64,000 nucleotides of DNA from Cupriavidus sp. AU9028 (GTDB taxonomy: Bacteria > Pseudomonadota > Gammaproteobacteria > Burkholderiales > Burkholderiaceae). The notes below the pieces were generated by a model, which ran no database searches, was not told the origin of the DNA, and saw only the letters and a list, made by a program, of their open reading frames with translations. A program made the translations under genes and the position numbers. Location of the stretch: positions 62,001 to 126,000 of the forward strand of contig NZ_JAIMCG010000015.1 in NCBI RefSeq assembly GCF_019795295.1, given 5' to 3'. Positions 1-64,000 of this stretch are shown here, in pieces. Numbering within the stretch: the stretch's first letter is position 1; every line of letters starts with the position of its first letter.

Positions 1-218
1 CGGAGGAACGCAGCCAGGGCCTCGTCTCCACCGTGCCGCGCGCGTTCGCCTCCGACATCGAACTGGCTTACGACAATGCCGCCACGGCGGTCGAAGCCTG
101 CCTGCTCGAAGGCCGGCGGCTGATCGATGCCGCGCTCGATGGAGCCGAGACGCCGACGGCCTCGGCAGGGGTACCCCGTACGGAAATCGATCCTCCCACC
201 AACCGGAGCAGCGTATGA
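1..218 (+). CDS. C-terminal end of an unidentified protein (5' partial)
   Basis: An open frame enters from the left edge (first full codon at base 3) and ends at TGA 216-218, leaving about 72 residues. The GTG at 33 is probably internal, because the frame is open upstream of it. The visible part is a mixed-charge helical stretch (ACLLEGRRLIDAAL) followed by a Pro/Thr-rich tail. I recognise no family. Its stop overlaps the start of the next gene (ATGA), so the two are probably translationally coupled. Codon usage looks like that of the neighbours. Confidence 0.5.
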   Translation, partial: EERSQGLVSTVPRAFASDIELAYDNAATAVEACLLEGRRLIDAALDGAETPTASAGVPRTEIDPPTNRSSV

Positions 219-475
219 CCTCGAAGCAAGGCCAGGAAAACAATGGCAACGGCAAGCAGGGCGGCCAGCAGCAGGGAGGCCGTCAGGAGCCGAGCCCGAT
301 CGACGTGCAGAAGTCGCTGAAGGGGCTCGATTTCCCTGCCAGCAAGGACGATATCGTCAGCAAGGCGCGCGACGGCGGCGCCAGCGAGGACATTCTCGCG
401 GAGCTGGAGCAGATCCCCGAGCGAGAGTACGAAACGCCGGCGGACATCTCCAAGGAGTTGGGCAAGCTGCATTGA
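215..475 (+). CDS. DUF2795 domain protein
   Basis: An 86-residue protein. Residues 1-30 are a Gly/Gln/Asn-rich flexible leader. Residues 31-85 match the DUF2795 pattern: VQKSLKGLDFPASKDDIV, then a helix with ILAELEQIPEREYETPADIS and a final KELGKLH. This small helical family is common in proteobacteria and actinobacteria, often near stress genes, with no established biochemical role. The start codon overlaps the stop of the preceding frame, which supports both the start choice and co-transcription. The gene ends 36 bases before the convergent lysR gene. Confidence 0.8.
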   Translation: MTSKQGQENNGNGKQGGQQQGGRQEPSPIDVQKSLKGLDFPASKDDIVSKARDGGASEDILAELEQIPEREYETPADISKELGKLH

Positions 476-511
476 GCGAGCCGCAACGGCCAAGTCCGCA
501 GGCGCGCGATG

Positions 512-1537
512 TCAGGCGGGCGCCGGTACCGCGGCGACCGCCGCCGGTGCGCCCGGCCGCGCCCCTGCGGCAATCGGCGCGATTGGCCCGATCGGCGCAA
601 TGGGCGCAATCGGCCGCAGCGGGCCGCCCTGGCGCTGCAGCTCGGGATCGCGCGCGAACAGCTCGGCGGCCCAGTCGACGAACACCCGTACCTTGGCCGA
701 CAGGTTGCGGTTCTGCGGGTACATCGCCGAGATCGGCATTTCCTCTTCCTGCCAGTCGGCCATGATTTCCACCAGCCGGCCGCTCTCCAGATAGGGCTGC
801 GCCATCAGCCGCGATATCACCGCAATGCCGTGGCCTTCCAGCGCGCAGCCGATATAGACCTCGGGATCGTTGGTCGAGATGGCCGAAGGCAGCAGCAGCT
901 CGTGCCGCTCGTCGCCACGGGTCAGGATCCACGGCATTTCCCGGCCGGTCCGTGTCGAGATGTAATTGATCGCCCGATGCTCGCGCAGCTCGTCCGGAGT
1001 GGAGGGGGTGCCGTGCTGCTTCAGATAGATCGGCGAGGCATAGAACGCCAGCCGAAGCTCGCCGATGCGGCGCGCCACCATGGTGTCGTCCACCGTGTCG
1101 CCGACGCGGATCACCACATCCACCCCTTCCTTTAACAGGTCGATCGGCTTGGTGTTGATCGTCAGCTCCACCTTCAGGTCCGGATACCGCGTGATGAACT
1201 CATGCAGGTGCGGCACCAGTACCAGACGCGCCAGCCCGCCGATCGTATCGACCCGCAGCGTGCCTTTGGGCGTCTGGTTCTGCATGGTCAGCGACTGCTC
1301 GGCCTCGTCCACATCGGACAGGATGCGCACGCACCGTTCGTAATAGGCCGCGCCCTCGGAGGTCACGCTGATGCGCCGGGTGGTCCGGTGCAGCAGCTTG
1401 ACGCCGAGGTGGGATTCCAGGTTCTGGATCAACCGGGTCAGGGTCGCCTTGGGCAGGTCCAGCGACTCCGCCGCGCGGGCGAAGCTGCCGAAATCGACGA
1501 CTCGGGTGAAGGCCTGCATTGATACGAAGCGGTCCAT
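512..1537 (-). CDS. LysR-family regulator, probably of the adjacent RND pump operon (BpeT/CeoR position)
   Basis: A 341-residue LysR-type regulator. The N-terminal winged helix-turn-helix (residues 1-60) carries the usual pattern SFARAAESLDLPKATLTRLIQNLE, and residues 90-295 form the periplasmic-binding-like effector domain. It is divergent from the lipase-like gene that opens the RND operon, the same arrangement as ceoR/bpeT in Burkholderia, so it is inferred to regulate that operon. LysR proteins usually have about 300 residues. This one has an extra C-terminal tail of about 40 residues made of Pro-Ile-Ala repeats (PIAPIAPIGPIAPIAAG) and Ala/Pro. The ATG at 1535-1537 gives a normal LysR N-terminus (MDRFVSMQAFTRVVDFGSF). 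Confidence 0.85.
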   Translation of the reverse strand: MDRFVSMQAFTRVVDFGSFARAAESLDLPKATLTRLIQNLESHLGVKLLHRTTRRISVTSEGAAYYERCVRILSDVDEAEQSLTMQNQTPKGTLRVDTIGGLARLVLVPHLHEFITRYPDLKVELTINTKPIDLLKEGVDVVIRVGDTVDDTMVARRIGELRLAFYASPIYLKQHGTPSTPDELREHRAINYISTRTGREMPWILTRGDERHELLLPSAISTNDPEVYIGCALEGHGIAVISRLMAQPYLESGRLVEIMADWQEEEMPISAMYPQNRNLSAKVRVFVDWAAELFARDPELQRQGGPLRPIAPIAPIGPIAPIAAGARPGAPAAVAAVPAPA

Positions 1538-1884
1538 GATGGCTATCCAGTCAGAGGCGGCGGCCGGCGCCGCCCGCGTTGCTGCCGCAAGGGGTCGTAG
1601 CCGCGAATATTACGCACTATGGAAGGCATATGCAGCGTAGGGTCTCCCGGCTGCCACCTTGTTGGCGCGATTGCAACAAAGGCATCCGCGAGCCGGTCCT
1701 TTGCCGCGGATGCGATTATGCGTTCGCACGAGCTGGAACAGGACGCTGGATTATTTCACCGGCAGAATAGTGCATTGGCAAAGACCCGCTTTATCCCGTC
1801 CATGTCAACCACCATAATCCGCTCAACCCAACTTGCAATTACCTGTCCGGTCTTCGCCAGCGGAGCCGGCGCCAAGGATTCACC
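1538..1884. promoter_or_regulatory. Divergent promoter region between the LysR regulator and the pump operon
   Basis: 347 bases with no convincing gene; short frames here have no family features. By position it must hold the promoters of both the regulator and the lipase-like/RND operon. It is somewhat less GC-rich near 1740-1850. I could not identify a MexT/BpeT-type box or clear -35/-10 hexamers, so no individual site is claimed. A purine-rich AAGGA about ten bases before the ATG at 1885 is the probable ribosome binding site of the first pump-operon gene. Confidence 0.5.
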
Positions 1885-2802
1885 ATGACGAGCAAATCGA
1901 CGATGCAGGGCAGCAAGGCCGCGAACGGCAGCGGCGCTCGTGTCGTGCGCCATTCGCTCGAGAGCTGGGATCGCACTGTTGCAGTGCACGTGTGCTACCC
2001 CCCGGGATATCCGACCGCCTGGGCGGCACAGCCGCTGCCCTGGCTGCTGTACCTGCATGCGGGCGGTTTCGTCGATGGCGGCATCGAGCATGCCGTCCAG
2101 CTGACACAGCGGCTGGCGGTGGCCGTGCCGGCGGTGGTGGTGGCTCCCGAGTATTCGCTCGCTCCGGACCATCCCTTTCCGGCGGCGCCCGAGGACGCCT
2201 TCAATACGGCCGAATGGGTGATTCGCAATGCGCGGCGGCTGAAGGTGGACAAGACGCGCTTTGCGCTGGTCGGCGAGGAAGCCGGCGGCAACCTGGCGAT
2301 CGCGGTCGCACAGATGCTGCGCGACCGCGGCATGACGCCGGCCCGGGCGCAGTGGCTGATCCGGCCGGTCACCGACCCTTGCCTGCAGCACGCATCGTGC
2401 GGCGGCGCGGGCAAGGTGCCGATGGAGACGTTGCAGCGGCTGGCCGCGCACTATCGCGACTACCTGCCGACGCCCGCCGCCTGCGTGCATCCCTATGCCG
2501 CGCCGGCCCATGCGATGCGGCTGTCCGGGCTGCCACCGACGCTGATCCAGGTCGCGCAGGAGGACGCCTTGCGGCCCGAAGGGGAAGCCTTTGCCGGCCG
2601 GCTGCTCGCCTGCGGCGTGGCGGCCGAAACCAGAATCATGGCCGGTGCCTGTGGCGCCGGCGTTGAAACCAGCCACGACCGATGTCAGGTCTGGATCGAT
2701 GAAGGATCGCGATTCCTGCGGGAGCGGTTTTCCGCGGACGACGACGCCTCGCCTCAGGCCGTGACCCGGCCCGCCGCCAAGCCTTCGGGCTGGGCGCCGT
2801 GA
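1885..2802 (+). CDS. Lipase-like alpha/beta hydrolase (LlpE-like), catalytic serine replaced
   Basis: A 305-residue protein of the hormone-sensitive-lipase alpha/beta hydrolase fold. The oxyanion-hole motif is seen as HAGGF at residues 58-62, and the APEYSLAPDHPFPAAPED segment typical of the family follows. At residues 130-135, where active members have G-D/E-S-A-G-G, this protein has GEEAGG: the nucleophile serine is a glutamate (codon 2278-2280). The acid-residue region (QEDALRPEGEAFAGRL) is kept, but the terminal His loop is not recognisable (GACGAGVETSHDR). It sits first in the RND operon as llpE does in Burkholderia ceo/bpeEF operons. It is probably not a hydrolase; the role is unknown. 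Confidence 0.8.
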   Translation: MTSKSTMQGSKAANGSGARVVRHSLESWDRTVAVHVCYPPGYPTAWAAQPLPWLLYLHAGGFVDGGIEHAVQLTQRLAVAVPAVVVAPEYSLAPDHPFPAAPEDAFNTAEWVIRNARRLKVDKTRFALVGEEAGGNLAIAVAQMLRDRGMTPARAQWLIRPVTDPCLQHASCGGAGKVPMETLQRLAAHYRDYLPTPAACVHPYAAPAHAMRLSGLPPTLIQVAQEDALRPEGEAFAGRLLACGVAAETRIMAGACGAGVETSHDRCQVWIDEGSRFLRERFSADDDASPQAVTRPAAKPSGWAP

Positions 2803-2804
2803 CG

Positions 2805-2837
2805 GACGGCGGCGGGCAGGAGACGCCCGCCGCCGTC
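2805..2837. other. Strong intercistronic hairpin after the lipase-like gene
   Basis: Starting two bases after the TGA, a perfect 13-bp inverted repeat (left arm GACGGCGGCGGGC at 2805-2817, right arm 2825-2837) encloses the 7-base loop AGGAGAC. No T-run follows, so it is not a standard intrinsic terminator. It may stabilise the upstream mRNA or reduce read-through into the adaptor gene. Confidence 0.6.
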
Positions 2838-2949
2838 GCCATCCAGAACATGCCTCGTTCATCCAGCGGCGCCTTGCCAGCGCGCGCGGGAGGGCGGCGC
2901 TCGGCCTTTTGCTTTCCAGTTGAACAGAAACGAAATCCGGAGAGAAGAA

Positions 2950-4221
2950 ATGAAGCAACCATCCCGACGCAACCTGATTGCCGTCGCCATCGTGCTGGTG
3001 CTGGGGGCCGGCCTGGCCACCACGCTGCTGCAACCCTGGCATGCCGGCGAAGCGCAGGCCGTGCCCGGCCCCGCCCAGTCGGCGCCCGCAGTGGAGGTCG
3101 CAGCGGCACTGGGCAAGACCATCACCGAATGGGACGAATTTTCCGGGCGGATCGAGGCGGTCGACCGCGTCGAGATCCGGCCGCGGGTGAGCGGCACCAT
3201 CGACGCCGTCCACTTCAAGGAAGGCGAGCTGGTGAAGAAGGGCGACCTGCTGTTCACCATCGATCCGCGGCCGTACGCCGCCGAGGTGGCGCGCGCGGAA
3301 GCGGCGCTGGCCGCCGCCCAGGTGCGCGCCGGCCACGCCCACAGCGAGGGCGAGCGGGCGCAGCGGCTGCTGGATGACAACGCCATCTCCCGCCGCGAGT
3401 TCGACGAGCGCACGCACGCGGTCCGCGAGACCACCGCCAACGTGCGCGCGGCCCAGGCCGGGCTCGAAGCCGCGCGGCTGAACCTTGCCTATACCCGCAT
3501 CGTTGCGCCCGTCACCGGCCGCGTCTCGCGGGCCGAGATTACCGTCGGCAACCTGGTGGCCGCGGGCGCCGGCTCGCCGCCGCTGACCACGGTGGTGTCG
3601 GTGTCGCCGGTCTACGCCAGCTTCGAGATCGACGAGCAGAGCTACCTGCGCTACACCGCGCCGGGCGCCAGCGGGGCGAACGGCAAGGGCATGGCGGTGA
3701 TGCTGGGCCTGGCCAACGAAACCGGCCATCCGCACCAGGGCCGTATCCAGTCGGTGGACAACCGGCTGGACCCGCGCAGCGGCACCATCCGCGTACGCGC
3801 GGTATTCGACAACCCGGATGGCCGGTTGCTGCCGGGGCTTTATGCCCGGGTCAAGCTGGGCGGCAGCGCACCGCACGACGCCGTGCTCGTCAACGATCGC
3901 GCCGTCGGCACCGACCAGGGCAAGAAGTTCGTGCTGGTGGTGGACCAGGCGAACAAGCTGGCCTATCGCGAGGTGCAGATGGGCCCCACCTATGAAGGAC
4001 TGCGGGTGATCCGCTCCGGATTGAAGGCCGGCGAGGTGATCGTCGTCAACGGGCTGCAGCGGGTGCGGCCGGGCGACACGGTCGCGCCGACTCCGGTGCA
4101 GATGGCCTTCAAGCGCGAGCTGGAGCGCACCGCGGGCCAGAGCGCCGGCGCTGCCGGTAACGATGGCAGCGAAAGCCGCGCCCAGGGTGACGCGCCGCAA
4201 GGCAAGGGCACCGTGAGCTGA
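2950..4221 (+). CDS. RND efflux periplasmic adaptor (MexE/CeoA/BpeE-like)
   Basis: The membrane fusion protein of a tripartite RND pump, 423 residues from the ATG at 2950. That start has the Shine-Dalgarno GGAGAGAAG just upstream; an upstream in-frame ATG at 2920 is less likely. An N-terminal hydrophobic anchor (about residues 10-30) is followed by the lipoyl half-motif (DRVEIRPRVSGTIDAVHFKEGELVKKGDLLFTID), a coiled-coil hairpin (RAEAALAAAQVRAGHAH and onward), the returning lipoyl half (IVAPVTGRVSRAEITVGNLV), a beta-barrel and a membrane-proximal domain. No lipobox cysteine is visible. It links the inner-membrane transporter encoded next to the outer-membrane channel. The C-terminus is Gly/Ser/Ala-rich. 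Confidence 0.9.
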   Translation: MKQPSRRNLIAVAIVLVLGAGLATTLLQPWHAGEAQAVPGPAQSAPAVEVAAALGKTITEWDEFSGRIEAVDRVEIRPRVSGTIDAVHFKEGELVKKGDLLFTIDPRPYAAEVARAEAALAAAQVRAGHAHSEGERAQRLLDDNAISRREFDERTHAVRETTANVRAAQAGLEAARLNLAYTRIVAPVTGRVSRAEITVGNLVAAGAGSPPLTTVVSVSPVYASFEIDEQSYLRYTAPGASGANGKGMAVMLGLANETGHPHQGRIQSVDNRLDPRSGTIRVRAVFDNPDGRLLPGLYARVKLGGSAPHDAVLVNDRAVGTDQGKKFVLVVDQANKLAYREVQMGPTYEGLRVIRSGLKAGEVIVVNGLQRVRPGDTVAPTPVQMAFKRELERTAGQSAGAAGNDGSESRAQGDAPQGKGTVS

Positions 4222-4281
4222 CCGCCGAGCGCTCCGCCCACGCTTCCCCGACCGGGCCGCCGCGCACTTCGGCCGAGCCAT

Positions 4282-4373
4282 CGGCTGATTCAAGCGGCTG
4301 ATTCAAGCGGCGCTCCCCGGCACCCGCACACCCTATCCAAGCCATGCTGTTGGCGCGCCTGATGGGCGCGCCA
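4282..4373. other. Intercistronic structure: 13-bp tandem repeat plus 9-bp hairpin
   Basis: In the 180-base gap between adaptor and transporter genes, CGGCTGATTCAAG occurs twice in tandem (4282-4294, 4295-4307). A perfect hairpin follows at 4351-4373, arms TGGCGCGCC and GGCGCGCCA around a TGATG loop. The palindrome GGGGCCCC and a short TGTTTTC come right after. This resembles an attenuator or mRNA-processing site, but it lacks a proper T-tract. Confidence 0.55.
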
Positions 4374-4401
4374 GGGGCCCCTGTTTTCGTCGAGATCCGT
4401 C

Positions 4402-7400
4402 ATGAACCTCTCGAAATTCTTCATTGACCGGCCGATCTTCGCCGGCGTGCTATCGGTGCTGATCTTCCTGATCGGCGCGATCGCGATGTTCCGCCTGCCG
4501 ATCTCCGAGTATCCGGAAGTCGTGCCGCCCTCCGTGGTGGTCCGCGCCCAGTATCCGGGCGCCAACCCGAAGGTGATCGCCGAAACGGTGGCATCGCCGC
4601 TGGAAGAGCAGATCAACGGCGTCGAGGACATGCTGTACATGTCTTCGCAGTCCAACAGCGACGGCCTGCTGACGCTGACCGTCACCTTCAAGCTGGGCAC
4701 CGACCCGGACAAGGCCCAGCAGCTGGTGCAGAACCGCGTGGCGCAGGCCGAGCCGCGGCTGCCCGAGGACGTGCGCCGGCTGGGCATCACCACCGTCAAG
4801 AGCTCGCCCGACCTGACCATGGTGGTGCACCTGGTCTCGCCGAACGACCGCTATGACATGACCTACCTGCGCAATTACGCGGTGATCAACGTCAAGGACC
4901 GGCTGGCGCGCATCCAGGGCGTCGGCCAGGTACAGATGTTCGGCTCGGGCGACTACTCGATGCGGGTCTGGCTCGATCCCGAGAAGATGGCCGAGCGCCA
5001 GCTTGCCGCGAGCGACGTGGTGCGCGCCATTCGCGAGCAGAACGTGCAGGTGGCGGCCGGCGTGATCGGCGCCTCGCCGTCGCTGCCGGGCACCGACCTG
5101 CAGCTGTCCGTCAATGCCCAGGGCCGCCTGACCAGCGAAGAGCAGTTCGGCGACATCATCGTGCGCACTTCCGCCGATGGCGCGGTGACCTATCTGCGCG
5201 ATGTCGCGCGCATCGAGCTGGGCGCGTCGGAGTACGCGCTGCGTTCGCTGCTGGACAACAAGAGCGCGGTGGCGCTGCCGATCTTCCAGGCGCCGGGCTC
5301 GAACGCGATCCAGATTTCGGACGACGTGCGCAAGACGATGGAGGAGCTCAAGCAGAACTTCCCGGAAGGCATCGACTACAGCATCGTCTATGACCCGACG
5401 CAGTTCGTGCGCCACAGCATCAAGGCGGTCACGCATACGCTGTTCGAAGCCATCGCACTGGTGGTGCTGGTGGTGATCCTGTTCCTGCAGACCTGGCGCG
5501 CCTCCATCATTCCGCTGCTGGCGGTGCCGGTGTCGATCGTCGGCACGTTCGGCCTGATGTACGCGTTCGGCTTCTCGATCAATGCGCTGTCGTTGTTCGG
5601 CCTGGTGCTGGCCATCGGCATCGTGGTGGACGACGCCATCGTGGTGGTGGAGAACGTCGAGCGCAATATCGAGCAGGGCTTGTCGCCAAAGGAGGCCACC
5701 TACCAGGCCATGCGCGAGGTCAGCGGCCCCATCATCGCCATCGCGCTGGTGCTGTGCGCCGTGTTCGTGCCGCTCGCCTTCATGAGTGGCCTGACCGGCC
5801 AGTTCTACAAGCAGTTCGCGCTGACGATCTCGATCTCGACCATCATCTCGGCCTTCAACTCGCTGACGCTGTCGCCGGCGCTATCCGCGCTGCTGCTGCG
5901 CGGGCATGACCAGCCCAAGGACTGGCTCTCGCGGGCGATGGACCGCACGCTGGGCGGCTTCTTCCGCCACTTCAATCGCTTTTTCGGCGCGAGCGCCGAG
6001 CGTTACGGCCACGGCGTGAAAGGCGTGATCCGGCGCAAGGGCGCGGTGTTCGGCGTCTATGCCGTGATGCTGGCGCTGACCTGGGGCGTGTTCCAGCTGG
6101 TGCCCAAGGGCTTCGTGCCGGCGCAGGACAAGCAGTATCTGGTCAGCTTCGCCAAGCTGCCCGACGGCGCCACGCTCGATCGCACCGAAGACGTGATCCG
6201 CCGCATGTCCGACATCGCGCTGAAGCATCCGGGCGTGGAATCGGCGGTGGCCTTCCCCGGCCTGTCGATCAACGGCTTCACCAACAGCCCGAGCGCCGGC
6301 ATCGTGTTCGCCACGCTCAAGCCGTTCGAGGAACGCAAGGGGGACGACCTGTCGGGCAATGCCATTGCGCAGCAGCTGAACCAGCAGTACGCCGGCATCC
6401 AGGACGCCTTCATCGCCGTGTTCCCGCCGCCGCCCGTGCAGGGACTGGGCACCATCGGCGGCTTCAAGCTGATGATCGAGGACCGCGCGGCGCAGGGCTA
6501 TGAAGCGCTGTTCGACGCGACCAACGCGTTCGCCAACAAGGCGCGCGCCACGCCCGAGCTGGCCGGTGTCTTCACCAACTACCAGGTCAACGTGCCGCAG
6601 CTGGACGTGCAGCTGGACCGTGTCAAGGCCAAGCAGCTTGGCGTGCCGGTGACCGAGGTGTTCGACACGCTGCAGACCTACCTGGGCTCGGCCTACGTCA
6701 ACGACTTCAACAAGTTCGGTCGCACCTATCAGGTCAAGGTACAGGCGGACGCCTCGTTCCGTGCCACCGCGGAGGACATCCTGCGGCTGAAGACGCGCAG
6801 CGTGTCCGGCGAAATGGTGCCGCTGTCCTCGCTGGTGCAGGTCAAGCAGAGCTTCGGCCCCGACAGCGTGGTGCGCTACAACGGCTTCACCGCGGCGGAC
6901 ATGAACGGCGGACCCGCGCCCGGCTTCTCGTCGGGGCAGGCGCAGGCGGCAGCCGAGCGCATTGCGGCCGAGACGCTGCCCAAGGGCATCGCCTTCGAAT
7001 GGACGGAGCTGACCTATCAGGACATCCTCGCGGGCAACGCAGGGATCTGGATCTTCCCGCTGTGCGTGCTGCTGGTGTTCCTGGTGCTGGCCGCGCAGTA
7101 CGAAAGCCTGACGCTGCCGCTGGCGGTGATCCTGATCGTGCCGCTGTCGCTGCTGGCCGCGCTGACCGGAGTGTGGCTGACGCGGGGGGACAACAACATC
7201 TTCACCCAGATCGGTTTCATCGTGCTGGTCGGGTTGTCCGCGAAGAATTCGATCCTGATCGTCGAGTTCGCCCGGGAGCTGGAGCATCAGGGCCGCGGCA
7301 TCGTGCAGGCGGCGATCGAAGCCAGCCGCCTGCGTCTGCGTCCGATCCTGATGACCTCGTTCGCTTTCATCATGGGCGTGGTGCCGCTGGTGCTGTCGTC

Positions 7401-7599
7401 CGGCGCGGGCGCGGAGATGCGCCAGGCCATGGGCATCGCAGTGTTCGCCGGCATGCTGGGCGTGACGTTCTTCGGGCTGTTCCTGACGCCGGTGTTCTAC
7501 GTCGCGCTGCGCAAGCTGGCCACACGCGGCCAGCGCGACCCGGAGCCGGTGCAGCCGGCGGCGAAGGATGTGCCGGCGCTGGCGGAGGTCCAGCACTGA
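4402..7599 (+). CDS. RND multidrug efflux transporter, HAE1 family (MexF/CeoB/BpeF-like)
   Basis: A 1065-residue inner-membrane proton/drug antiporter, close in length to P. aeruginosa MexF. The N-terminus MNLSKFFIDRPIFAGVLSVLIFLIG is the usual first transmembrane segment. The duplicated 6+6 TM layout with two large periplasmic loops is evident. The TM4 proton-relay pair is present in GIVVDDAIVVVENVERNIEQG (Asp-Asp), and the TM10 lysine in SAKNSILIVEFARELE. The best-known relatives (MexF, CeoB, BpeF) export chloramphenicol, trimethoprim, quinolones and salicylate-type compounds; substrate here is inferred only from operon type. It works with the adaptor upstream and the channel downstream. 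It could also be called mexF. Confidence 0.93.
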   Translation: MNLSKFFIDRPIFAGVLSVLIFLIGAIAMFRLPISEYPEVVPPSVVVRAQYPGANPKVIAETVASPLEEQINGVEDMLYMSSQSNSDGLLTLTVTFKLGTDPDKAQQLVQNRVAQAEPRLPEDVRRLGITTVKSSPDLTMVVHLVSPNDRYDMTYLRNYAVINVKDRLARIQGVGQVQMFGSGDYSMRVWLDPEKMAERQLAASDVVRAIREQNVQVAAGVIGASPSLPGTDLQLSVNAQGRLTSEEQFGDIIVRTSADGAVTYLRDVARIELGASEYALRSLLDNKSAVALPIFQAPGSNAIQISDDVRKTMEELKQNFPEGIDYSIVYDPTQFVRHSIKAVTHTLFEAIALVVLVVILFLQTWRASIIPLLAVPVSIVGTFGLMYAFGFSINALSLFGLVLAIGIVVDDAIVVVENVERNIEQGLSPKEATYQAMREVSGPIIAIALVLCAVFVPLAFMSGLTGQFYKQFALTISISTIISAFNSLTLSPALSALLLRGHDQPKDWLSRAMDRTLGGFFRHFNRFFGASAERYGHGVKGVIRRKGAVFGVYAVMLALTWGVFQLVPKGFVPAQDKQYLVSFAKLPDGATLDRTEDVIRRMSDIALKHPGVESAVAFPGLSINGFTNSPSAGIVFATLKPFEERKGDDLSGNAIAQQLNQQYAGIQDAFIAVFPPPPVQGLGTIGGFKLMIEDRAAQGYEALFDATNAFANKARATPELAGVFTNYQVNVPQLDVQLDRVKAKQLGVPVTEVFDTLQTYLGSAYVNDFNKFGRTYQVKVQADASFRATAEDILRLKTRSVSGEMVPLSSLVQVKQSFGPDSVVRYNGFTAADMNGGPAPGFSSGQAQAAAERIAAETLPKGIAFEWTELTYQDILAGNAGIWIFPLCVLLVFLVLAAQYESLTLPLAVILIVPLSLLAALTGVWLTRGDNNIFTQIGFIVLVGLSAKNSILIVEFARELEHQGRGIVQAAIEASRLRLRPILMTSFAFIMGVVPLVLSSGAGAEMRQAMGIAVFAGMLGVTFFGLFLTPVFYVALRKLATRGQRDPEPVQPAAKDVPALAEVQH

Positions 7600-7617
7600 C
7601 GAGCGGAATACCGCCGG

Positions 7618-7866
7618 TTTGCTCCCCTCGCCCGCTTGCGGGAGAGGGGGAAACCCGAGGGAAATGGATATGCGGCCGGTTTGCTCCCCTCGCCCGCTTG
7701 CGGGAGAGGGGCCGGGGGGGAGGGCAGGCGAGCGGCAGCCATGTTCGGCGCCGCGGGAAAGACCAACCCCTCTCCCCGGCCCTCTCCCCTTGAAGGGGAG
7801 AGGGGGAACACCAGGAGCAATGGAAACACCGCGGGTTTGCTCCCCTCGCCCGCTTGAGGGAAAGAG
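7618..7866. repeat. REP-like palindrome array between transporter and channel genes
   Basis: Four copies of a GC-rich palindrome lie in the 307-base gap 7600-7906. Two are near-identical, GCTCCCCTCGCCCGCTTGCG followed by GGAGAGGGG (7619-7650 and 7678-7712). One has the variant core CTCCCC-TTGAA-GGGGAG (7767-7806). One is degraded (7835-7866). Each folds on itself (CCCGC-TT-GCGGG or CTCCCC/GGGGAG). The same family recurs near 32.2, 40.8, 47.5, 49.1 and 61.8 kb. No other gene is visible in the gap. Confidence 0.85.
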
Positions 7867-7906
7867 CAATAACCGATCGCGCAACGACAACAAGGAACGA
7901 ATCAAC

Positions 7907-9400
7907 ATGTCAGCCATTCTGCAATCGACAATGCCCCGCCTGGCGACGCTGGTCGCGGCGCTGGTGCTGGCCGGCTGCTCGCTGGCGCCCACCTATGAGG
8001 TGCCCGACGCTGGCGCCGCACCGGCCTACAAGGAAGCCGAAGCGGCCCAGGCCGAGGGCGCGCAATGGAAGGTGGCCACGCCGTCCGAGGGAGCGGCACG
8101 CGGGCAATGGTGGAAAGTGTTCGGCGACGCCGATCTCGACCGGCTCATCGACGCCGCCACCGCCGGCAACCAGGACCTCGCGGTCGCCGCGGCCCGAGTG
8201 CGGCAGGCACGCGCCTTCACCGGCGCTACCGAGGCGGACCTGTATCCGCAACTGAGCGTGGGCCTGGACCCGACCCGGACCCAGCCTTCCGCGGCATCGC
8301 TGGGGCTACCCGATGGCACGGCCGTCGCGCCGCGCACGGTGCTGCGTGCCCGGGCGATCGCCAGTTACGAGGTCGATCTGTTCGGCCGTGTCAGCGACAG
8401 CGTGCGCGCCGCCCGTGCCGAAGGCCAGGCCGAAGAGGAGCTGTACCGCTCCGTGCTGCTGGCACTGCAGGCGGACGTCGCGCAGTCGTATTTCGCGCTG
8501 CGCACGCTGGATGCGGAGCGGGAATTGCTGCGCGCCACCATTGCCTTGCGCGAGGACGCGCTGCGCCTGCTGCGCAAGCGCTACGATGCCGGCGAAACCA
8601 CCGATCTCGATCCCGCCCGGGCCGAAGCGGAGCTCGGTACCGCGCGTGCCGACCTGGCCGACATCGAGCGCCGCCGCGCCAACCAGGAGCATGCGCTGGC
8701 CGTGCTGACCGGTGTCTCGCCGTCGCAGTTCGGCCTGAGCGCGCGCCCGCTCGATGTCCCGCTGGTGTCGATTCCCGCCGGCCTGCCGTCGGACCTGCTG
8801 GAGCGGCGCCCGGACATCGCCCAGGCCGAGCGGTTCATGGCCGCGGCCAACGCCCGCATCGGCGTGGCCAAGTCGGCCTTCTTCCCGCGTATCTCGCTGA
8901 CGGGCGTCTTTGGCTTCGAGTCCAGCGAGCTGTCCAACCTGTTCCGCTGGTCCTCGCGCGCCTGGCTGCTCGGTCCGCTGATTGGCTCGACCATTGCGGC
9001 GCCGATTTTCGACGGCGGCCGCAATCGCGCCAATCTGGCCGGCGCGCGCGCCGCGCACGAGGAAACGGTGGCGCGCTATCGGCAAACAGTGCTGGTGGCG
9101 TTCCGCGAGGTCGAGGACGGCCTGGCCGATGTGCGCTGGCTCAGTCAGCAGGCTCGGGCACTGGACGAGGCGCTGGGCGGCGCGCGCCGTGCCGCACGCA
9201 TCTCGCGCAGCCGCTACGACGCCGGCGCGGTCGACTATCTGACGGTGATCGATGCCGACCGCACGGTGTTGCAGTCGCAACGCGCGGCCAACCAGGTTGC
9301 CGGGCTGCGCGCGGCGGCGACGGTGTCGTTGGTGCGCAGTCTTGGCGGCGGCTGGGGTCCGGCCGGCGAGCCGGAATCGGCCGCCCGTGACGGCCGCTAG
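7907..9400 (+). CDS. RND outer-membrane channel lipoprotein, NodT/OprN/OpcM type
   Basis: A 497-residue outer membrane factor. From the ATG at 7907 (AAGGAACGA upstream) it has a lipoprotein signal, MSAILQSTMPRLATLVAALV then LAGCS, with lipidated Cys near residue 24. The frame is open further upstream, but that stretch translates the repeat array and is not coding. Two OEP repeats (about residues 60-265 and 275-480) give the trimeric TolC-like beta-barrel and alpha-barrel; family signatures include WWKVFGDADLDRLIDAA, YEVDLFGRV and LLERRPDIAQAERFMAAANA. It is the third pump part in the operon and provides the exit duct. Confidence 0.92.
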   Translation: MSAILQSTMPRLATLVAALVLAGCSLAPTYEVPDAGAAPAYKEAEAAQAEGAQWKVATPSEGAARGQWWKVFGDADLDRLIDAATAGNQDLAVAAARVRQARAFTGATEADLYPQLSVGLDPTRTQPSAASLGLPDGTAVAPRTVLRARAIASYEVDLFGRVSDSVRAARAEGQAEEELYRSVLLALQADVAQSYFALRTLDAERELLRATIALREDALRLLRKRYDAGETTDLDPARAEAELGTARADLADIERRRANQEHALAVLTGVSPSQFGLSARPLDVPLVSIPAGLPSDLLERRPDIAQAERFMAAANARIGVAKSAFFPRISLTGVFGFESSELSNLFRWSSRAWLLGPLIGSTIAAPIFDGGRNRANLAGARAAHEETVARYRQTVLVAFREVEDGLADVRWLSQQARALDEALGGARRAARISRSRYDAGAVDYLTVIDADRTVLQSQRAANQVAGLRAAATVSLVRSLGGGWGPAGEPESAARDGR

Positions 9401-9543
9401 AGGGTACCGCCATCCCTGCCCTGCGCGGCCTGCTGACTTTCAACGTCGGCAGAGCCGCGTAACTCGCACGCTACACGGCGAACCAAGCCTTTCCTCCGTG
9501 TGTCAGAAGGGGAATGCCTCGGCCCCGAGATGGAGGTAAGCCA

Positions 9544-9942
9544 ATGGACGCGCTCAGCCCAGAGGAACTACGCGATATCGAGCAGCGGCTGGACCGACTG
9601 GAAGCGGACCTGACCGGCCGCCTGCCCGGACTGAATCAGGAGGCGCCGGCTCCCGGGGAGGTACAGACCCGGGAAGTGGGCGACGAAGGCGACCGTGCCG
9701 AGTGGAACAACGAGAAAAGCGGCCACGGTGCGCTGCTCGCCCACTACCGCGGCCAGTTGCACGATATCGACGCGGCCCGCGAGCGGATTCGCTCGGGCAG
9801 CTTCGGCATCTGTGTCGATTGCGAGGAACCGATTCCGCTGGCGCGGCTGCAGGCCTATCCGGTCGCCGAGCGTTGTGCGCCCTGCCAGGAGCGCCACGAA
9901 CGGCTCTATATGTCCCGCCGTCCCGAAATCGACGAGAGCTGA
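9544..9942 (+). CDS. DksA/TraR-type C4 zinc-finger protein
   Basis: A 132-residue protein. The ATG at 9544 is chosen because GATGGAGGTAAG lies directly upstream. The N-terminal half is a predicted coiled coil rich in Glu/Arg. The C-terminal zinc finger has the C-x2-C-x17-C-x2-C arrangement typical of DksA/TraR (ICVDCEEP ... AERCAPCQ). The classical DksA coiled-coil tip Asp-Ala pair is not evident, so it is a DksA-like paralogue rather than the global regulator itself. Small paralogues of this kind are frequent in Burkholderiales stress loci. It is convergent with the lysR gene 15 bases downstream. Confidence 0.85.
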   Translation: MDALSPEELRDIEQRLDRLEADLTGRLPGLNQEAPAPGEVQTREVGDEGDRAEWNNEKSGHGALLAHYRGQLHDIDAARERIRSGSFGICVDCEEPIPLARLQAYPVAERCAPCQERHERLYMSRRPEIDES

Positions 9943-9957
9943 GCGGCCAGCCCGGGC

Positions 9958-10878
9958 TCACCCGGCAACCAGCCGGTGCTCGCCCTGGACGCCTGCTCCG
10001 GCCAGGTCCAGGCTGGCGAACAGGTCGGCCAGCGTCGGCACCGACCGCGCGGGCCAGATCGCACTGAGGTCGAACGTTGGCAGCGCCTGGCCATCGCGTA
10101 CCTCGCAAAGCCGCACGCCGCGAAAGTCCATGGCGCGGATCCAGCTGGGCAGCAGTGCGACGCCGCAACCGCCAGCGACGCACGAGAGCACCGTCAGCGT
10201 CCGGTTCGCTTCCTGCGAGACCACCGCCTCGTGTCCGGCCTTGCGGATCGCATCGAGAATGCCCGCATGAAACGAGGGCAGTTGCGATTGCGGATACATG
10301 ACCAGCCCGGCCTGGGCGATCTGCGCCAGCGACACCATCCCATCCGCTCCCACTTCGAACTCGTCGGGCACCGCTGCCAGCAGGCGGTCGCGCAGTAGCT
10401 GCCGCTCCCGCATCCGTCCGCCGACCGCGACCGGGGTGTGCATCAGGCCGATGTCGATCTCACCGGTCTGCAGCGCTTCGGCCTGCTCCGCATTGCTCAT
10501 CTCGCGCAGCACCACGCGCACGCCCGGCGCGCGGCGGCGCAGCTCGCGCAGCGCGCGCGGCAACGTGTCGAATAGCGCCGACGACACCAGCCCCACGGTC
10601 AGTTGCCCGGCACTGCCGCGCGCGATCTCCTGGGCCCGGCGCGCCGCCGCATCGATCCGCGTGACGCTGGTCCGCACGTCCTCCAGGATCGCCAGCGCAG
10701 CCGGTGTGGGCGCCGCGCCGCGGCGCGACCGCTCGAACAGCCGCACCCCCAGTTCCTTCTCCATCCGGGACAGCGCGGTGCTCAGCGCGGGCTGGGCGAT
10801 GCCCAGCCAGTCGGCGGCATGGCTGACGCTGCCGTGATCCACGACGGCGAGGAAGTAGCGCAGGTGCCGGGTTTCCAT
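9958..10878 (-). CDS. LysR-family regulator divergent from an amidohydrolase/Bug operon
   Basis: A 306-residue LysR regulator. The start at 10878 gives the standard N-terminus METRHLRYFLAVVDHGSVSH; longer frames upstream run across the promoter and the divergent gene. The HTH is in residues 18-40 (SHAADWLGIAQPALSTALSRME), followed by the effector domain to residue about 295. It closely resembles aromatic-catabolism LysR proteins of the CbnR/GbpR kind. The divergent neighbours encode an amidohydrolase and a solute-binding receptor, so the inducer is probably an organic acid or aromatic intermediate taken up or degraded by them. That is inference from context. Confidence 0.87.
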   Translation of the reverse strand: METRHLRYFLAVVDHGSVSHAADWLGIAQPALSTALSRMEKELGVRLFERSRRGAAPTPAALAILEDVRTSVTRIDAAARRAQEIARGSAGQLTVGLVSSALFDTLPRALRELRRRAPGVRVVLREMSNAEQAEALQTGEIDIGLMHTPVAVGGRMRERQLLRDRLLAAVPDEFEVGADGMVSLAQIAQAGLVMYPQSQLPSFHAGILDAIRKAGHEAVVSQEANRTLTVLSCVAGGCGVALLPSWIRAMDFRGVRLCEVRDGQALPTFDLSAIWPARSVPTLADLFASLDLAGAGVQGEHRLVAG

Positions 10879-10953
10879 AACGAAGCGATATGAATATAGC
10901 GGGGCGGAAGAATACAAAACTATAGCGCCCGTTCCTAGAATCAAACGCCATAT
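10879..10953. promoter_or_regulatory. Divergent LysR/amidohydrolase control region
   Basis: This 75-base region is noticeably AT-richer than its surroundings. ATAGCG occurs twice, in GAATATAGCGGGG and ACTATAGCGCCC. The near-palindrome GATATGAATATAGC fits the general T-N11-A LysR-box shape. Overlap with both start regions makes this the likely autoregulatory operator; exact boxes are not established. Confidence 0.4.
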
Positions 10954-11856
10954 ATGAAGGCGAAAACGACCGCTGTCGTTGCACGCCCGCCCTCCGGAGA
11001 TGTTCCCTTGACGATGTTTCCCTCCCGCGACGAGACCGCCGCCGTCGTGGTCGACTCCCACGCTCACGTGTTCGAGCAGGGTCTCGCGCTGGCCGCCAAC
11101 CGCCGCTACCGCCCCGATTACGACGCGCGCCTGCCGGACTACCTGGCCCAGCTGGACCAGCACGGCGTCACGCATGGCGTGCTGGTGCAACCGAGCTTCC
11201 TTGGGACCGACAACACCTATCTGATCGAAGCGCTGCGCCAGGCGCCACGACGGCTACGCGGCGTGGTGGTGATCGAGCCGGGCATCGAGCCGGTGCAATT
11301 GCAGCAGATGCACCGTGCAGGCGTCGCCGGCATGCGTCTGAACCTGGTCGGCCTGCCGGTCCCCGACCTGGCAAGTCCCGGCTGGCAGCGGCTGCTGGAA
11401 CAGGTCAATGCGCTGGACTGGCATGTCGAGGTGCACATCCAGGCAGGCCGTCTGCAGGAAGTCGTGCCGATGTTGCTGGCTGCGGGATGCCGCGTGGTGG
11501 TGGACCACTTCGGCCGCCCGGACCCCGCGTTGGGCACCAATGACGCCGGGTTTCGTTATCTGATCGAACAGGCCGATAGCGGCCGTGTCTGGGTCAAGCT
11601 GTCCGCCGCCTATCGCATCTGGCCGCTCGCGCACTGCGCGAGAGCGCCGCGCGCGGCCGCGCGGCTGCTGCTGGAGGCGTTCGGTGCGCAGCGGCTGGTG
11701 TGGGGCAGCGACTGGCCACATACCCAGCATCCGGCCGTGTCGTACGGCCCGACGCGCCAGTGGATCGCCGACTGGATCGAAGATATCCCTCAAGTTTCGG
11801 CAATATTGACCGATACTTCACTGCAATTGTTTCACTTTGAGAGAGAAGTAGCATGA
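10954..11856 (+). CDS. Amidohydrolase-2 family metal-dependent hydrolase
   Basis: A 300-residue TIM-barrel hydrolase of the 2-pyrone-4,6-dicarboxylate lactonase / aminocarboxymuconate decarboxylase-like group. The N-terminal metal motif is VDSHAHVF (about residues 31-38). Later conserved elements are HVEVHIQAG, VVDHFGRPD and the C-terminal WGSDWPHTQHP, whose Asp is the usual catalytic/metal residue. The start could be ATG 10954 or a downstream codon (TTG 11008 or ATG 11014); residues before VVVDSHAH are not conserved in the family. Its TGA overlaps the ATG of the Bug receptor (ATGA at 11853), so the two are coupled. The substrate is unknown; lactones of aromatic breakdown are plausible. Confidence 0.83.
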   Translation: MKAKTTAVVARPPSGDVPLTMFPSRDETAAVVVDSHAHVFEQGLALAANRRYRPDYDARLPDYLAQLDQHGVTHGVLVQPSFLGTDNTYLIEALRQAPRRLRGVVVIEPGIEPVQLQQMHRAGVAGMRLNLVGLPVPDLASPGWQRLLEQVNALDWHVEVHIQAGRLQEVVPMLLAAGCRVVVDHFGRPDPALGTNDAGFRYLIEQADSGRVWVKLSAAYRIWPLAHCARAPRAAARLLLEAFGAQRLVWGSDWPHTQHPAVSYGPTRQWIADWIEDIPQVSAILTDTSLQLFHFEREVA

Positions 11857-12851
11857 CCGTGTTTTCCCTGTATCAGCAACTGTCGCGCCGTACGCGCAAG
11901 GCCATCGCCGGTGTGGCGCTGGCCGGTATCGCGGGTAGCGCGGCCGCGGCTTATCCCGAGAAGCCCATCATGCTGGTGGTGACGTATCCCCCCGGCGGCA
12001 CCGTCGACGTGGTGGCGCGTCTTATCGCGCCGAAGCTGGGCGAAAAACTTGGCCAGACGGTGGTGATCGACAACCGCGGCGGCGCCGGCGGCATGATTGG
12101 CGGCGCGATGGTGGCGCGCGCCAAGCCGGACGGCTACACGCTGATGCTCGACGCCTCCAACCATGCGCAGAACCCGGCCATCCACAGCCGCATGCAGTTC
12201 GACACGCTGCGCGATTTCGCTCCGGTCTCGCTGCTGCTGCGCGTGCCCAACGCGCTGGTGGTCACGCCGTCCTATCCGGTCAAGTCGGTCCAGGAGCTGA
12301 TCCAGAAGAGCAAGGCCGCCGGCGACAAGCAACCGATCTATTTCGCCTCCGCCGGCAACGGTTCGGCCCAGCATCTGGCTGGCGAACTGTTCAATTCGCT
12401 GGCCAAGACCAGGCTGGAGCACGTCGCCTACAAGGGCGGCGGTCCCGCGATGGTGGACGTGATGGCTGGGCAGGTGCCGGTGATGTTCGCCAGCATGGGC
12501 TCGGCATGGCCGCATATCAAGAGCGGCAAGCTGCGTCCGGTCGCGGTTGGCGGCAGCACGCGCTCGAAGGCCGCGCCCGAACTGCCGACCATCGCCGAGT
12601 CGGGCGTCGCCGGTTACGAGAGCTACGAGTGGAATGCGGTGTTCGCGCCGGCCGGCACGCCGCCCGCGATCCTGAACCAGGTCTCCGCCGCGCTGGCCGA
12701 GGTGCTGAAGGACCCGGCCGTGGTCAAGCACCTGGAAGGCTTCGGCGCCGAGATCATTGGTTCCAGCCCTGCTGAACTGGACAAGTTCCGCCGCGCGGAA
12801 ATCGCCAAGTGGAAGAAGGTCGCCACGGAGGCCAAGCTGCAGCTGGACTGA
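11853..12851 (+). CDS. Bug-family (TctC-type) periplasmic solute receptor
   Basis: A 332-residue periplasmic binding protein of the Bordetella-uptake-gene family, greatly expanded in Burkholderiales. A Sec signal peptide with a twin Ala cleavage site ends near residue 32 (GIAGSAAAA-YPEKPI). The Bug signatures are clear: YPEKPIMLVVTYPPGGTVDVVARLI, VIDNRGGAGGMIGG, and HVAYKGGGPAMVDVMAGQV. Such proteins bind carboxylates for TctAB-type transporters or signal through two-component systems. No tctA or tctB lies nearby, so it is an orphan receptor. It is translationally coupled to the amidohydrolase, suggesting a shared substrate. Confidence 0.92.
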   Translation: MTVFSLYQQLSRRTRKAIAGVALAGIAGSAAAAYPEKPIMLVVTYPPGGTVDVVARLIAPKLGEKLGQTVVIDNRGGAGGMIGGAMVARAKPDGYTLMLDASNHAQNPAIHSRMQFDTLRDFAPVSLLLRVPNALVVTPSYPVKSVQELIQKSKAAGDKQPIYFASAGNGSAQHLAGELFNSLAKTRLEHVAYKGGGPAMVDVMAGQVPVMFASMGSAWPHIKSGKLRPVAVGGSTRSKAAPELPTIAESGVAGYESYEWNAVFAPAGTPPAILNQVSAALAEVLKDPAVVKHLEGFGAEIIGSSPAELDKFRRAEIAKWKKVATEAKLQLD

Positions 12852-13010
12852 GCAGGCCGATTGACCGTATCGACGGGTCCGTCGGCATGACGGACTCGTG
12901 CAGGACTGCTGAATAGAGAAGTGCGAGAGGCGGCGCCATGACGCTGCCCCGCCACGGCGGAGACGGTCCGCCCGCGCCATACCGGCGCCTTTACGATGGA
13001 GCAACGGGGT

Positions 13011-14618
13011 ATGTTGAAGAATCTGAAGATAGCGAAGGCACTGCTCGCTGTTGTCGTGCTGTTCGTGCTGTACCAGGTGGTGCTTGGCATCCTGGGCTAT
13101 TCGGCGATTGCGCGCCTGAACGACGACGTCTCGCTGCTGCATCGCACGGCAGTGCAGCAGGGCAACAACATCAACGAAGCATCGCTGTCGCTGGTCGCGG
13201 CGCGCACGGACATGAGCCGGTATTCCAGCCGTGTGGCGCAGGGCAGCGGCGACGACAAGAAGTCGCTGAACACGGCGCTGGCGCACCTTGAAAGGGCCGC
13301 CAGGAGCTTCTCGTCCTTCGAACAGGCACTGGCCGAGCAAGAGAAGGCCGACGCCGCGGCGCTGATCGCCGCCTACAAGACCTTCGACAGCAACCTGCGC
13401 GGCGTGGGGCGCGTGCTGGAGGCCGGCGATCTGGACGCCTACATGAAGCAGGGCACGCAAGGCGTGCAGGACCGCTTCATGAAGGAGCGCATCGCCTTCA
13501 TGGAGCGCGCCGAAGCCAGCGGCCAGGCCGCGATGGACGACATCACTGCGCTGCACCGCGCGTTCGTCATCACCCTGATCGCGTTGCTCGCCGCGAGCCT
13601 GGTCGTCGCCGTCGTCGCCAACCAGATCGCACGCAGCTTCGTGGTGGTGCCGCTGCAGCGCGCCGGCGAACTGCTCAAGCGTATCGCAGGCGGTGACCTG
13701 ACCAGCCGCATCGAGCCCGCCGGCACCAATGAGGTCGGCCAGCTGATCGCCTCGCTGAAGGACATGCAGGACAGCCTGACGCGCACCGTGACCGCCGTGC
13801 GGCAGGGCGTCGATGAAATCAACATCGGCGCCAGCGAAATCTCCTCCGGCAACGTCGACCTGTCCAGCCGCACGGAACAGCAGGCCGCCTCCCTGGAAGA
13901 GACCGCCGCGAGCATGGAAGAGCTGGCGTCCACCGTCAAGCAGAACGCCCACAGCGCGCGCGAAGCCAACGGCATGGCCAGCGCCGCGTCGGAAGTGGCG
14001 CATCGCGGCCATCAGGCCGTCGGCACGGTGGTGCAGTCGATGAACGAGATTGCCAGCAGCTCGTCGCGCATCGCCGAGATCGTCGGCGTGATCGACAGCA
14101 TCGCGTTCCAGACCAACATCCTCGCACTGAATGCCGCCGTCGAAGCCGCACGCGCCGGCGAGCAGGGCAAGGGCTTCGCGGTCGTGGCCAGCGAAGTGCG
14201 CAGCCTCGCGCAACGCAGTGCGAGCGCCGCCCGCGAGATCAAGGAACTGATCGAGAGCTCCGTGCAGAAGGTCGTGGTGGGTTCCGACCAGGTCAGGACG
14301 GCCGGCAGCACCATGCAGGAAATTCTCGATGCCGTGGGCCGCGTCAGCGCCATCATCGGCGAGATCTCCTCGGCATCGGACGAGCAGGCGCGCGGCATCG
14401 AGCAAGTCAATGGCGCCGTGTCGCAGATGGACGGAGTCACCCAGCAGAACGCCGCGCTGGTCGAGGAAGCGGCTGCGGCAGCGTCCTCGCTGGAGTCGCA
14501 GGCGCGGCGCCTGGCCGAGGCGGTGGCGGTATTCCGGCTGCCGGACGCTGCGCAAACGGACACCCGCAGCGCACGCCGCGAGCCGGCGGGAGCGCTGCAC
14601 CGGCTTGCCGCGGCGTGA
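13011..14618 (+). CDS. Methyl-accepting chemotaxis protein
   Basis: A 535-residue chemoreceptor. The ATG at 13011 follows GGAGCAACGGGGT; an in-frame ATG at 12996 is the alternative. TM1 spans about residues 9-30, a helical periplasmic domain lacks a recognisable ligand-binding class, TM2 follows near residues 185-205, then HAMP (to about 260) and the cytoplasmic signalling domain. Methylation-type helix: [17 protein letters not shown]. The hairpin tip is fully conserved ([20 protein letters not shown]). There is no CheR-docking pentapeptide at the C-terminus. It stands alone, with a terminator just behind it and no che genes in the window. Confidence 0.93.
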
Positions 14619-14663
14619 CGATGGCCTGACGCCCGCCGCCCGCCGCCCGCCGGTGGCCGGCAG

Positions 14664-14706
14664 CCGCCCGTCCGTGCCCGTTCCCGGGTGCGACGGGCGG
14701 TTTTTT
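14664..14706 (+). terminator. Intrinsic terminator after the chemoreceptor gene
   Basis: A 9-bp perfect stem, CCGCCCGTC (14664-14672) with GACGGGCGG (14692-14700), is followed directly by TTTTTT (14701-14706). It lies 46 bases after the chemoreceptor stop and serves the plus strand. The 19-base loop can itself pair partly (CCCG/CGGG). Confidence 0.85.
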
Positions 14707-14766
14707 CATGCCGCGTGCATGGCGGCCCCTCGGTGACGTGCGACGACGGCCCGTGCCCGACACATT

Positions 14767-15897
14767 TCAGGAAGCAGGGGCGAAGTCGCGCGGGATCTGC
14801 ACCGTGAATACGGTCTCGTTCGGATCGGATCGAACCGCAATCGTTCCGTGATGGGCGTGAGCGATACAACGGCATATGTACAGCCCGAGCCCGACGCCCG
14901 ATGAGGCGCGCCCGGGCGCGGGCGACGGATTGGCACGCGTCAGGGGATCGAACAGCGTGGGCAATGCGTCCGCCGGTATCGGCGGACCGGCGTTCGACAC
15001 GGCAAGCACGATCTGGTCGGCCTCACCGGCCGCCTTCACCCGGATGCAGCCGTGACCGTACTGCACCGCGTTGGTCAGCAGGTTGACGATCAACTGGTTC
15101 ATGCGGGCGGCGTCGCAAACGACGCGCAGCTCGCCCGTTGCCTCCATCTCGATCTGCGCGTCGGCGTTGGAGGCGCGGACCTCCTCCCCTGCGCCGTGAC
15201 AGATCGCAGCCAGATCGTGCTCGCTGGGCTCGAGTGGCAACACGTCTCCGAGGCGCGTGCGAGCGAACACGAACAGATCGTCGATCAGCCATTTCAGCCG
15301 CTCGGCACTGCGCTGCAGATTGGCGCCCGCCCGCGCACTGCGCGCGGACAGGTGCTCGTCGCAGAGCACCACCTGTGCCGAATTCAATATCGCCGCCAAT
15401 GGCGAGCGCATGTCGTGTGCGAGCACGCCGGCGAAGAGGTCGCGGATACGCTCCGTGGTCTGGGCAAACTGCCGCACCGACACCGCCACCATCTGGTCGA
15501 CCGCTTCGTTGAAGCGAATCATTTCCTGCAACGCCTTGGCGTCGAGTTGACCGGTTCCCTGCCAGCGGCGCAACACGCTCGCGCGTAGCGCGCGATACTC
15601 GGCGACCAGGGCATTGATCTCGAAGCCGTGTGCCTGTCTGTCATCCGCGTGTTCGCGCCCGATGTGATTGAAGTCGGAATCGGCGCCCGACTTCTCACCA
15701 TGCGACTTGGCGATCTGCTCTGCGTCCGTTTGCACGCCGCGCATGTTCGCCGCTATCCCCAGCAGAAGCTCCCGTGCGGAATTGCGCAACTGCGCATCGT
15801 CAAGATGGATGTCCTTCGGGCCGAGGGCGCGAGCATATTCGGTCCAGTCTTCAACCAGCCCATCCAGCTCTGCTTCAATGAAGTCGGACAGAGTCAT
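14767..15897 (-). CDS. Orphan sensor histidine kinase with RsbRD-like N-terminal domain
   Basis: A 376-residue soluble histidine kinase with no transmembrane segment. Residues 1-150 form an all-helical domain resembling the RsbRD N-terminal sensor (MTLSDFIEAELDGLVEDWTEYAR and onward). The phospho-acceptor box is LAHDMRSPLAAILNSAQ. The ATP-binding part shows an N-box (NQLIVNLLTNAVQYG), G1-like SNAGPPIPADAL, and G2 SSGVGLGLYICRCIAHAHHG. The start at 15897 begins the conserved domain; the Shine-Dalgarno there is weak. No response regulator gene is adjacent, so its partner is elsewhere. It is convergent with the chemoreceptor gene. Confidence 0.87.
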   Translation of the reverse strand: MTLSDFIEAELDGLVEDWTEYARALGPKDIHLDDAQLRNSARELLLGIAANMRGVQTDAEQIAKSHGEKSGADSDFNHIGREHADDRQAHGFEINALVAEYRALRASVLRRWQGTGQLDAKALQEMIRFNEAVDQMVAVSVRQFAQTTERIRDLFAGVLAHDMRSPLAAILNSAQVVLCDEHLSARSARAGANLQRSAERLKWLIDDLFVFARTRLGDVLPLEPSEHDLAAICHGAGEEVRASNADAQIEMEATGELRVVCDAARMNQLIVNLLTNAVQYGHGCIRVKAAGEADQIVLAVSNAGPPIPADALPTLFDPLTRANPSPAPGRASSGVGLGLYICRCIAHAHHGTIAVRSDPNETVFTVQIPRDFAPAS

Positions 15898-16036
15898 AGG
15901 AATTTCGGTGCAAAGTGAGGATGCGATGCGCAGAGTGCGGGGCACGTGATCCGCGGTCTGCCCAGAGGCCGGATGGACGCTCGCCGGCGCCGAGTGGCCC
16001 ATCCCGAACTGTAGTTGATCTGAGGCGGACGAAAAG

Positions 16037-16288
16037 TCACCGGCACCGATTTTCCGGTTCCTGGTGGCCGCCTGGCATTTGTTTGCGCAATGGTGCCAGC
16101 AATTCCTTCAAGCCGTTGTGATCCAGCTCATGCATCAACTCCAGCAGCCGGCCAATCTCCCCCTCGGGAAACCCCTCCCGCGCGAACCAGTTCAGATAAT
16201 TGCCGGGCAGATCGGCAATACGGACGCCCTTGTACTTGCCGTACGGCATGCTGCGCGTCAGCAGCTTTTCGAGGTCTTCGGGTTGCAT
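16037..16288 (-). CDS. DUF3820 family protein
   Basis: An 83-residue protein starting MQPEDLEKLLTRSMPYGKYKG. The pattern M-P-F/Y-G-K-Y-K-G-x-x-I-x-D-L-P-x-x-Y-L-x-W-F is the DUF3820 signature (putative quorum-sensing-regulated virulence factor family, some members similar to parts of exonucleases). No enzymatic residues are evident. It lies 38 bases downstream of the NTPase gene on the same strand and may be co-transcribed with it. The start at 16288 is the only one that begins at the conserved block. Confidence 0.83.
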   Translation of the reverse strand: MQPEDLEKLLTRSMPYGKYKGVRIADLPGNYLNWFAREGFPEGEIGRLLELMHELDHNGLKELLAPLRKQMPGGHQEPENRCR

Positions 16289-16326
16289 GGCGTGGGGCGA
16301 GGATAGCGAGTGTGGAGCCGGGATTA

Positions 16327-16899
16327 TCACCCGTCCTTCATCCGCGCCAGCACGAAATCCACCCGCTCCGCGACGCCAGCGAGCGGAAGCTCGACCAGGG
16401 TATAGCCGCACTCCCGCCAGGCATCGGCCACTGCATGGAAGGTCCGCTGCGCTTCGTCGGGTGTCTGCTTGCGCTCGGCGTCGGTCCGGTAGATCTTCGG
16501 CCAGAACGGGGCGATGAACACCTCCCGCCGATAGCGGAACCGCCGCGCCGCGCGCCAGACGTGATCCGGCACCGGCAGTCCGCAAAGGCGCAGATACCCG
16601 ATCACATCGGGCACACCCCGGTCGAACAGGACCAGGCCGGCACGGGCCAACCCCAGGCGATGCGAGCGCATCTCGAAGCCCAGCATCTGCTCGGCGAAGG
16701 CCGCGCGGTCCCGCCAGGGCAGCGCGGGCCCATCGATGGCGGTCTGGTCTCGGATCAACGCCCGGCCCGCTTCCTCGGAGCGGGCCAGTCCCCGTTCTGC
16801 CAGGGCATCGAGCAAGGTGGTCTTGCCCGATCCAGGGCCGCCGGTAAAGGCGATCAGCCGCGGTTCGAACTCGGCGTCGATGTCGCTCGGTTTGCTCAT
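16327..16899 (-). CDS. AAA-family NTPase (AAA_28 / kinase-like)
   Basis: A 190-residue P-loop protein. The Walker A motif is at about residues 20-27 (FTGGPGSGKTTLLDAL). A Walker-B-like strand ends in LVLFDRGVPDVIGYL, and a late Arg-rich segment (RYRREVFIAPFWPKIYRTDAER) is typical of AAA_28 proteins, which resemble nucleotide or nicotinamide-riboside kinases. No substrate is established for this group. The start at 16899 is supported by GGAG eight bases upstream; an ATG at 16923 precedes it but has no better signal. It is immediately downstream of the M23 peptidase gene. Confidence 0.78.
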   Translation of the reverse strand: MSKPSDIDAEFEPRLIAFTGGPGSGKTTLLDALAERGLARSEEAGRALIRDQTAIDGPALPWRDRAAFAEQMLGFEMRSHRLGLARAGLVLFDRGVPDVIGYLRLCGLPVPDHVWRAARRFRYRREVFIAPFWPKIYRTDAERKQTPDEAQRTFHAVADAWRECGYTLVELPLAGVAERVDFVLARMKDG

Positions 16900-16928
16900 G
16901 GGATGGCTCCACGGTAGCGGCAATCGCG

Positions 16929-17471
16929 CTACTTCGATGTCGCGATGGGTGCGGTCAGCAGCGGGTAAGGGTTGATCGCCCCCGACGCGGTATAGATGCC
17001 GTAATGCAGATGGGGCGGCGTGCCGCGCGCGTTGCCGGTGTTGCCGACAAAGCCCAGCACGGTGCCGGGCATGACGCGGTCGCCGGGGGCGATATCGGCG
17101 TAGTCGTCCAGGTGGGCGTAGTAGTGCATCTGCCGGCCTGGCCCCATGACCCAGACGACCTTGCCGCCGAGGTTGTTGGTGCCGACGCGGGAGACGATGC
17201 CCTCGGTGGAAGACACCACTTCACGGCCTCTGGGCGCGAAGATATCGATGCCCTCGTGCTTGCGGCCGCCGGAGCGTGCGCCGTGCCAGGTGTCGCGCAG
17301 CGCGCGGACCGATACGCCGCTGACGGGAACCGGCAGGCTGGCCGGTGCGGCCATTGCCGCGAGGCGGCTCGCGTAGATCATGCGGTCGATGGCCGGATAG
17401 ATGCGCGGCCAGGCCCACCACAGGGCAGCGGCCACGCCGACCCACCATAGCCAGCGAAACAGGCGTGCCAT
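16929..17471 (-). CDS. M23 (LytM) family peptidase, membrane-anchored
   Basis: A 180-residue protein with one N-terminal transmembrane helix (about residues 5-22) and a periplasmic LytM domain. The zinc ligands are visible: H-x3-D in KHEGIDIFAP (about residues 91-96), the catalytic HYYAHLDD, and the HxH of PPHLHYGIY. All M23 residues are present, so it is probably an active cell-wall endopeptidase rather than an EnvC/NlpD-type activator. The protein is short and lacks a LysM domain or coiled coil. It shares orientation with the OsmC and NTPase genes. Confidence 0.87.
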   Translation of the reverse strand: MARLFRWLWWVGVAAALWWAWPRIYPAIDRMIYASRLAAMAAPASLPVPVSGVSVRALRDTWHGARSGGRKHEGIDIFAPRGREVVSSTEGIVSRVGTNNLGGKVVWVMGPGRQMHYYAHLDDYADIAPGDRVMPGTVLGFVGNTGNARGTPPHLHYGIYTASGAINPYPLLTAPIATSK

Positions 17472-17502
17472 CGTCGCGCGTTTCCTCGGCCGTGGCGCTG
17501 GT

Positions 17503-17904
17503 TCAGCCGGCGCGCGTGGTGGCGATCGGCATGCCGGCCTGCAGGCTGCGGGTGACCGGCGTCTTGCCGGCGATGTCGAGCAGGCGTTCCCACTGCTCGT
17601 CCGACAGCGGTGCAGAGCAGCGCAGTGTCCTGTCGATGGTGGCGTTGCCGTCGCGGTCCTTGTGCAGCGTCAGTTCGACGGTGACCTCGCCGAGCTGCCA
17701 CTCCTTGCGCGCGGCGTACATCCGCAGCGTGATGGCGGTGCAGGCGCCGAGGCCCGCCAGCACCAGATCGTAGGGCGCCGGCCCGGCATCTTCCCCGCCG
17801 GCGTGCTTCGGTTCATCGGCAACCAGCGTATGCGTGCCGGTGGTGACCTCGTGCCGATAGTCGGGACCGGCCGAGCGGACGGTGGCTTGCGCAATGGCGC
17901 TCAT
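17503..17904 (-). CDS. OsmC-family peroxiredoxin-like protein
   Basis: A 133-residue protein. The first family cysteine is in LAGLGACTAITLRMYA. The second motif position reads KTPVTRSLQAGMPIATT without the usual Cys-Pro, so only one of the two redox cysteines is obvious. The central HKDRDG segment and the C-terminal dimerisation region fit the OsmC/YhfA branch. The start at 17904 has a GGAG-like sequence in the preceding bases. The missing resolving cysteine means peroxidase activity is uncertain. Confidence 0.82.
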   Translation of the reverse strand: MSAIAQATVRSAGPDYRHEVTTGTHTLVADEPKHAGGEDAGPAPYDLVLAGLGACTAITLRMYAARKEWQLGEVTVELTLHKDRDGNATIDRTLRCSAPLSDEQWERLLDIAGKTPVTRSLQAGMPIATTRAG

Positions 17905-18014
17905 GGTTGTCTCCAGTGGGGGCTTGCAGATTGGAAGGGCGGCACCGGTGGAAGTTCTGGCGATGACCACCGGCGGTGCGGGGCAGGCGAGCGAGGGGAG
18001 GGGCCCGTGGCCAG

Positions 18015-18509
18015 TCAGCCGCGCTCCGGCGAGAATCCGTGGCGGCGGTGCCAGTCCGCCAACGATTCTTCGGGCCAGGTGGCGCAGTGCACATGCTGCC
18101 TGCCGCGCGGCACGTCGACCCATTCGGGCACCCACTTCAGCCCGGCCTCGACGGTTTCGGGCGGGCGGGGCAGCGGCGTGTCGATGGCCGAGGCATGCGG
18201 ATGCACCAGCTCCGGATAGCGCGGGTCCCAGACCCACAGGGCGCTGCCGCACAACTGGCAGAAGTGGCGCTCGGCCGGCGAGCGCCAGGGGCGTTTGCCG
18301 GGCTCGCGCATGACGGCGTGGTACACGCCGATATGCTTGCGTCCGCGCACGCGCAACGAGCGCATATCGGCACCGATATTGATGGCGTATCCACCCGATC
18401 CGGCGGTCTTGCGGCAGATCGAGCAATGGCAATGCAGATAGGGGTAAGGCGAATCGGCGTTTACGGTGAAATGCACCGCGCCGCAATGGCACGAACCTTC
18501 CAGATGCAT
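18015..18509 (-). CDS. GFA family zinc protein (glutathione-dependent formaldehyde-activating-like)
   Basis: A 164-residue zinc protein of the Mss4-like fold. The conserved cysteine groups are CHCGAVHF (near the N-terminus), CHCSICRKTAG and HFCQLCGSALW, which form the structural and catalytic zinc sites. Family members include Gfa, reported to condense formaldehyde with glutathione; most relatives have no proven role. The start at 18509 is at the conserved MHLEGSCHCG; the longer frame upstream is not conserved. It lies downstream of the tRNA genes on the same strand but is separated from them by a terminator. Confidence 0.87.
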   Translation of the reverse strand: MHLEGSCHCGAVHFTVNADSPYPYLHCHCSICRKTAGSGGYAINIGADMRSLRVRGRKHIGVYHAVMREPGKRPWRSPAERHFCQLCGSALWVWDPRYPELVHPHASAIDTPLPRPPETVEAGLKWVPEWVDVPRGRQHVHCATWPEESLADWHRRHGFSPERG

Positions 18510-18662
18510 GGCATGCTCCCGGTGATTGCGCAGGGGAATTGCCATTGTGGCGAACTGGCCGGCAACGGGCAATCGGCGTCGGGATGACAGCGGCACGGAA
18601 TGGTGGTCGCCAGATGGTGGACGCCAGAAGCGGCCGCAGCCGAAACCTGGGGGAGCAGGCAG

Positions 18663-18700
18663 AAAAAAACCCGCCGGGCGGACCTGGCGGGTTTTCTTTT
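18663..18700 (-). terminator. Intrinsic terminator of the tRNA-Glu/tRNA-Asp transcript
   Basis: Read on the minus strand, AAACCCGCC pairs with GGCGGGTTT around a short GC-rich loop and is followed by a run of T residues. It starts at the last base of tRNA-Asp. A-rich flanks on the other side allow some bidirectional activity. Confidence 0.85.
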
Positions 18701-18777
18701 TGGCGGAGTGGACGGGACTCGAACCCGCGACCCCCGGCGTGACAGGCCGGTATTCTAACCGACTGAACTACCACTCC
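18701..18777 (-). tRNA. tRNA-Asp(GTC)
   Basis: A 77-base tRNA with encoded CCA (TGG at 18701-18703 on the plus strand). The acceptor stem GGAGTGG pairs with CCACTCC, the anticodon loop reads CCTGTCACG (anticodon GTC), and the T arm GCGGGTTCGAGTCCCGT is standard. The sequence closely follows E. coli tRNA-Asp. It is the second gene of the tRNA transcript. Confidence 0.97.
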
Positions 18778-18874
18778 GTGTCGGTTTGCCGTGCTCACCT
18801 GCCGGTGCGCACTGGCGCTGGACTGGCGGCATGACAGGCGATCTGCCTGGCAACTCCACCTGGTCCGGTCAAGC

Positions 18875-18950
18875 TGGCGTCCCCTAGGGGATTCGAACCC
18901 CTGTACTCACCGTGAAAGGGTGATGTCCTAGGCCTCTAGACGAAGGGGAC
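18875..18950 (-). tRNA. tRNA-Glu(TTC)
   Basis: A 76-base tRNA with encoded CCA. The acceptor stem GTCCCCT pairs with AGGGGAC, the anticodon loop CCTTTCACG gives anticodon TTC, and the T arm AGGGGTTCGAATCCCCT is standard. It is the first gene of the transcript, 97 bases ahead of tRNA-Asp. Confidence 0.97.
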
Positions 18951-18996
18951 CGGAACCGTTTCGCGCTGCATTGCGTTTTGCGTCGCGAGGGGCGCA

Positions 18997-19024
18997 ACTA
19001 TAACAGTGTTTTTTCTTGATGCAA
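18997..19024 (-). promoter_or_regulatory. Sigma-70 promoter of the tRNA-Glu/tRNA-Asp transcript
   Basis: On the minus strand, TTGCAT (-35) and TATAGT (-10) are separated by 16 bases. A GC-rich discriminator (TGCGCCCC) follows, typical of stringently controlled stable-RNA promoters. The expected start near 18990 leaves about 40 bases of leader before tRNA-Glu. Confidence 0.75.
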
Positions 19025-19145
19025 AGCGTTTCGTCGCGGAAAGGCCGCGCCTGCCCGCGCGCATGCGATTGCCCTCCTCCGGAGGAACCAGCCGGCGCAG
19101 TGGATGCCTATGGCATCATTGGCAACGATTGAAAAAAGGAACGAC

Positions 19146-19541
19146 ATGGTGCACGACACGCACAGCAAGGTAATTGGCTATCTGCTCTGGATCTTCGGCT
19201 TTACCGGTTCGCACCGGTTTTATTACGGCAGGCCGGTGACCGGCACGATCTGGTTCCTGACGCTTGGCCTCTTCGGCATCGGCTGGCTGATCGACCTGTT
19301 CCTGATTCCCTCGATGGATCGCGCTGCCGACCGCCGCTATTCGCCCGGCCGGATCAATTACAACCTGACCTGGGTGCTGCTGACTTTCCTCGGCGTGTTC
19401 GGCGTGCATCGGATGTATATGGGCAAATGGCTGACCGGCCTGCTGTATCTGGTGACGGGCGGCTTCTTCGTGATCGGGGTGCTGTACGACTTCTGGACGC
19501 TGAACGACCAGGTCTCGGACAAGAACCGCGTGTTCAGCTGA
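19146..19541 (+). CDS. Small membrane protein with two TM2 domains
   Basis: A 131-residue protein starting at ATG 19146 after AAAAAAGGAACGAC. It has four predicted transmembrane segments in two homologous halves. Each half contains a TM2 core: GFTGSHRFYYGRPVTG in the first and GVFGVHRMYMGKWLTG in the second (shared G-x-H-R-x-Y-x-G). Most bacterial TM2 proteins carry a single copy. Function in bacteria is not established. The DUF2127 gene follows 33 bases later, suggesting an operon. Confidence 0.85.
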   Translation: MVHDTHSKVIGYLLWIFGFTGSHRFYYGRPVTGTIWFLTLGLFGIGWLIDLFLIPSMDRAADRRYSPGRINYNLTWVLLTFLGVFGVHRMYMGKWLTGLLYLVTGGFFVIGVLYDFWTLNDQVSDKNRVFS

Positions 19542-19574
19542 TTCCGGCAGCTCGCGCCGCTGAGGAGACGAGGG

Positions 19575-20069
19575 ATGGCACGCAACGGGGCAGGGCCAGT
19601 CGGGCTGCGCGGTATCGCGCTGTTCGAGGCGGCCAAGGGCGTGGCGGTGCTGGTCGCGGGGGCGGGCATCGCGGCCTTCTGGCACCGCGATGCGCAGGCG
19701 TTCGCCGAGGCGATCGTGGCGCGTCTGCACCTGAATCCCGGCAGCAAGGTGCCCGGCATCTTCCTGTCCATCGCGTCCAATCCGGACGACCCGCGCCTGT
19801 GGGCGATCGGGGCTTCGGCGCTGGTCTACGTCGCCATGCGGCTTGCCGAGGCGTATGGCCTGTGGCACGACCGGACCTGGGCGCAGTGGCTCGGCGTTTG
19901 GTCGGGGGCCATCTACATCCCTCTGGAACTTTACGAAGCGGCGGTGCATCCGACCCTGTTGCATATCGGGCTGGCCATCGCGAACGCCGCCATCGTGGCC
20001 TATCTGGCTGCAAACCTGGCGCGGGAGCGGCGCGGCATGATGCGCGGCGCCGCGCGCCGGCACGAATAG
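19575..20069 (+). CDS. DUF2127 family membrane protein
   Basis: A 164-residue protein with about four hydrophobic segments. Family signatures are LRGIALFEAAKGVAVLVAG at the start and RLAEAYGLWHDRTWAQWLGV...IPLELYE in the middle. DUF2127 proteins are small integral membrane proteins of unknown function. A GAGGAGACGAGGG stretch upstream of ATG 19575 is a good ribosome site. It lies between the TM2 and PssA genes on the same strand, hinting at a membrane-related role. Confidence 0.82.
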   Translation: MARNGAGPVGLRGIALFEAAKGVAVLVAGAGIAAFWHRDAQAFAEAIVARLHLNPGSKVPGIFLSIASNPDDPRLWAIGASALVYVAMRLAEAYGLWHDRTWAQWLGVWSGAIYIPLELYEAAVHPTLLHIGLAIANAAIVAYLAANLARERRGMMRGAARRHE

Positions 20070-20192
20070 TGCAAGGCACATCCGTCACATTCAATGGCGC
20101 GCTCGCGTCGCGGCCCGGCCGTGCTGCCCCTGCGCGGGAAGCCGGCCCTGCCCTGCGGCCCTGCCACGACGACCGCCCAAGCGAGGAACCGA

Positions 20193-20828
20193 ATGCCCGC
20201 ATCCGATGACCGACCCCGGCACTTTTCCATGATCCGCGAGCTGGCGCTCGCGGACGTCTTCACGCTCGCGAACGCGGCCTGCGGCATGGCCGGCGTGTTC
20301 TTCGCGATGTCGTATCTGGGAAGCGGTGCGCTGAACGAATTCCTGATCGCCGCAGCCTTCGCGCCAGCCGCTTTTTTCTTCGACGTGATCGACGGTCGCG
20401 TCGCCCGCTGGCGCCACGCGCATTCGGCGCTGGGCCGCGAGCTCGATTCGCTGGCGGACATCATCTCGTTCGGCGTCGCGCCGGCGGCGCTGGCCTATGC
20501 CGCCGGCATGCGCGGCGGCTGGGACTTGCTGGCGCTGATCTATTTCGTCTGCTGCGGGGTCAGCCGGCTGGCGCGCTTCAATGTCACGGCCGAGAGCCTG
20601 GCCGGCGACGCGAGCGGCAAGGTGCGCTACTTCGAGGGCACGCCGATTCCCACCAGCGTGGTGCTGACCGCCGTGCTGGCATGGTGCGCGTGGCAGCAAC
20701 GGATCGGCGACGCGCTGCCGCTGGGCAGCTGGACGCTGGGCCCGGGCACGCTGCATCCGCTGGTGCTGTTGTTCGTGGTATCCGGCTCGCTGATGATCAG
20801 CAAGACGCTGCGGATTCCCAAGTTCTGA
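20193..20828 (+). CDS. pssA: CDP-diacylglycerol--serine O-phosphatidyltransferase
   Basis: A 211-residue integral membrane CDP-alcohol phosphatidyltransferase. The catalytic motif D-G-x2-A-R-x8-G-x3-D-x3-D is complete in IDGRVARWRHAHSALGRELD plus SLAD. N- and C-terminal hydrophobic segments complete the usual six-helix core. It makes phosphatidylserine, the precursor of phosphatidylethanolamine. The start is ATG 20193 with GCGAGGAACC upstream; a longer frame from 20094 is unsupported. It is shorter than type-II PssA proteins that carry a C-terminal extension, and is not next to psd or ilvC as is common in this order, so it may be a second copy. A phosphatidylglycerophosphate or inositol synthase is the main alternative. 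Confidence 0.8.
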   Translation: MPASDDRPRHFSMIRELALADVFTLANAACGMAGVFFAMSYLGSGALNEFLIAAAFAPAAFFFDVIDGRVARWRHAHSALGRELDSLADIISFGVAPAALAYAAGMRGGWDLLALIYFVCCGVSRLARFNVTAESLAGDASGKVRYFEGTPIPTSVVLTAVLAWCAWQQRIGDALPLGSWTLGPGTLHPLVLLFVVSGSLMISKTLRIPKF

Positions 20829-20952
20829 CGGCAAGGGTGCCGCCGGCATCCTAGGGAAAACGCGGACTGGCGATCGGCGTCCTTTGCGGTGCAATGGAGC
20901 CAGGCGGTGCGAGGCCGGGTTCGGCCGCGCCTGCCGTGACCAACCGATCCCC

Positions 20953-22692
20953 ATGAGCCACGTCGAGATTCCCATTCCGGTCGACACCATCGTCCGGCGG
21001 CGCAAGCGCGCCCAACCCAAAGGCAGGCAGGTGCAACCCGCCGCGCTGGCGCAGGTGCGCGCGGCGATCGAGGGCATGCCGCGCCGGCGCGATCTGCTGA
21101 TCGAGTATCTGCATGCGCTGCAGGATCGCTTCGGCCAGCTGTCGCTGCCGCACCTGGCGGCGCTGGCGGCGGAAATGGGTCTGTCGCAGGCGCAGGTCTA
21201 CGAGGTGGCGACCTTCTACCATCATTTCGACGTGGTCCGCGGTGAAGGGCTGGACGGGGAGGGCGAGCTGGCGTCGCCGCCCACCGTCACGGTGCGGGTT
21301 TGCGCCGGCATATCGTGCGAGCTGGCCGGCGCGAAGGACCTGTTGCAGCAGCTGCCGGAATGGCTGGCCACCGATGTGCGCGTCGTGGCGGCGCCCTGCA
21401 TCGGCCGCTGCGAGCGGGCACCCGCGGTGCTGGTCGGCACCAATCCCGTGGCGCCGGCCACGCGGGAACGTGTGGTGCAGTGCGTGGCCAGCCAGGCCTG
21501 GCAGGAAGAACCGGGACCCTGGTTGCGCTACGACGCCTATCGCGAGGCCGGAGGGTATCGCACCGTCGCGGCGATCGCCGACGGAACGCTGCCGGTGGAG
21601 GAAGCCATCGCGGCGATGGAGCAGGCGGGCTTGCGCGGCCTGGGCGGCGCCGGCTTTCCCGCCGGGCGCAAATGGCGACTCGTGCGCAGCGAGCCGGCCC
21701 CGCGGCTGATGGCGGTCAATATCGACGAGGGCGAGCCGGGCACCTTCAAGGACCGCTTCTATCTCGAACGCGATCCACACCGCTTTCTGGAAGGAATGCT
21801 GATCGCCGCGCTGGCGGTGCAGGTCGATGCGATCTACCTGTATCTGCGCGACGAGTATGCCGGCTGTCGAACGATACTGACCGAGGCGCTGCGCGAGCTG
21901 CGCGAGCGCGCACCGGTGCCGCTGCCCGTCATCGAGCTGCGGCGCGGTGCGGGCGCCTACATCTGTGGCGAAGAGTCGGCGATGATCGAATCGATCGAAG
22001 GCAGGCGCGGCTGGCCGCGGTTGCGTCCCCCCTATGTCCCGCAGGTTGGCCTGTTCGGGCGCCCGACGCTGGAGCACAACTTCGAGACCCTGTACTGGGT
22101 GCGCGATATCCTCGAACAGGGGCCGGCGTGGTTCGCCGGGCATGGCCGCCATGGCCGCAAGGGGTTGCGTTCGTTCTCGGTATCGGGCCGCGTGAACCGG
22201 CCAGGGGTGCATCTCGCGCCCGCGGGCATCACCGCCCGCGAACTGATCGAGGAGTACTGCGGCGGCATGCTGGAGGGGCACCGCTTCTATGCGTATCTGC
22301 CAGGCGGCGCGTCCGGCGGCATCCTGCCGGCCGCGCTTGCCGATATTCCGCTGGACTTCGATACCTTGCAGCCGCATGGCTGCTTCATTGGCTCTGCCGC
22401 GATCGTCGTACTGTCGGATCATGACAGCGCCGTGGACGTGGCGCGCAACCTGATGGCGTTCTTCGCCGACGAGTCATGCGGCCAGTGCACGCCGTGCCGC
22501 GTCGGCACGGTCAGGATGCAGGCGCTGATCGCCGCGCCGCGCTGGGACCTCGATATGCTGGCGGACCTGTCGGCGGTCATGCGCGACGCCTCCATCTGCG
22601 GCCTGGGTCAGGCGGCGCCCAATCCTGTCGATTGCGTGATTCGCTATTTTCCCCACGAATTGACGCAGGCCGCTCCTGCCGCCCGATCATGA
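20953..22692 (+). CDS. NAD-dependent formate dehydrogenase, fused NuoE/NuoF-like (gamma-beta) flavoprotein subunit
   Basis: A 579-residue diaphorase subunit. Residues about 25-180 are NuoE-like, with the [2Fe-2S] cysteines in VCAGISC and PCIGRC. Residues about 200-575 are NuoF-like: NAD/FMN motif GLGGAGFPAGRKW, EGEPGTFKDR, GAGAYICGEESAM, and the [4Fe-4S] motif ESCGQCTPCRVG with the later Cys in SICGLGQAAPNP. In the Cupriavidus soluble formate dehydrogenase these are separate proteins (FdsG and FdsB); here they are one chain. It passes electrons from the alpha subunit to NAD+. The stop overlaps the alpha-subunit start (ATGA, 22689-22692). The start at 20953 is chosen because the longer frame lacks a ribosome site. 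Confidence 0.9.
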   Translation: MSHVEIPIPVDTIVRRRKRAQPKGRQVQPAALAQVRAAIEGMPRRRDLLIEYLHALQDRFGQLSLPHLAALAAEMGLSQAQVYEVATFYHHFDVVRGEGLDGEGELASPPTVTVRVCAGISCELAGAKDLLQQLPEWLATDVRVVAAPCIGRCERAPAVLVGTNPVAPATRERVVQCVASQAWQEEPGPWLRYDAYREAGGYRTVAAIADGTLPVEEAIAAMEQAGLRGLGGAGFPAGRKWRLVRSEPAPRLMAVNIDEGEPGTFKDRFYLERDPHRFLEGMLIAALAVQVDAIYLYLRDEYAGCRTILTEALRELRERAPVPLPVIELRRGAGAYICGEESAMIESIEGRRGWPRLRPPYVPQVGLFGRPTLEHNFETLYWVRDILEQGPAWFAGHGRHGRKGLRSFSVSGRVNRPGVHLAPAGITARELIEEYCGGMLEGHRFYAYLPGGASGGILPAALADIPLDFDTLQPHGCFIGSAAIVVLSDHDSAVDVARNLMAFFADESCGQCTPCRVGTVRMQALIAAPRWDLDMLADLSAVMRDASICGLGQAAPNPVDCVIRYFPHELTQAAPAARS

Positions 22693-25526
22693 ACGCCCTG
22701 ACCCGCGCCCGTGCGCTCGCCGCCGCCGAGGACGGCGCCACCGTTCGCTTCGAACTGGACGGCCGCGCCGTCGCTGCCAGGCCCGGCGAGACGCTGCTGC
22801 AGGTGGCCCGGCGCGAGGGCATCGCGCTGCCGCATCTGTGCTATCAGGATGGACCGGACCCGGCCGGCAACTGCCGGGCCTGCATGGTCGAGATCGACGG
22901 CGAGCGCACGCTGGCGCCGTCCTGCTGCCGCTATCCGGCCGAAGGGATGGCCGTGCATACCGCCTCGCCACGCGCCCGGCATGCCCAGCGCATGGTGCTG
23001 GAACTGCTGCAGGCGGACATGCCCGAGGCCGACTACACGCGCCACAACGAGCTGGACGACTGGAGCGTGCAGTTTGCCGCAGGCGCACCTTCCTTCCCGC
23101 CGCGCTTCGCGCCACGTCCCGCGCCTGCCGCCGACCTTTCTCATCCGGCCATCGCCGTCCATATGGACGCCTGCATCCAGTGCACGCGGTGCGTGCGCGC
23201 GTGCCGGGACGAGCAGGCCAACGACGTGATCGGTATCGCGTATCGCGGCGGCCAGGCGGCGATCGTCTTCGATATGGGCGATCCGATGGGCGCGTCCACC
23301 TGCGTCGCGTGCGGCGAGTGCGTGCAGGCGTGCCCCACCGGTGCGCTGGCGCCGGCGCGCGATGCGGCGATGGTCGAGCCCGAGCGCAAGGTCGAGTCGG
23401 TCTGCCCCTACTGTGGCGTGGGCTGCCAGCTGACCTATCACGTCCGCGACAACCGCATCCTCTTCGTCGAAGGCCGCGACGGGCCGGCCAACCGCGGCAG
23501 GCTTTGCGTCAAGGGCCGCTATGGCTTCGACTACGCCGCCCATCCGCAACGGCTGACGGTGCCGCTGGTGCGGCGCGAGGGCGTGCCAAAGCGCGCCGAC
23601 GTGGAAATGGACCCGGCGCGGGTGATGGAGGTGTTCCGCGAGGCCAGTTGGGAGGAGGCGCTGGAGCGGGCGTCGCAAGGTCTTGCGCGCATTCGCGACA
23701 TCCATGGCAAGCGCGCGCTGGCCGGATTCGGCTCCGCCAAGGGCAGCAACGAGGAAGCCTATCTGTTCCAGAAGCTGGTGCGTACCGGATTCGGCAGCAA
23801 CAACGTCGACCATTGCACGCGGCTGTGCCACGCGTCGTCGGTGGCGGCGCTGCTGGAAGGCATTGGCTCCGGCGCGGTCTCCAATCCCGTGATCGACGTG
23901 GCGCAGGCGGAGGTGGTGCTGCTGATCGGTGCCAACCCCACCGTAAACCATCCGGTCGCCGCCACCTGGATCAAGAACGCGGTGCGCAACGGCACGAAGC
24001 TGATCGTCGCCGATCCCAGGCGCTCGGACCTGGCCCGCTTCGCCCATCGCTTCCTGCAGTTCCAGGCCGACACCGATGTCGCGCTGCTCAACGCGATGAT
24101 GCATGTGATCGTGAAGGAAGGGCTGGTGGACCGCGGCTTCATCGACGCGCGCACCATCGGCTATGCCGAGCTGGAGCGCAACGTCGCGGCGTACAGCCCG
24201 GAGGCGATGGCGCCGGTTTGCGGCATCGACGCGGACACCATCCGCGAGGTGGCGCGGCTCTATGCCACGGCGCGCAGCGCGATGATCCTGTGGGGCATGG
24301 GCGTGTCGCAGCATGTGCACGGCACCGACAATGCCCGCTGCCTGATCGCGCTGGCGCTGATGACCGGGCAGATCGGCCGGCCCGGCACCGGTTTGCATCC
24401 GCTGCGCGGGCAGAACAACGTACAGGGCGCGTCCGACGCGGGGCTGATCCCGATGATGTATCCGGACTACCGCCGCGTCGACGATGCGGACGCGGCGGCG
24501 CGTTTTGAAGCGCTGTGGGGCACGCCGCTGGACCGCAGCCCGGGGCTGACGGTGGTCGAGGTAATGGACGCGATCTGCCGCGGCGAGGTGCGCGGCATGT
24601 ACATCATGGGCGAGAACCCGGCGATGTCCGATCCCGATGCCGGTCATGCGCGTGAAGCGCTCGCGGCGCTGGACCACCTGGTGGTGCAGGACATCTTCCT
24701 GACCGAGACCGCCTGCCTTGCGGACGTCGTGCTGCCGGCCTCCGCTTTCCCGGAAAAGACCGGCACCTTCACCAATACCGATCGCACCGTGCAGCTGGGC
24801 CGGCAGGCCGTCGATCCGCCGGGGCAGGCGCGCCAGGATATCTGGATCCTCCAGCAGATGGCGGCGGGACTAGGACTCGACTGGCCTTATACGTGCGTGC
24901 GCGACGTGTTCGAGGAGATGCGCGCGGCGATGCCGAGCATTGCCGGCATCGACTGGGAGCGGCTGGAGCGCGAGCATGCGGTGACCTATCCCTGCCGCCA
25001 CGAAGGCGATCCCGGCGAACCGGTGATCTTCACCGAGCGATTCCCGACCGCCAGCGGCCGTGCGCGCTTCGTTCCCGCCGATATCGTTCCGGCCGCCGAG
25101 CGCCCCGACCACGACTATCCGACCGTGCTGATCACCGGCCGGCAACTGGAGCACTGGCATACCGGCAGCATGACGCGGCGCGCGGGCGTCCTCGATGCGC
25201 TCGAACCGGACCCGGTCGCGCTGGTCCATCCGCTGGACCTGGCTGACCTTGGCGGCAGGCCCGGCGACATCGTCACGCTGCAATCGCGGCGGGGCGAAGT
25301 GTCGCTCTACGCGCGGGCAGACGATGGCACGCCGCGCGGCGCGGTGTTCGTGCCGTTCTGCTACTACGAGGCCGCCATCAACAAGCTGACCAACCCCGCG
25401 CTCGATCCCTTCGGCAAGATTCCCGAGTTCAAGTACTGCGCGGTGCGGATGACGCTGGGCGGACCCGAGCCGGTGCAGTCCAGCTATGGGGGAGGGCAGG
25501 TGCTGGGGCGCGCCCAGCCGGCATAA
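22689..25526 (+). CDS. Formate dehydrogenase alpha (molybdenum catalytic) subunit, FdsA/FdhF type
   Basis: A 945-residue enzyme oxidising formate to CO2. The NuoG-like N-terminus carries a [2Fe-2S] site (CYQDGPDPAGNCRACMVEID and later SCC), then two [4Fe-4S] sites (CIQCTRCVRAC, CVACGECVQACP). The molybdopterin part begins with CPYCGVGCQLTYHV. The metal-ligand position is in NNVDHCTRLCHASSVAAL: Cys, not selenocysteine, next to the catalytic His. The C-terminal molybdopterin-guanine-dinucleotide domain (ITGRQLEHWHTGSMTRRA) is intact. With the preceding subunit it forms a soluble NAD-linked complex. Chaperone genes fdsC and fdsD are absent from both sides. Confidence 0.93.
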   Translation: MNALTRARALAAAEDGATVRFELDGRAVAARPGETLLQVARREGIALPHLCYQDGPDPAGNCRACMVEIDGERTLAPSCCRYPAEGMAVHTASPRARHAQRMVLELLQADMPEADYTRHNELDDWSVQFAAGAPSFPPRFAPRPAPAADLSHPAIAVHMDACIQCTRCVRACRDEQANDVIGIAYRGGQAAIVFDMGDPMGASTCVACGECVQACPTGALAPARDAAMVEPERKVESVCPYCGVGCQLTYHVRDNRILFVEGRDGPANRGRLCVKGRYGFDYAAHPQRLTVPLVRREGVPKRADVEMDPARVMEVFREASWEEALERASQGLARIRDIHGKRALAGFGSAKGSNEEAYLFQKLVRTGFGSNNVDHCTRLCHASSVAALLEGIGSGAVSNPVIDVAQAEVVLLIGANPTVNHPVAATWIKNAVRNGTKLIVADPRRSDLARFAHRFLQFQADTDVALLNAMMHVIVKEGLVDRGFIDARTIGYAELERNVAAYSPEAMAPVCGIDADTIREVARLYATARSAMILWGMGVSQHVHGTDNARCLIALALMTGQIGRPGTGLHPLRGQNNVQGASDAGLIPMMYPDYRRVDDADAAARFEALWGTPLDRSPGLTVVEVMDAICRGEVRGMYIMGENPAMSDPDAGHAREALAALDHLVVQDIFLTETACLADVVLPASAFPEKTGTFTNTDRTVQLGRQAVDPPGQARQDIWILQQMAAGLGLDWPYTCVRDVFEEMRAAMPSIAGIDWERLEREHAVTYPCRHEGDPGEPVIFTERFPTASGRARFVPADIVPAAERPDHDYPTVLITGRQLEHWHTGSMTRRAGVLDALEPDPVALVHPLDLADLGGRPGDIVTLQSRRGEVSLYARADDGTPRGAVFVPFCYYEAAINKLTNPALDPFGKIPEFKYCAVRMTLGGPEPVQSSYGGGQVLGRAQPA

Positions 25527-25537
25527 CGCAGGGGGCT

Positions 25538-26434
25538 TCAGGGCGGCAGCAGCGCTGCCCGCGCGCTCGCCGCTACCTGCCGCGTCAGTCCTTCCAGCAG
25601 CGCCGAGGCGACACGCGCCTGCTGCCAGTACAGCGGCACGTCCAGCGGCGCACCGGGCACCAGTTCCACCAGCGAGCCGTCCTGCAGATGCGGCGCGATC
25701 AGCGCCTGCGGATGCAGGCCCCATCCCATTCCGCCCAGCGCGGCGCTGACGAATGCGTGCGAGGATGGCACGGTATGCCGCGGCAGGTCGACGTGCCGAT
25801 GGCAGTGCCGACGGGCCCACCGATCCTGCAGCTGGTCCTTGGCGTTGAACACGAGGCTCGGTGCCCGCGCCAGGCTGCCGGCGCCAACGCCATCGGGAAA
25901 ATGGCGGGCGATGAAGGCGGGGCTGGCGGCCGCCAGATAGCGCATTGCTCCCAGCGGCCTGCTGTTGCATCCGGGCGCCGGCCGGGCGGTGGCGGTGACC
26001 GCAGCCAGCGCCGCGCCGCTGCGCAGCCATTCCGTGGTGTGATCCTGATCGTCGATCAGCACCTCCATCAGCACCGGCGCGTCGGCGCCGAAGGTGGCCA
26101 GCGCGGGCGCGAACCAGGTGGCAAGGCTGTCGGCATTGACGGCGATGGGCAGCGGCACCCGCGCCGGCCCTTCGGGCGCCAGCGCCGGCATGGTGTCCTG
26201 CAGTTCCTGCTCCAGCCGCCGTACGCGGTCCAGATGCTGGCACAGGCGGCGGCCGGCTTCCGTGGCGCGGCAGGGCTGCTCCCGCACGACCAGCGCACAG
26301 CCAATGCGCTCTTCGAGCAGGCGGATCCGCTGCGAGACCGCGGACGGCGTCACGTTGAGCACGCGGGCCGCACGTTCGAAGCTGCCCTCGCGCACCACCG
26401 CCGCCAGTGCATGCAGCCCGGGGTAGTCGAGCAT
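25538..26434 (-). CDS. argP: ArgP/IciA-type LysR regulator
   Basis: A 298-residue LysR regulator of the ArgP branch. It begins MLDYPGLHALAAVVREGSFERAARVL; the HTH is SFERAARVLNVTPSAVSQRIRLLE, typical of ArgP/LysG. The effector domain contains the family IDDQDHTTEWLRSG segment that contributes to lysine/arginine sensing. It is divergent from a LysE/ArgO-type exporter gene 73 bases away, the standard argP-argO or lysG-lysE layout, so it should activate the exporter when basic amino acids accumulate. It ends 11 bases from the formate dehydrogenase stop, on the opposite strand. Confidence 0.88.
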   Translation of the reverse strand: MLDYPGLHALAAVVREGSFERAARVLNVTPSAVSQRIRLLEERIGCALVVREQPCRATEAGRRLCQHLDRVRRLEQELQDTMPALAPEGPARVPLPIAVNADSLATWFAPALATFGADAPVLMEVLIDDQDHTTEWLRSGAALAAVTATARPAPGCNSRPLGAMRYLAAASPAFIARHFPDGVGAGSLARAPSLVFNAKDQLQDRWARRHCHRHVDLPRHTVPSSHAFVSAALGGMGWGLHPQALIAPHLQDGSLVELVPGAPLDVPLYWQQARVASALLEGLTRQVAASARAALLPP

Positions 26435-26507
26435 GGTTCAGTATTTCTAATGTGGAATAAGAAAGAATAGTTTGTCTTCATCGAGCGGGACAGGCAAGCT
26501 GGCGGGC

Positions 26508-27164
26508 ATGTCGACCTTGTCCTTCTCCTCGTCCCCCTCGTTGGCTGTCGCGGCGCTGAGCCAGGGGTTGGCCCTCGGCCTTGGCCTGATCGTCGCCATT
26601 GGCGCACAGAACGCCTTTGTGCTGCGACAGGGGCTGCGCCGCGAACATGTGGGCAGCGTGGTGCTGTTTTGCGCGGTGGCCGACGGGCTGCTGATCGCCG
26701 CCGGCGTCGCTGGCATGGCGCGCGCCCTCGGGGAGCAACCCGCATTGGCGCGCGGCCTCGCGTTGGCAGGGGCGGCCTTCCTTGCGCTGTACGGCGTGCG
26801 AGCGTTGCGTCGGGCCCGCCAACCGGGGCGATTGCAGCCGGGCGCGTCGGCCGGGGCGCTAGGTAGGGGGGCGGCGATGGCGCAGGCTGCGGCCTTCACC
26901 TTGCTGAATCCGCATGTCTACCTGGACACCGTGCTGCTGGTTGGCAGCATCGGCGCGCAGCAGCCGGTGGCGCTGCAGGGCTGGTTCGTGGCGGGCGCCA
27001 GCATGGCAAGCCTCGGCTGGTTTGCCGCGCTGGGGTATGGGGCCCGCTGGCTCGCGCCGTGGTTCGCGCGGCCGGGGGCGTGGCGGATGCTGGATTCGCT
27101 GGTGGGACTGACGATGCTGGTGCTCGCCGGACTGCTGCTGCGTCGCGCCGTGATCGGGTTCTGA
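26508..27164 (+). CDS. LysE/ArgO-family basic amino acid exporter
   Basis: A 218-residue inner-membrane exporter with about six transmembrane segments. The signature is LIVAIGAQNAFVLRQGLRREHV, and the mid-protein motif FTLLNPHVYLDTVLLVGSIG matches LysE/ArgO. The start is taken as ATG 26508; a TTG at 26472 in frame would add 12 residues without family similarity. Its expression is expected to depend on the divergent ArgP-type regulator. It exports lysine and/or arginine; which one cannot be decided from sequence. Confidence 0.88.
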   Translation: MSTLSFSSSPSLAVAALSQGLALGLGLIVAIGAQNAFVLRQGLRREHVGSVVLFCAVADGLLIAAGVAGMARALGEQPALARGLALAGAAFLALYGVRALRRARQPGRLQPGASAGALGRGAAMAQAAAFTLLNPHVYLDTVLLVGSIGAQQPVALQGWFVAGASMASLGWFAALGYGARWLAPWFARPGAWRMLDSLVGLTMLVLAGLLLRRAVIGF

Positions 27165-27246
27165 CAGGCGCGCGGCGTGCATCGCGGCCCTGACGACGAC
27201 TGCGATGCCGCTACGAGGGGACCAGCATGAAGGCCGCTGGCGAGGC

Positions 27247-28782
27247 TTATGCCCGGGAAGCCGCCTCTCCCGGCGCCGCCTGCTGCCGCAGCAGATACTT
27301 CATCACCTTGCCGGTGGGCGTGCGCGGCAACGCCTGCACCAGCTGCAGCCGCCGCGGAACCTTGTATTTCGCCAGCCGTTCCTGGCAGAACGCCTGCACT
27401 TCTTCCAGCGTGACGCTGGCCGGCTCTCGCGGCACGACGATGGCGGTCACGCTCTCGCCCCATTCGGGGTGCGGCACGCCGATCACCGCCACCTCGGACA
27501 CCGATGGGTGCGCCGCCAGGACGTCCTCCACCTCCTTCGAATAGACGTTCTCGCCGCCGGTGACGATCATGTCCTTGAGCCGGTCGACGATGAACAGGTA
27601 GCCGTCCTCATCGACCCTGGCCAGATCGCCGCTGCGATACCAGCCGCGGTGGAACGCCGCCTCGGTGGCGGCGGGGTCGCGATAGTAGCCCTGCATCATC
27701 GACTGGCAGCGCATCCAGATCTCGCCGATCTCTCCCGGTCCCGCTTCACGCTCGGGGCCGGCCATGACCCGGACGGTGCAACCGCTGACGGCGTGCCGGC
27801 CGATGGAGCCGGCCTTCGACACCTGTTCGTGCGGCAGCAGCGCGGTGCCGGTCGGACCGGTCTCGGTCATGCCGAAGACCTGATAGAACTGTCCCGAGCG
27901 ATAACGCTCGGAGAGCAGGCGCGCCGTGGCTGCGTCGATGGGGCCGCCGCCGTACAGCCATACCCGCATGCTGGACAGGTCGTAGTCCGCGAAATCGGGC
28001 ACTGTCTTCAGCGCCAGCAGATAGGCGATCGGCGCACCGAAGAACAGCGTGCAGCGATGCTGCTGTACTGCTTTCACGAAGTGTGCCGGGTGGAACTCCG
28101 GCAGCAGCACCACGGTGCCACCGACGAAGAGAGTGCCGACCAGCAGGTTGTTCAACGGAAAGCTGTGCCATACCGGCATGGCGATCAGCACGCGGTCCTG
28201 CGGCCCCAGGCCGTAGACCAGGCTGGAGCCGGTGCCGGCGAGCAGGATGTTGGCGTGGGAGTGCATGCAGCCCTTGGGACGGCCGGTGGTGCCCGAGGTG
28301 TACATCAACTCGGCGAGATCGTCGGCTTGCACTTCGGCGCCGGCGGGTGCGGGTGCGGATGCCTCGATGCCCGACAGGTCGATGGCGGGCAGCGCGTCGC
28401 TGCCGCCGCCATGGAGTGCGAATGCCTGGGGCGCGCCTTCGATCGGCCGGTACAGGTCCGAATCGACCAGCCACAGGCGGCTCTCGCTATGGGCGAGGAT
28501 GTAGCCGGTCTCGGGCGCGGCGAGCTTGTGGTTGACCGGCACGGCCACCGCACCGAGGTCGAGCACCGCGTAGTAGGCGACGACCCAGGCGGCGGTATTC
28601 CTGCCCTGCAGGGCGACCTTGTCGCCCTTGCCGATGCCGCGCAGCCGCAACCACGCCGCCATCGTCGCCACGCGCTGGCGCAGTTCTCCATAGTCGATAC
28701 GCTGGTCCCCGTCGATCACTGCGAGCTGCCGGGGCTGCTGCATGGCGACGCTTTCCAGCACCTGGTTGATGGTCCACACCAT
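27247..28782 (-). CDS. Class I adenylate-forming acyl-CoA synthetase
   Basis: A 511-residue ANL-superfamily ligase activating a carboxylic acid through an acyl-AMP. Motifs in order: P-loop YTSGTTGRPKGCMHSHAN, A5 region FGMTETGPTG, A7 WYRSGDLARVDEDGYLFIVDR, hinge LKDMIVTGGENVYSKEVED, and the catalytic lysine PRTPTGKVMKYL. The start at 28782 has a near-perfect AAGGAGGAG nearby. It is 64 bases downstream of the acyl-CoA dehydrogenase gene and belongs to a TetR-led cluster, so it probably feeds beta-oxidation. Substrate length is unknown; medium-chain or aryl acids are both possible. Confidence 0.92.
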   Translation of the reverse strand: MVWTINQVLESVAMQQPRQLAVIDGDQRIDYGELRQRVATMAAWLRLRGIGKGDKVALQGRNTAAWVVAYYAVLDLGAVAVPVNHKLAAPETGYILAHSESRLWLVDSDLYRPIEGAPQAFALHGGGSDALPAIDLSGIEASAPAPAGAEVQADDLAELMYTSGTTGRPKGCMHSHANILLAGTGSSLVYGLGPQDRVLIAMPVWHSFPLNNLLVGTLFVGGTVVLLPEFHPAHFVKAVQQHRCTLFFGAPIAYLLALKTVPDFADYDLSSMRVWLYGGGPIDAATARLLSERYRSGQFYQVFGMTETGPTGTALLPHEQVSKAGSIGRHAVSGCTVRVMAGPEREAGPGEIGEIWMRCQSMMQGYYRDPAATEAAFHRGWYRSGDLARVDEDGYLFIVDRLKDMIVTGGENVYSKEVEDVLAAHPSVSEVAVIGVPHPEWGESVTAIVVPREPASVTLEEVQAFCQERLAKYKVPRRLQLVQALPRTPTGKVMKYLLRQQAAPGEAASRA

Positions 28783-28846
28783 GGTCTCCTCCTTGGCCTC
28801 GAGGCCGGTTGTTCTGGATGGTGCTACCTCTGAGAAAAGCTCGGGG

Positions 28847-30547
28847 TCAGGCGTGCAACGCTTCGCTCTGGACGGGCGAGGCGGCGAAGCCGAGGGCAAG
28901 TGCGTCGCACGGCTGCGCGCCGAGTCCGTCGATCCGGGGCGGCACCAGCCCATCGGCGGCGAACAACTCCGCCGCGGCGAGCCCGCTGGCATCGTTCTTC
29001 ACGCGCAGCCGCCACTCGGCCGCTTCGGCAAGCAGCGCCGCCTGGCAGGTGCGGGCCATGCCCCACGCCAGCCGCCGCCCCTGCCGTTCGTCGGGCGCGT
29101 TGATCAGCGGAATCAGGGTGTCCAGTGCCGCTTCGATGCGCTGCCGTAACGGGCGCGTGACGTCGAGCGCGAGGGTGCGCAGCCGCTGCACCACATCCTC
29201 GATCCACGCCTCGCCGTGCTCCGGGGCGCGAAGTGCGCGCAGCACGTCATGCGCGAGTACGGAGGTAGTGCCTTCCCAGATGCAGTGCACGTGCAGGTTG
29301 CGGAAGACGCGCGGCAAGCCGGTGTCCTCGACGTAGCCCGCGCCGCCGAAGCTCTCGAGCAGTTCGGAGCCGGCCCACACGGCCTGACGGGCGCAGGCGA
29401 GCTTGGTCAGCGGCGCCATGATCCGCGACAGCGTCGGGTCGGCGCCATGCTCGGCGGCGCCGACCAGACCCGCGGTGTGGAAGTTCAGCGCCAGCATCGC
29501 TTCGTATTCGGCGCAGATTCGCGCGAGCCAGGCGCGATGCATCGGCTGCTCGGCCAGCGGCTTGCCGAAGACTTCGCGCTTGGGCGCGTAGCCGCGCGCC
29601 AGATCGAGCAGGTGGCCGACGCCGGCCGGGCCGCCCCAGGACGCCCACAGCCGCGCGATGTTCAGCAGGCCGCCCAGCTTGCCCACACCTGCACCGATCT
29701 CGCCGACCGGCACGGCGATGGCGCCGCGCAGATCGATCTCCGCGGTGGGCAGCGCGCGCGTGCCCAGCTTGTCCTTGAGCCGGCGCACTTCGATGCCGTT
29801 CCAGCTGCCGTCCGCCTTGCGCAGCTCGAGCAGGAACAGCGACAGCCCGCGGCTGCCCGGGCCGGCGCCCTCGGGGCGCGCAAGCGCGAGGGCCATCTGA
29901 CCGGTCGTGGCGGACGTGAACCACTTGGTGCCGTGCAGCGACCAGCGGCCATCGGGCAGCCGGCGTGCAACAGTGGAACTGCGCCCGACATCGGAGCCGC
30001 CTTCCTTTTCGGTCATCCACTGGCCAGAGGTCCATGCGTTCCGGCGCGTCGTCAGCAACGGCACGTAGCGGTCGGCCAGTTGACGGTCGTGCTGCAGCAG
30101 CGTGCGCGCGGCACCGTCGGTCATCACCAGCGGGCAATCGGCGACGGCGCTGGCGGGGTCGTACAGGTTGACGAGGCCAGCCTGCACGACGCGGGTGTGT
30201 TCGCCGTAGGGAGCCTCATAGGGGAGCGCGACCAGCCCTTCCTGCTGGCCGATCTGGACCAGCCGCGTCCAGGCCGGGTCGACCTGCACCGTATCGACAC
30301 GGCGGCCCCAGGCGTCGTAAGGGACGTGCTGCGGCGGATTGCATTCGGCCTGCTCGGCCAGCGGCATCAGTTCGTCGAGCACGCGCTCGCCCATCCGGTC
30401 CAGCATCGGCGCGGCATCGGCGAACACCTCGGCGGGCAGCAGCCGCTCCAGCGTCAGACGCAGCGTGGGATCGGTGCGAAAGCGGTTGGTGGGCTGCGGT
30501 GGCTCCTGATGGAAGGCGGGCGCGCCGCCGCACGGGTCGTCATGCAT
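28847..30547 (-). CDS. Acyl-CoA dehydrogenase, AidB-like branch
   Basis: A 566-residue flavoprotein with the AidB-type N-terminal extension (NRFRTDPTLRLTLERLLP). FAD/substrate motifs: WMTEKEGGSDVGRSSTVA, HGTKWFTSATTGQMALALARP, and LESFGGAGYVEDTGLPRVFRNLHVHCIWEGTTSV near residue 420, where the catalytic Glu of this branch lies. E. coli AidB defends against alkylation; other members are true dehydrogenases, and the adjacent CoA ligase favours that here. The start at 30547 has AAGGAG upstream and overlaps the tetR stop by 8 bases, so the regulator and dehydrogenase are coupled. Confidence 0.88.
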   Translation of the reverse strand: MHDDPCGGAPAFHQEPPQPTNRFRTDPTLRLTLERLLPAEVFADAAPMLDRMGERVLDELMPLAEQAECNPPQHVPYDAWGRRVDTVQVDPAWTRLVQIGQQEGLVALPYEAPYGEHTRVVQAGLVNLYDPASAVADCPLVMTDGAARTLLQHDRQLADRYVPLLTTRRNAWTSGQWMTEKEGGSDVGRSSTVARRLPDGRWSLHGTKWFTSATTGQMALALARPEGAGPGSRGLSLFLLELRKADGSWNGIEVRRLKDKLGTRALPTAEIDLRGAIAVPVGEIGAGVGKLGGLLNIARLWASWGGPAGVGHLLDLARGYAPKREVFGKPLAEQPMHRAWLARICAEYEAMLALNFHTAGLVGAAEHGADPTLSRIMAPLTKLACARQAVWAGSELLESFGGAGYVEDTGLPRVFRNLHVHCIWEGTTSVLAHDVLRALRAPEHGEAWIEDVVQRLRTLALDVTRPLRQRIEAALDTLIPLINAPDERQGRRLAWGMARTCQAALLAEAAEWRLRVKNDASGLAAAELFAADGLVPPRIDGLGAQPCDALALGFAASPVQSEALHA

Positions 30548-31217
30548 GTCGTCTCCTTGTTCGCCGGGTTGTCGTGGCCGTGCTGCTGTCGCTTGTCTCG
30601 ACCTTGTCGCCGGGCACGGGGCCGAGCGAGCGCACGCAGAACGCCGTCAGCGCCTGGACGAGTCCGGCGTCGGCGCCGCGGCGCGTCGGCGTGCTGAGCG
30701 GCCCGACCAGTGTTTCGGCGATCGCGCCGACGATGGCGGTGCCCGCGACTCTGGATGGCTGCGGCGCGATCTCGCCGCTGTCGATGCCTTCGTCGATCAG
30801 CCGGGCGAAGATCGCGCGGTAGGGCTCGCGAAACTGCAGGCGCGCCGCCTCGATTACCGGATCGACCGGCTCGGCCAGCAGCGCCCACGCCAGCTGGCGT
30901 CCGCGCAGCGCGCGCGTGGCGAAGGTCGAGACGACATTGGCGAGCCGCTCTCGCACGGTCCCTCCGGTTGCCGCGGCCGCCTCGCAGGCATCGATCTCCA
31001 TCTGCGCGGCGCGCCGGAATACTTCGTTGAACAGGTCCGCCTTGGTGTCGAAGTGCCGGTAGATGAGGCCGGCGGAAATATCGACCTCGGCCGCGATGGC
31101 CGGAATGCTCGCGGCGGCATAGCCGCCGCTGGCGACCAGGCCGAGGGCGGATTGAATGATCCGCTCCCGGGTTTCGGCGAGGCGGGCTTCCATTTTGGGC
31201 GTGCGACGGTAGGGCAT
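30540..31217 (-). CDS. TetR-family regulator of the acyl-CoA cluster
   Basis: A 225-residue repressor. The N-terminal TetR HTH covers residues 10-58 (ERIIQSALGLVASGGYAAASIPAIAAEVDISAGLIYRHFDTKADLF). The C-terminal ligand domain is poorly conserved, as usual, and ends in a Thr/Arg-rich tail. The start at 31217 (MPYRRTPKMEARLAE) is chosen as the last before the HTH with reasonable length; the ribosome site is weak. It is first in a coupled operon with the dehydrogenase and CoA ligase, and divergent from a thioesterase gene, so acyl-CoA or free acid is the likely inducer. Confidence 0.88.
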   Translation of the reverse strand: MPYRRTPKMEARLAETRERIIQSALGLVASGGYAAASIPAIAAEVDISAGLIYRHFDTKADLFNEVFRRAAQMEIDACEAAAATGGTVRERLANVVSTFATRALRGRQLAWALLAEPVDPVIEAARLQFREPYRAIFARLIDEGIDSGEIAPQPSRVAGTAIVGAIAETLVGPLSTPTRRGADAGLVQALTAFCVRSLGPVPGDKVETSDSSTATTTRRTRRRHA

Positions 31218-31336
31218 GGAAAGAGTATCCACGCATTCATTTCTTCGTGCAAGGTTGGGTTTTCCGGTATAGATTGATGGAGGACCAACGATGAAGAGGG
31301 TACCCGCGATGCGCTTCGATCCTGTGGAGGTTTGCG

Positions 31337-32131
31337 ATGCCATCACCCGCTAGCGTGTTCGTGGTCGACCGCGATCGGGTGGCGTCGACCGAACTGTCAC
31401 GCGGCCCCTGGCATCCGTCGGCACAGCACGGCGGGGCGCCGGCAGCGCTGCTGGCGGCGATGGCGCAACGGGCGATGCCGGCTGGAGAAGGGTGGCTCAT
31501 GACACGACTGACCGTCGAGTTTCCCCGGCCAGTGCCGGTGGCACCGCTGCAAGTCGAGCTCGACGTGCAGCCCGGCGGGTCGGTTCGCCGTGTCGCGCTT
31601 GCGTTGCGTCATGGCGACGAGGTGGTGGCGCGCGCCATTGCGCTCTTTGTGCGCGAGCGCACGATCGATCTGGCGGCGTCGCGGGCGGGCGTGCGGTTGC
31701 GGCCGCCGCGGCTATGTACCGATCCCATCCGGATTCCCGGCATGGCGGAGCAGACGTCGTTTCACTACGAGGCCATGGAGAGCCGAGTGGCGGCGGGAGA
31801 AGTGGGCGCGCCGGGACCGGCAGCGGCATGGTTTCGCTTCCGCGTCCCGCTGGTGGAGGGCTGGCAGACGCCGCCTTGTGCGCGCGCCGCGGCGGCAGCC
31901 GATTTCGCCAATGGCATCAGCTGGACGATACCGCTGGAGCGGTACCTGTTCGCCAATGCCGACCTGACGGTGTATCTGCATCGGCAGCCGCGCGGCGAAT
32001 GGGTGGGGGTGGACGCGGAGACCATCGTCGGCGACAACGGAGTCGGGCTGACGCGCTCGACGCTGCATGACGAGGATGGGCCGATCGGCTTCGCGCACCA
32101 GACGCTGGTGATCAAGCCGAAGGGTGCTTGA
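31337..32131 (+). CDS. Acyl-CoA thioesterase-like protein (double hot-dog, TesB-like)
   Basis: A 264-residue protein of the thioesterase family with two hot-dog halves. The first half has [23 protein letters not shown] and [20 protein letters not shown]; the second ends [35 protein letters not shown], a family signature around the catalytic Asp/Thr region. TGGAGG seven bases before ATG 31337 supports the start. It is divergent from the TetR regulator of the acyl-CoA cluster and is expected to belong to the same regulon, hydrolysing excess acyl-CoA. Exact substrate unknown. Confidence 0.85.
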
Positions 32132-32158
32132 CCACCTTGCGGCGGGGGCGGCGTCCTT

Positions 32159-32265
32159 GCCCTCTCCCCGGCCCTCTCCCGCAAGCGGGAGAGGGAGAAC
32201 ACCCATCGCAGTCCAGAGGGTTGCTCCCCTCGCCCGCTTGCGGGAGAGGGGCCGGGGGAGAGGGC
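32159..32265. repeat. Facing pair of REP-like palindromes
   Basis: Two copies of the window's GC-rich repeat face each other: CCTCTCCCGCAAGCGGGAGAGG inside 32160-32198 and its mirror inside 32219-32265, including GCTCCCCTCGCCCGCTTGCG. A spacer of about 20 bases separates them. They lie between the convergent thioesterase and ohr genes, where they may also act as a bidirectional transcription stop. Confidence 0.85.
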
Positions 32266-32300
32266 CTCGGGCACCGGACGTGCCGCCGCCGCCCCGCCAA

Positions 32301-32726
32301 TTACACCAGCGTCAGCGTGACGTCGATGTTGCCGCGCGTGGCGTTCGAGTAAGGGCATACCACGTGCGCCTTGTCGACCAGCGCCTGTGCCTGCGCACGG
32401 TCGATGCCGGGAATCGACACCTGCAGTTCGACTTCGATGCCGAAACCGGTGGGAATGGCGCCGATGCCGACATTGCCCGTCACGCTGGTCTCCGCCGGCA
32501 GCGCGACCTTCTCGCGGCCGGCCACATACTTGAGCGCGCCGAGGAAGCAGGCCGAGTAACCGGCGGCGAACAGCTGCTCGGGGTTGGTGCCATTGCCGCC
32601 CGCGCCGCCGAGTTCGCGCGGCGTGCTCAGCTGGATGTCCAGCACGTTGTCCGACGAAACGGCACGGCCGTCACGGCCGCCGGTTGCCTTGGCCTGGGCG
32701 CGGTAGAGGACTTTTTCGATCGACAT
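32301..32726 (-). CDS. ohr: Organic hydroperoxide resistance protein
   Basis: A 141-residue thiol peroxidase of the Ohr/OsmC superfamily. Both redox cysteines are in place: [22 protein letters not shown] (peroxidatic) and [17 protein letters not shown] (resolving, the Ohr-type VCPYSxAT motif that distinguishes Ohr from OsmC). The N-terminus [20 protein letters not shown] is standard. It reduces lipid and organic peroxides using lipoyl thiols. The MarR-type regulator OhrR lies 185 bases upstream on the same strand, with a shared operator-like motif between them. Confidence 0.96.
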
Positions 32727-32849
32727 GACAAGCTCCTTGTGAATTGAGGTTTAGGGGTACGTCGGGTACTGCAAGGTTGCCGCATGGACAAGACAGGGAC
32801 CCTGCAGCCACCCGCCTTGTTCCGTGGTTGCCTTTCCATCGAGCGCGAG

Positions 32850-32876
32850 TGAATCGCGCGCGATATATCTACTGCG
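32850..32876. promoter_or_regulatory. Candidate OhrR operator/promoter upstream of ohr
   Basis: The element contains the perfect 12-bp palindrome ATCGCGCGCGAT (32853-32864) followed by an AT-rich TATCTACTGCG. Read toward ohr it is CGCAGTAGATATAT then CGCGCGCGAT, nearly the same as an element overlapping the ohrR promoter. TAGATATAT could be the ohr -10 region, which would give a 5' leader of over 100 bases. Confidence 0.5.
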
Positions 32877-32911
32877 GTTCGACGCGGGCAGTGTGTTGGC
32901 CCAGCGTCGGT

Positions 32912-33382
32912 TCAATCCACGCCGGCCCGGGCAATCGTGGCGCTGACGCGATCGAGCTGCTGCTTCAGGCTGGTCAGCTCTTCCATGCTGCAGGCGGATG
33001 CGCACAGCACCGATTCCGGGATATCGGCGGCCTCTGCCTGCAAGGCACGACCGCTGCGCGTAAGACTGATGATCACCTGACGCTCGTCATTGCTGGCCCG
33101 CTCCCGGGTCAGCCATTGCTGCGCTTCCATCCGCTTGAGCAGGGGCGTCAACGTGGCCGAGTCCAGATTCAGGCGCGTGCCGATTTCCGTGACCGTCAGT
33201 CCATCCTTCTCCCATAGCACCATCATCACCAGATACTGCGGATAGGTCAGCCCGAGCGGCCGCAACAGCTTGCGGTACAGCTTGTTCAGCGCCAGCGATG
33301 CCGAGTAGACCGAGAAGCAGAATTGCCGGTCCAGCAGCAGGGCGGACGAGAAATCGGGTCGGGATTGCGGCTTGGCTTTCAT
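32912..33382 (-). CDS. ohrR: Peroxide-sensing MarR-family repressor OhrR
   Basis: A 156-residue MarR regulator. The reactive cysteine is in [22 protein letters not shown], the OhrR hallmark. The winged HTH is [30 protein letters not shown] with wing [16 protein letters not shown]. Cysteines near the C-terminus ([12 protein letters not shown]) make it a two-Cys OhrR of the Xanthomonas type, inactivated by intersubunit disulfide. The start at 33382 lies one or two bases after the predicted transcription start, suggesting a leaderless mRNA; no Shine-Dalgarno is present. It controls ohr downstream. Confidence 0.92.
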
Positions 33383-33386
33383 GTGT

Positions 33387-33418
33387 CGCAGTATAGATAG
33401 CGCGCGATGAAATAGCAA
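33387..33418 (-). promoter_or_regulatory. ohrR promoter overlapped by candidate OhrR operator
   Basis: On the minus strand, TTGCTA (-35, 33413-33418) and TATACT (-10, 33390-33395) are 17 bases apart. The motif CGCAGTATAGATAGCGCGCG plus ATGA (33387-33410), shared with the ohr upstream region, covers the spacer and -10. Transcription would start at the ohrR ATG. Confidence 0.6.
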
Positions 33419-33534
33419 GCAAAAGATTCGACGCCGGTCGCGAGCGGGAATCGGCACGGTCTACACCCTGCCTCGCGGCCACCTACGGTTGCGCAAGAGG
33501 CCGATGCACGGCCGCTGATCCCCTGGCCTCCGAG

Positions 33535-36288
33535 TCAGCCGGCAAACACCGGTTGATCCTCCCCAACTCGGCTTGCGGCGAGCAGCGCATTGAGTTCCGG
33601 CACGCAGGAGCCACAGTTGCCGCCGGCCCTGACGCAGGCGGTGATCTGGGTGGCGCTGGTCAGCTGGTGCTTCCGGATCGCATCGCAGATGGTATTGCGA
33701 CCGACCCCGAAGCACGAGCAAACCGTCGGCCCCACGTCCGCCACCGCTTCGGCGGGCTGACCCAGCAGCAGCCCCATGCGGTCGAGATCGTCCAGGCGCT
33801 CGCGCGAGAACAGTCCGCCCAGCCACGCGCGCGCGGGCAGATCCGCCCGCGGCGAGACATGGACGCATGCCTGCACGCGCTCGTCCACCAGCCAGGCGGC
33901 ATGGTAGATGCCCGCGGCGCGGTCCTCGAATTCAAGCCAGTCCGCCTCGGGATCGCCGACGCCGAGCAGGGCGCGTGCCCATGCCGAGCGGTCGCGCACT
34001 GGTTCGCGGCCGGCGAACTCGTAGCGCTCGAACTGGCGCCCGGTGGCGCGGGTCCACCAGGTCAGGTCCTTGCAATCGAGTTCGCCGCGCGCGAGCGCAA
34101 CGCCCTGCCACGAGACCGGGAACGGATCGACCCGCACCGGCGTGTGCTTGAACTCGGGTTCGCCGGAAACCGGATCGACGACCGGGTTGACCACCGAGCC
34201 TACCCGCGCATCGGAGCTGAAGCGGCCGTTCCAGTGAATCGGCACAAAGACGCTGCCGCGCGCAATGCCGCCACCATGCCGCACGCGCACGACCACGCCG
34301 CCCCAGCGCGAGGTGACGCGGGCCAGCCGTCCTTCGCCGACGCCGCAAAGCAGGGCGTCCTGCGGATGCATGTCGACGAACGGCTCGGACAGATGCTCGG
34401 CCAGCCGCGGGGATTTGCCGGTGCGCGTCATGGTGTGCCACTGGTCGCGCACGCGGCCGGTATTGAGCACCATCGGAAAGTCGTCGTCCGTCGCGTGGAC
34501 CGGGGCGCGTGGCGCGGTGGCGACCATGCGCGCGCCGGTTGCCACGGCCAGGCGCTCGGTGCCGATGCCGGCCCGATGCACCGGCCACTGGATCGGGACC
34601 AGCGCATCCCAGGCGCGCTCGCCCAGGCCGGTCAGGCCAGCGAGATTGAACACACGCGGCACGCTGGTGTCGGCATCGTCGCCATTGCGCCAGGCCGACA
34701 GTCGCGCATGCTCGTCGAAGATCTGGTGCGGGGCGGTGTAGCCGAAGCCGTCGTAGCCCATTCGCTGCGCGACTTGCGCGAGGATCCACCAGTCCGGCCT
34801 TGCCTCTCCCGGCGCGGGCAGGAAGGCGCGCTGGCGCGAGATCCGCCGTTCGGAATTGGTGACCGTGCCATTCTTCTCGCCCCAGCCCAGCGCGGGCAGC
34901 AGGATGTGCGCGGTGTCGTTGGTGTCGCTGCGCTCGACGATGTCGGATGAAATCACCAGCTCGCACTTGCGCAGGGCGCGCTGCGCGAGGTCGGCGTCGG
35001 GCAGGCTGACCACCGGGTTGGTGGCGATCACCCAGACCGCCTTGATCCGCCCCTGATCGATGGCGTCGAACAGCTCGACGGCCTTCAGCCCCGGCCGCGC
35101 GGCAATGGCCGGCGAAGCCCAGAAGGTCTGCACCAGCTCCCGGTGGGACGGGTCGCCCAGCTCCAGATGCGCAGCCAGCATGTTGGCAAGCCCGCCGACT
35201 TCGCGTCCGCCCATCGCATTGGGCTGGCCGGTCAATGAAAAGGGGCCGGCGCCGGGGTGGCCGATGCGGCCGGTCAGCAAATGGCAATTGATGATCGCGT
35301 TGACCTTGTCGGTGCCGGCGGAGGACTGGTTCACGCCCTGCGAGAACGCCGTGACGGTTTTCGGCGTGGCGGCGAACCAGCGGTAGAAGGTCAGCACGTC
35401 TTCCAGGTTCAAGCGGCAGGCGCGCGCGACCTCGGCGGGGTCGGCCTGTCCGGCGGACGCGGCCAGCGCCTGTTCGAGCTCGTCCGCATCGAGCGCAGTG
35501 GCGGTGGAGGCGTCATCGCTGTTGCGCAGATACTGCAGCAGCCCGTTGAAGAGCCACACATCGGTGCCCGGGCGCACCGGCAGGTGCAGGTCGGCAATGT
35601 CGCAGGTGGCGGTGCGGCGCGGATCGACGACGACCAGCTTCATCTGCGGACGCGCCGCCTTGGCGGCGGCGATGCGCTGGAACAGGATTGGATGGCACCA
35701 GGCCGCATTGGAGCCGACCAGCACCACCAGGTCCGCCAGCTCGAGATCCTCGTAGCAGCCGGGCACCAGGTCCTCGCCAAAGGCGCGCTTGTGTCCCGCC
35801 ACTGCCGACGACATGCAGAGGCGGGAGTTGGTGTCGATATTGGCGGTGCCGATGTACCCCTTCATCAGCTTGTTGGCGACGTAGTAGTCCTCGGTCAGCA
35901 GCTGGCCCGACACATACAGCGCGACCGAGTCCGGGCCGTGCCGGGCGATGGTGTCGTGCAGCCCGCCGGCGACGCGGTCCAGCGCGTCGTCCCAGTCGAT
36001 GCGGGCCAGGGTGCCGTCCGGCTGGCGGAATTTGGGATACAGCAGCCTGCCCTGCAGATCGACGGTTTCGGCCAGGGCCGCGCCTTTCACGCACAGGCGG
36101 CCGGCATTGGCGGGGTGGTCGGCGTCGCCGGCCACTTCCACGCTGCCGTCGGCGCGGCGCTCGGCGCGCACGCCGCAGCCGACGCCGCAGTAGGGGCAGG
36201 TGGTGCGAACGGAGGCCACCACGGGAGATGGCGCCGCGTCAGCGGCGCTGCCGCTGGCGGCGCTCGGATCGGCGGCGGGCGCTGGCAT
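33535..36288 (-). CDS. nasA: Assimilatory nitrate reductase, molybdenum catalytic subunit with C-terminal BFD domain
   Basis: A 917-residue enzyme reducing nitrate to nitrite. An N-terminal [4Fe-4S] motif CPYCGVGCGV with the last Cys in GRLCVKG is followed by the molybdopterin oxidoreductase body (NIDTNSRLCMSSAVAGHKRAFG) and the dinucleotide-binding domain (VLNTGRVRDQWHTMTRTGKSP). A C-terminal BFD-like [2Fe-2S] domain has VCSCFGVGRNTICDAIRKHQ and CVRAGGNCGSCVPEL, the form found in NADH-linked bacterial NasA. It is last in the operon after the FAD reductase that likely feeds it. The start is uncertain: ATG 36288 is chosen, TTG 36321 or ATG 36441 are alternatives. The first 30 residues are Ala/Pro/Ser-rich. 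Confidence 0.92.
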   Translation of the reverse strand: MPAPAADPSAASGSAADAAPSPVVASVRTTCPYCGVGCGVRAERRADGSVEVAGDADHPANAGRLCVKGAALAETVDLQGRLLYPKFRQPDGTLARIDWDDALDRVAGGLHDTIARHGPDSVALYVSGQLLTEDYYVANKLMKGYIGTANIDTNSRLCMSSAVAGHKRAFGEDLVPGCYEDLELADLVVLVGSNAAWCHPILFQRIAAAKAARPQMKLVVVDPRRTATCDIADLHLPVRPGTDVWLFNGLLQYLRNSDDASTATALDADELEQALAASAGQADPAEVARACRLNLEDVLTFYRWFAATPKTVTAFSQGVNQSSAGTDKVNAIINCHLLTGRIGHPGAGPFSLTGQPNAMGGREVGGLANMLAAHLELGDPSHRELVQTFWASPAIAARPGLKAVELFDAIDQGRIKAVWVIATNPVVSLPDADLAQRALRKCELVISSDIVERSDTNDTAHILLPALGWGEKNGTVTNSERRISRQRAFLPAPGEARPDWWILAQVAQRMGYDGFGYTAPHQIFDEHARLSAWRNGDDADTSVPRVFNLAGLTGLGERAWDALVPIQWPVHRAGIGTERLAVATGARMVATAPRAPVHATDDDFPMVLNTGRVRDQWHTMTRTGKSPRLAEHLSEPFVDMHPQDALLCGVGEGRLARVTSRWGGVVVRVRHGGGIARGSVFVPIHWNGRFSSDARVGSVVNPVVDPVSGEPEFKHTPVRVDPFPVSWQGVALARGELDCKDLTWWTRATGRQFERYEFAGREPVRDRSAWARALLGVGDPEADWLEFEDRAAGIYHAAWLVDERVQACVHVSPRADLPARAWLGGLFSRERLDDLDRMGLLLGQPAEAVADVGPTVCSCFGVGRNTICDAIRKHQLTSATQITACVRAGGNCGSCVPELNALLAASRVGEDQPVFAG

Positions 36289-36378
36289 CGTGGCCGCTAC
36301 GGAAATATCGGACAGTTTCAAGGTGGTGCCTGCGGCGTGAGGTCGAGGGGCGGCTCGCGCCGCCGTGGGAGAGTCGTG

Positions 36379-36403
36379 GCATCCGGCTTGCAGAACCGGA
36401 TGC
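36379..36403. other. Hairpin between FAD reductase and nitrate reductase genes
   Basis: A perfect 8-bp inverted repeat, GCATCCGG and CCGGATGC, encloses a 9-base loop within the 131-base gap. No T-run follows on either strand. It may mark an mRNA processing point inside the operon. Confidence 0.45.
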
Positions 36404-36419
36404 GCCGTCGATACATGGG

Positions 36420-37640
36420 TCAGGCCGCAATGGCGTCGCATTGCGCTTTGCCGAACAGCAGGCGCTGACGCAGCGCGCCGACCGGGGTGCGCTGCTGGAT
36501 CAGATCGAAATACCAGGGGCCGTCCTGCACGTCGCCATACAGCACGGCGCCCACCAGCCGGTTCTGCTGCAGCACCAGCCGCTTGTAGATGCCGCGGCGG
36601 GGATCGCGCAACACCAGGTCTTCGCTGTCCTCGCCGCCGACGATGTCGCCGGCGGAGAACAGATCCACGCCGCTGACCTTGAGCCGCGTCGCGGTGGCCT
36701 GCTGCACATAGCGGCGGTGGCCGGCGCCGGCCAGATGGGCGGCGCAGACGCGCGCCTGTTCCCAGATCGGCGCGACCAGCCCGAAGGTGGCGCGGCGGTG
36801 CTGCACGCATTCGCCGACCGCGTAGATGCGCGGATCGAAGGTCTGCAGCGTGTCGTCGACGACGATGGCGCGCTCGCAGTGCAGGCCGGCCGATTGCGCC
36901 AGCGCGACATTGGGCCGCACGCCCGCCGTCATCACCACCAGGTCGGCTGCAATCGCGCTGCCGTCGGCAAAGCGCACGCCCTCGACGCGATCCTTCCCGA
37001 CGATCTCGGTGGTTGTCGCGCCCAGCAGGATGCGCAGGCCCCGGTGTTCCAGCGTGCGTTGCAGCAGCGCCGCGGCCGGCTGGTCGAGCTGACGGTCCAT
37101 CAACGTCTTGCCCAGATGGACGACGGTGACGTCCATGCCGCGGCGCAGCAGCCCGTTGGCCGCTTCCAGTCCGAGCAGGCCGCCGCCGATCACCACCGCA
37201 TGCCGATGCTGGCGCGCGGCGGCGAGCATGGTCTCGACGTCCTGCAAGTCCCGAAAGGCGATCACCCCGTCCAGGGTGTGGCCCGGCACCGGCACGATGA
37301 AGGGCTGGGAGCCGGTGGCCAGCAGCAGCCGGTCATAGCGGACCTCCCGGCCGGACTGCGCGCGCACCAGGCGGCGCGGGCGGTCGATCGCCACCACCGG
37401 CTCGCCGGCGAACAGCGTGATGCCATGCTGTTCGTACCAGGCGCGACGGTGCAGCATGATGTCGTCGACCTCCTTCTCGCCGGCGAGGACCGGCGATAGC
37501 AGGATGCGGTTGTAGTTGCCGTGCGGCTCGGCGCCGAACACCGTGATGTCGTAGAGGTCCGGCGCGAGCGCCAGCAACTCCTCCACCGTGCGCATGCCGG
37601 CCATGCCGTTGCCGACCACCACCAGGCGGGGTTTGCTCAT
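36420..37640 (-). CDS. NirB N-terminus-like FAD/NAD(P)H oxidoreductase, probable electron donor to nitrate reductase
   Basis: A 406-residue flavoprotein with the two-dinucleotide-fold layout: FAD motif VVVGNGMAGMRTVEEL at the N-terminus, NAD motif AVVIGGGLLGLEAANGLLRRG near residue 150, and the second FAD motif with TFDPRIYAVGECVQHR. It is homologous to the first 400 residues of the NirB encoded in the same operon but lacks siroheme and BFD parts. In related operons such proteins (NasB/NasC-like) carry electrons from NADH to NasA, which fits its position between nirD and nasA. Its start overlaps the nirD stop (ATGA). Confidence 0.87.
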   Translation of the reverse strand: MSKPRLVVVGNGMAGMRTVEELLALAPDLYDITVFGAEPHGNYNRILLSPVLAGEKEVDDIMLHRRAWYEQHGITLFAGEPVVAIDRPRRLVRAQSGREVRYDRLLLATGSQPFIVPVPGHTLDGVIAFRDLQDVETMLAAARQHRHAVVIGGGLLGLEAANGLLRRGMDVTVVHLGKTLMDRQLDQPAAALLQRTLEHRGLRILLGATTTEIVGKDRVEGVRFADGSAIAADLVVMTAGVRPNVALAQSAGLHCERAIVVDDTLQTFDPRIYAVGECVQHRRATFGLVAPIWEQARVCAAHLAGAGHRRYVQQATATRLKVSGVDLFSAGDIVGGEDSEDLVLRDPRRGIYKRLVLQQNRLVGAVLYGDVQDGPWYFDLIQQRTPVGALRQRLLFGKAQCDAIAA

Positions 37641-37999
37641 GCGGCCACCCATACCTTGCCGTCGGCAACGCGCGCGCGCCACGCTGGCACCGAGTGCTCC
37701 GGTGCTTCGATGCACTCGCCGGTACGCAAGTCGAAATGATGCTTGTAGATCGGCGAGGCGACCACCATCCGCTCCCCCAGGTTGCCGATCAGTCCTCGCG
37801 ACAGCACCGCGGCGCCGGCGTTGGGATCGTAGTTGGAGATGGCGTAGACCTGCTCGCTGGCGCCGACGCGAAATACCGCGATCTGCGCGATGCCGCGCTC
37901 CTGCTCGATGCGGGCGCAAACGCCGGTGTCGGGCAAGATGTCGCGCAGCGCGCAGACGGCAATCCAGGAGTCCTGGCGGGAGGTGGCGGTGTCGGTCAT
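37637..37999 (-). CDS. nirD: Nitrite reductase small subunit
   Basis: A 120-residue Rieske-fold protein. NirD-type markers are VCALRDILPDTGVCARIE, ISNYDPNAGAAVLSRGLIG and SPIYKHHFDLRTGECIE. The Cys-His pairs that bind a Rieske cluster are absent, as in other NirD proteins, so the fold is structural. It partners NirB, encoded 61 bases upstream. The start at 37999 gives the expected length (about 110-120 residues). The stop overlaps the start of the FAD reductase gene. Confidence 0.92.
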   Translation of the reverse strand: MTDTATSRQDSWIAVCALRDILPDTGVCARIEQERGIAQIAVFRVGASEQVYAISNYDPNAGAAVLSRGLIGNLGERMVVASPIYKHHFDLRTGECIEAPEHSVPAWRARVADGKVWVAA

Positions 38000-38060
38000 G
38001 ATGGCTGGCTTGCTATGAATATTGGATTCGAGTGCCCGGCTGCAGGGACGACGCGGTTCC

Positions 38061-40652
38061 TCAAACGACGGTGTCGGCTTCGGCCACGCCGGCGCGCGCT
38101 TCCGGGGCGGTCGCCGGCATGGCGTTGCCGCGCGGCGCAGCGAGGCGGCCGGTTGCCTGCCGTTCCGCGGTGGTGGCGGGGCGGATCTGGCCGCGCTCCT
38201 GCACGAACACCACATGCTCGTCGCCCTGCTCGCTGTTGACGAAATGGCGGAAGCGCTTGCGCGTCTGCGGATCGGTGACGGCCTTCTTCCATTCGCACTC
38301 GTAGGTGTCGACGACGTGCTGCATCTGCGCCTCCAGCTCGGCGGCGATGCCCAGGCTGTCGTCGATCACCACTGCCTTCAGGTAGTCCAGTCCGCCTTCG
38401 AGGTTGTCGCGCCAGACGCTGGTGCGTTGCAGGCGGTCGGCGGTGCGCACGTAGAACATCAGCACCCGGTCGATGTAGCGCACCAGCGTGTCGCGGTCCA
38501 GGTCGCTGGCCAGCAGCTCGGCATGGCGCGGCTTCATGCCGCCGTTGCCGCAGACGTACAGGTTCCAGCCATTCTCGGTGGCGATCACGCCGATATCCTT
38601 GCCCTGTGCTTCGGCGCATTCGCGCGTGCAGCCGGACACGCCGAACTTGATCTTGTGCGGGGCACGCAGGCCCTTGTAGCGATTCTCCAGCGCGATCGCC
38701 AGCCCGACGGAGTCGCCGACGCCATAGCGGCACCAGGTCGAGCCGACGCAGGACTTCACCGTGCGCAGTGCCTTGCCATAGGCATGGCCGGATTCGAAGC
38801 CGGCGGCGATCAGTTCTTCCCAGATCTGCGGCAGCTGCTCGACCCGTGCGCCGAACAGATCGACGCGCTGGCCGCCGGTGATCTTGGTGTACAGGCCGTA
38901 CTTCTTCGCGACGTGTCCGACCGCGATCAGGCCGTCGGGGGTGACCTCGCCGCCCGCCATGCGTGGCACGACCGAATAGGTGCCGTCCTTCTGGATATTG
39001 GCCAGGTAGTAGTCGTTGGAGTCCTGCAGGCTTGCATGCTCGGGCCGCAGCACGAAGTCGTTCCAGCAGGAGGCAAGGATATTGGCGACGGTAGGCTTGC
39101 AGATATCGCAGCCGTGCCCGTTGCCATGGGCGGCCAACAGCGCCTCGAATGAGCGCAGCCCGCCAACGCGGACCAGGTGATACAGCTCCTGGCGCGACCA
39201 GGCGAAGTGTTCGCACAGGTGGTTGTTGACGGCCATGCCCTGCTTCTTCATCTCGGCCTTCATCACCTGCGTGACCAGCGGCACGCAGCCGCCGCAGGCG
39301 GTGCCGGCCCTGGTGCAGGACTTGACCGCGCCGATGCTGGTGGCACCCTCGCGCACGGCGGCGCAGATGGCCGCCTTGGCGACGTTGTTGCAGGAGCAGA
39401 TCTGCGCGCTGTCGGGCAGCGCGTCCGCGCCGAGGGCGGGGCGGTCCTGCCCATCCGATGCGGGCAGGATCAGGAACTCGGGGGACGCCGGCAGCGGGAT
39501 GCGGTTCAGCATCATCTGCAGCAGCGTGCCGTACTCGCTGGCGTCGCCCACCAGCACCCCGCCGAGCAGATACTTGCCGCATGCGGAGATCACCAGCTTC
39601 TTGTAGACCTCCTTGCGCTCGTCGACGAACTGGCAGGAGCGGGCGCCGGCCGCAAGACCGTGGGGATCGCCGATGCTGGCAACGTCCACCCCCAGCAGCT
39701 TCAGCCTGGTGCTCATGTCGGCGCCGGCAAAGGCGGCGCTCTCCCCGGCCAGCTGACGTGCCACCGTGCGGGCCATGTCGTAGCCCGGGGCCACCAGGCC
39801 GAAGATCCTGCTCTGCCACAGGGCGCACTCGCCGATCGCGAAGATGTCGGGGTCGGAGGTGCGGCAATGATCGTCGATGCGGATGCCGCCGCGCTCGCCC
39901 ACTTCCAGTCCGCTGGCGCGGGCGAGGTCGTCGCGCGGGCGGATGCCGGCGGAGAAGACGATCATGTCGGCGTCCAGATGCGAGCCGTCGGCAAACCGCA
40001 TGCGGTGGCGTCCGCCGACGCCATCGACGATCTCCACGGTGTTCTTGCCGGTGTGGACGGACACGCCGAGCCCCTCGATCTTTCGCCGCAGCATCGCGCC
40101 GCCGCCTTCGTCCATCTGTACCGCCATCAGGCGCGGCGCGAATTCGACGACGTGGGTGTCCAGCGCCATGTCGCGCAGCGCCTTGGCGCACTCCAGCCCG
40201 AGCAGGCCGCCGCCGATGACCACGCCGGAGCGCGAACGGCTGCCGCATTCGCGCATCGCTTCGAGATCCTCGATGGTGCGGTAGACGAAGCAGCCGGGCC
40301 GGTCCTTGCCGGGCAGCGGCGGCACGAAGGGCGTCGAGCCGGTTGCCAGCACCAGCTTGTCGTAGGGAACGGTCTCGCCGTTGGCCAGCGCCACGGTGCG
40401 TGCCTGCCGATCGATCGCGACCGCGCGGGTGTCCAGCCGCAGTGCATAACCCTCGCGCTCGAAGAACCCGGGTTCAACCAGCGACAGCTCGTCGGCGCTC
40501 TTGCCGGCGAAGAACTCGGACAGGTGCACGCGGTCGTAGGCGGGGCGAGGTTCCTCGCCGATGACGGTAACGTCGGCCGCGGTACCGGCCTGTGCGAGGC
40601 ATTCGAGCAGCTTGTGTCCGACCATGCCGTGGCCGACGATGACGAGCTTCAT
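38061..40652 (-). CDS. nirB: NAD(P)H-dependent assimilatory nitrite reductase, large subunit
   Basis: An 863-residue enzyme reducing nitrite to ammonium. Order: FAD/NAD domain (VIVGHGMVGHKLLECL, SGVVIGGGLLGLECAKAL), BFD-like [2Fe-2S] domain (ICSCNNVAKAAICAAV, SCTRAGTACGGCVPL), ferredoxin-like half-domain, and the siroheme/[4Fe-4S] module with CVGSTWCRYGVGDS (first Cys pair) and GCTRECAEAQGKD (second pair). All ligands are present. The length is normal for NirB plus a short Ala/Pro-rich tail. It is downstream of the nitrate transporter, with a REP-like pair in the 226-base gap. Confidence 0.95.
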   Translation of the reverse strand: MKLVIVGHGMVGHKLLECLAQAGTAADVTVIGEEPRPAYDRVHLSEFFAGKSADELSLVEPGFFEREGYALRLDTRAVAIDRQARTVALANGETVPYDKLVLATGSTPFVPPLPGKDRPGCFVYRTIEDLEAMRECGSRSRSGVVIGGGLLGLECAKALRDMALDTHVVEFAPRLMAVQMDEGGGAMLRRKIEGLGVSVHTGKNTVEIVDGVGGRHRMRFADGSHLDADMIVFSAGIRPRDDLARASGLEVGERGGIRIDDHCRTSDPDIFAIGECALWQSRIFGLVAPGYDMARTVARQLAGESAAFAGADMSTRLKLLGVDVASIGDPHGLAAGARSCQFVDERKEVYKKLVISACGKYLLGGVLVGDASEYGTLLQMMLNRIPLPASPEFLILPASDGQDRPALGADALPDSAQICSCNNVAKAAICAAVREGATSIGAVKSCTRAGTACGGCVPLVTQVMKAEMKKQGMAVNNHLCEHFAWSRQELYHLVRVGGLRSFEALLAAHGNGHGCDICKPTVANILASCWNDFVLRPEHASLQDSNDYYLANIQKDGTYSVVPRMAGGEVTPDGLIAVGHVAKKYGLYTKITGGQRVDLFGARVEQLPQIWEELIAAGFESGHAYGKALRTVKSCVGSTWCRYGVGDSVGLAIALENRYKGLRAPHKIKFGVSGCTRECAEAQGKDIGVIATENGWNLYVCGNGGMKPRHAELLASDLDRDTLVRYIDRVLMFYVRTADRLQRTSVWRDNLEGGLDYLKAVVIDDSLGIAAELEAQMQHVVDTYECEWKKAVTDPQTRKRFRHFVNSEQGDEHVVFVQERGQIRPATTAERQATGRLAAPRGNAMPATAPEARAGVAEADTVV

Positions 40653-40702
40653 GAGCGTGATCCTTGGGTTGACGTTTCTTGTGGCTTCCGGAACCTGCCG
40701 GC

Positions 40703-40830
40703 TTTCCCCCTCTCCCCTTCAAGGGGAGAGGGACGGGGAGAGGGGTTGGTCTTCCAGCGGGGCCGGCATCGCGAATGCTCACTGCCCTCTCCCCCGGCCC
40801 CTCTCCCCCGAGCGGGAGAGGGGAGCAAAC
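40703..40830. repeat. REP-like palindromes between narK and nirB
   Basis: Two copies face each other. One has the variant core CTCCCC-TTCAA-GGGGAG (40704-40753). The other is CCCTCTCCCCCGGCCCCTCT followed by CCCCCGAGCGGGAGAGGGG (40783-40830). They are in the middle of the nitrate operon, where RNA hairpins could adjust relative expression of transporter and reductases. Confidence 0.8.
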
Positions 40831-40878
40831 CGCGAGCGGAGGAGGGGGAGAGCCGAAGGTCTGGTTCCGCCTGCGCGG

Positions 40879-42285
40879 TCATGCCCGCCCCGCCAGCGCG
40901 CGCTCGATCAGGGCCTGCTCGCGGGCCTTGTGCTCGGCGGAGAAGCGCACCGCCACCGCGCACAGCGCGGACAGCGTGGCCAGCGCGCCGAGGATGAACA
41001 GCGTCTGCTGCAGGTCGCCGATGCCCTTCATCAGCAGGCCCGCCGCGACCGCGCCGACATTCCCGCCCGCGCCGATGATTCCGGACACGCCGCCCAGGGC
41101 CTGCCGGTCGATGAAGGGAACCAGCGCATAGGTGGCGCCGCAGGCCATGTGGGTGAAGAGACCGAAGGCCAGCATGGCGACCACCGCCATCGCGACGCTG
41201 CCGGCCTGCGAGAACCACAGCAGGCCCAGGCCCTCGCAGAGGATCAGCACGAACAGCACCGCCGCGCGGGCGTCCAGCCCGCGGCGCAGCGCGACCTTGT
41301 CGGAGAGCCAGCCGCCCAGCGCGCGGGCGAACAGCGCCAGCAGGCCGAAGCTCGCCGCGGCAAGTCCGGCGGTCTTCAGCGACAGGCCGAAGCGGTCGAC
41401 GTAGTACATCGCCGCGACGTTGTGGATGAAGATCTCGATGCCGAAGCAGGCGCCATAGGTGACGAACAGCAGCCAGACCCGGTAGTTCGAGCTGGCGGCG
41501 ACGAAGCTGGACCAGCCGCTGCTCTTGCCGCTCTTCGCGCCTTCGATGGGGATGCCGGCGGCACGCAGATCCGCGTAGTTGCCTTGCGGGCAGTCCTGCG
41601 TGTAGCGCCAGTACAGCACCGCCATCAGCAGCATGGCGATGCCCGGCACCACCAGCGCAACGCGCCAGCCCAGCGTCTCGCTGACGCCAAGCATCAGCAC
41701 GCCCGTCAGCATCAGCGGCATCAGCGCCTGCGCCGCGCCGCCCCCGGCATTGCCCCAGCCCGCCGCGGCGGCATTCGCGGTGCCGACCACGTTGGGGGCG
41801 AACATCACCGAGGTGTGGTACTGCGTGATGACGAAGCTGGCGCCGATCGCGCCGATCAGCAGGCGGAAGAAGAGGAAGGCTTCGTAGCTCTGCGCCATCG
41901 CTACGCCCAGTACCGGCATGGCGCCGAGCGCCAGCAGCCCCGTATAGGTCTTGCGCGGGCCGAAGCGGTCGCACAGCGGGCCGACCACCAGGCGGACCAG
42001 GATGGTGACGGCGACCGCCGCGATGTTGATGTTGGCGACCTGATCGGGCGTGAGCCCGAACTCGCCGCGCAGCATCGGCATCAGCGGCGCGCAGGCGAAC
42101 CAGCCGAAGAAGCAGACGAAGAACGCGAGCCAGGTCAGATGGAACGCGCGCATCTGCGGCGTGGCCATCGAGAACAGGTTGATGCGGGTGGCCCGCGGGG
42201 CTGCGCCCGCGGACGCCGGTGCCGATGCTGTCGTTGTTGCCGCCGTAGTTGCCGCCGTAGTTGCCGCCGAGGAGGTCGCTGCCAT
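40879..42285 (-). CDS. Nitrate/nitrite transporter, MFS NNP (NarK) family
   Basis: A 468-residue transporter with 12 predicted transmembrane segments. After an Ala/Thr-rich tail of about 35 residues (TTAATTAATTTASAPAS, encoded by 12-base tandem repeats), TM1 begins at HLTWLAFFVCFFGWFACAPLMP. The NNP nitrate signatures occur as AAAGWGNAGGGAAQALMP (TM5) and GIIGAGGNVGAVAAGLLM (TM11), and TM2/TM8 Arg residues are in VRLVVGPLCDRFGPRK and FARALGGWLSDK. It is first in the operon, with GGAG six bases before the ATG, and reached only through the leader terminator upstream. It imports nitrate for the reductases encoded downstream. Confidence 0.92.
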   Translation of the reverse strand: MAATSSAATTAATTAATTTASAPASAGAAPRATRINLFSMATPQMRAFHLTWLAFFVCFFGWFACAPLMPMLRGEFGLTPDQVANINIAAVAVTILVRLVVGPLCDRFGPRKTYTGLLALGAMPVLGVAMAQSYEAFLFFRLLIGAIGASFVITQYHTSVMFAPNVVGTANAAAAGWGNAGGGAAQALMPLMLTGVLMLGVSETLGWRVALVVPGIAMLLMAVLYWRYTQDCPQGNYADLRAAGIPIEGAKSGKSSGWSSFVAASSNYRVWLLFVTYGACFGIEIFIHNVAAMYYVDRFGLSLKTAGLAAASFGLLALFARALGGWLSDKVALRRGLDARAAVLFVLILCEGLGLLWFSQAGSVAMAVVAMLAFGLFTHMACGATYALVPFIDRQALGGVSGIIGAGGNVGAVAAGLLMKGIGDLQQTLFILGALATLSALCAVAVRFSAEHKAREQALIERALAGRA

Positions 42286-42304
42286 CGTCGCTCCAAAAGC
42301 AAAT

Positions 42305-42357
42305 GGCGTCCCGCGAACCGTCGCATCGCGCTTGCGTGCATCGGTTCAGGGGACGCC
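42305..42357 (-). terminator. Leader terminator of the nitrate operon
   Basis: On the minus strand, GGCGTCCC pairs with GGGACGCC and GAACCG with CGGTTC, giving a 14-bp interrupted stem. It is followed by ATTTGCTTTT and lies only about 20 bases before the narK ATG. Its 5' arm (42351-42357) is also the 3' side of the second hexaloop hairpin, so the two folds exclude each other. Confidence 0.7.
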
Positions 42358-42428
42358 GTTGTCCTTGCAGGCACGGTAAAGACCGTACCTGCGCTCGTTT
42401 GGGGAAGCGGACCGCCGTTGATCCGCTT
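42351..42428 (-). promoter_or_regulatory. ANTAR-type two-hexaloop antitermination leader
   Basis: Hairpin P1 (42405-42428): arms AAGCGGATC and GGTCCGCTT pair over nine positions around the hexaloop AACGGC. Hairpin P2 (42351-42364): GGAC and GTCC around the same hexaloop AACGGC. Both loops have A at position 1 and G at 4, the pattern recognised by ANTAR proteins such as NasR and NasT. An extra 10-11 bp hairpin (42367-42392) lies between them. P2 formation would open the terminator. No ANTAR gene is in the window. Confidence 0.65.
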
Positions 42429-42440
42429 GCCAGATATTTT

Positions 42441-42455
42441 GCAAGCGGTGTGCCA
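42441..42455 (-). promoter_or_regulatory. Sigma-54 promoter of the nitrate assimilation operon
   Basis: On the minus strand TGGCAC (42450-42455), five bases, then TTGC (42441-42444): a full match to TGGCAC-N5-TTGC with the GG/GC spacing intact. The expected start is about 42429, one base before hairpin P1, so the transcript would begin with that hairpin. A 15-base palindrome TTTGTGCTGCACAAA (42461-42475) sits just upstream, centred near -39. Confidence 0.85.
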
Positions 42456-42514
42456 GCGATTTTGTGCTGCACAAAGCGGGAAAACGCCCTTTTCCCCGCC
42501 AAAACGGGGCAAGG

Positions 42515-42573
42515 GCGCGGCGATGGTGCGCCGCAATGGGGCGCGTCGGGGTGCGGCGGCACGACGATGGTGC
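42515..42573. promoter_or_regulatory. Two tandem NtrC-like sites upstream of the sigma-54 promoter
   Basis: GCACGACGATGGTGC (42559-42573) and GCGCGGCGATGGTGC (42515-42529) resemble the NtrC consensus GCACC-N5-GGTGC, with one and two mismatches. Their centres fall near -137 and -93, 44 bases (about four helical turns) apart, a normal enhancer position. Both share CGATGGTGCG. Confidence 0.55.
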
Positions 42574-42629
42574 GGCGCGGTGGGCGCCGCCGATGGGGCC
42601 TGCCGGCCGAATGCCGCCAGTCGACCGGA

Positions 42630-43181
42630 CTAGCGCTTGCCCTCGCGCGGGAAGACCGGCACCACCTTCAGTTCGGCAGGCGAGACCGGCGTACCCGCTT
42701 CGTCGATCAGTGCGGCATGGACCTTCAGGCCGCTACGGGTCGAGCGCACCTCGGCAGGACCGCCGCATTCGCCGGCAAGGTGGCGGTCGCCCCATTGCAT
42801 CAGGCCGACGATCACCGGCAGCAGCTCGACCGCCGCGCGCGTGGGTCGATACGCGTCGCGCGCCCGCGCACCCGGCTCCCGATAGGTTTCCCGCCGCAGC
42901 AGGCCGGCCTCCGTCAGCGTCTTCAGGCGGGCGGAGAGCACAGCCGGGGAGCAGTGCAGCCGCGCCAGGAAGTCGTCGAAGCGGCTGACCCCCTGCAGCA
43001 CATCGCGCAGGATCAGAATCGACCACTTCTCGCCGATCAGCGCCAGGGTGGCCGCGATCGAGCAGCGCCGCAGCTGGTCCTCCAGCAGCGATGCGGCAGG
43101 ATCGGCTGCGGGCGCCGGGGCGGGAGACGAGGCCGGCGCCGGACGGGACGGGCGGGCGGTGGACGCGGCGGATCGAGTCAT
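42630..43181 (-). CDS. HxlR-family winged-helix regulator
   Basis: A 183-residue regulator. After an Ala/Pro-rich N-terminus of about 35 residues, the HxlR domain starts CSIAATLALIGEKWSILILRDVLQGVSRFDDF and continues HCSPAVLSARLKTLTEAGLL with wing AYRPTRAAVELLPVI, all typical. The conserved first Cys may be a redox or electrophile sensor. It is divergent from a GNAT acetyltransferase gene 87 bases away, its most likely target, and is separated from the nitrate operon by that operon's own promoter region. Signal unknown. Confidence 0.88.
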   Translation of the reverse strand: MTRSAASTARPSRPAPASSPAPAPAADPAASLLEDQLRRCSIAATLALIGEKWSILILRDVLQGVSRFDDFLARLHCSPAVLSARLKTLTEAGLLRRETYREPGARARDAYRPTRAAVELLPVIVGLMQWGDRHLAGECGGPAEVRSTRSGLKVHAALIDEAGTPVSPAELKVVPVFPREGKR

Positions 43182-43208
43182 AGCCGAAGCTTAGCAGTCT
43201 GGCTTCAT

Positions 43209-43261
43209 TTGCAAAAGTCAGGATTGCGCCTATACTCTGGCTACACGATTCATAGTCAGGA
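43209..43261 (+). promoter_or_regulatory. GNAT gene promoter with direct repeats
   Basis: TTGCAA (43209-43214) and TATACT (43231-43236) are 16 bases apart on the plus strand. GTCAGGA occurs twice (43217-43223 and 43255-43261), once in the spacer and once over the ribosome site, a plausible HxlR control arrangement. Confidence 0.45.
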
Positions 43262-43268
43262 GCCAGCC

Positions 43269-43853
43269 ATGCCGACCGAGACCCTTGGCACCATGCGCAC
43301 GGGGCGCAGCGCCTTGCCGCTGACGATCCGGCGGCCGGGCCCCTCCGACCTGATCGCCCAGCGCGCCTTCGTGCAGGGCCTGTCGCGGGAAAGCCGCTAC
43401 TTGCGCTTCCTGACGGGGGGCGGCGTACCCGACGAGATCGCCACGGCGGTGGTGTCGGTGCCGGACGGCCTGCTGGTCACGGTGACGGAAGAGGATGGTC
43501 AGGGGGAACGGATCGTCGCCAACGGCCATTTCGTCCCCGACGCGCACGGGCAGGCCGAGCTGGCGCTGGTGGTCGACGACCGCTGGCAGGGGCGCGGCAT
43601 TGGCCGGGCGTTGCTGGGCCGGCTGGTGCGCGAGGCGCGCGAACGGGGGCTGCAAGCGCTGCATGGCGAGGTGCTGAGCGAGAACCGGCGCATGCTGGCG
43701 CTCGCGCGCGACCAGGGGTTCAGCGTCGCCCGCCATCCCGGCGATGCGACCGTCCATCAGATCCGGCTGACGTTCGCTGCCGAGCGGCCGGCCCGGCAAT
43801 CGGAAGCGGCGCGTGGCGCCTGGCTGGCGGAGGACTGGTTCTCGATGCGCTAG
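43269..43853 (+). CDS. GNAT-family N-acetyltransferase
   Basis: A 194-residue acetyltransferase. The acetyl-CoA loop is DRWQGRGIGRALLGRLVREARERG (Q/R-x-x-G-x-G/A). Strand beta-4 is QAELALVVDD, and the following helix ends LHGEVLSENRRMLALARDQGF, the usual C-terminal GNAT segment. The N-terminal IRRPGPSDLIAQRAFVQGLSRESRYLRFL resembles domains fused to acyl-CoA synthetases that acetylate lysines, so protein acetylation is possible. AGGAGCCAGCC precedes ATG 43269. Divergent from the HxlR regulator; the last 4 bases overlap the convergent exporter gene. Confidence 0.87.
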   Translation: MPTETLGTMRTGRSALPLTIRRPGPSDLIAQRAFVQGLSRESRYLRFLTGGGVPDEIATAVVSVPDGLLVTVTEEDGQGERIVANGHFVPDAHGQAELALVVDDRWQGRGIGRALLGRLVREARERGLQALHGEVLSENRRMLALARDQGFSVARHPGDATVHQIRLTFAAERPARQSEAARGAWLAEDWFSMR

Positions 43854-44728
43854 TCGGCGCCGCGCGGCGCCCGGGCGGTGGCGGTGCAGCCGACCGAGGC
43901 GGCGATGATGCAGCCGATCGCCAGCCACTGCGTGGGACTCAGGCTCTCGTGCAGCATCACCAGCCCCGCCAGCGCGCCCATGGCCGGCTCCATGCTGAGC
44001 AGGATGCCGAAGGTACGGCGCGGCAGGCGCTTGAGCGCGACCATTTCCAGCGAATAGGGGATCGCGCTGGACAGGATGCCAACCGCCAGGCCGGCGAGCA
44101 GCAGCGTGGGCGAGAACAATGCGGTACCGGCATGCGCGATGCCGAACGGCGACACCACCAGCGCGGCCATCAGCAGGCCCAGCGAGGTCGCCTGCCCGCC
44201 GTGCGCGTTGCCGGCGCGCTGCCCGAAGATGATGTAGAGCGCCCAGCCGACGCCGGCGGCCAGTGCGTAGGCCATGCCGACCGGATCGAGACTGGCGGCA
44301 TCGGCGCGCAGCGGCAACAGCAGCAGCAGCCCTGCCACCGCCAGCGCGATCCAGACGAAGTCCAGCGCCCGGCGCGACGAGGCGATCGCTACCGCCAGCG
44401 GCCCGGTGAACTCGATGGCGATGGCAAGGCCGAGCGGCACCGTGCGCAGCGACATATAGAACAGCAGGTTGGTCATGCCGAGCGCCGACCCATACAACGC
44501 GATGGCACGCGCGTCGCGTCCGGCCAGCGGCCAGCGCCAGGGGCGCCAGACCATCAGCAGGATCAACGCGGAGAAGCCGACCCGCAGCGCCGTGGTGCCC
44601 TGCGCGCCGACCGCGTCGAACAGACTCTTGGCGAACGAGGTGCCAATGCACAGCGAGGCCATCGAGCCCATCAGGGCCAGTACGGCAAGCAGGGTGGAGC
44701 GGTCTGCGGCGGTGTCGGATACCTGCAC
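43850..44728 (-). CDS. RhtA-like EamA-family inner-membrane exporter
   Basis: A 292-residue protein with ten predicted transmembrane helices in two EamA repeats. It begins with a short hydrophilic tail then LLAVLALMGSMASLCIGTSFAKSLFDAVGAQGTTALRVGFSAL, characteristic of RhtA (threonine/homoserine export in E. coli). The second repeat ends LPRRTFGILLSMEPAMGALAGLVMLHESLSPTQWLAIGCI, also RhtA-like. The substrate here is inferred only from similarity. Its stop overlaps the convergent GNAT stop by four bases. Confidence 0.85.
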   Translation of the reverse strand: MQVSDTAADRSTLLAVLALMGSMASLCIGTSFAKSLFDAVGAQGTTALRVGFSALILLMVWRPWRWPLAGRDARAIALYGSALGMTNLLFYMSLRTVPLGLAIAIEFTGPLAVAIASSRRALDFVWIALAVAGLLLLLPLRADAASLDPVGMAYALAAGVGWALYIIFGQRAGNAHGGQATSLGLLMAALVVSPFGIAHAGTALFSPTLLLAGLAVGILSSAIPYSLEMVALKRLPRRTFGILLSMEPAMGALAGLVMLHESLSPTQWLAIGCIIAASVGCTATARAPRGAD

Positions 44729-45002
44729 GGTGTCTTCGGGAATGGTGGATCTGGTGGGGCTGCACTGCCGCTACGGTTGGCCGGGGCGGACAGGACGAGA
44801 GTGTATGCGATGCCCGGCCATGGGCGTGCCTCACGGCGGGGCATGCGCAGCGCGGCCGGGCAGATTCCTGCGCATTGCTGGCACATCCTGCACCAATGCC
44901 GTGAATCCTTGATCCAGCGCAAGAATGCCTGCCGCCGAAGCCTTCAGGCGCGCGAAATCGCTGCCGTTAGCAGGCCTTTCCACCCCTGATCGAGATACGC
45001 AC

Positions 45003-46970
45003 GTGACCGCATTGCTTCACCCCGCGGTGCGCCTGATGGCGCGACTGACGATTGCACGAAAGCTGGCGCTGCTGGCGGCCCTGTTCCTGCTGCCGCTGAG
45101 CGGCACGCTCTACCTGGTCTTCGAAGACCGCCTCCACGCCATCCACGCCAATCGCGCGGAGCTGGATGGCCTGCGCGTGGTGAAGTCGAGCCTGGACCTG
45201 ATGCGCGACATGCAGGTGCGCCGCGGCGCCGCGGCGTCGCTGCTGGCGGGCAACGCCAGCTTCCGCCCGCTCTACGAGGCGGCGGACGGCCGTATCGGGC
45301 AACACCTCATCGCACTGGGCACTGCCGCGGATGCCACCGGCAACCGCGCGATCGTGGAGCGCACCGCTGCGATCGCGGAAGCGGTGGGGCAACTGCGCAA
45401 GGCGGGGCTGGACCGCCCCGCGCCGGCGCTTTTTGCCGACCATACCGAACTGGTGAAGCGGATTCGCTTCTATATCGGCGATGTGGCCAACCACAGCACG
45501 CTGGCACTCGATGCCGAAAGCGCCTCGTATTACCTGATCAACCTGATGGTGGCGCCGATGCCGAGGCTGGCCGAGCTTGCCGCCGTCAGCCGCGGCCGGG
45601 GCGCGGCGATCATCACGCAGGGCGGCTTCAGCGGGCCCGCGCAACAGGCAGAACTGGTGGCAATGGCCGAGCAGATCCGCGAAGGGCTGGAACTGGCACG
45701 CCTCGATGTCGCGCGCGTGCTGCGCGCTGCCCCGGCGCATCGCGCCCGGGTGGAGCAGGAGCTGGCGAGGCTGGCGGCCATGGATGGCTTCCTCGCGACG
45801 CTGCAGAACCGCGTGCTCGGCCCCACCGGCATCGGCATCGACGCGAAGGCGTATTTCGACGAGGGCACGACCGCCATCGAGGCGGTATCGACTGCCAACC
45901 TGGCGTTCGCCGCGCTCGTCGAGCAGATGCTGCAGGACCGTACCGCTGCGCAGACGCGCGCCCTGACCCTGGTCGGGGCCAGCGCGCTCCTTGCCGTCGC
46001 GCTCGCGTTCTATCTGTTCTCCGGCTTCAGCCATGGCATGCGCGGCGACGTGGCGCGCGTGGCCGAAGCGGTCCAGCGCATCAATGCCGGCGACCTGACC
46101 GTGCAGCTGCATTCGGACGGCCACGATGAACTGAGCCAGACGCTGCGGCACCTGGGCGGCATGATCGAGACCTGGCGCCGGCTGGTGCGTGAGACGCGCA
46201 TCAGTGCAGAGAGCGTGCTGGTGGCGGCCGGCCAGATCGCGCAAGGCAACCAGGACCTGTCGCAACGGACCGAGCAGCAGGCCAGCGCGCTGGAGGAGAC
46301 CGCCGCCAGCATGGAACAGATGACCGCGATCGTGCGGCAGAACGCGGACAATGCCGCGGCGGGACGCACGCTGGTCAACGAGGCCGCCGGACTGGCAACA
46401 TCGGGCGGCGCCGCCGTCGAGCAAGTGCGCGAGACGATGGCGGCGATCCAGGGCGATTCCGCGCGCGTGGTGGACATCATCGGGGTGATCGACGCAATCG
46501 CCTTCCAGACCAACATTCTGGCGCTCAACGCGGCGGTGGAAGCGGCGCGTGCGGGCGAGCACGGCAGGGGCTTCGCAGTGGTGGCGCAGGAAGTGCGCAG
46601 CCTGGCGCAGCGCTCGGCCAACTCGGCGCGCGAGATCGGCACGCTGCTCTCGCACTCGGTGCAGCGGATCGAGAACGGCTTCGAGCAGGCCAATCAGGCG
46701 AGCGAGACCATCCGCAGCGTGGTGGACGCCGTGCGCCGCATCGCCACCATGACCAGCGAGATCAGCCAGGCGTCGTTGGAACAGAGCAGCGGCATCGCGC
46801 AAGTGGGACAGGCCGTTGCGCAAATGGACCAGACCACGCAGCAGAACGCGGCGCTGGTGGAGGAGGCCGCGGCCGCCGCGACCACCTTGCGGGATCAGGC
46901 GATGGCGCTGGAGCGCGCCATCGCGCGCTATCGGATCGATGCGGGTCCGGCGCGGCTGGCCGTGGGTTGA
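45003..46970 (+). CDS. Methyl-accepting chemotaxis protein with large helical periplasmic domain
   Basis: About 655 residues from GTG 45003 (an ATG at 44925 would add 26 residues without a membrane signal). TM1 is near residues 20-40. A long helical periplasmic domain of about 290 residues contains [14 protein letters not shown] and [14 protein letters not shown], elements like those of NIT-type nitrate/nitrite sensing domains. TM2 ([22 protein letters not shown]), HAMP, and the signalling domain follow: methylation helix [17 protein letters not shown] and tip [20 protein letters not shown]. There is no terminal docking pentapeptide. Neighbouring genes give no clue except the nitrate operon 2.7 kb away. 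Confidence 0.9.
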
Positions 46971-47000
46971 GTCAGTCTGACGGCGCGCGCGCCGCGAACG

Positions 47001-47282
47001 TCAGCCGCGTTCCGGTACGCTGGCCGACGGGTCCGGCGGGGCGCTCGCCTCCAGCTTGCGCGCCTTGACCATGCCGCGCAGGTTCAGTGCCGCCAGGGCG
47101 AACTGCAGCACAACAAGCGCCCAGGCACTGCTGTAGACGCCCCAGATCACCCACAGCACATTGCTGACGATAAACACCCAGAAGCCGAGCTTGCGCCGCG
47201 TGGCGGACCTCGAGCCCACCAGCCAGGTGGCGCCCACCGTCACGACCATCGCCGGCCACTGCAGCATATCGATCCAGTCCAT
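47001..47282 (-). CDS. Small membrane protein, unassigned
   Basis: A 93-residue protein starting MDWIDMLQWPAMVVTVGATWLVG, with GGAGAG six bases before the ATG at 47282. Three hydrophobic segments: about residues 10-25, LGFWVFIVSNVLWVIWGVYS, and WALVVLQFALAALNLRGM. The NxLW...WG...A...LQ..L...N..G pattern resembles small proteins related to PnuC-type vitamin transporters or bacterial SWEET-like half-transporters, but identity is not firm. It is convergent with the chemoreceptor gene. Confidence 0.65.
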   Translation of the reverse strand: MDWIDMLQWPAMVVTVGATWLVGSRSATRRKLGFWVFIVSNVLWVIWGVYSSAWALVVLQFALAALNLRGMVKARKLEASAPPDPSASVPERG

Positions 47283-47430
47283 CGACTCTCCACGCACGCG
47301 CAAGGGCGAAATGCCCATCCCGCAGCATAGAGGCTGGGGCCGGAGGGCCACCATGGGAGAGGTCCCGCTTCGCTTGTCGGCCTAATCCGACAAGCCGGGC
47401 AATGCGCTCCAGGGGTAGCCCGAGCGCCCG

Positions 47431-47540
47431 CTGCCCTCTCCCCCGGCCCCTCTCCCGCAAGCGGGCGAGGGGAGCAAACCGAGAGCATGTCGCATCGCTG
47501 GGGGTTTGCTCCTTTTTCCCGCAAGCAGGCGAGGGGCGCG
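47431..47540. repeat. REP-like palindrome pair, one copy degraded
   Basis: The copy at 47432-47480 reads CCCTCTCCCCCGGCCCCTCT then CCCGCAAGCGGGCGAGGGG. A mirror copy at 47502-47538 has decayed (TTTGCTCCTTTTTCCCGCAA). They lie between the small membrane protein gene and the MFS gene stop. Confidence 0.75.
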
Positions 47541-47549
47541 AATCTTTGG

Positions 47550-48782
47550 TCAGGCAGTCGCGGCGGCGCGCGGAGGCCCCGGGCGGGCGCGAACGGCGAA
47601 CAGCACTTGCACCACCCCTGCACCGAGGCCAAGGCCCACGCCAACCTGCCAGGCGAGCGTGTACGAGCCGAGCGCGTCGTACAGCAGGCCGCCACCGAGC
47701 GCGCCGACGAAGCTGCCGATCTGGTGGCTGAAGAAGGCGACGCCCGCGAGCATGGCCTGCCAGCGCAGGCCGAAGGTCTGCGCGATCCAGCCGGACACCA
47801 GCGGCGCGACGCCCAGCCACAGGAAGCCCATGATGCCGGCGAACAGCAGCGTGCTGGACGGCGTGGGCAGCGACGAGAAATACCAGATCAGCGTCGCCGA
47901 GCGCGTCAGATAGATGCCGCCGAGCAGCAGCTGCTTGTTGACCCGTCCGCCGGCCCAGCCGAAGAAGAGGCTGCCGAGCACGTTGAAGCCGCCGATCATG
48001 CCGAGTGCCTGGGCGCTCAGCATCGGGTCCATGCCGCACACTTCCAGGTAGGACGGCAGGTGGGTGGTGAGGAACACCAGCTGCATGCCACAGACGAAAT
48101 AGGCCAGCGCCATCACCACGAACGGTGGGTGCCGCAGCGCACTGCGCAGCGCCTCGCGCGCGTTCTGTTGCAGGGCGCCGGCGACCGTCGGCAATGGCAG
48201 GCGATCGACGCGGCCGGCCATCCACGCGGCAGGCACCATGGCCAGTGCCAGCACGACGAAGGCGCCCAGGCCGAAGCGCCAGCCATATTCCTGCGCGACC
48301 ACCTGCCCGAGCGGCGCGGCGATCAGCGCGCCGATGGATCCGGCGGCGGACACGATGCCCAGTACCGTGCTGCGCATCGCGGCGGAGACCGGCCGCGCGG
48401 CGGCTGCCATGGCAATCGCGCTGCCGGTACAGGCCATCGAAGCGCCAATGGCGATGCCGGCGCCCAGTGTCACGGTGACCATGCCCTGCGAGGTCGCCAG
48501 CAATACCAGGCCGACGAGATAGAGCAAGGCACCGCCGACCATCAGCGGGCGAAAGCCGACGCGCGCGGCCCAGGCGCCCGCCAACGGCTGCAGGATGCCC
48601 CATACCAGGTTCTGGACCGCGATGGCGATGGTGAAGTCCGACACCGAGATGCCGATGTCGCGGGTCAGCGGCGGCATGAAGATGCCCAGGCTCTGCCGCA
48701 ATCCCATCGCCAGGCTCAACATGACCGACGCGCCGAGCAGAATGGGCAACGCCGGGCGAAGGGAGGAAAGGCGGTCGGTCAC
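47550..48782 (-). CDS. MFS transporter, OFA/monocarboxylate-like
   Basis: A 410-residue, 12-TM major facilitator. It begins MTDRLSSLRPALPILLGASVMLSLAMGLRQSLGIFMPPLTRDIGIS, typical of bacterial MFS carriers for organic acids; the inter-helix 2-3 motif is GAWAARVGFRPLMVGG and the 8-9 copy is GWAGGRVNKQLLLGG. The start codon is GTG (48780-48782), which opens a sensible N-terminus; the ribosome site is poor. Substrate is unknown; carboxylates are the best guess. Confidence 0.85.
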   Translation of the reverse strand: MTDRLSSLRPALPILLGASVMLSLAMGLRQSLGIFMPPLTRDIGISVSDFTIAIAVQNLVWGILQPLAGAWAARVGFRPLMVGGALLYLVGLVLLATSQGMVTVTLGAGIAIGASMACTGSAIAMAAAARPVSAAMRSTVLGIVSAAGSIGALIAAPLGQVVAQEYGWRFGLGAFVVLALAMVPAAWMAGRVDRLPLPTVAGALQQNAREALRSALRHPPFVVMALAYFVCGMQLVFLTTHLPSYLEVCGMDPMLSAQALGMIGGFNVLGSLFFGWAGGRVNKQLLLGGIYLTRSATLIWYFSSLPTPSSTLLFAGIMGFLWLGVAPLVSGWIAQTFGLRWQAMLAGVAFFSHQIGSFVGALGGGLLYDALGSYTLAWQVGVGLGLGAGVVQVLFAVRARPGPPRAAATA

Positions 48783-49194
48783 GATGCTTGTCTCGCGGGA
48801 GCTCGGGCAGGCACGCCAGCAGGCGATCCGGCGTCATGGCGCCAGGGCGGCGCCGGGAGTCGGCTTCCCGATTTGTTGTTGTGGATGTTGTCGTGGACGC
48901 GGGCGGGCGCCGGCAAGGCCGCACCGCCCGCGTCTGGCGAGGGTAAGTCGGGGCGGGGCGGGTTGTCAATTTTTCAAAGGGTGCCTCTGGACGGCCGAGG
49001 TTCGTCTCATGCCATCCGGAAAGAGGGGCCACTGAAGAGTGGGCGGTTGTATTTCCGCCGCGGTCGCAGGGCCAGTGGCCGTTGCCCTCTCCCCCGGCCC
49101 CTCTCCCGCAAGCGGGCGAGGGGAGCACACCGACGGCGGGCAACGCGCAGCGGGCGACGATTGGCGCGGCATGCTTATTGCACCCTGCCGCCGC
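48783..49194. other. Divergent intergenic region with one REP-like copy
   Basis: 412 bases between the MFS and helicase genes. No credible gene is present; the frames crossing it are extensions of the helicase frame through the repeat. A single repeat copy (49083-49130) reads CCCTCTCCCCCGGCCCCTCT then CCCGCAAGCGGGCGAGGGG. The AT-richer TTGTCAATTTTTCAAAG near 48963-48980 is the likeliest promoter zone. Confidence 0.6.
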
Positions 49195-50943
49195 ATGTCG
49201 ACGACACTTCCACCCCATGTGGTCGAACTGCTCCGTGAGCGGTTCGACATCACCGCGTTGCGCCCTGGCCAGGCCGAGGTGATCGAGAGCGTGCTCCAGG
49301 GCCACGACACGCTGGCCGTATTGCCGACCGGCAGCGGCAAGTCGCTGTGCTATCAGGTTCCCTCGCTTTGCCTGGACGGATTGACGGTGGTGGTGTCGCC
49401 GCTCATCGCGCTGATGCAGGACCAGGCGGAGAAGCTCGACGAGCTGGATATGGAACCAGCCGTGGTCAACAGCGCGGTGGGCGATGCCGCGGCGGACGCG
49501 GCGCTGGAAAGCGTGGCGCGGCGCGACGAGCGCATCGTGCTGACAACACCGGAGCAATTGCAGGACCCCGAAGTCATCGCCTCGCTGCGGCGCAACCGCA
49601 TCGCGCTGTTGACGGTGGACGAGGCCCACTGCATCTCGCAATGGGGGCATGACTTCCGTCCCGCCTATCTCGGCATCCCGGATGCGATCGATGCATTGGG
49701 ACGCCCGCCGGTGCTCGCGCTTACGGCGACGGCAACGGACAAGCTGATCCACGATATCGCCGCGCAACTGCGGCTGCGATCGCTGTGCGTGATAAAGGGC
49801 GCGCTCTACCGGCCCAATCTCGTCTACGCCGTGCAGCATGTGCGTGGCGACGCGGAACGGATGCAGGCGGTACGGCAGCTGGTGACGAATACCGCCGGCA
49901 GCGGGATCGTCTATTGCGCGACCGTGCGCGAAGCGCAGCGGCTGCATGCGGGGCTGGAAGAGGCGGGCGAGAGTGTCGCGCTGTACCACGGCAAGTGCAC
50001 TGCGGCGCAGCGCCGCGACAGCCAGTCCGCCTTCATGTCGGGCGACGTCCGCGTGATGGTGGCGACCAATGCCTTCGGCATGGGTATCGACAAGCCCGAC
50101 GTCCGCTTCATCGTGCATGCGCAGCTGCCTGGCAGCCTCGACGCCTACTATCAGGAGACCGGGCGGGCAGGACGCGACGGCGAACGCGCGCAATGCACGC
50201 TGTTGCATGATGAACGGGACAAGCAGGTACAGCAGTTCTTCCTCGCCAACCGGTATCCCTCGGTCGATACGCTGGAACAAGCGGTGCGCGCGCTCGATGC
50301 GGCCGGCAAGCAGGGACCGGTCACCGCGGCGGTGCTGCGGGAGGCCCTGCCAAAGGTGGGCCAGCGCAAGCTGCAGGTCTCGCTGAAGATGCTCTGCGAT
50401 GCGGGCGTGGCGCAGCGCGACCGGCGCGGCCGTTATCGCCGGATCGAGGCGAAGGCGCCCGCGGAAGGCGAGAGTGGTGGCGGCAGCGGCGGCGTCACTG
50501 CGGCCGTCGAGGCGATCGCCGCACAGTATGAGACGCGCAGCCGCGAGGACCGCGCGGTGCTCGAAGCGATGCTGCGTTATGCGCGCAGCGGGCGCTGCCG
50601 CTGGTCGATGCTGCTCGAATACTACGGCGAGCAGGGCGGGCCCGAGCGCTGCGGCACCTGTGACAGCTGTCTGCGGGCCGAAGAGGCGGCGTGCCATCCG
50701 GTCGATCCGCTGCCCCAGACGCGCAGCACGACGGAAAAGGGCGCGGGCCATGTGCCGGCGCCGCGCTTTGCGGAAGGCGATCGGGTGCGGGCCCGCCGCT
50801 ATGGCGCCGGCATCGTCGTTGCGACCACGCTGGAGCGCGTCGACGTGCGCTTTCCCGATGGCGATATCCGCCGCTTCTTGCCGCGCTATCTGCGCGCCGA
50901 TCAGGAGGGGCAGCACGGCAGCGTGGCGCAGCCCGCGGCGTGA
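49195..50943 (+). CDS. RecQ-like ATP-dependent DNA helicase with Tudor/SH3-like C-terminus
   Basis: About 582 residues from ATG 49195 (ATG 49171 is an alternative). Helicase motifs: I LPTGSGKSLCYQ, II VDEAHCISQWGHDFR including the RecQ aromatic-rich loop, IV-V IVYCATVREAQRL and ATNAFGMGIDKPDVR, VI YYQETGRAGRDG. The zinc-binding region is reduced but present (GRCRWSMLLEYYGEQ with CGTCDSC). The winged-helix domain is recognisable (VGQRKLQVSLKMLCDAGVA). There is no HRDC domain. Instead residues about 520-570 read FAEGDRVRARRYGAGIVVATT...VDVRFPDGDIRRFLPRYL, resembling the C-terminal Tudor-like domain of UvrD/PcrA. It acts in DNA repair. Confidence 0.88.
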   Translation: MSTTLPPHVVELLRERFDITALRPGQAEVIESVLQGHDTLAVLPTGSGKSLCYQVPSLCLDGLTVVVSPLIALMQDQAEKLDELDMEPAVVNSAVGDAAADAALESVARRDERIVLTTPEQLQDPEVIASLRRNRIALLTVDEAHCISQWGHDFRPAYLGIPDAIDALGRPPVLALTATATDKLIHDIAAQLRLRSLCVIKGALYRPNLVYAVQHVRGDAERMQAVRQLVTNTAGSGIVYCATVREAQRLHAGLEEAGESVALYHGKCTAAQRRDSQSAFMSGDVRVMVATNAFGMGIDKPDVRFIVHAQLPGSLDAYYQETGRAGRDGERAQCTLLHDERDKQVQQFFLANRYPSVDTLEQAVRALDAAGKQGPVTAAVLREALPKVGQRKLQVSLKMLCDAGVAQRDRRGRYRRIEAKAPAEGESGGGSGGVTAAVEAIAAQYETRSREDRAVLEAMLRYARSGRCRWSMLLEYYGEQGGPERCGTCDSCLRAEEAACHPVDPLPQTRSTTEKGAGHVPAPRFAEGDRVRARRYGAGIVVATTLERVDVRFPDGDIRRFLPRYLRADQEGQHGSVAQPAA

Positions 50944-51032
50944 TGCCGCGATGGCAGGTTTCTTGCACCTTTCCCGCCATGCGCCGCACCTCGGGTGCGC
51001 GCAACACTCAGTCTAACCAGATGGAGGACACC

Positions 51033-51542
51033 ATGGTTCAGCAGAACAATCCGGGCCAGGGCGGCGGCATGCCGGGCGCGCAACAGAACGGACGTGTCGA
51101 TCCGGAAGCGGCGAATACCGATGAAACCGCCATGTCGGAGGACACCGCGGCGGGTACCGCCACCGGCACGGGTAGCGGCACGGGCGGCGCCCCCGGCGGC
51201 CAGTCCAGTGCCGCCGAGCAGGGCAGCATGCAGGGCGGCGAGGGCTCGGGCGGCACCAGCCGGGAAGGCATGACCGGCGGCACCAGCGGTGGCACCGGTG
51301 GGGCCAACACCGGCGGTGGCGCGACCAGCCCGGGCACCGGCGGCGGCATGGCGGGAGGCGTCGGCAGCCGCGATGCGACCGACAGCAGCGCAGGCGCGGC
51401 CAGTGGCGGTACCTCGGGCAGCGGCAACACGCTGGGGGACGGGACCACCGCAGGCGGCGGCGACAACGCGCAGGACCGCGAGAAGTTCAAGGACGTCAAG
51501 GTGGTGACGTCGGCCAAGGACGGCGATCCGCCGGACGCCTGA
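51033..51542 (+). CDS. Gly/Thr/Ser-rich low-complexity protein
   Basis: A 169-residue protein, start at ATG 51033 after ATGGAGGACACC (an upstream ATG at 51021 forms part of that site). From residue 35 to 150 it is almost entirely Gly, Thr, Ser and Ala with short repeats such as TGGTSGGTGGANTGGG. The last 22 residues are charged and ordered (DREKFKDVKVVTSAKDGDPP). There is no signal peptide, Cys or hydrophobic segment. I recognise no family. It starts a group with the attachment-type and YihY genes. A disordered stress or desiccation-type protein is plausible, but not shown. Confidence 0.65.
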   Translation: MVQQNNPGQGGGMPGAQQNGRVDPEAANTDETAMSEDTAAGTATGTGSGTGGAPGGQSSAAEQGSMQGGEGSGGTSREGMTGGTSGGTGGANTGGGATSPGTGGGMAGGVGSRDATDSSAGAASGGTSGSGNTLGDGTTAGGGDNAQDREKFKDVKVVTSAKDGDPPDA

Positions 51543-51713
51543 ACGGCGCGGCGGCATGGCGGGCAGGCAACTCCTACATGCCGCCCCGCATTTTTATCAT
51601 CGTGCCTCCGCACGCCGGGCTCGGCCCCGCCGGCAGGGCAACTCGCGGGGGCGCCTTCCCCACGGGCACGCCCCTTGCACCTGAGCAGGCATCGACGACA
51701 CTAGGAGCAACGT

Positions 51714-52211
51714 ATGAAGACCACCTGGGTTCTCGTCGCAGACGAAGCCATCGCCCGTATTCTCGAAGGAAAAAAGCCTGGCGAGGAACTGACGCCCGTC
51801 CAGGAGCTGACCCATCCCGCCGCGCATGCGGAAGGCACCGACCTTCGCCGCGATGCCTACGGGCGCCGCTCGGGCGGCGGCAATGACCAGACGCGCCAGA
51901 ACACGCAGCACCACCTGCTTGGCCCGTCCAGCGTGACGGCTTCCGCCGGCGAGGAGCAGCAGCACCTGGAAGCGGAGGCATTCGCCCGACGGGTGGCAGA
52001 GTTCCTCGGCGAGTCGCTGCAACAGCGCCGCTATGACGAGCTGCGGATTGCCGCTGCACCGCGCTTCCTCGGCCGCCTGCGCAAGATGCTGCCGAGCCAG
52101 GTCGCCGGTGTGGTAGTGGACGAGGTCAACAAGGACCTCATTCATATGCAGGCGCGCGAGCTGACCGATCGCCTGTTCCCGGACCCGCGCGCCGCGGGCA
52201 GCAACACGTAG
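51714..52211 (+). CDS. Host-attachment-protein family (PF10116) protein
   Basis: A 165-residue cytoplasmic protein. Family features: MKTTWVLVADEAIARILEGK at the start, a central GRRSGGGNDQTRQ linker, and FARRVAEFLGESLQQRRYDELRIAAAPRFLGRLRKMLP. These resemble the eRF1/Dom34 central-domain fold seen in this family, once named for plant attachment in Agrobacterium; the current view is an unclear stress or ribosome-related role. ACTAGGAGCAACGT gives a good ribosome site before ATG 51714. No secretion signal, which argues against a direct role in attachment. Confidence 0.85.
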   Translation: MKTTWVLVADEAIARILEGKKPGEELTPVQELTHPAAHAEGTDLRRDAYGRRSGGGNDQTRQNTQHHLLGPSSVTASAGEEQQHLEAEAFARRVAEFLGESLQQRRYDELRIAAAPRFLGRLRKMLPSQVAGVVVDEVNKDLIHMQARELTDRLFPDPRAAGSNT

Positions 52212-52290
52212 TGCGGGCAGTCATGAGGTAATGCACGGAAGCGCGCCGGCCGCAGTGGCCGGCGCGTGCGTTTCATAGGGAGGAGGCAAC

Positions 52291-53241
52291 ATGAAGCGGA
52301 TTCCTGGCGGACTGCGCGCCCTCTACGGCTTGCTGCGCGACACGGTCAGCAACTGGAGCGACGACTATGCGCCGAGCATGGGCGCGGCGATCGCCTACTA
52401 CACCGTGTTCTCGGTCGCGCCGCTGTTGCTGATCGTGATCTCGGTGGCCGGTATCGTGTTCGGCGCCGAAGCGGCGCAAGGCGCGGTGGTGTCCCAGTTG
52501 GAGGGATTCGTCGGCACCGAGGGTGCCCGCGCGATCGAGGACATGCTGGTTGCCGTCAGCAAGCCGGAGACCAGCGCAGTGATGACCGTGGTGGGTTTTT
52601 TCACCCTGCTGGTCGGCGCGACCACGGTGTTCGCCGAGCTGCAGAGCGCGCTGGACCGCATCTGGCGCGTCCCCGAGCGGCACAAGTCCTCGGGCGTGTG
52701 GTCGCTGCTGCGGGCCCGCGTGTTGTCCTTCGGCATGATCCTTGGCATCGGCTTCCTGCTGATCGTGTCGCTGCTGGCCAGCGCGGGACTGGCCGCGCTG
52801 TCGCGCGCATGGTCCCCGCTGTTCGGCGAGGGGGCGATCGTCGCCCATATCGTCGATCTGGTAGTGAGCCTGGCGGTGGTAACGACGGTCTTTGCCATGA
52901 TCTACAAGATCATGCCGCGTGCCAACGTGCGTTGGCCCGACGTGTGGCTCGGTGCGTTCGTGACCGCGCTGCTGTTTACCATCGGCAAGGTCGCCATCGG
53001 CCTGTATATCGGCAAGAGCGGCGTGGCATCCGGCTATGGTGCCGCCGGCTCGCTGGTGGTGCTGCTGCTGTGGGTCTACTACGCCTCGCAGATCTTCCTG
53101 CTCGGGGCCGAGTTCACCTGGCTCTATGCGCACCGCTTCGGCTCGTTGCGCGGCACGCCGATCCCCGAACCGGACGCCGCGGCCAGCCGCGTGGGCGAGC
53201 GCAGTCAATCGCCGCCGGCGACGCCGAACCGCGCCAGGTAG
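52291..53241 (+). CDS. YihY/virulence-factor-BrkB family membrane protein
   Basis: A 316-residue inner-membrane protein with six predicted transmembrane segments. Family markers are YAPSMGAAIAYYTVFSVAPLLLIVISVAG near the N-terminus, FFTLLVGATTVFAELQSALDRIW in the middle, and LLWVYYASQIFLLGAEFTWLYAHRFG near the C-terminus. BrkB was linked to serum resistance in Bordetella; related proteins have also been proposed as lipid transporters. GGGAGGAGGC precedes ATG 52291. The last 37 bases overlap the end of the convergent DUF3626 gene. Confidence 0.9.
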   Translation: MKRIPGGLRALYGLLRDTVSNWSDDYAPSMGAAIAYYTVFSVAPLLLIVISVAGIVFGAEAAQGAVVSQLEGFVGTEGARAIEDMLVAVSKPETSAVMTVVGFFTLLVGATTVFAELQSALDRIWRVPERHKSSGVWSLLRARVLSFGMILGIGFLLIVSLLASAGLAALSRAWSPLFGEGAIVAHIVDLVVSLAVVTTVFAMIYKIMPRANVRWPDVWLGAFVTALLFTIGKVAIGLYIGKSGVASGYGAAGSLVVLLLWVYYASQIFLLGAEFTWLYAHRFGSLRGTPIPEPDAAASRVGERSQSPPATPNRAR

Positions 53242-54089
53242 TGCCAGACCTTCTTGAGGTCCTGCGGATCGTGCCTGCCGTCGCGCGCCGCGGCGCCGAT
53301 GCAGTCCGGTGTCAGCACGCCGCCGCGCGCCAGCGCCAGGCCCAGCTGCACGATGGCATCGCCCCGGTAGTCGGGATGGCGCCGCAATTCCTCCACGCCG
53401 AGACGGAAGCCCGCGTGCCAGCGTACCTCGCACGGCAGCGCGCGAGCCTGCTCCTCGATTGCGGTGCCGCGATAGCACGGGTCCAGCACCAGGGCCTCGA
53501 CATCCCGGGCCAGCTCCAGCGGGCCGTGCACATGCGCTTCGATATAGTCGTCGAGGGGATCCGCGATGGCCGAGCCGGCGTGCGCCAGTTCGATCAGCTC
53601 CATGCGCTGGGCGATGCCGACATGCACCGGGGCAAACACGCTGTCGGGGTAGCAGAAGGTGCAGCGGTCCAGCACCGACGGACGCAGGCGCAAGTGGGCC
53701 GAACCGAAGCGCGGTGAGGCGCCCATCGGATTGCCGCGGTAATCGAGCGCGCCATACTTGGGCCGCCTTGCCGGTGGCGCGGCATCATAGGCGCCGCCGA
53801 AAAGCCGGCTCTCCCACTGCCAGCGGTCCCCGCCGGGGTGCGCGGTCAGCCCGCCATTGCTGGTGCCCGTTTCGAACTGCGAGCGGTAGACGCCATCGTG
53901 CGCGAGCGCCACGAGAATCGGCACGCCCGCGCTCAGCCGGTCCGGATGGAAATTCAACGTGACCCGCAGGGTGCGGTCCAGCGGCCCGCCACGGCACTGC
54001 GCTGCCACATGCGCGAGGGCCGCGGCCTCGGGAGAGCCGGGCGTGGGATGCCATCCGGCCGCGGCGTGCCAGCCTGCGGGACGTTCCAT
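53205..54089 (-). CDS. DUF3626 family protein
   Basis: About 294 residues from ATG 54089; a frame open to 54212 allows a longer form. Strongly patterned core: RVTLNFHPDRLSAGVPILVALAHDGVYRSQFETGTSNGGL followed by PGGDRWQWESRLFGGAYD and YGALDYRGNPMGASPRFGSAHLRL, which together define DUF3626. Several invariant Asp/Arg/Glu residues suggest an enzyme, possibly a nucleotidyl- or ADP-ribosyl-transferase-like fold; unproven. A HADP-like LDDYIEAHVHGPLEL segment follows. Overlaps the yihY-type gene convergently by 37 bases. Confidence 0.82.
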   Translation of the reverse strand: MERPAGWHAAAGWHPTPGSPEAAALAHVAAQCRGGPLDRTLRVTLNFHPDRLSAGVPILVALAHDGVYRSQFETGTSNGGLTAHPGGDRWQWESRLFGGAYDAAPPARRPKYGALDYRGNPMGASPRFGSAHLRLRPSVLDRCTFCYPDSVFAPVHVGIAQRMELIELAHAGSAIADPLDDYIEAHVHGPLELARDVEALVLDPCYRGTAIEEQARALPCEVRWHAGFRLGVEELRRHPDYRGDAIVQLGLALARGGVLTPDCIGAAARDGRHDPQDLKKVWHYLARFGVAGGD

Positions 54090-54594
54090 TGGCGATCTCT
54101 TGTTCGACACCCTCTCCCCCGGATTCGACGTGGCCGCAGTGCACCCGAATGGCGCCTTTCGGCGCGGTTCTGTTGGCTTGGCAACAAAGTTCAGGCGCGC
54201 TGCAAAGTACATTACTTAGCGTGTTCCAAAGGTAGCACTGGAGGAACACCCAGGAAAACTCCAGGGAACACGCACGGACCACGGGCGCCGTACGCGCGCC
54301 ACGACGACGAGCCCGGAAAGGGCCGCGGGGCCGCAGGATGGACCCCGAAGACATGGGGACCCCGAAGACATGGCGATCCTGCCGTGGATCGGCCTTGTGC
54401 CGGTCATGCCGGGGGTTTGAATCGAGACGGGAAGCGGAAGTGAATCTGATATCGGTGGCGCCATTGCCCGCAGGTCAGGCGGAGCAAGGCGCGGCGCGTG
54501 ACGGCGCCGGAACGGACGGTGGCGGGGCGGGCGGCGGCGGCGGGACCACGCGCGCCGGCACAAGCCAATCGGGCGCGAGCAAGGAGGGGCTCCG
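54090..54594. other. 505-base gap with small repeats, promoter side of flippase gene
   Basis: I find no supported gene. It holds an inverted repeat CTGGAG/CTCCAG spaced by 15 bases around 54239-54265, with GGAACAC twice in the same stretch, and a 17-base tandem duplication (GACCCCGAAGACATGGG, 54341-54357 and 54358-54374). The AT-richer segment AAAGTACATTACTTAG near 54205-54220 is a likely promoter zone. GCAAGGAGGGGCTCCG just before 54595 is the flippase ribosome site. Confidence 0.6.
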
Positions 54595-55899
54595 ATGAAT
54601 CGCATTCTGCGGGGGATCGGTGCCAATGCCTTCGGGCAGGCAGTGACAGTGCTCACGCAACTGCTCAGCGTGCCGTTGTTCCTGTCCGCCTGGGGCGCGG
54701 AGCGCTATGGCATCTGGATCATGCTGATTACGGTGCCGGTCTACCTCGGCCTGCTCGACTTCGGCTTCACCGGCGTGGCGGCAAATCGCATCAACATGCT
54801 GGTCGCGGGAGGGAAGCAACGCGATGCTCTGGTCTGCTTCCAGTCGACGCTGGGGCTCGTGCTGGTCTTCACGGTGGTGTTCACCTTGCCGGCCGTCGGA
54901 TTGACGGGGTTGTTCGCCGACGAAGTGGGCCGGTGGACCGGTACCACGGCGACCGAATCGATGACCGGCATGCTGATGATCGCGGTGCAGGTATTCGGCT
55001 ACATGGTGGCGCTGCTGTCGTACGGCGTGTTCTGGAGCGCCGGGCGCTATGCGGAGGCCGTGATGTGGCACAACGCCTTCCGGTTGCTGGAGTTCCTGCT
55101 GCTTGCCGGCGGCGTGCTGTACCTGCAGGGTGGCTTCCTGCTGTTGCTGACCCTGCTGGCGATCAGCCGCCTGCTGCTGCTGGCGGTGCTGTATGTGCGC
55201 ATGGGCGTGCTTGCACCATGGGCCCGGTTCGGCCTGGGACTGTTCTCGGTGGCGGAGCTGAAGGGCATGCGCGCGGCGGCGCTGGCGTTCAACGCGTTCC
55301 CGATCGGCAATGCGCTGAACATGCAGGGCATGACGCTGGTGGCCGGCCTGGTGTTCGGCCCGACCTTCGCCGCCTTCTTCAATGCGATGCGCACGCTGTC
55401 GCGCATCCCGTTCCAGCTGGGCCAGCTGATCAGCCAGGCGCTGTCGCCCGAGATCGGCCGGCTGTATGGCGAGCGCAATGCGACGGCGCTGCGCGCGTTG
55501 TACCGCAACGCGATGGCGGCATCGGTGGCGCTGGCCAGCGCCTGCGGCGTCGTGCTGTTCGTGCTCGGCGACTGGATCTGTGCGCACTGGACCCACGGCA
55601 AGCTGCATTTGCTGTATCCGGACTACACGTTGCTGCTGGCCGCCGCAGTCGTCAATTCGCTGTGGACGACGGCTTCGGTGATGGTCACCTCCACCAACAA
55701 CCACGGGCGCCTGGCCGGCATCTTCATGGGGGCCAACGCCGCGGGACTGGCGCTGGCGGCGGGTGGCGGCGTGGTGTTCGGCGAAACCGCGGTCGCGCTG
55801 GGCGTGCTGCTCACCGAGGCGGTGGTGCTGGCTGTCCTGTTGCCGCAGGTGCGCGGCTTCGCCCGTCACGGCATGCCGGGGGAACTGGCCAAGTCCTGA
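54595..55899 (+). CDS. Oligosaccharide (lipid-linked) flippase, Wzx-like MATE-type
   Basis: A 434-residue integral membrane protein with about 12 transmembrane segments. Typical opening: MNRILRGIGANAFGQAVTVLTQLLSVPLFLSAWGAERYGIWIML, followed by LLDFGFTGVAANRINMLVAGG, both common in polysaccharide-biosynthesis transporters of the MOP superfamily. It would flip undecaprenyl-linked sugars across the inner membrane. No glycosyltransferase genes are next to it, so the sugar substrate is unknown and it is an isolated member. Confidence 0.87.
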   Translation: MNRILRGIGANAFGQAVTVLTQLLSVPLFLSAWGAERYGIWIMLITVPVYLGLLDFGFTGVAANRINMLVAGGKQRDALVCFQSTLGLVLVFTVVFTLPAVGLTGLFADEVGRWTGTTATESMTGMLMIAVQVFGYMVALLSYGVFWSAGRYAEAVMWHNAFRLLEFLLLAGGVLYLQGGFLLLLTLLAISRLLLLAVLYVRMGVLAPWARFGLGLFSVAELKGMRAAALAFNAFPIGNALNMQGMTLVAGLVFGPTFAAFFNAMRTLSRIPFQLGQLISQALSPEIGRLYGERNATALRALYRNAMAASVALASACGVVLFVLGDWICAHWTHGKLHLLYPDYTLLLAAAVVNSLWTTASVMVTSTNNHGRLAGIFMGANAAGLALAAGGGVVFGETAVALGVLLTEAVVLAVLLPQVRGFARHGMPGELAKS

Positions 55900-55945
55900 C
55901 AGCTCGCCGTCGCCCGTGGGCAGGGCCAACCAGGGGAGGACCCCC

Positions 55946-56284
55946 GTGTCCAACGATTCGAATCCATGGCTCTGTTCGCTCGCGCAGCTTTACCTGTTTG
56001 CGCGTCACGCGGAGGACGAGGGCCATGCGGCGCAGCTGGGCGCCGATGAGGTGATCGCCGCCATCGAAGACGGGTCCCTGCTGACCGTGGTCGCCCGGCG
56101 CGTGCCGATCGACTGGGACTTCGACGCGGTGCGCCATGCGGCGCAGGATCGGCCGGTGCTGGCCGCGCTGCGGCGCGTGCTGGACGACAGCGATCCGGCC
56201 GATCTGCCGCGGGATGGCGACGGCCTGTCGCTGCTTGCCGGACTGTTGCAGGCGTGCATGGATCGGGGCCACTGGGTGGTGTAG
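55946..56284 (+). CDS. Hypothetical acidic protein
   Basis: 112 residues from GTG 55946, preceded by GGGGAGGACCCCC. Sequence features: SNPWLCSLAQLYLFARHAEDEG..., an acidic helical middle (ADEVIAAIEDGSLL), and LLAGLLQACMDRGHWVV at the end. No family is recognised; no signal peptide or membrane segment. Its good ribosome site and short distance (46 bases) to the flippase gene suggest a real gene in the same operon. Confidence 0.55.
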   Translation: MSNDSNPWLCSLAQLYLFARHAEDEGHAAQLGADEVIAAIEDGSLLTVVARRVPIDWDFDAVRHAAQDRPVLAALRRVLDDSDPADLPRDGDGLSLLAGLLQACMDRGHWVV

Positions 56285-56319
56285 CCCGCGGCCCCGGGCG
56301 GCGTCCCCGCGCGGCGGCG

Positions 56320-57057
56320 TCAGTCGCGCGCGGGGATGGTCAGTCCGCGCGCCACGGCGGGGCGGGCGACGAAATGCTCGAGCACGCGCGCCACCTCGGG
56401 GAAGTCGCCGAAGCCGACCAGATCGCGCGCTTCGTAGAAGCCGACCAGGTTGCGCACCCACGGAAAGGTGGCGATATCGGCGATCGTGTAGTCATCGCCC
56501 ATGATCCACTGGCGCCCCGTCAGCCGGCCGTCCAGCACCCGCAGCAGCCGCCGCGCTTCGGCGACGTAGCGATCGCGCGGGCGCTTGTCCTCGTAGTCCT
56601 TGCCGGCGAACTTGTGGAAGAAGCCGAGCTGCCCGAACATGGGGCCCACGCCACCCATCTGGAACATCAGCCATTGCAGGGTTTCGTAGCGGGCGGCCGG
56701 CCCGGCCGGCAGCAGCTTGCCCGATTTGTCGGCCAGGTAGACCAGGATCGCGCCCGATTCGAACAGCGCCAGCGGCTTGCCTTCCGGCCCGTTGGGGTCG
56801 AGGATGGCCGGGATCTTGTTGTTCGGATTCAGCGACAGGAATTCCGGCGACAGCTGGTCGTCGGCATCGAAGCGCACCAGGTGCGGTTCGTAGGGCAGCC
56901 CGGTTTCTTCCAGCATGATCGATGCCTTCACGCCGTTGGGGGTCGTCAGCGAATAGAGCTGGATCCGGTCGGGATGACGGGCGGGCCATTTGCGCGTGAT
57001 CGGGAATGCCGACAGATCCGAGGCGTCGGCGGTCGAGGGATGGCTGGCGTCGATCAT
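56320..57057 (-). CDS. Glutathione S-transferase, YfcG/Ure2p-like
   Basis: A 245-residue GST. The thioredoxin-like N-domain reads RIQLYSLTTPNGVKASIMLEETGLPYEPHLV, where Thr-Pro-Asn-Gly-x-Lys is the nu-class signature of YfcG/YghU (disulfide-bond oxidoreductase activity), and SLNPNNKIPAILD plus LFESGAILVYLADKSG bind glutathione. The helical C-domain has MGDDYTIADIATFPWVRNL. The start at 57057 adds about 30 residues before the fold. Cytoplasmic; divergent from the PBP gene. Confidence 0.9.
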   Translation of the reverse strand: MIDASHPSTADASDLSAFPITRKWPARHPDRIQLYSLTTPNGVKASIMLEETGLPYEPHLVRFDADDQLSPEFLSLNPNNKIPAILDPNGPEGKPLALFESGAILVYLADKSGKLLPAGPAARYETLQWLMFQMGGVGPMFGQLGFFHKFAGKDYEDKRPRDRYVAEARRLLRVLDGRLTGRQWIMGDDYTIADIATFPWVRNLVGFYEARDLVGFGDFPEVARVLEHFVARPAVARGLTIPARD

Positions 57058-57229
57058 GGCGTGGCGCGGGCGCGGCGGAAGTGGATGGAACTGCGATGAT
57101 AAGCGCTTCCCCCGGCCGGCGCTGGCCTCGGCGGGAGCGAGGCGGACCGCGGCGGTGGAGCGTGGCCCGGCTGGTTTGGTAGCATTGCCGCTTGCCGGAT
57201 CCCCGCTTCCAAGGACAACAAGCCGCGCC

Positions 57230-59875
57230 ATGACGCCGGACGACAACGATCTTTCCACCCCCGATGCCGACTCCGCGGGCAAGCCCGCGCCATCCGCCGG
57301 CCGCGCGGCAGCGGCGCGCCCTCGCCGCACGCGCCTGCGCCGTATCGGCCAGGCGCTGGTGTTGCTGCCGGCGCTGTTCCTCGTCTACCTGCTGCTGCTG
57401 GTGCCGTTCACGCCCGGCATCAGCGACATCCGCAAGCAGCGGCAGGAACTGCCCGCCCAGGTGCTGTCCGCCGACGGCAAGCTGCTGGCGGAATTCAAGC
57501 GGGCCAACCGGGAGTGGGTCGCACTGGACCGCGTGTCCCACCACGTGATCGACGCACTGATCGCCACCGAGGACCACCGCTTCTACCAGCACTTCGGCCT
57601 GGACTGGCGCCGCACGCTGTCCGCCGCCTGGCATACGGTTTCCGGCGACGTGCAGGGCGGCTCGACGCTGACCCAGCAACTGGCGCGCAATCTGTTTCCC
57701 GAAGAGATCGGCCGCGCGCAGAGCATCAACCGCAAGCTGAAGGAAGCCATCACCGCGCTGAAGATCGAGGCGGTCTACTCGAAAGAGGAGATCCTGGAGA
57801 CGTACCTGAACACGGTGCCGTTCCTGTACAACGCGACCGGCATCGAGATGGCCGCGCGCACCTACTTCGACAAGCCGGCGCAACGGCTGGACGTGCTGGA
57901 GGCGGCGACGCTGGTGGGCATGCTCAAGGGCACCAGCTACTACAACCCGGTGCTCAATCCGGAGCGCGCGCAGCAGCGGCGCAATCTCGTGCTGGCGCAG
58001 ATGGCCAGGCGCGGGCACCTCGACGCCGACCGGCTCAAGGCACTGCAACGGCGAGCGCTGCGGGTCGACTTCGAGCGCCAGACGCCCGAGGAGGGCCCGG
58101 CCCCGCATTTCGCCGTGCAGCTGCGCAAGTGGCTGATCGCGTGGGCCGACCGCAACGACTACAACGTCTACAGCGACGGGCTGGTGGTGCGCACGACCAT
58201 CGATTCCCGCCTGCAGGCACTGGCCAACCAGGCGGTCCAGCGCCAGGGCCAGCGGCTGCAGGGGATTGCCGACGCGGCCTGGTCCATGCGAGGCGGCTGG
58301 TCGGAACATCGCGCGCTGGTCGAAGCGTTCGTGCGCGATACCCCCCAGTACCGCGCCGCCCGCGACGCTGGGCAGCAGGATCGCGAGGCGCTGGCGCAGG
58401 TGATGCGCGATGGCGAGGTCATGCGGGCGCTGCACGAGCAGAAGACGCGCATCCAGGTAGGCTTTCTCGCCATGGAGCCGCGCACCGGCGCGATTCGCGC
58501 ATGGGTCGGCAGCCGCGACTTCGCCGAGGACGCGTTCGACCATGTCCAGCAGGCGCGGCGCCAGCCCGGCTCGACCTTCAAGCCCTTCGTCTATGGCGCC
58601 GCGTTTGCGCGCGGCATCGGTCCGCAGGAGACGATACGGGACGAGGCCGTCGAGATCCGGCTGGCAGGCGGAGAGGTTTGGCGCCCGAGCGACGGCGCGC
58701 CGCCCAGCGGCCGCGAGCTGACGCTGCGCGACGGGCTGGCCTGGTCCAAGAACACCATCACCGCGCAGCTGATGCAGACGGTGGGGCCGGCGCGCGTAGC
58801 CAGCCTCGCCCGTGCGATGGGCGTGCGGCACAGCGCGCTGGATCCGGTGCCGTCGCTGGCACTGGGTACCAGCCCGGTGACGCTGAAGGAGATGGTGACC
58901 GCCTATGCCACCATCGCCAACGCCGGCGCCTATCTGGAGCCGCTGATGGTGACCCGGATCGAGGACCGCGAGGGCAACGTGCTGGCCAGCTTCGCGCCTG
59001 CCGGCCCGGAGCAGGCCATGCCGGCGGATGCCGCATACACGCTGCTCGATGTCATGCGCGATGTGATCGACCGCGGCACGGGCAGGGGCATCCGCACCCG
59101 CTTTGGCATCCGTGGCGATGTCGCCGGCAAGACCGGCACCACCCAGGACAATGCGGACGGCTGGTTCATCCTGATGCATCCGCAACTGGTGGCCGGCGCC
59201 TGGGTGGGCTTCAACGATGCGCGGGTCACGCTGCGCAGCGACTACTGGGGGCAGGGCGCGCACAGCGCGCTGCCGATCGTCGGCGACGTGGTGCAGCGCG
59301 CGCTGCGGACACGGCTGATCGACGGCAGGGCGCGCTTCGAGAACCGGCACGAGCCGGGCATGCTCGATCCCTTCCTCAAGCCGATCGAAGGCTGGATCTC
59401 GGGCTGGTGGGGCGACCGCGCCGCGAGCGAGCCCGCCAGTGCCGAGCCGAGAGCGGACGCGGCCACCGGCGAAGCGCGCAGCGAGCGGACTGCGCCGACT
59501 GACGCGCCGGCGGACGCGGCGGCGGACGCGGCGGCGCCCGCGCCTGCCGAGCCCGCTCCCGAGCCTTCGGCCTCCGCGGTGCCGGCGGCGACCGGGGCGC
59601 AGGGCCAGCCCTCGGCGGCCTCGGCACCGGCCGCCGTTCAGCCGGCAACGCCGTCGGCAATGCCGGCCGCAATGTCGTCCGCAGGTCCGTCCGCCGGCGC
59701 GGCGCCCGCGTCGCCCGCGCCCGGCGTGCAGCCGCCGCAGACGATCGAGGACCTGATCGAGGAAAAGGCCGACACCGCCGGGCCGGCGCCTGCGCCCACA
59801 CCTGCCCCTACGCCTTCCGCCCCCGTGCCCGCGCCGCCGTCGGCGTATCCGGAGGCCAGCGTCGCGCAGCCCTGA
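57230..59875 (+). CDS. Class A penicillin-binding protein (PBP1-like, mrcA/pbpC group)
   Basis: An 881-residue bifunctional peptidoglycan synthase. TM near residues 45-65. Transglycosylase (GT51): IATEDHRFYQHFGLDWRRTL, GGSTLTQQLARNLF and KLKEAITALKIEAVYSKEEILETYLN. Transpeptidase: S-x-x-K in RQPGSTFKPFVYGAAF, S-x-N in WSKNTITAQ and KTGTTQDNADGW. Both active sites are intact. A tail of about 120 residues (from 760) is almost only Ala, Pro, Glu and Ser, predicted disordered and outside the usual family length. AAGGACAACAAGC precedes ATG 57230. Confidence 0.93.
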   Translation: MTPDDNDLSTPDADSAGKPAPSAGRAAAARPRRTRLRRIGQALVLLPALFLVYLLLLVPFTPGISDIRKQRQELPAQVLSADGKLLAEFKRANREWVALDRVSHHVIDALIATEDHRFYQHFGLDWRRTLSAAWHTVSGDVQGGSTLTQQLARNLFPEEIGRAQSINRKLKEAITALKIEAVYSKEEILETYLNTVPFLYNATGIEMAARTYFDKPAQRLDVLEAATLVGMLKGTSYYNPVLNPERAQQRRNLVLAQMARRGHLDADRLKALQRRALRVDFERQTPEEGPAPHFAVQLRKWLIAWADRNDYNVYSDGLVVRTTIDSRLQALANQAVQRQGQRLQGIADAAWSMRGGWSEHRALVEAFVRDTPQYRAARDAGQQDREALAQVMRDGEVMRALHEQKTRIQVGFLAMEPRTGAIRAWVGSRDFAEDAFDHVQQARRQPGSTFKPFVYGAAFARGIGPQETIRDEAVEIRLAGGEVWRPSDGAPPSGRELTLRDGLAWSKNTITAQLMQTVGPARVASLARAMGVRHSALDPVPSLALGTSPVTLKEMVTAYATIANAGAYLEPLMVTRIEDREGNVLASFAPAGPEQAMPADAAYTLLDVMRDVIDRGTGRGIRTRFGIRGDVAGKTGTTQDNADGWFILMHPQLVAGAWVGFNDARVTLRSDYWGQGAHSALPIVGDVVQRALRTRLIDGRARFENRHEPGMLDPFLKPIEGWISGWWGDRAASEPASAEPRADAATGEARSERTAPTDAPADAAADAAAPAPAEPAPEPSASAVPAATGAQGQPSAASAPAAVQPATPSAMPAAMSSAGPSAGAAPASPAPGVQPPQTIEDLIEEKADTAGPAPAPTPAPTPSAPVPAPPSAYPEASVAQP

Positions 59876-59965
59876 GCGCAGGTCATCGGCAGCGCCGCGC
59901 CCCACGGGCCGGCGCTCTGCCCACTTGCGCTATCCTGCTGCGATTGCAACCGCACGCTATCGGCC

Positions 59966-60637
59966 ATGGGTATCCTGAGCATCAGCAATCTGGTTTCCGA
60001 ATTCCTGCTGGCGTTCTCGGCGCTGCTCAGTATCATCAACCCGTTCGGCATGGCTTTCGTGCTGTTCGACCGCACGCGCTTTCTCACCACCGAGGAGCGC
60101 GTGCAGCTCAGCCGCAAGGTGGCGATCTACTCGTTCTCGGTGCTGCTGGTGGCCTTCTTCCTCGGCACCACGATCCTCGGCTTCTTCGGCATCTCGCTGC
60201 AGGCGCTGCGGCTGGCCGGCGGTTTCGTGGTGGCCTTCAGCGGCTGGACCATGCTCAACGCGCCGACCCAGCCCGCCGAAAAGCGCATCGACGCGGTGTC
60301 CTCCGGCGATGTCACGCAGATGGCCTTCTTCCCGCTGACGATTCCGCTGACCACCGGACCGGGGGCGATCACCACCACCATCGCGCTGTCGGCGAGCCGC
60401 AGCAACGAATGGCGCGACGCGCTCGAATCGGCGCTGGTCTCGGTCCTGGTCAGCATCGCGGTGGCGGTGGTCGTGTTCGTGGTGTACAGCCGAGCCGAGC
60501 GCCTGGCGCGGGTGCTGGGGCCGGAAGGCACCAATGTCGTGACGCGGCTGTCTGCGTTCCTGCTGCTTTGCGTCGGCGTGCAGATCATGCTGACCGGCGC
60601 CACCGAGTATCTGGCCACGCTGAGCGTGGCCGACTGA
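59966..60637 (+). CDS. MarC-family integral membrane protein
   Basis: A 223-residue protein with six predicted transmembrane segments. Signature: FLLAFSALLSIINPFGMAFVLFDRTRFLT at the N-terminus (the NP-G motif of MarC), mirrored by AFFPLTIPLTTGPGAITTTIALSA in the second half; the two halves are inverted-like repeats. Once associated with multiple antibiotic resistance in E. coli, later work did not support that, and function is unknown. Related to UPF0056. Confidence 0.9.
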   Translation: MGILSISNLVSEFLLAFSALLSIINPFGMAFVLFDRTRFLTTEERVQLSRKVAIYSFSVLLVAFFLGTTILGFFGISLQALRLAGGFVVAFSGWTMLNAPTQPAEKRIDAVSSGDVTQMAFFPLTIPLTTGPGAITTTIALSASRSNEWRDALESALVSVLVSIAVAVVVFVVYSRAERLARVLGPEGTNVVTRLSAFLLLCVGVQIMLTGATEYLATLSVAD

Positions 60638-60823
60638 CGCGGTCGTAAGGATTGCGGCCGCTTGTAAGGATGCGGCTCGCCCGCCCCGGCGCGTTGTCCG
60701 CAGGAATGGCCGCAAAAACCACCTGAGCGGCCGCGGCGAGCGCGGCATGGAAGTTGCGGTCCTGTGCCCCAAGGTGTCACGCGCTGGCGTGGCGATCGCC
60801 AACCCACAGCACAGGAGCATTCC

Positions 60824-61681
60824 ATGAGCACACCCGAACAGGTCCCACCGCAGAAGCAGGAGCGCCAGCCCGGCCTCGAAACCGACATGCATCCGCGTCC
60901 GGACAGCGGCGCCGACGACTACGTCGGCAGCGGCCAGCTGACCGGCAAGGTCGCGCTGATCAGCGGCGGCGACAGCGGTATCGGCCGCGCCGTGGCGATT
61001 GCCTTCGCGCGCGAGGGCGCCGACGTGGCCATCGCGTATCTGGACGAACACGAGGATGCGAAGGAAACCGCGCGGCTGGTGCAGGAGGCGGGCCGCCGCT
61101 GCGTGCTGATGGCGGGCGACCTGGGCGACAGCGCGCATGCCGCCGACGTCGTTCGCCGCACCGTCGACGAGCTCGGCAAGCTCGATATCCTGATCAACAA
61201 CGCCGCCGAGCAGCATCCGAAGGAGCAGGCCGAAGACGTGGACGAGGCCCAGCTCGAAGCCACCTTCCGCACCAACGTCTTCGCGATGTTCCACCTGACC
61301 CGCGCGGCGCTGCCCCACATGAAGGAGGGCTCGGCGATCGTCAATACGACGTCGGTGACTGCCTATCGCGGCAGCTCGCACCTGCTCGACTATTCGTCGA
61401 CCAAGGGCGCCATCGTGTCCTTCACGCGCTCGCTGGCGCTGCAGGTGGTCAAGCGCGGCATCCGCGTGAACGGCGTGGCGCCGGGACCGATCTGGACGCC
61501 GCTGATCCCGTCGACCTTCACGCCCGAGCAGGTCGAGAAGTTTGGCAAGCAGACGCCGATGGGACGGCCGGGACAGCCGTTCGAAGTGGCCTCCGGTTAC
61601 GTCTTCCTCGCCTCGGACAAGGCCAGCTACATCTCCGGCCAGGTGCTGCACATCAACGGTGGCGAGGTGGTGAACGGGTAA
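60824..61681 (+). CDS. Short-chain dehydrogenase/reductase, YghA-like
   Basis: A 285-residue NAD(P)-dependent SDR with the YghA/GsiB-associated N-terminal tail (QERQPGLETDMHPRPDSG). Cofactor motif: LISGGDSGIGRAVAIAFA; structural NNAA in DILINNAAEQHP; catalytic Ser in VNTTSVTAYRG, Tyr-x3-Lys in LDYSSTKGAIV. The C-terminal SGQVLHINGGEVVNG is usual. CAGGAGCATTCC precedes ATG 60824. Relatives act on small aldehydes or sugars and are commonly induced by general stress; substrate unknown here. Confidence 0.92.
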   Translation: MSTPEQVPPQKQERQPGLETDMHPRPDSGADDYVGSGQLTGKVALISGGDSGIGRAVAIAFAREGADVAIAYLDEHEDAKETARLVQEAGRRCVLMAGDLGDSAHAADVVRRTVDELGKLDILINNAAEQHPKEQAEDVDEAQLEATFRTNVFAMFHLTRAALPHMKEGSAIVNTTSVTAYRGSSHLLDYSSTKGAIVSFTRSLALQVVKRGIRVNGVAPGPIWTPLIPSTFTPEQVEKFGKQTPMGRPGQPFEVASGYVFLASDKASYISGQVLHINGGEVVNG

Positions 61682-61773
61682 ATCCGCTGCGCGGCGTGCG
61701 TGCACGCGGTGTATGATGAATTGCCCGCGTTGCACGTCCGAAGAAAGCGGACGCGTTCTGTTGTCGCGCGGGG

Positions 61774-61956
61774 GTTGCCCTCTCCCCCAGCCCCTCTCCC
61801 GCAGGGCGGGAGAGGGGAGCGGACCGGCAGCCATTGCCATGTCGTCGATGTGCTTCCCTCGCACCGCCGATGCGAGCCGGGGGCCGCCGCTCGTCTGCCA
61901 TGCCGCCGGTGTGCTCCTCTCGCCCGCTTGCGGAAGAGGGGCCGGGGGAGAGGGCA
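61774..61956. repeat. Facing pair of REP-like palindromes before the hybrid kinase gene
   Basis: Copy 1 (61775-61820): CCCTCTCCCCCAGCCCCTCT then CCCGCAGGGCGGGAGAGGGG. Copy 2 (61910-61955), mirror image: GCTCCTCTCGCCCGCTTGCG then GAAGAGGGGCCGGGGGAGAGGG. A spacer of about 90 bases lies between them. They fill most of the 336-base gap 61682-62017, which has no other gene. Confidence 0.85.
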
Positions 61957-62017
61957 AAGGGTAACCGGAAAGCGAAAGCATCCTCATCCCTGACTGCCCG
62001 GACTCCGCACTGCAGAC

Positions 62018-64000
62018 ATGTCAGCTTCTTCTTCCGGTTCACCCAAGGGATCCCTGCCGCCGTCCGACGCCGGAAGCCGCCTGCGCGGGTCGATGGACCC
62101 GCGCTCCAGCGCGACGTCAGGCACGCAGGATCGATCGCCGCGCGATGGTGTCGCCGCGCGGGCCGACGGAGAATCCACCCGCACCGAATCGTCCGGCAAC
62201 GGCACGGCCGCTGCCTACCCCGGCACTCGGCGGTACTTCCGCGCACAGCGCCGCGCGCTGCTGGCCCTGCTCGCGGGCGTGGTGATCCTGCCCGCGGTGC
62301 TGCTGGGCACCTGGGCTGCGCTCGCCCTGCAGGGGGACATCCGCCAGGCCGAGATGCGGGTTGCGCGCCTTGCGCGCGTGCTGCAGGAGCACGCGCGCAA
62401 TCTGCTGGAGTCCGACCTGCAGGTCAACAACCGCATCCGCGATCTGACTTCGGGGTGGGACGACGCCGCGCTGCGCGCGCGTCAGCATGAATTGCATGGG
62501 CGCCTGGCCGATATCGCCGGCGCGCTGCCGCAGACGGTGTCGCTGTCGATCTTCGATGCGCGCGGCATGCTGGTGGCCAGCAGCCGGGTCTATCCGGTGC
62601 CGAGCCTGTCGGTTGGGGAACGGGAGGATTTCCGCGCGGTGGTCGACCAGGGGCAGCCGGTCTTTGTTACCGGGGTGCATGCGGGCCGGCTGTCAAAGCA
62701 GCCCATCTTCAACATCAGCATGCCGCGGCTGGACCCGTCGGGCGCGGTCGCCGGCATGGTGTCGATGGCAATGCGGCCGGCCTACTTCTCCGACTTCTAT
62801 CAGGAAGTCCTGGCCGAGGAAGGGGGCGCAAGGGCGGCGCTGGTGCGTGCCGACGGCGCGCTGCTCGCCGCTTACCCGGCGCTGACCGGCGAGACGATCC
62901 CGGCAGCGTTGCGCGAGACCTTGCAGCGCGAGTCGGAAGGCCCGCTGGACTGGATCTCGCGGATGCCCGGCTTGACCGGGCAGGACAGCCTGGTGGCGCG
63001 GCTGCCGGTCAATGCCGGCCTGCATGCGGTGGTCGAGATCCCGATCGAGGTGGTGCATCAGCAATGGCGCAAGCGAGTCGATTTCGCCGTCTGGATCACG
63101 CTGCTGCCATCGCTGCTGCTGTGGACCATGGTCTGGGTCAGCCTGCGGCGGCTGCGGCGCGAGGAACAGTCCTACCTGCGCTGGCAGCATGAATTCAATC
63201 TGCGCCAGCAGGTCGAGGAGCGCTATCGCCAGGCGCGCCGGCTCGAAGCGGTGGGACACCTGATGACGTCGGTGGCGCATGACTTCCGCAACGTGCTGTC
63301 CGTTATTTCGGTCAACACCGATCTGCTCATTGCCCGCCCGGAGATCGGCCGCGAGCGCGCGCTCGCCGGCATCCGCAAGGCGGTGGCGAGCGGGGTGGCG
63401 CTGAGCGGGCAGCTGATCGGCATGGCGCGCACCCGCTCGCATCGCAAGGAGGTGCTGTCGCTGGCGCAGGAAGCCGAAAGCTGGTCGCCGCTGCTGCGCT
63501 CGACGCTGGGCGGCCGGATCCGCCTGCGCTACGAGATTGCGCCAGATTGCGCCCGCATCTGTGGCGACCGCAGCGAGCTGGAACTGGCGATGATCAATCT
63601 CGCCGCCAACGCGCGCGATGCGATGCCGGAGGGCGGTACCGTGACCATCGCGGCGACCAACGTGCATCTCGATGGCAGCCGGCCTGCCGGCCTGCGCGGC
63701 AACTATGTGCTGCTGCGCGTGCGCGACACCGGTGCCGGCATGACGCCGGAGGTGGCGGCGCGCGCCTTCGAGCCGCTCTTCACCACCAAGGAGGCGGACC
63801 TGGGCACCGGGCTGGGATTGGCGCAGGTGCACGACTTCTGCCGCGAGGTGGACGGCGCGGCGGAGATTCACTCGGAGCCCGGCAAGGGCACCGAGGTTGC
63901 GCTGTACCTGCCGGCGTGGCAGCGTGCCGACCAGATGCACCACGAGCCCGGCGCGAGCGCGCGCGGCAGTTCGGTGCTGCTGGTCGCCGATCAGGCCCGC
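62018..64000 (+). CDS. Membrane hybrid sensor histidine kinase (3' partial)
   Basis: At least 661 residues, running off the window. ATG 62018 is the first start after an in-frame TGA (61991-61993). A polar Ser/Thr/Arg-rich leader of about 70 residues precedes TM1 (ALLALLAGVVILPAVLLGTW). A periplasmic double-CACHE-type sensor region (IFDARGMLVASSRVYPVPSLSVGEREDF) ends at TM2 (FAVWITLLPSLLLWTMVWVSL). H-box: LMTSVAHDFRNVLSVISVN. N-box: LAMINLAANARDAMPEGG; G1 VRDTGAGM; G2 GTGLGLAQV. The last residues, SSVLLVADQA, begin a receiver domain. Ligand unknown; C4-dicarboxylates or amino acids are typical. Confidence 0.87.
   Translation, partial: MSASSSGSPKGSLPPSDAGSRLRGSMDPRSSATSGTQDRSPRDGVAARADGESTRTESSGNGTAAAYPGTRRYFRAQRRALLALLAGVVILPAVLLGTWAALALQGDIRQAEMRVARLARVLQEHARNLLESDLQVNNRIRDLTSGWDDAALRARQHELHGRLADIAGALPQTVSLSIFDARGMLVASSRVYPVPSLSVGEREDFRAVVDQGQPVFVTGVHAGRLSKQPIFNISMPRLDPSGAVAGMVSMAMRPAYFSDFYQEVLAEEGGARAALVRADGALLAAYPALTGETIPAALRETLQRESEGPLDWISRMPGLTGQDSLVARLPVNAGLHAVVEIPIEVVHQQWRKRVDFAVWITLLPSLLLWTMVWVSLRRLRREEQSYLRWQHEFNLRQQVEERYRQARRLEAVGHLMTSVAHDFRNVLSVISVNTDLLIARPEIGRERALAGIRKAVASGVALSGQLIGMARTRSHRKEVLSLAQEAESWSPLLRSTLGGRIRLRYEIAPDCARICGDRSELELAMINLAANARDAMPEGGTVTIAATNVHLDGSRPAGLRGNYVLLRVRDTGAGMTPEVAARAFEPLFTTKEADLGTGLGLAQVHDFCREVDGAAEIHSEPGKGTEVALYLPAWQRADQMHHEPGASARGSSVLLVADQAR

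Follow-up and report, generated by a model that had tools for sequence, protein, structure and literature searches.

The 64-kb window (the whole stretch of DNA analysed here) carries a nitrate assimilation operon on its minus strand. The operon opens with narK (40879-42285), encoding a NarK-type MFS nitrate/nitrite transporter (MFS_1 over the cut-off; TIGR00886 at 303.5 bits, just under the cut-off of 311.7), followed by nirB for the nitrite reductase large subunit (38061-40652; TIGR02374 at 1127 bits, over the cut-off), a nirD-type Rieske subunit (37637-38215; Rieske_2, 126.9 bits), a NirB-like FAD/NAD reductase (36420-37919; Pyr_redox_2, 203.2 bits; TIGR02374 at 454.9 bits, below the cut-off of 578.35) and a nasA-type molybdopterin nitrate reductase (33535-36810). 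For the last three genes the coordinates are open reading frame limits, and the true starts are probably inside. The nasA-type reductase passes the cut-offs of Molybdopterin, Molydop_binding and Fer2_BFD, and is below those of NCBIfam equivalogs such as NasC. Between narK and an HxlR-type gene (42630-43181) is the operon's leader, also on the minus strand, and every element named there in the initial annotation was found on that strand at the position given for it. The findings support a prediction, drawn from sequence, that the DNA upstream of the operon comprises an NtrC/sigma-54 promoter plus a NasT antitermination leader. The basic type of this switch is already known; the one in the window adds a conserved extra RNA hairpin.

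The promoter core, TGGCACACCGCTTGC (42441-42455, minus strand), matches TGGCAC-N5-TTGC exactly, with the GG-N10-GC arrangement, and the exact pattern has a single occurrence in the window. With up to one mismatch there are 12 matches in the window versus 6.3 expected, and 12 was reached by 3 of 100 shuffles; since such near-matches arise by chance, the core alone is weak evidence. Its weight derives from conservation and position. Among the 73 leaders compared below, a TGG-N10-GC core was found upstream of the first hairpin (P1) in 72, and in 71 of these 72 the distance from the core to the P1 loop is 18-22 nt (the exceptions are L067, at 42 nt, and L057, which has no core by this pattern). 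Given this fixed distance, P1 would start at or adjoining the 5' end of the transcript; the transcription start itself is predicted at 42429, 12 nt past the C of the -12 element.

Farther upstream on the same strand are two NtrC-like palindromes, which were scored against the NtrC site consensus GCACC-N5-GGTGC. The first, GCACCATCGTCGTGC (42559-42573), matches 9 of 10 arm positions and is centred at about -137, and the second, GCACCATCGCCGCGC (42515-42529), matches 8 of 10 and is centred at about -93. The weaker palindrome means little alone, because shuffling the window's own 220 nt yields a site of at least 8/10 in 37% of cases. Across the leaders, 71 of 72 have a site of at least 8/10 within 220 nt upstream (L013 is without one; L074 was left out because its upstream sequence is too short), compared with an average of 18.4 leaders over 200 shuffles and never more than 31, although this enrichment overstates the evidence because related leaders are not independent. 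The genome encodes NtrC, scoring over the family cut-off, and one RpoN, so that the core, the enhancer-type sites and the genes for both proteins are all present for the predicted NtrC/sigma-54 promoter. The Klebsiella nasF promoter is Ntr-controlled (sigma-54/NtrC).

The leader RNA is predicted to fold into a series of hairpins. P1 (42405-42428), a 9-bp hairpin with hexaloop AACGGC, begins at about +2 and shows compensatory changes in relatives. P2 (42351-42364), GGAC-AACGGC-GTCC, is a 4-bp hairpin with the same hexaloop and the candidate antiterminator; its 14-mer occurs once in the window, with 0.07 occurrences expected at up to one mismatch. Between them is a middle hairpin (42367-42392) of 11 bp with loop CUUU, 2 nt before P2 (linker fold z = -5.6). 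The 3' half of P2 is overlapped by the stem of an intrinsic terminator (42305-42357), after which comes the interrupted T-rich tract ATTTGCTTTT (42295-42304). The terminator stem first described as having 14 bp resolves, in the computed fold, into 8+7 bp with a further stem inside. The folding energy computed for the 147-nt leader is -80.6 kcal/mol, compared with -53.9 for shuffled sequences (z = -6.3; none of 200 as low), and in this fold the T-rich end additionally pairs with upstream CCAAACGAGC. When the RNA was folded in growing pieces, P1, the middle hairpin and P2 formed first, with P2 preceding the 3' arm of the terminator. In the full-length RNA the terminator replaces P2, at -72.3 kcal/mol versus -61.5 with P2 enforced (a difference of about 11 kcal/mol). 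By these folds, P2 and the terminator are predicted to be mutually exclusive.

Conservation of the leader was measured among relatives, taken as the best 80, among the matches listed, of 585 confirmed stretches in a NarK scan. Of these 80 narK loci, 72 contain the P2 string GGACAA-GGCGTC(C), giving 73 leaders with the window, and eight lack it (L016, L046, L050, L053, L069, L071, L078 and L080). A covariance model run on the eight found a leader beside narK in two of them, L053 (80 bits) and weakly L071 (19 bits); the matches in L069 and L080 are elsewhere in the locus. Because possession of the P2 string is what qualified a leader for the set, and P1 was located 44-68 nt ahead of P2 through its A1/G4 hexamer, the invariance of A1, A2, G4 and the closing C-G pair of the P1 loop across the 43 aligned leaders is partly by construction. 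The four pairs of P2 are likewise invariant in the aligned leaders and thus give no covariation signal. For P1 plus the terminator, in the 43 of 73 leaders aligned, 133 cells changed on both sides versus 54.5 in shuffles, the covariation score was 0.387 versus 0.180 (slid control structures scored far lower), and 85.9% of cells were paired versus 73.5%. Counted by pair, 15 changed on both sides versus 13.6 in shuffles, a level that 110 of 500 shuffles reached. In the terminator alone, 7 of 15 pairs changed on both sides and 89.8% of cells were paired in the 43 leaders. The independent support for the leader lies in the frequency of the P2 string among relatives, the fixed core distance and the covariation. 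The expectation that hexaloops and stems are conserved in orthologous leaders is thereby borne out, by the P2 element in 72 of 80 relatives and by the covarying pairing of P1 and the terminator.

An antitermination leader of this kind calls for an ANTAR protein, and the genome, which also encodes NtrC and RpoN, has exactly one. It is a 233-aa protein (PF03861, 71.6 bits) with the REC-like plus ANTAR layout of the NasT type, in which the ANTAR domain scores 68.7 bits and Response_reg scores 24 bits, under the cut-off of 30.2. Its relatives with known structure are 6wsh (response regulator), 1s8n (putative antiterminator) and 4akk (nitrate regulatory protein). The window's leader and its genome thus share four marks of an ANTAR leader: two A1/G4 hexaloops, stems no shorter than 3 bp, a P2 that overlaps a terminator, and an ANTAR gene.

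We propose a two-lock switch, to which we assign a probability of nearly nine in ten, with NtrC and sigma-54 acting at initiation and NasT and nitrate acting through antitermination of the nitrate assimilation operon. Its computed basis is the anatomy of the leader, its conservation and covariation, the exclusive folds in silico and the presence of the genes. When nitrogen is limiting, phosphorylated NtrC sitting at about -137, and perhaps at -93 too, would open the sigma-54 promoter (the initiation lock). The transcript would then expose P1 first, next the middle hairpin and then P2. Without free NasT, the longer terminator stem would capture the 3' half of P2 and RNA polymerase would halt before narK. 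In the presence of nitrate, a nitrate-binding partner would let go of NasT, and free NasT would bind P1 and P2 at their A1/G4 hexaloops, holding P2 closed and blocking the terminator (the elongation lock). The middle hairpin would fold the extra linker out of the gap between P1 and P2. We infer the binding by NasT and the responses to nitrate and nitrogen from the NasT, NasR and EutV systems; by this analogy, nitrogen starvation would trigger and nitrate would permit expression, as the initial annotation had it.

The nasA leader of Paracoccus denitrificans is reported to have two hairpins 137 and 91 bp before nasA, and nitrate to release NasT from NasS (PMC3795266, PMC5424462). As described there, the Paracoccus NasS-NasT system resembles the window in its ANTAR protein NasT, its two-hairpin leader before nitrate assimilation genes and the involvement of NtrC, and its hairpins are far apart, as they are in the window's leader (PMC3795266, PMC5424462). 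Unlike Paracoccus, the window has a covarying third hairpin between the hexaloops before narK; and Paracoccus nasT-nasS are reported to be cotranscribed (PMC3795266, PMC5424462), whereas the neighbour of nasT in the window's genome is an NrtA-like gene behind its own leader. Klebsiella nasF, with NasR, is like the window in having nitrate-responsive ANTAR antitermination before nitrate assimilation genes (PMC3369931), but NasR senses nitrate itself via its NIT domain, whereas the NasT found here has a REC-like domain only. The EutV element of Enterococcus eut, according to published accounts, shares the two A1/G4 hexaloops and the second hairpin overlapping a terminator (PMC3369931, PMC8934654). 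The narK gene of Bradyrhizobium is preceded by predicted NasT hairpins, yet its expression is reported to be stronger without NasT (PMC6759348), so hairpins alone are no proof of positive control.

The eut element differs in the linker between the hexaloops. Natural eut linkers are reported to be 5-12 nt, with a 14-nt linker drastically lowering induction (PMC3369931) and 20 added nucleotides abolishing antitermination in vitro (PMC8934654). This range, which does not define all ANTAR leaders, contrasts with a linker of 37 nt in the window, or 11 nt once the middle hairpin is folded out; across the 73 leaders the linker measures 32-53 nt. The initial annotation was right that a third hairpin is inserted at 42367-42392, but it is not private to the window's leader, as one was drawn at the same place in 66 of 73 leaders. 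By the computed folds these drawings appear strong in the Cupriavidus type and weak, judged by z-score, in Herbaspirillum and Ralstonia. In 23 Cupriavidus-type leaders plus the window, the hairpin has 9-12 bp and variable 4-5-nt loops (CUUU, CUUC, UUUU, CCCAU, CGUA and others, without A1/G4), with linker z from -1.6 to -7.3; folding it out reduces linkers of 37-43 nt to 11-16 unpaired nt. It lies 1-3 nt from P2 in 23 of 23 leaders of this type. Among the 24 leaders, 8 of its 11 pairs show changes on both sides, and pairing is kept in 94.7% of cells. Retention of the stem while the loop varies points to selection on the structure of the middle hairpin, which, by analogy with eut, probably absorbs linker length and so keeps P1 and P2 near enough for NasT. 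Seven Ralstonia-type leaders have middle loops of 3-5 nt and z from -0.8 to -2.7.

It is rather unlikely that the middle hairpin is instead what is left of a former third ANTAR hairpin, roleless but tolerated, with NasT needing no fixed spacing. What a remnant would predict is seen in the Oxalobacteraceae, where the tip of the middle hairpin is an A1/G4 hexamer at the same position in 35 of 35 leaders. The stem there has at least four contiguous pairs in 33 of 35 (fewer in L044 and L051), the computed fold adds one A-U pair inside the hexamer in 15 of 35, and, in the 23 of these 35 leaders that were aligned, changes on both sides occur at 4 of 8 pairs, with 84.2% paired; the linker z in Herbaspirillum is only -0.2 to -2.6. 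Long linkers without a stable hairpin fit a remnant as well: all seven Paraburkholderia/Caballeronia leaders have linkers of 39-53 nt, and folding gave no stable middle hairpin in any of them (z from -1.1 to 1.4), so folding-out is not universally needed. Against a remnant stand the compensatory changes that keep the Cupriavidus-type stem and its constant closeness to P2. The shared position with the Oxalobacteraceae hexaloop could also mean that NasT, or a NasT dimer, binds the middle hairpin as an alternative, non-hexaloop recognition element; we regard this as quite improbable given that the loops are of 4-5 nt, differ from one another and have no A1/G4. The conserved third hairpin makes the ANTAR spacing rule testable through its natural variants (hexaloop, plain hairpin, none).

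The model built from 43 leaders scores the known leader at 89.5 bits in the window's genome, and it also matched a second leader (43 bits; L091:4141-4306, on contig C37 of the same genome) in the gap that separates nasT from an NrtA-type gene. This second leader has its own sigma-54 core and terminator, and three hexaloops of the A1/G4 kind. A third, weak match (C2, 27.8 bits) is flanked by genes that, by eye, resemble rplI and dnaB; it was set aside as an ordinary terminator matching by chance. A search of the genome for nasS-nasT, proposed with the initial annotation, yielded nasT; canonical NasS was not found in the genome (94.6% completeness), the sole close protein of the NasS/NrtA type being the NrtA-like one that adjoins nasT. 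That neighbour aligns to PDB 2g29 at E = 1.5e-80, which makes it NrtA-type, and the Tat-type N-termini and downstream nrtBC of its relatives likewise mark it as NrtA-type in place of the name 'nasS'. Another PF13379 protein (C33, 94.3 bits) was rejected as NasS, lying by eye beside an ABC ATPase and having a signal-peptide-like N-terminus; two further PF13379 proteins in the genome are weaker (38.8 and 30.9 bits).

To place the second leader, the best 30 of 103 matching genomes (150 scanned) were fetched with their NrtA-type protein. A model match lies just upstream of the NrtA-type gene in 26 of these 30 family loci, at E from 2.7e-11 to 0.076 (the weakest, L154, covers part of the model only), and was not found there in L138, L140, L156 and L157. 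All 26 leaders have the TGG-N10-GC core. NasT is within the fetched flank in 27 of 30 loci (not in L136, L139 and L157). In 23 of 30, nrtB and nrtC follow the NrtA-type gene and a Tat pattern (RR-x-hydrophobic, our own definition) is present; nrtBC were not found in the locus for the other seven, and four of these (the window's genome, L138, L140 and L156) are without the Tat pattern. When L128, L138, L140 and L156 were compared with L129-L137, L139 and L141-L153, the pattern was absent from 4 of 7 NrtA-type proteins without nrtBC and from 0 of 23 with them. A TIGR01183 search of the window's genome gave no match at E = 1e-30 or better (94.6% completeness). The tree of NrtA-type proteins requires at least two losses.

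The NrtA-like protein of the window's genome retains a moderately hydrophobic segment (0.82 versus 1.18-1.51 in the 23 with nrtBC), which may still direct export. In the alignment to 2g29 it keeps the W, Q, H and K motifs, which we take to be nitrate ligands. NasS is reported to differ from NrtA by the absence of a signal sequence (PMC3795266). An NrtA-like neighbour of nasT that has neither transporter partners nor a Tat motif suggests a NasS-like sensor under NasT control. A fuller account, possible but tentative, joins two changes: a third ANTAR hairpin would have been replaced by a sequence-indifferent, length-absorbing clamp that lets NasT span a linker that would block EutV, and the NrtA partner of nasT would have lost its transporter genes and export signal and become a NasS-like cytosolic sensor behind a NasT-dependent leader, so that NasT would drive its own inhibitor (negative feedback). 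The role of this protein as NasS, and hence the feedback loop, is what we infer from these features. The nrtA series offers a testable route from transport protein to regulator.

A plain attenuator or terminator free of NasT control, with a coincidental hexaloop match, is very improbable: a hairpin before T-rich DNA would by itself look identical, NasT binding to the leader is a prediction, and predicted hairpins at Bradyrhizobium narK reportedly did not mean activation by NasT (PMC6759348), but chance would hardly keep the P2 string in 72 of the best 80 narK relatives or the sigma-54 core at a fixed distance from P1, nor set a second such leader beside nasT and nrtA leaders in 26 of the best 30 family loci.

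Order-wide, 105 of 399 genomes have a leader-model match at E = 0.01 or better, a count made with stricter filters under which weak matches are lost. An automatic hairpin pattern found three A1/G4 hairpins in 17 and two in 10 of the 29 best other loci; in L114 and L121 the flanks are short and the fixed offset missed the leader. L103, L110 and L117 have a small CCC(G)-tetraloop-(C)GGG hairpin a few nucleotides before P2, and two of the loops are GNRA-like by eye.

At gathering thresholds, no Rfam leader family was found in the window or in the 12 of 80 relatives checked; a ZMP/ZTP riboswitch match over gathering was seen at L036:2382-2465. Below gathering, RF03032 (narK RNA; 30.3 bits, gathering 43.2) matches the window at 42391-42454, covering P1 and the promoter core, and RF00625 (Pseudomonas P11) matches it from the core to the terminator (22.6 bits; gathering 70). 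The RF03032 consensus includes GGCaC...UUGC, a hairpin with an AACGGC loop and ACAAAGACGU. A class-wide scan of 369 genomes with RF03032 returned 16 matches (L170-L185), spread over 15 genomes; two matches exceed gathering, both with core, P1 and P2. Fourteen of the 16 are in loci with a relative of NasT, NrtA, NarK, NirB or NasA (some at 24-35% identity). Two A1/G4 hairpins are present in 12 of 16 matches, a thirteenth (L184) resembling coding sequence, and nine begin one base inside the TGG-N10-GC core, among them the coding-like L180; L180 and L184 were set aside, as they look like chance matches in coding sequence. Judged partly by eye, RF03032 seems to be the NasT element plus untranscribed sigma-54 promoter DNA at its 5' end. 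The Rfam narK motif reportedly stems from a 2017 paper; if our reading is true, this RNA gains a function and loses its untranscribed 5' part. The titles and opening lines of abstracts of open-licence papers contained no three-hairpin ANTAR leader, no such identity for RF03032 and no leader before nasS/nrtA. In G119 and G255, some 0.2-0.3 kb separates two leader matches of opposite orientation, which suggests divergent operons under NasT control.
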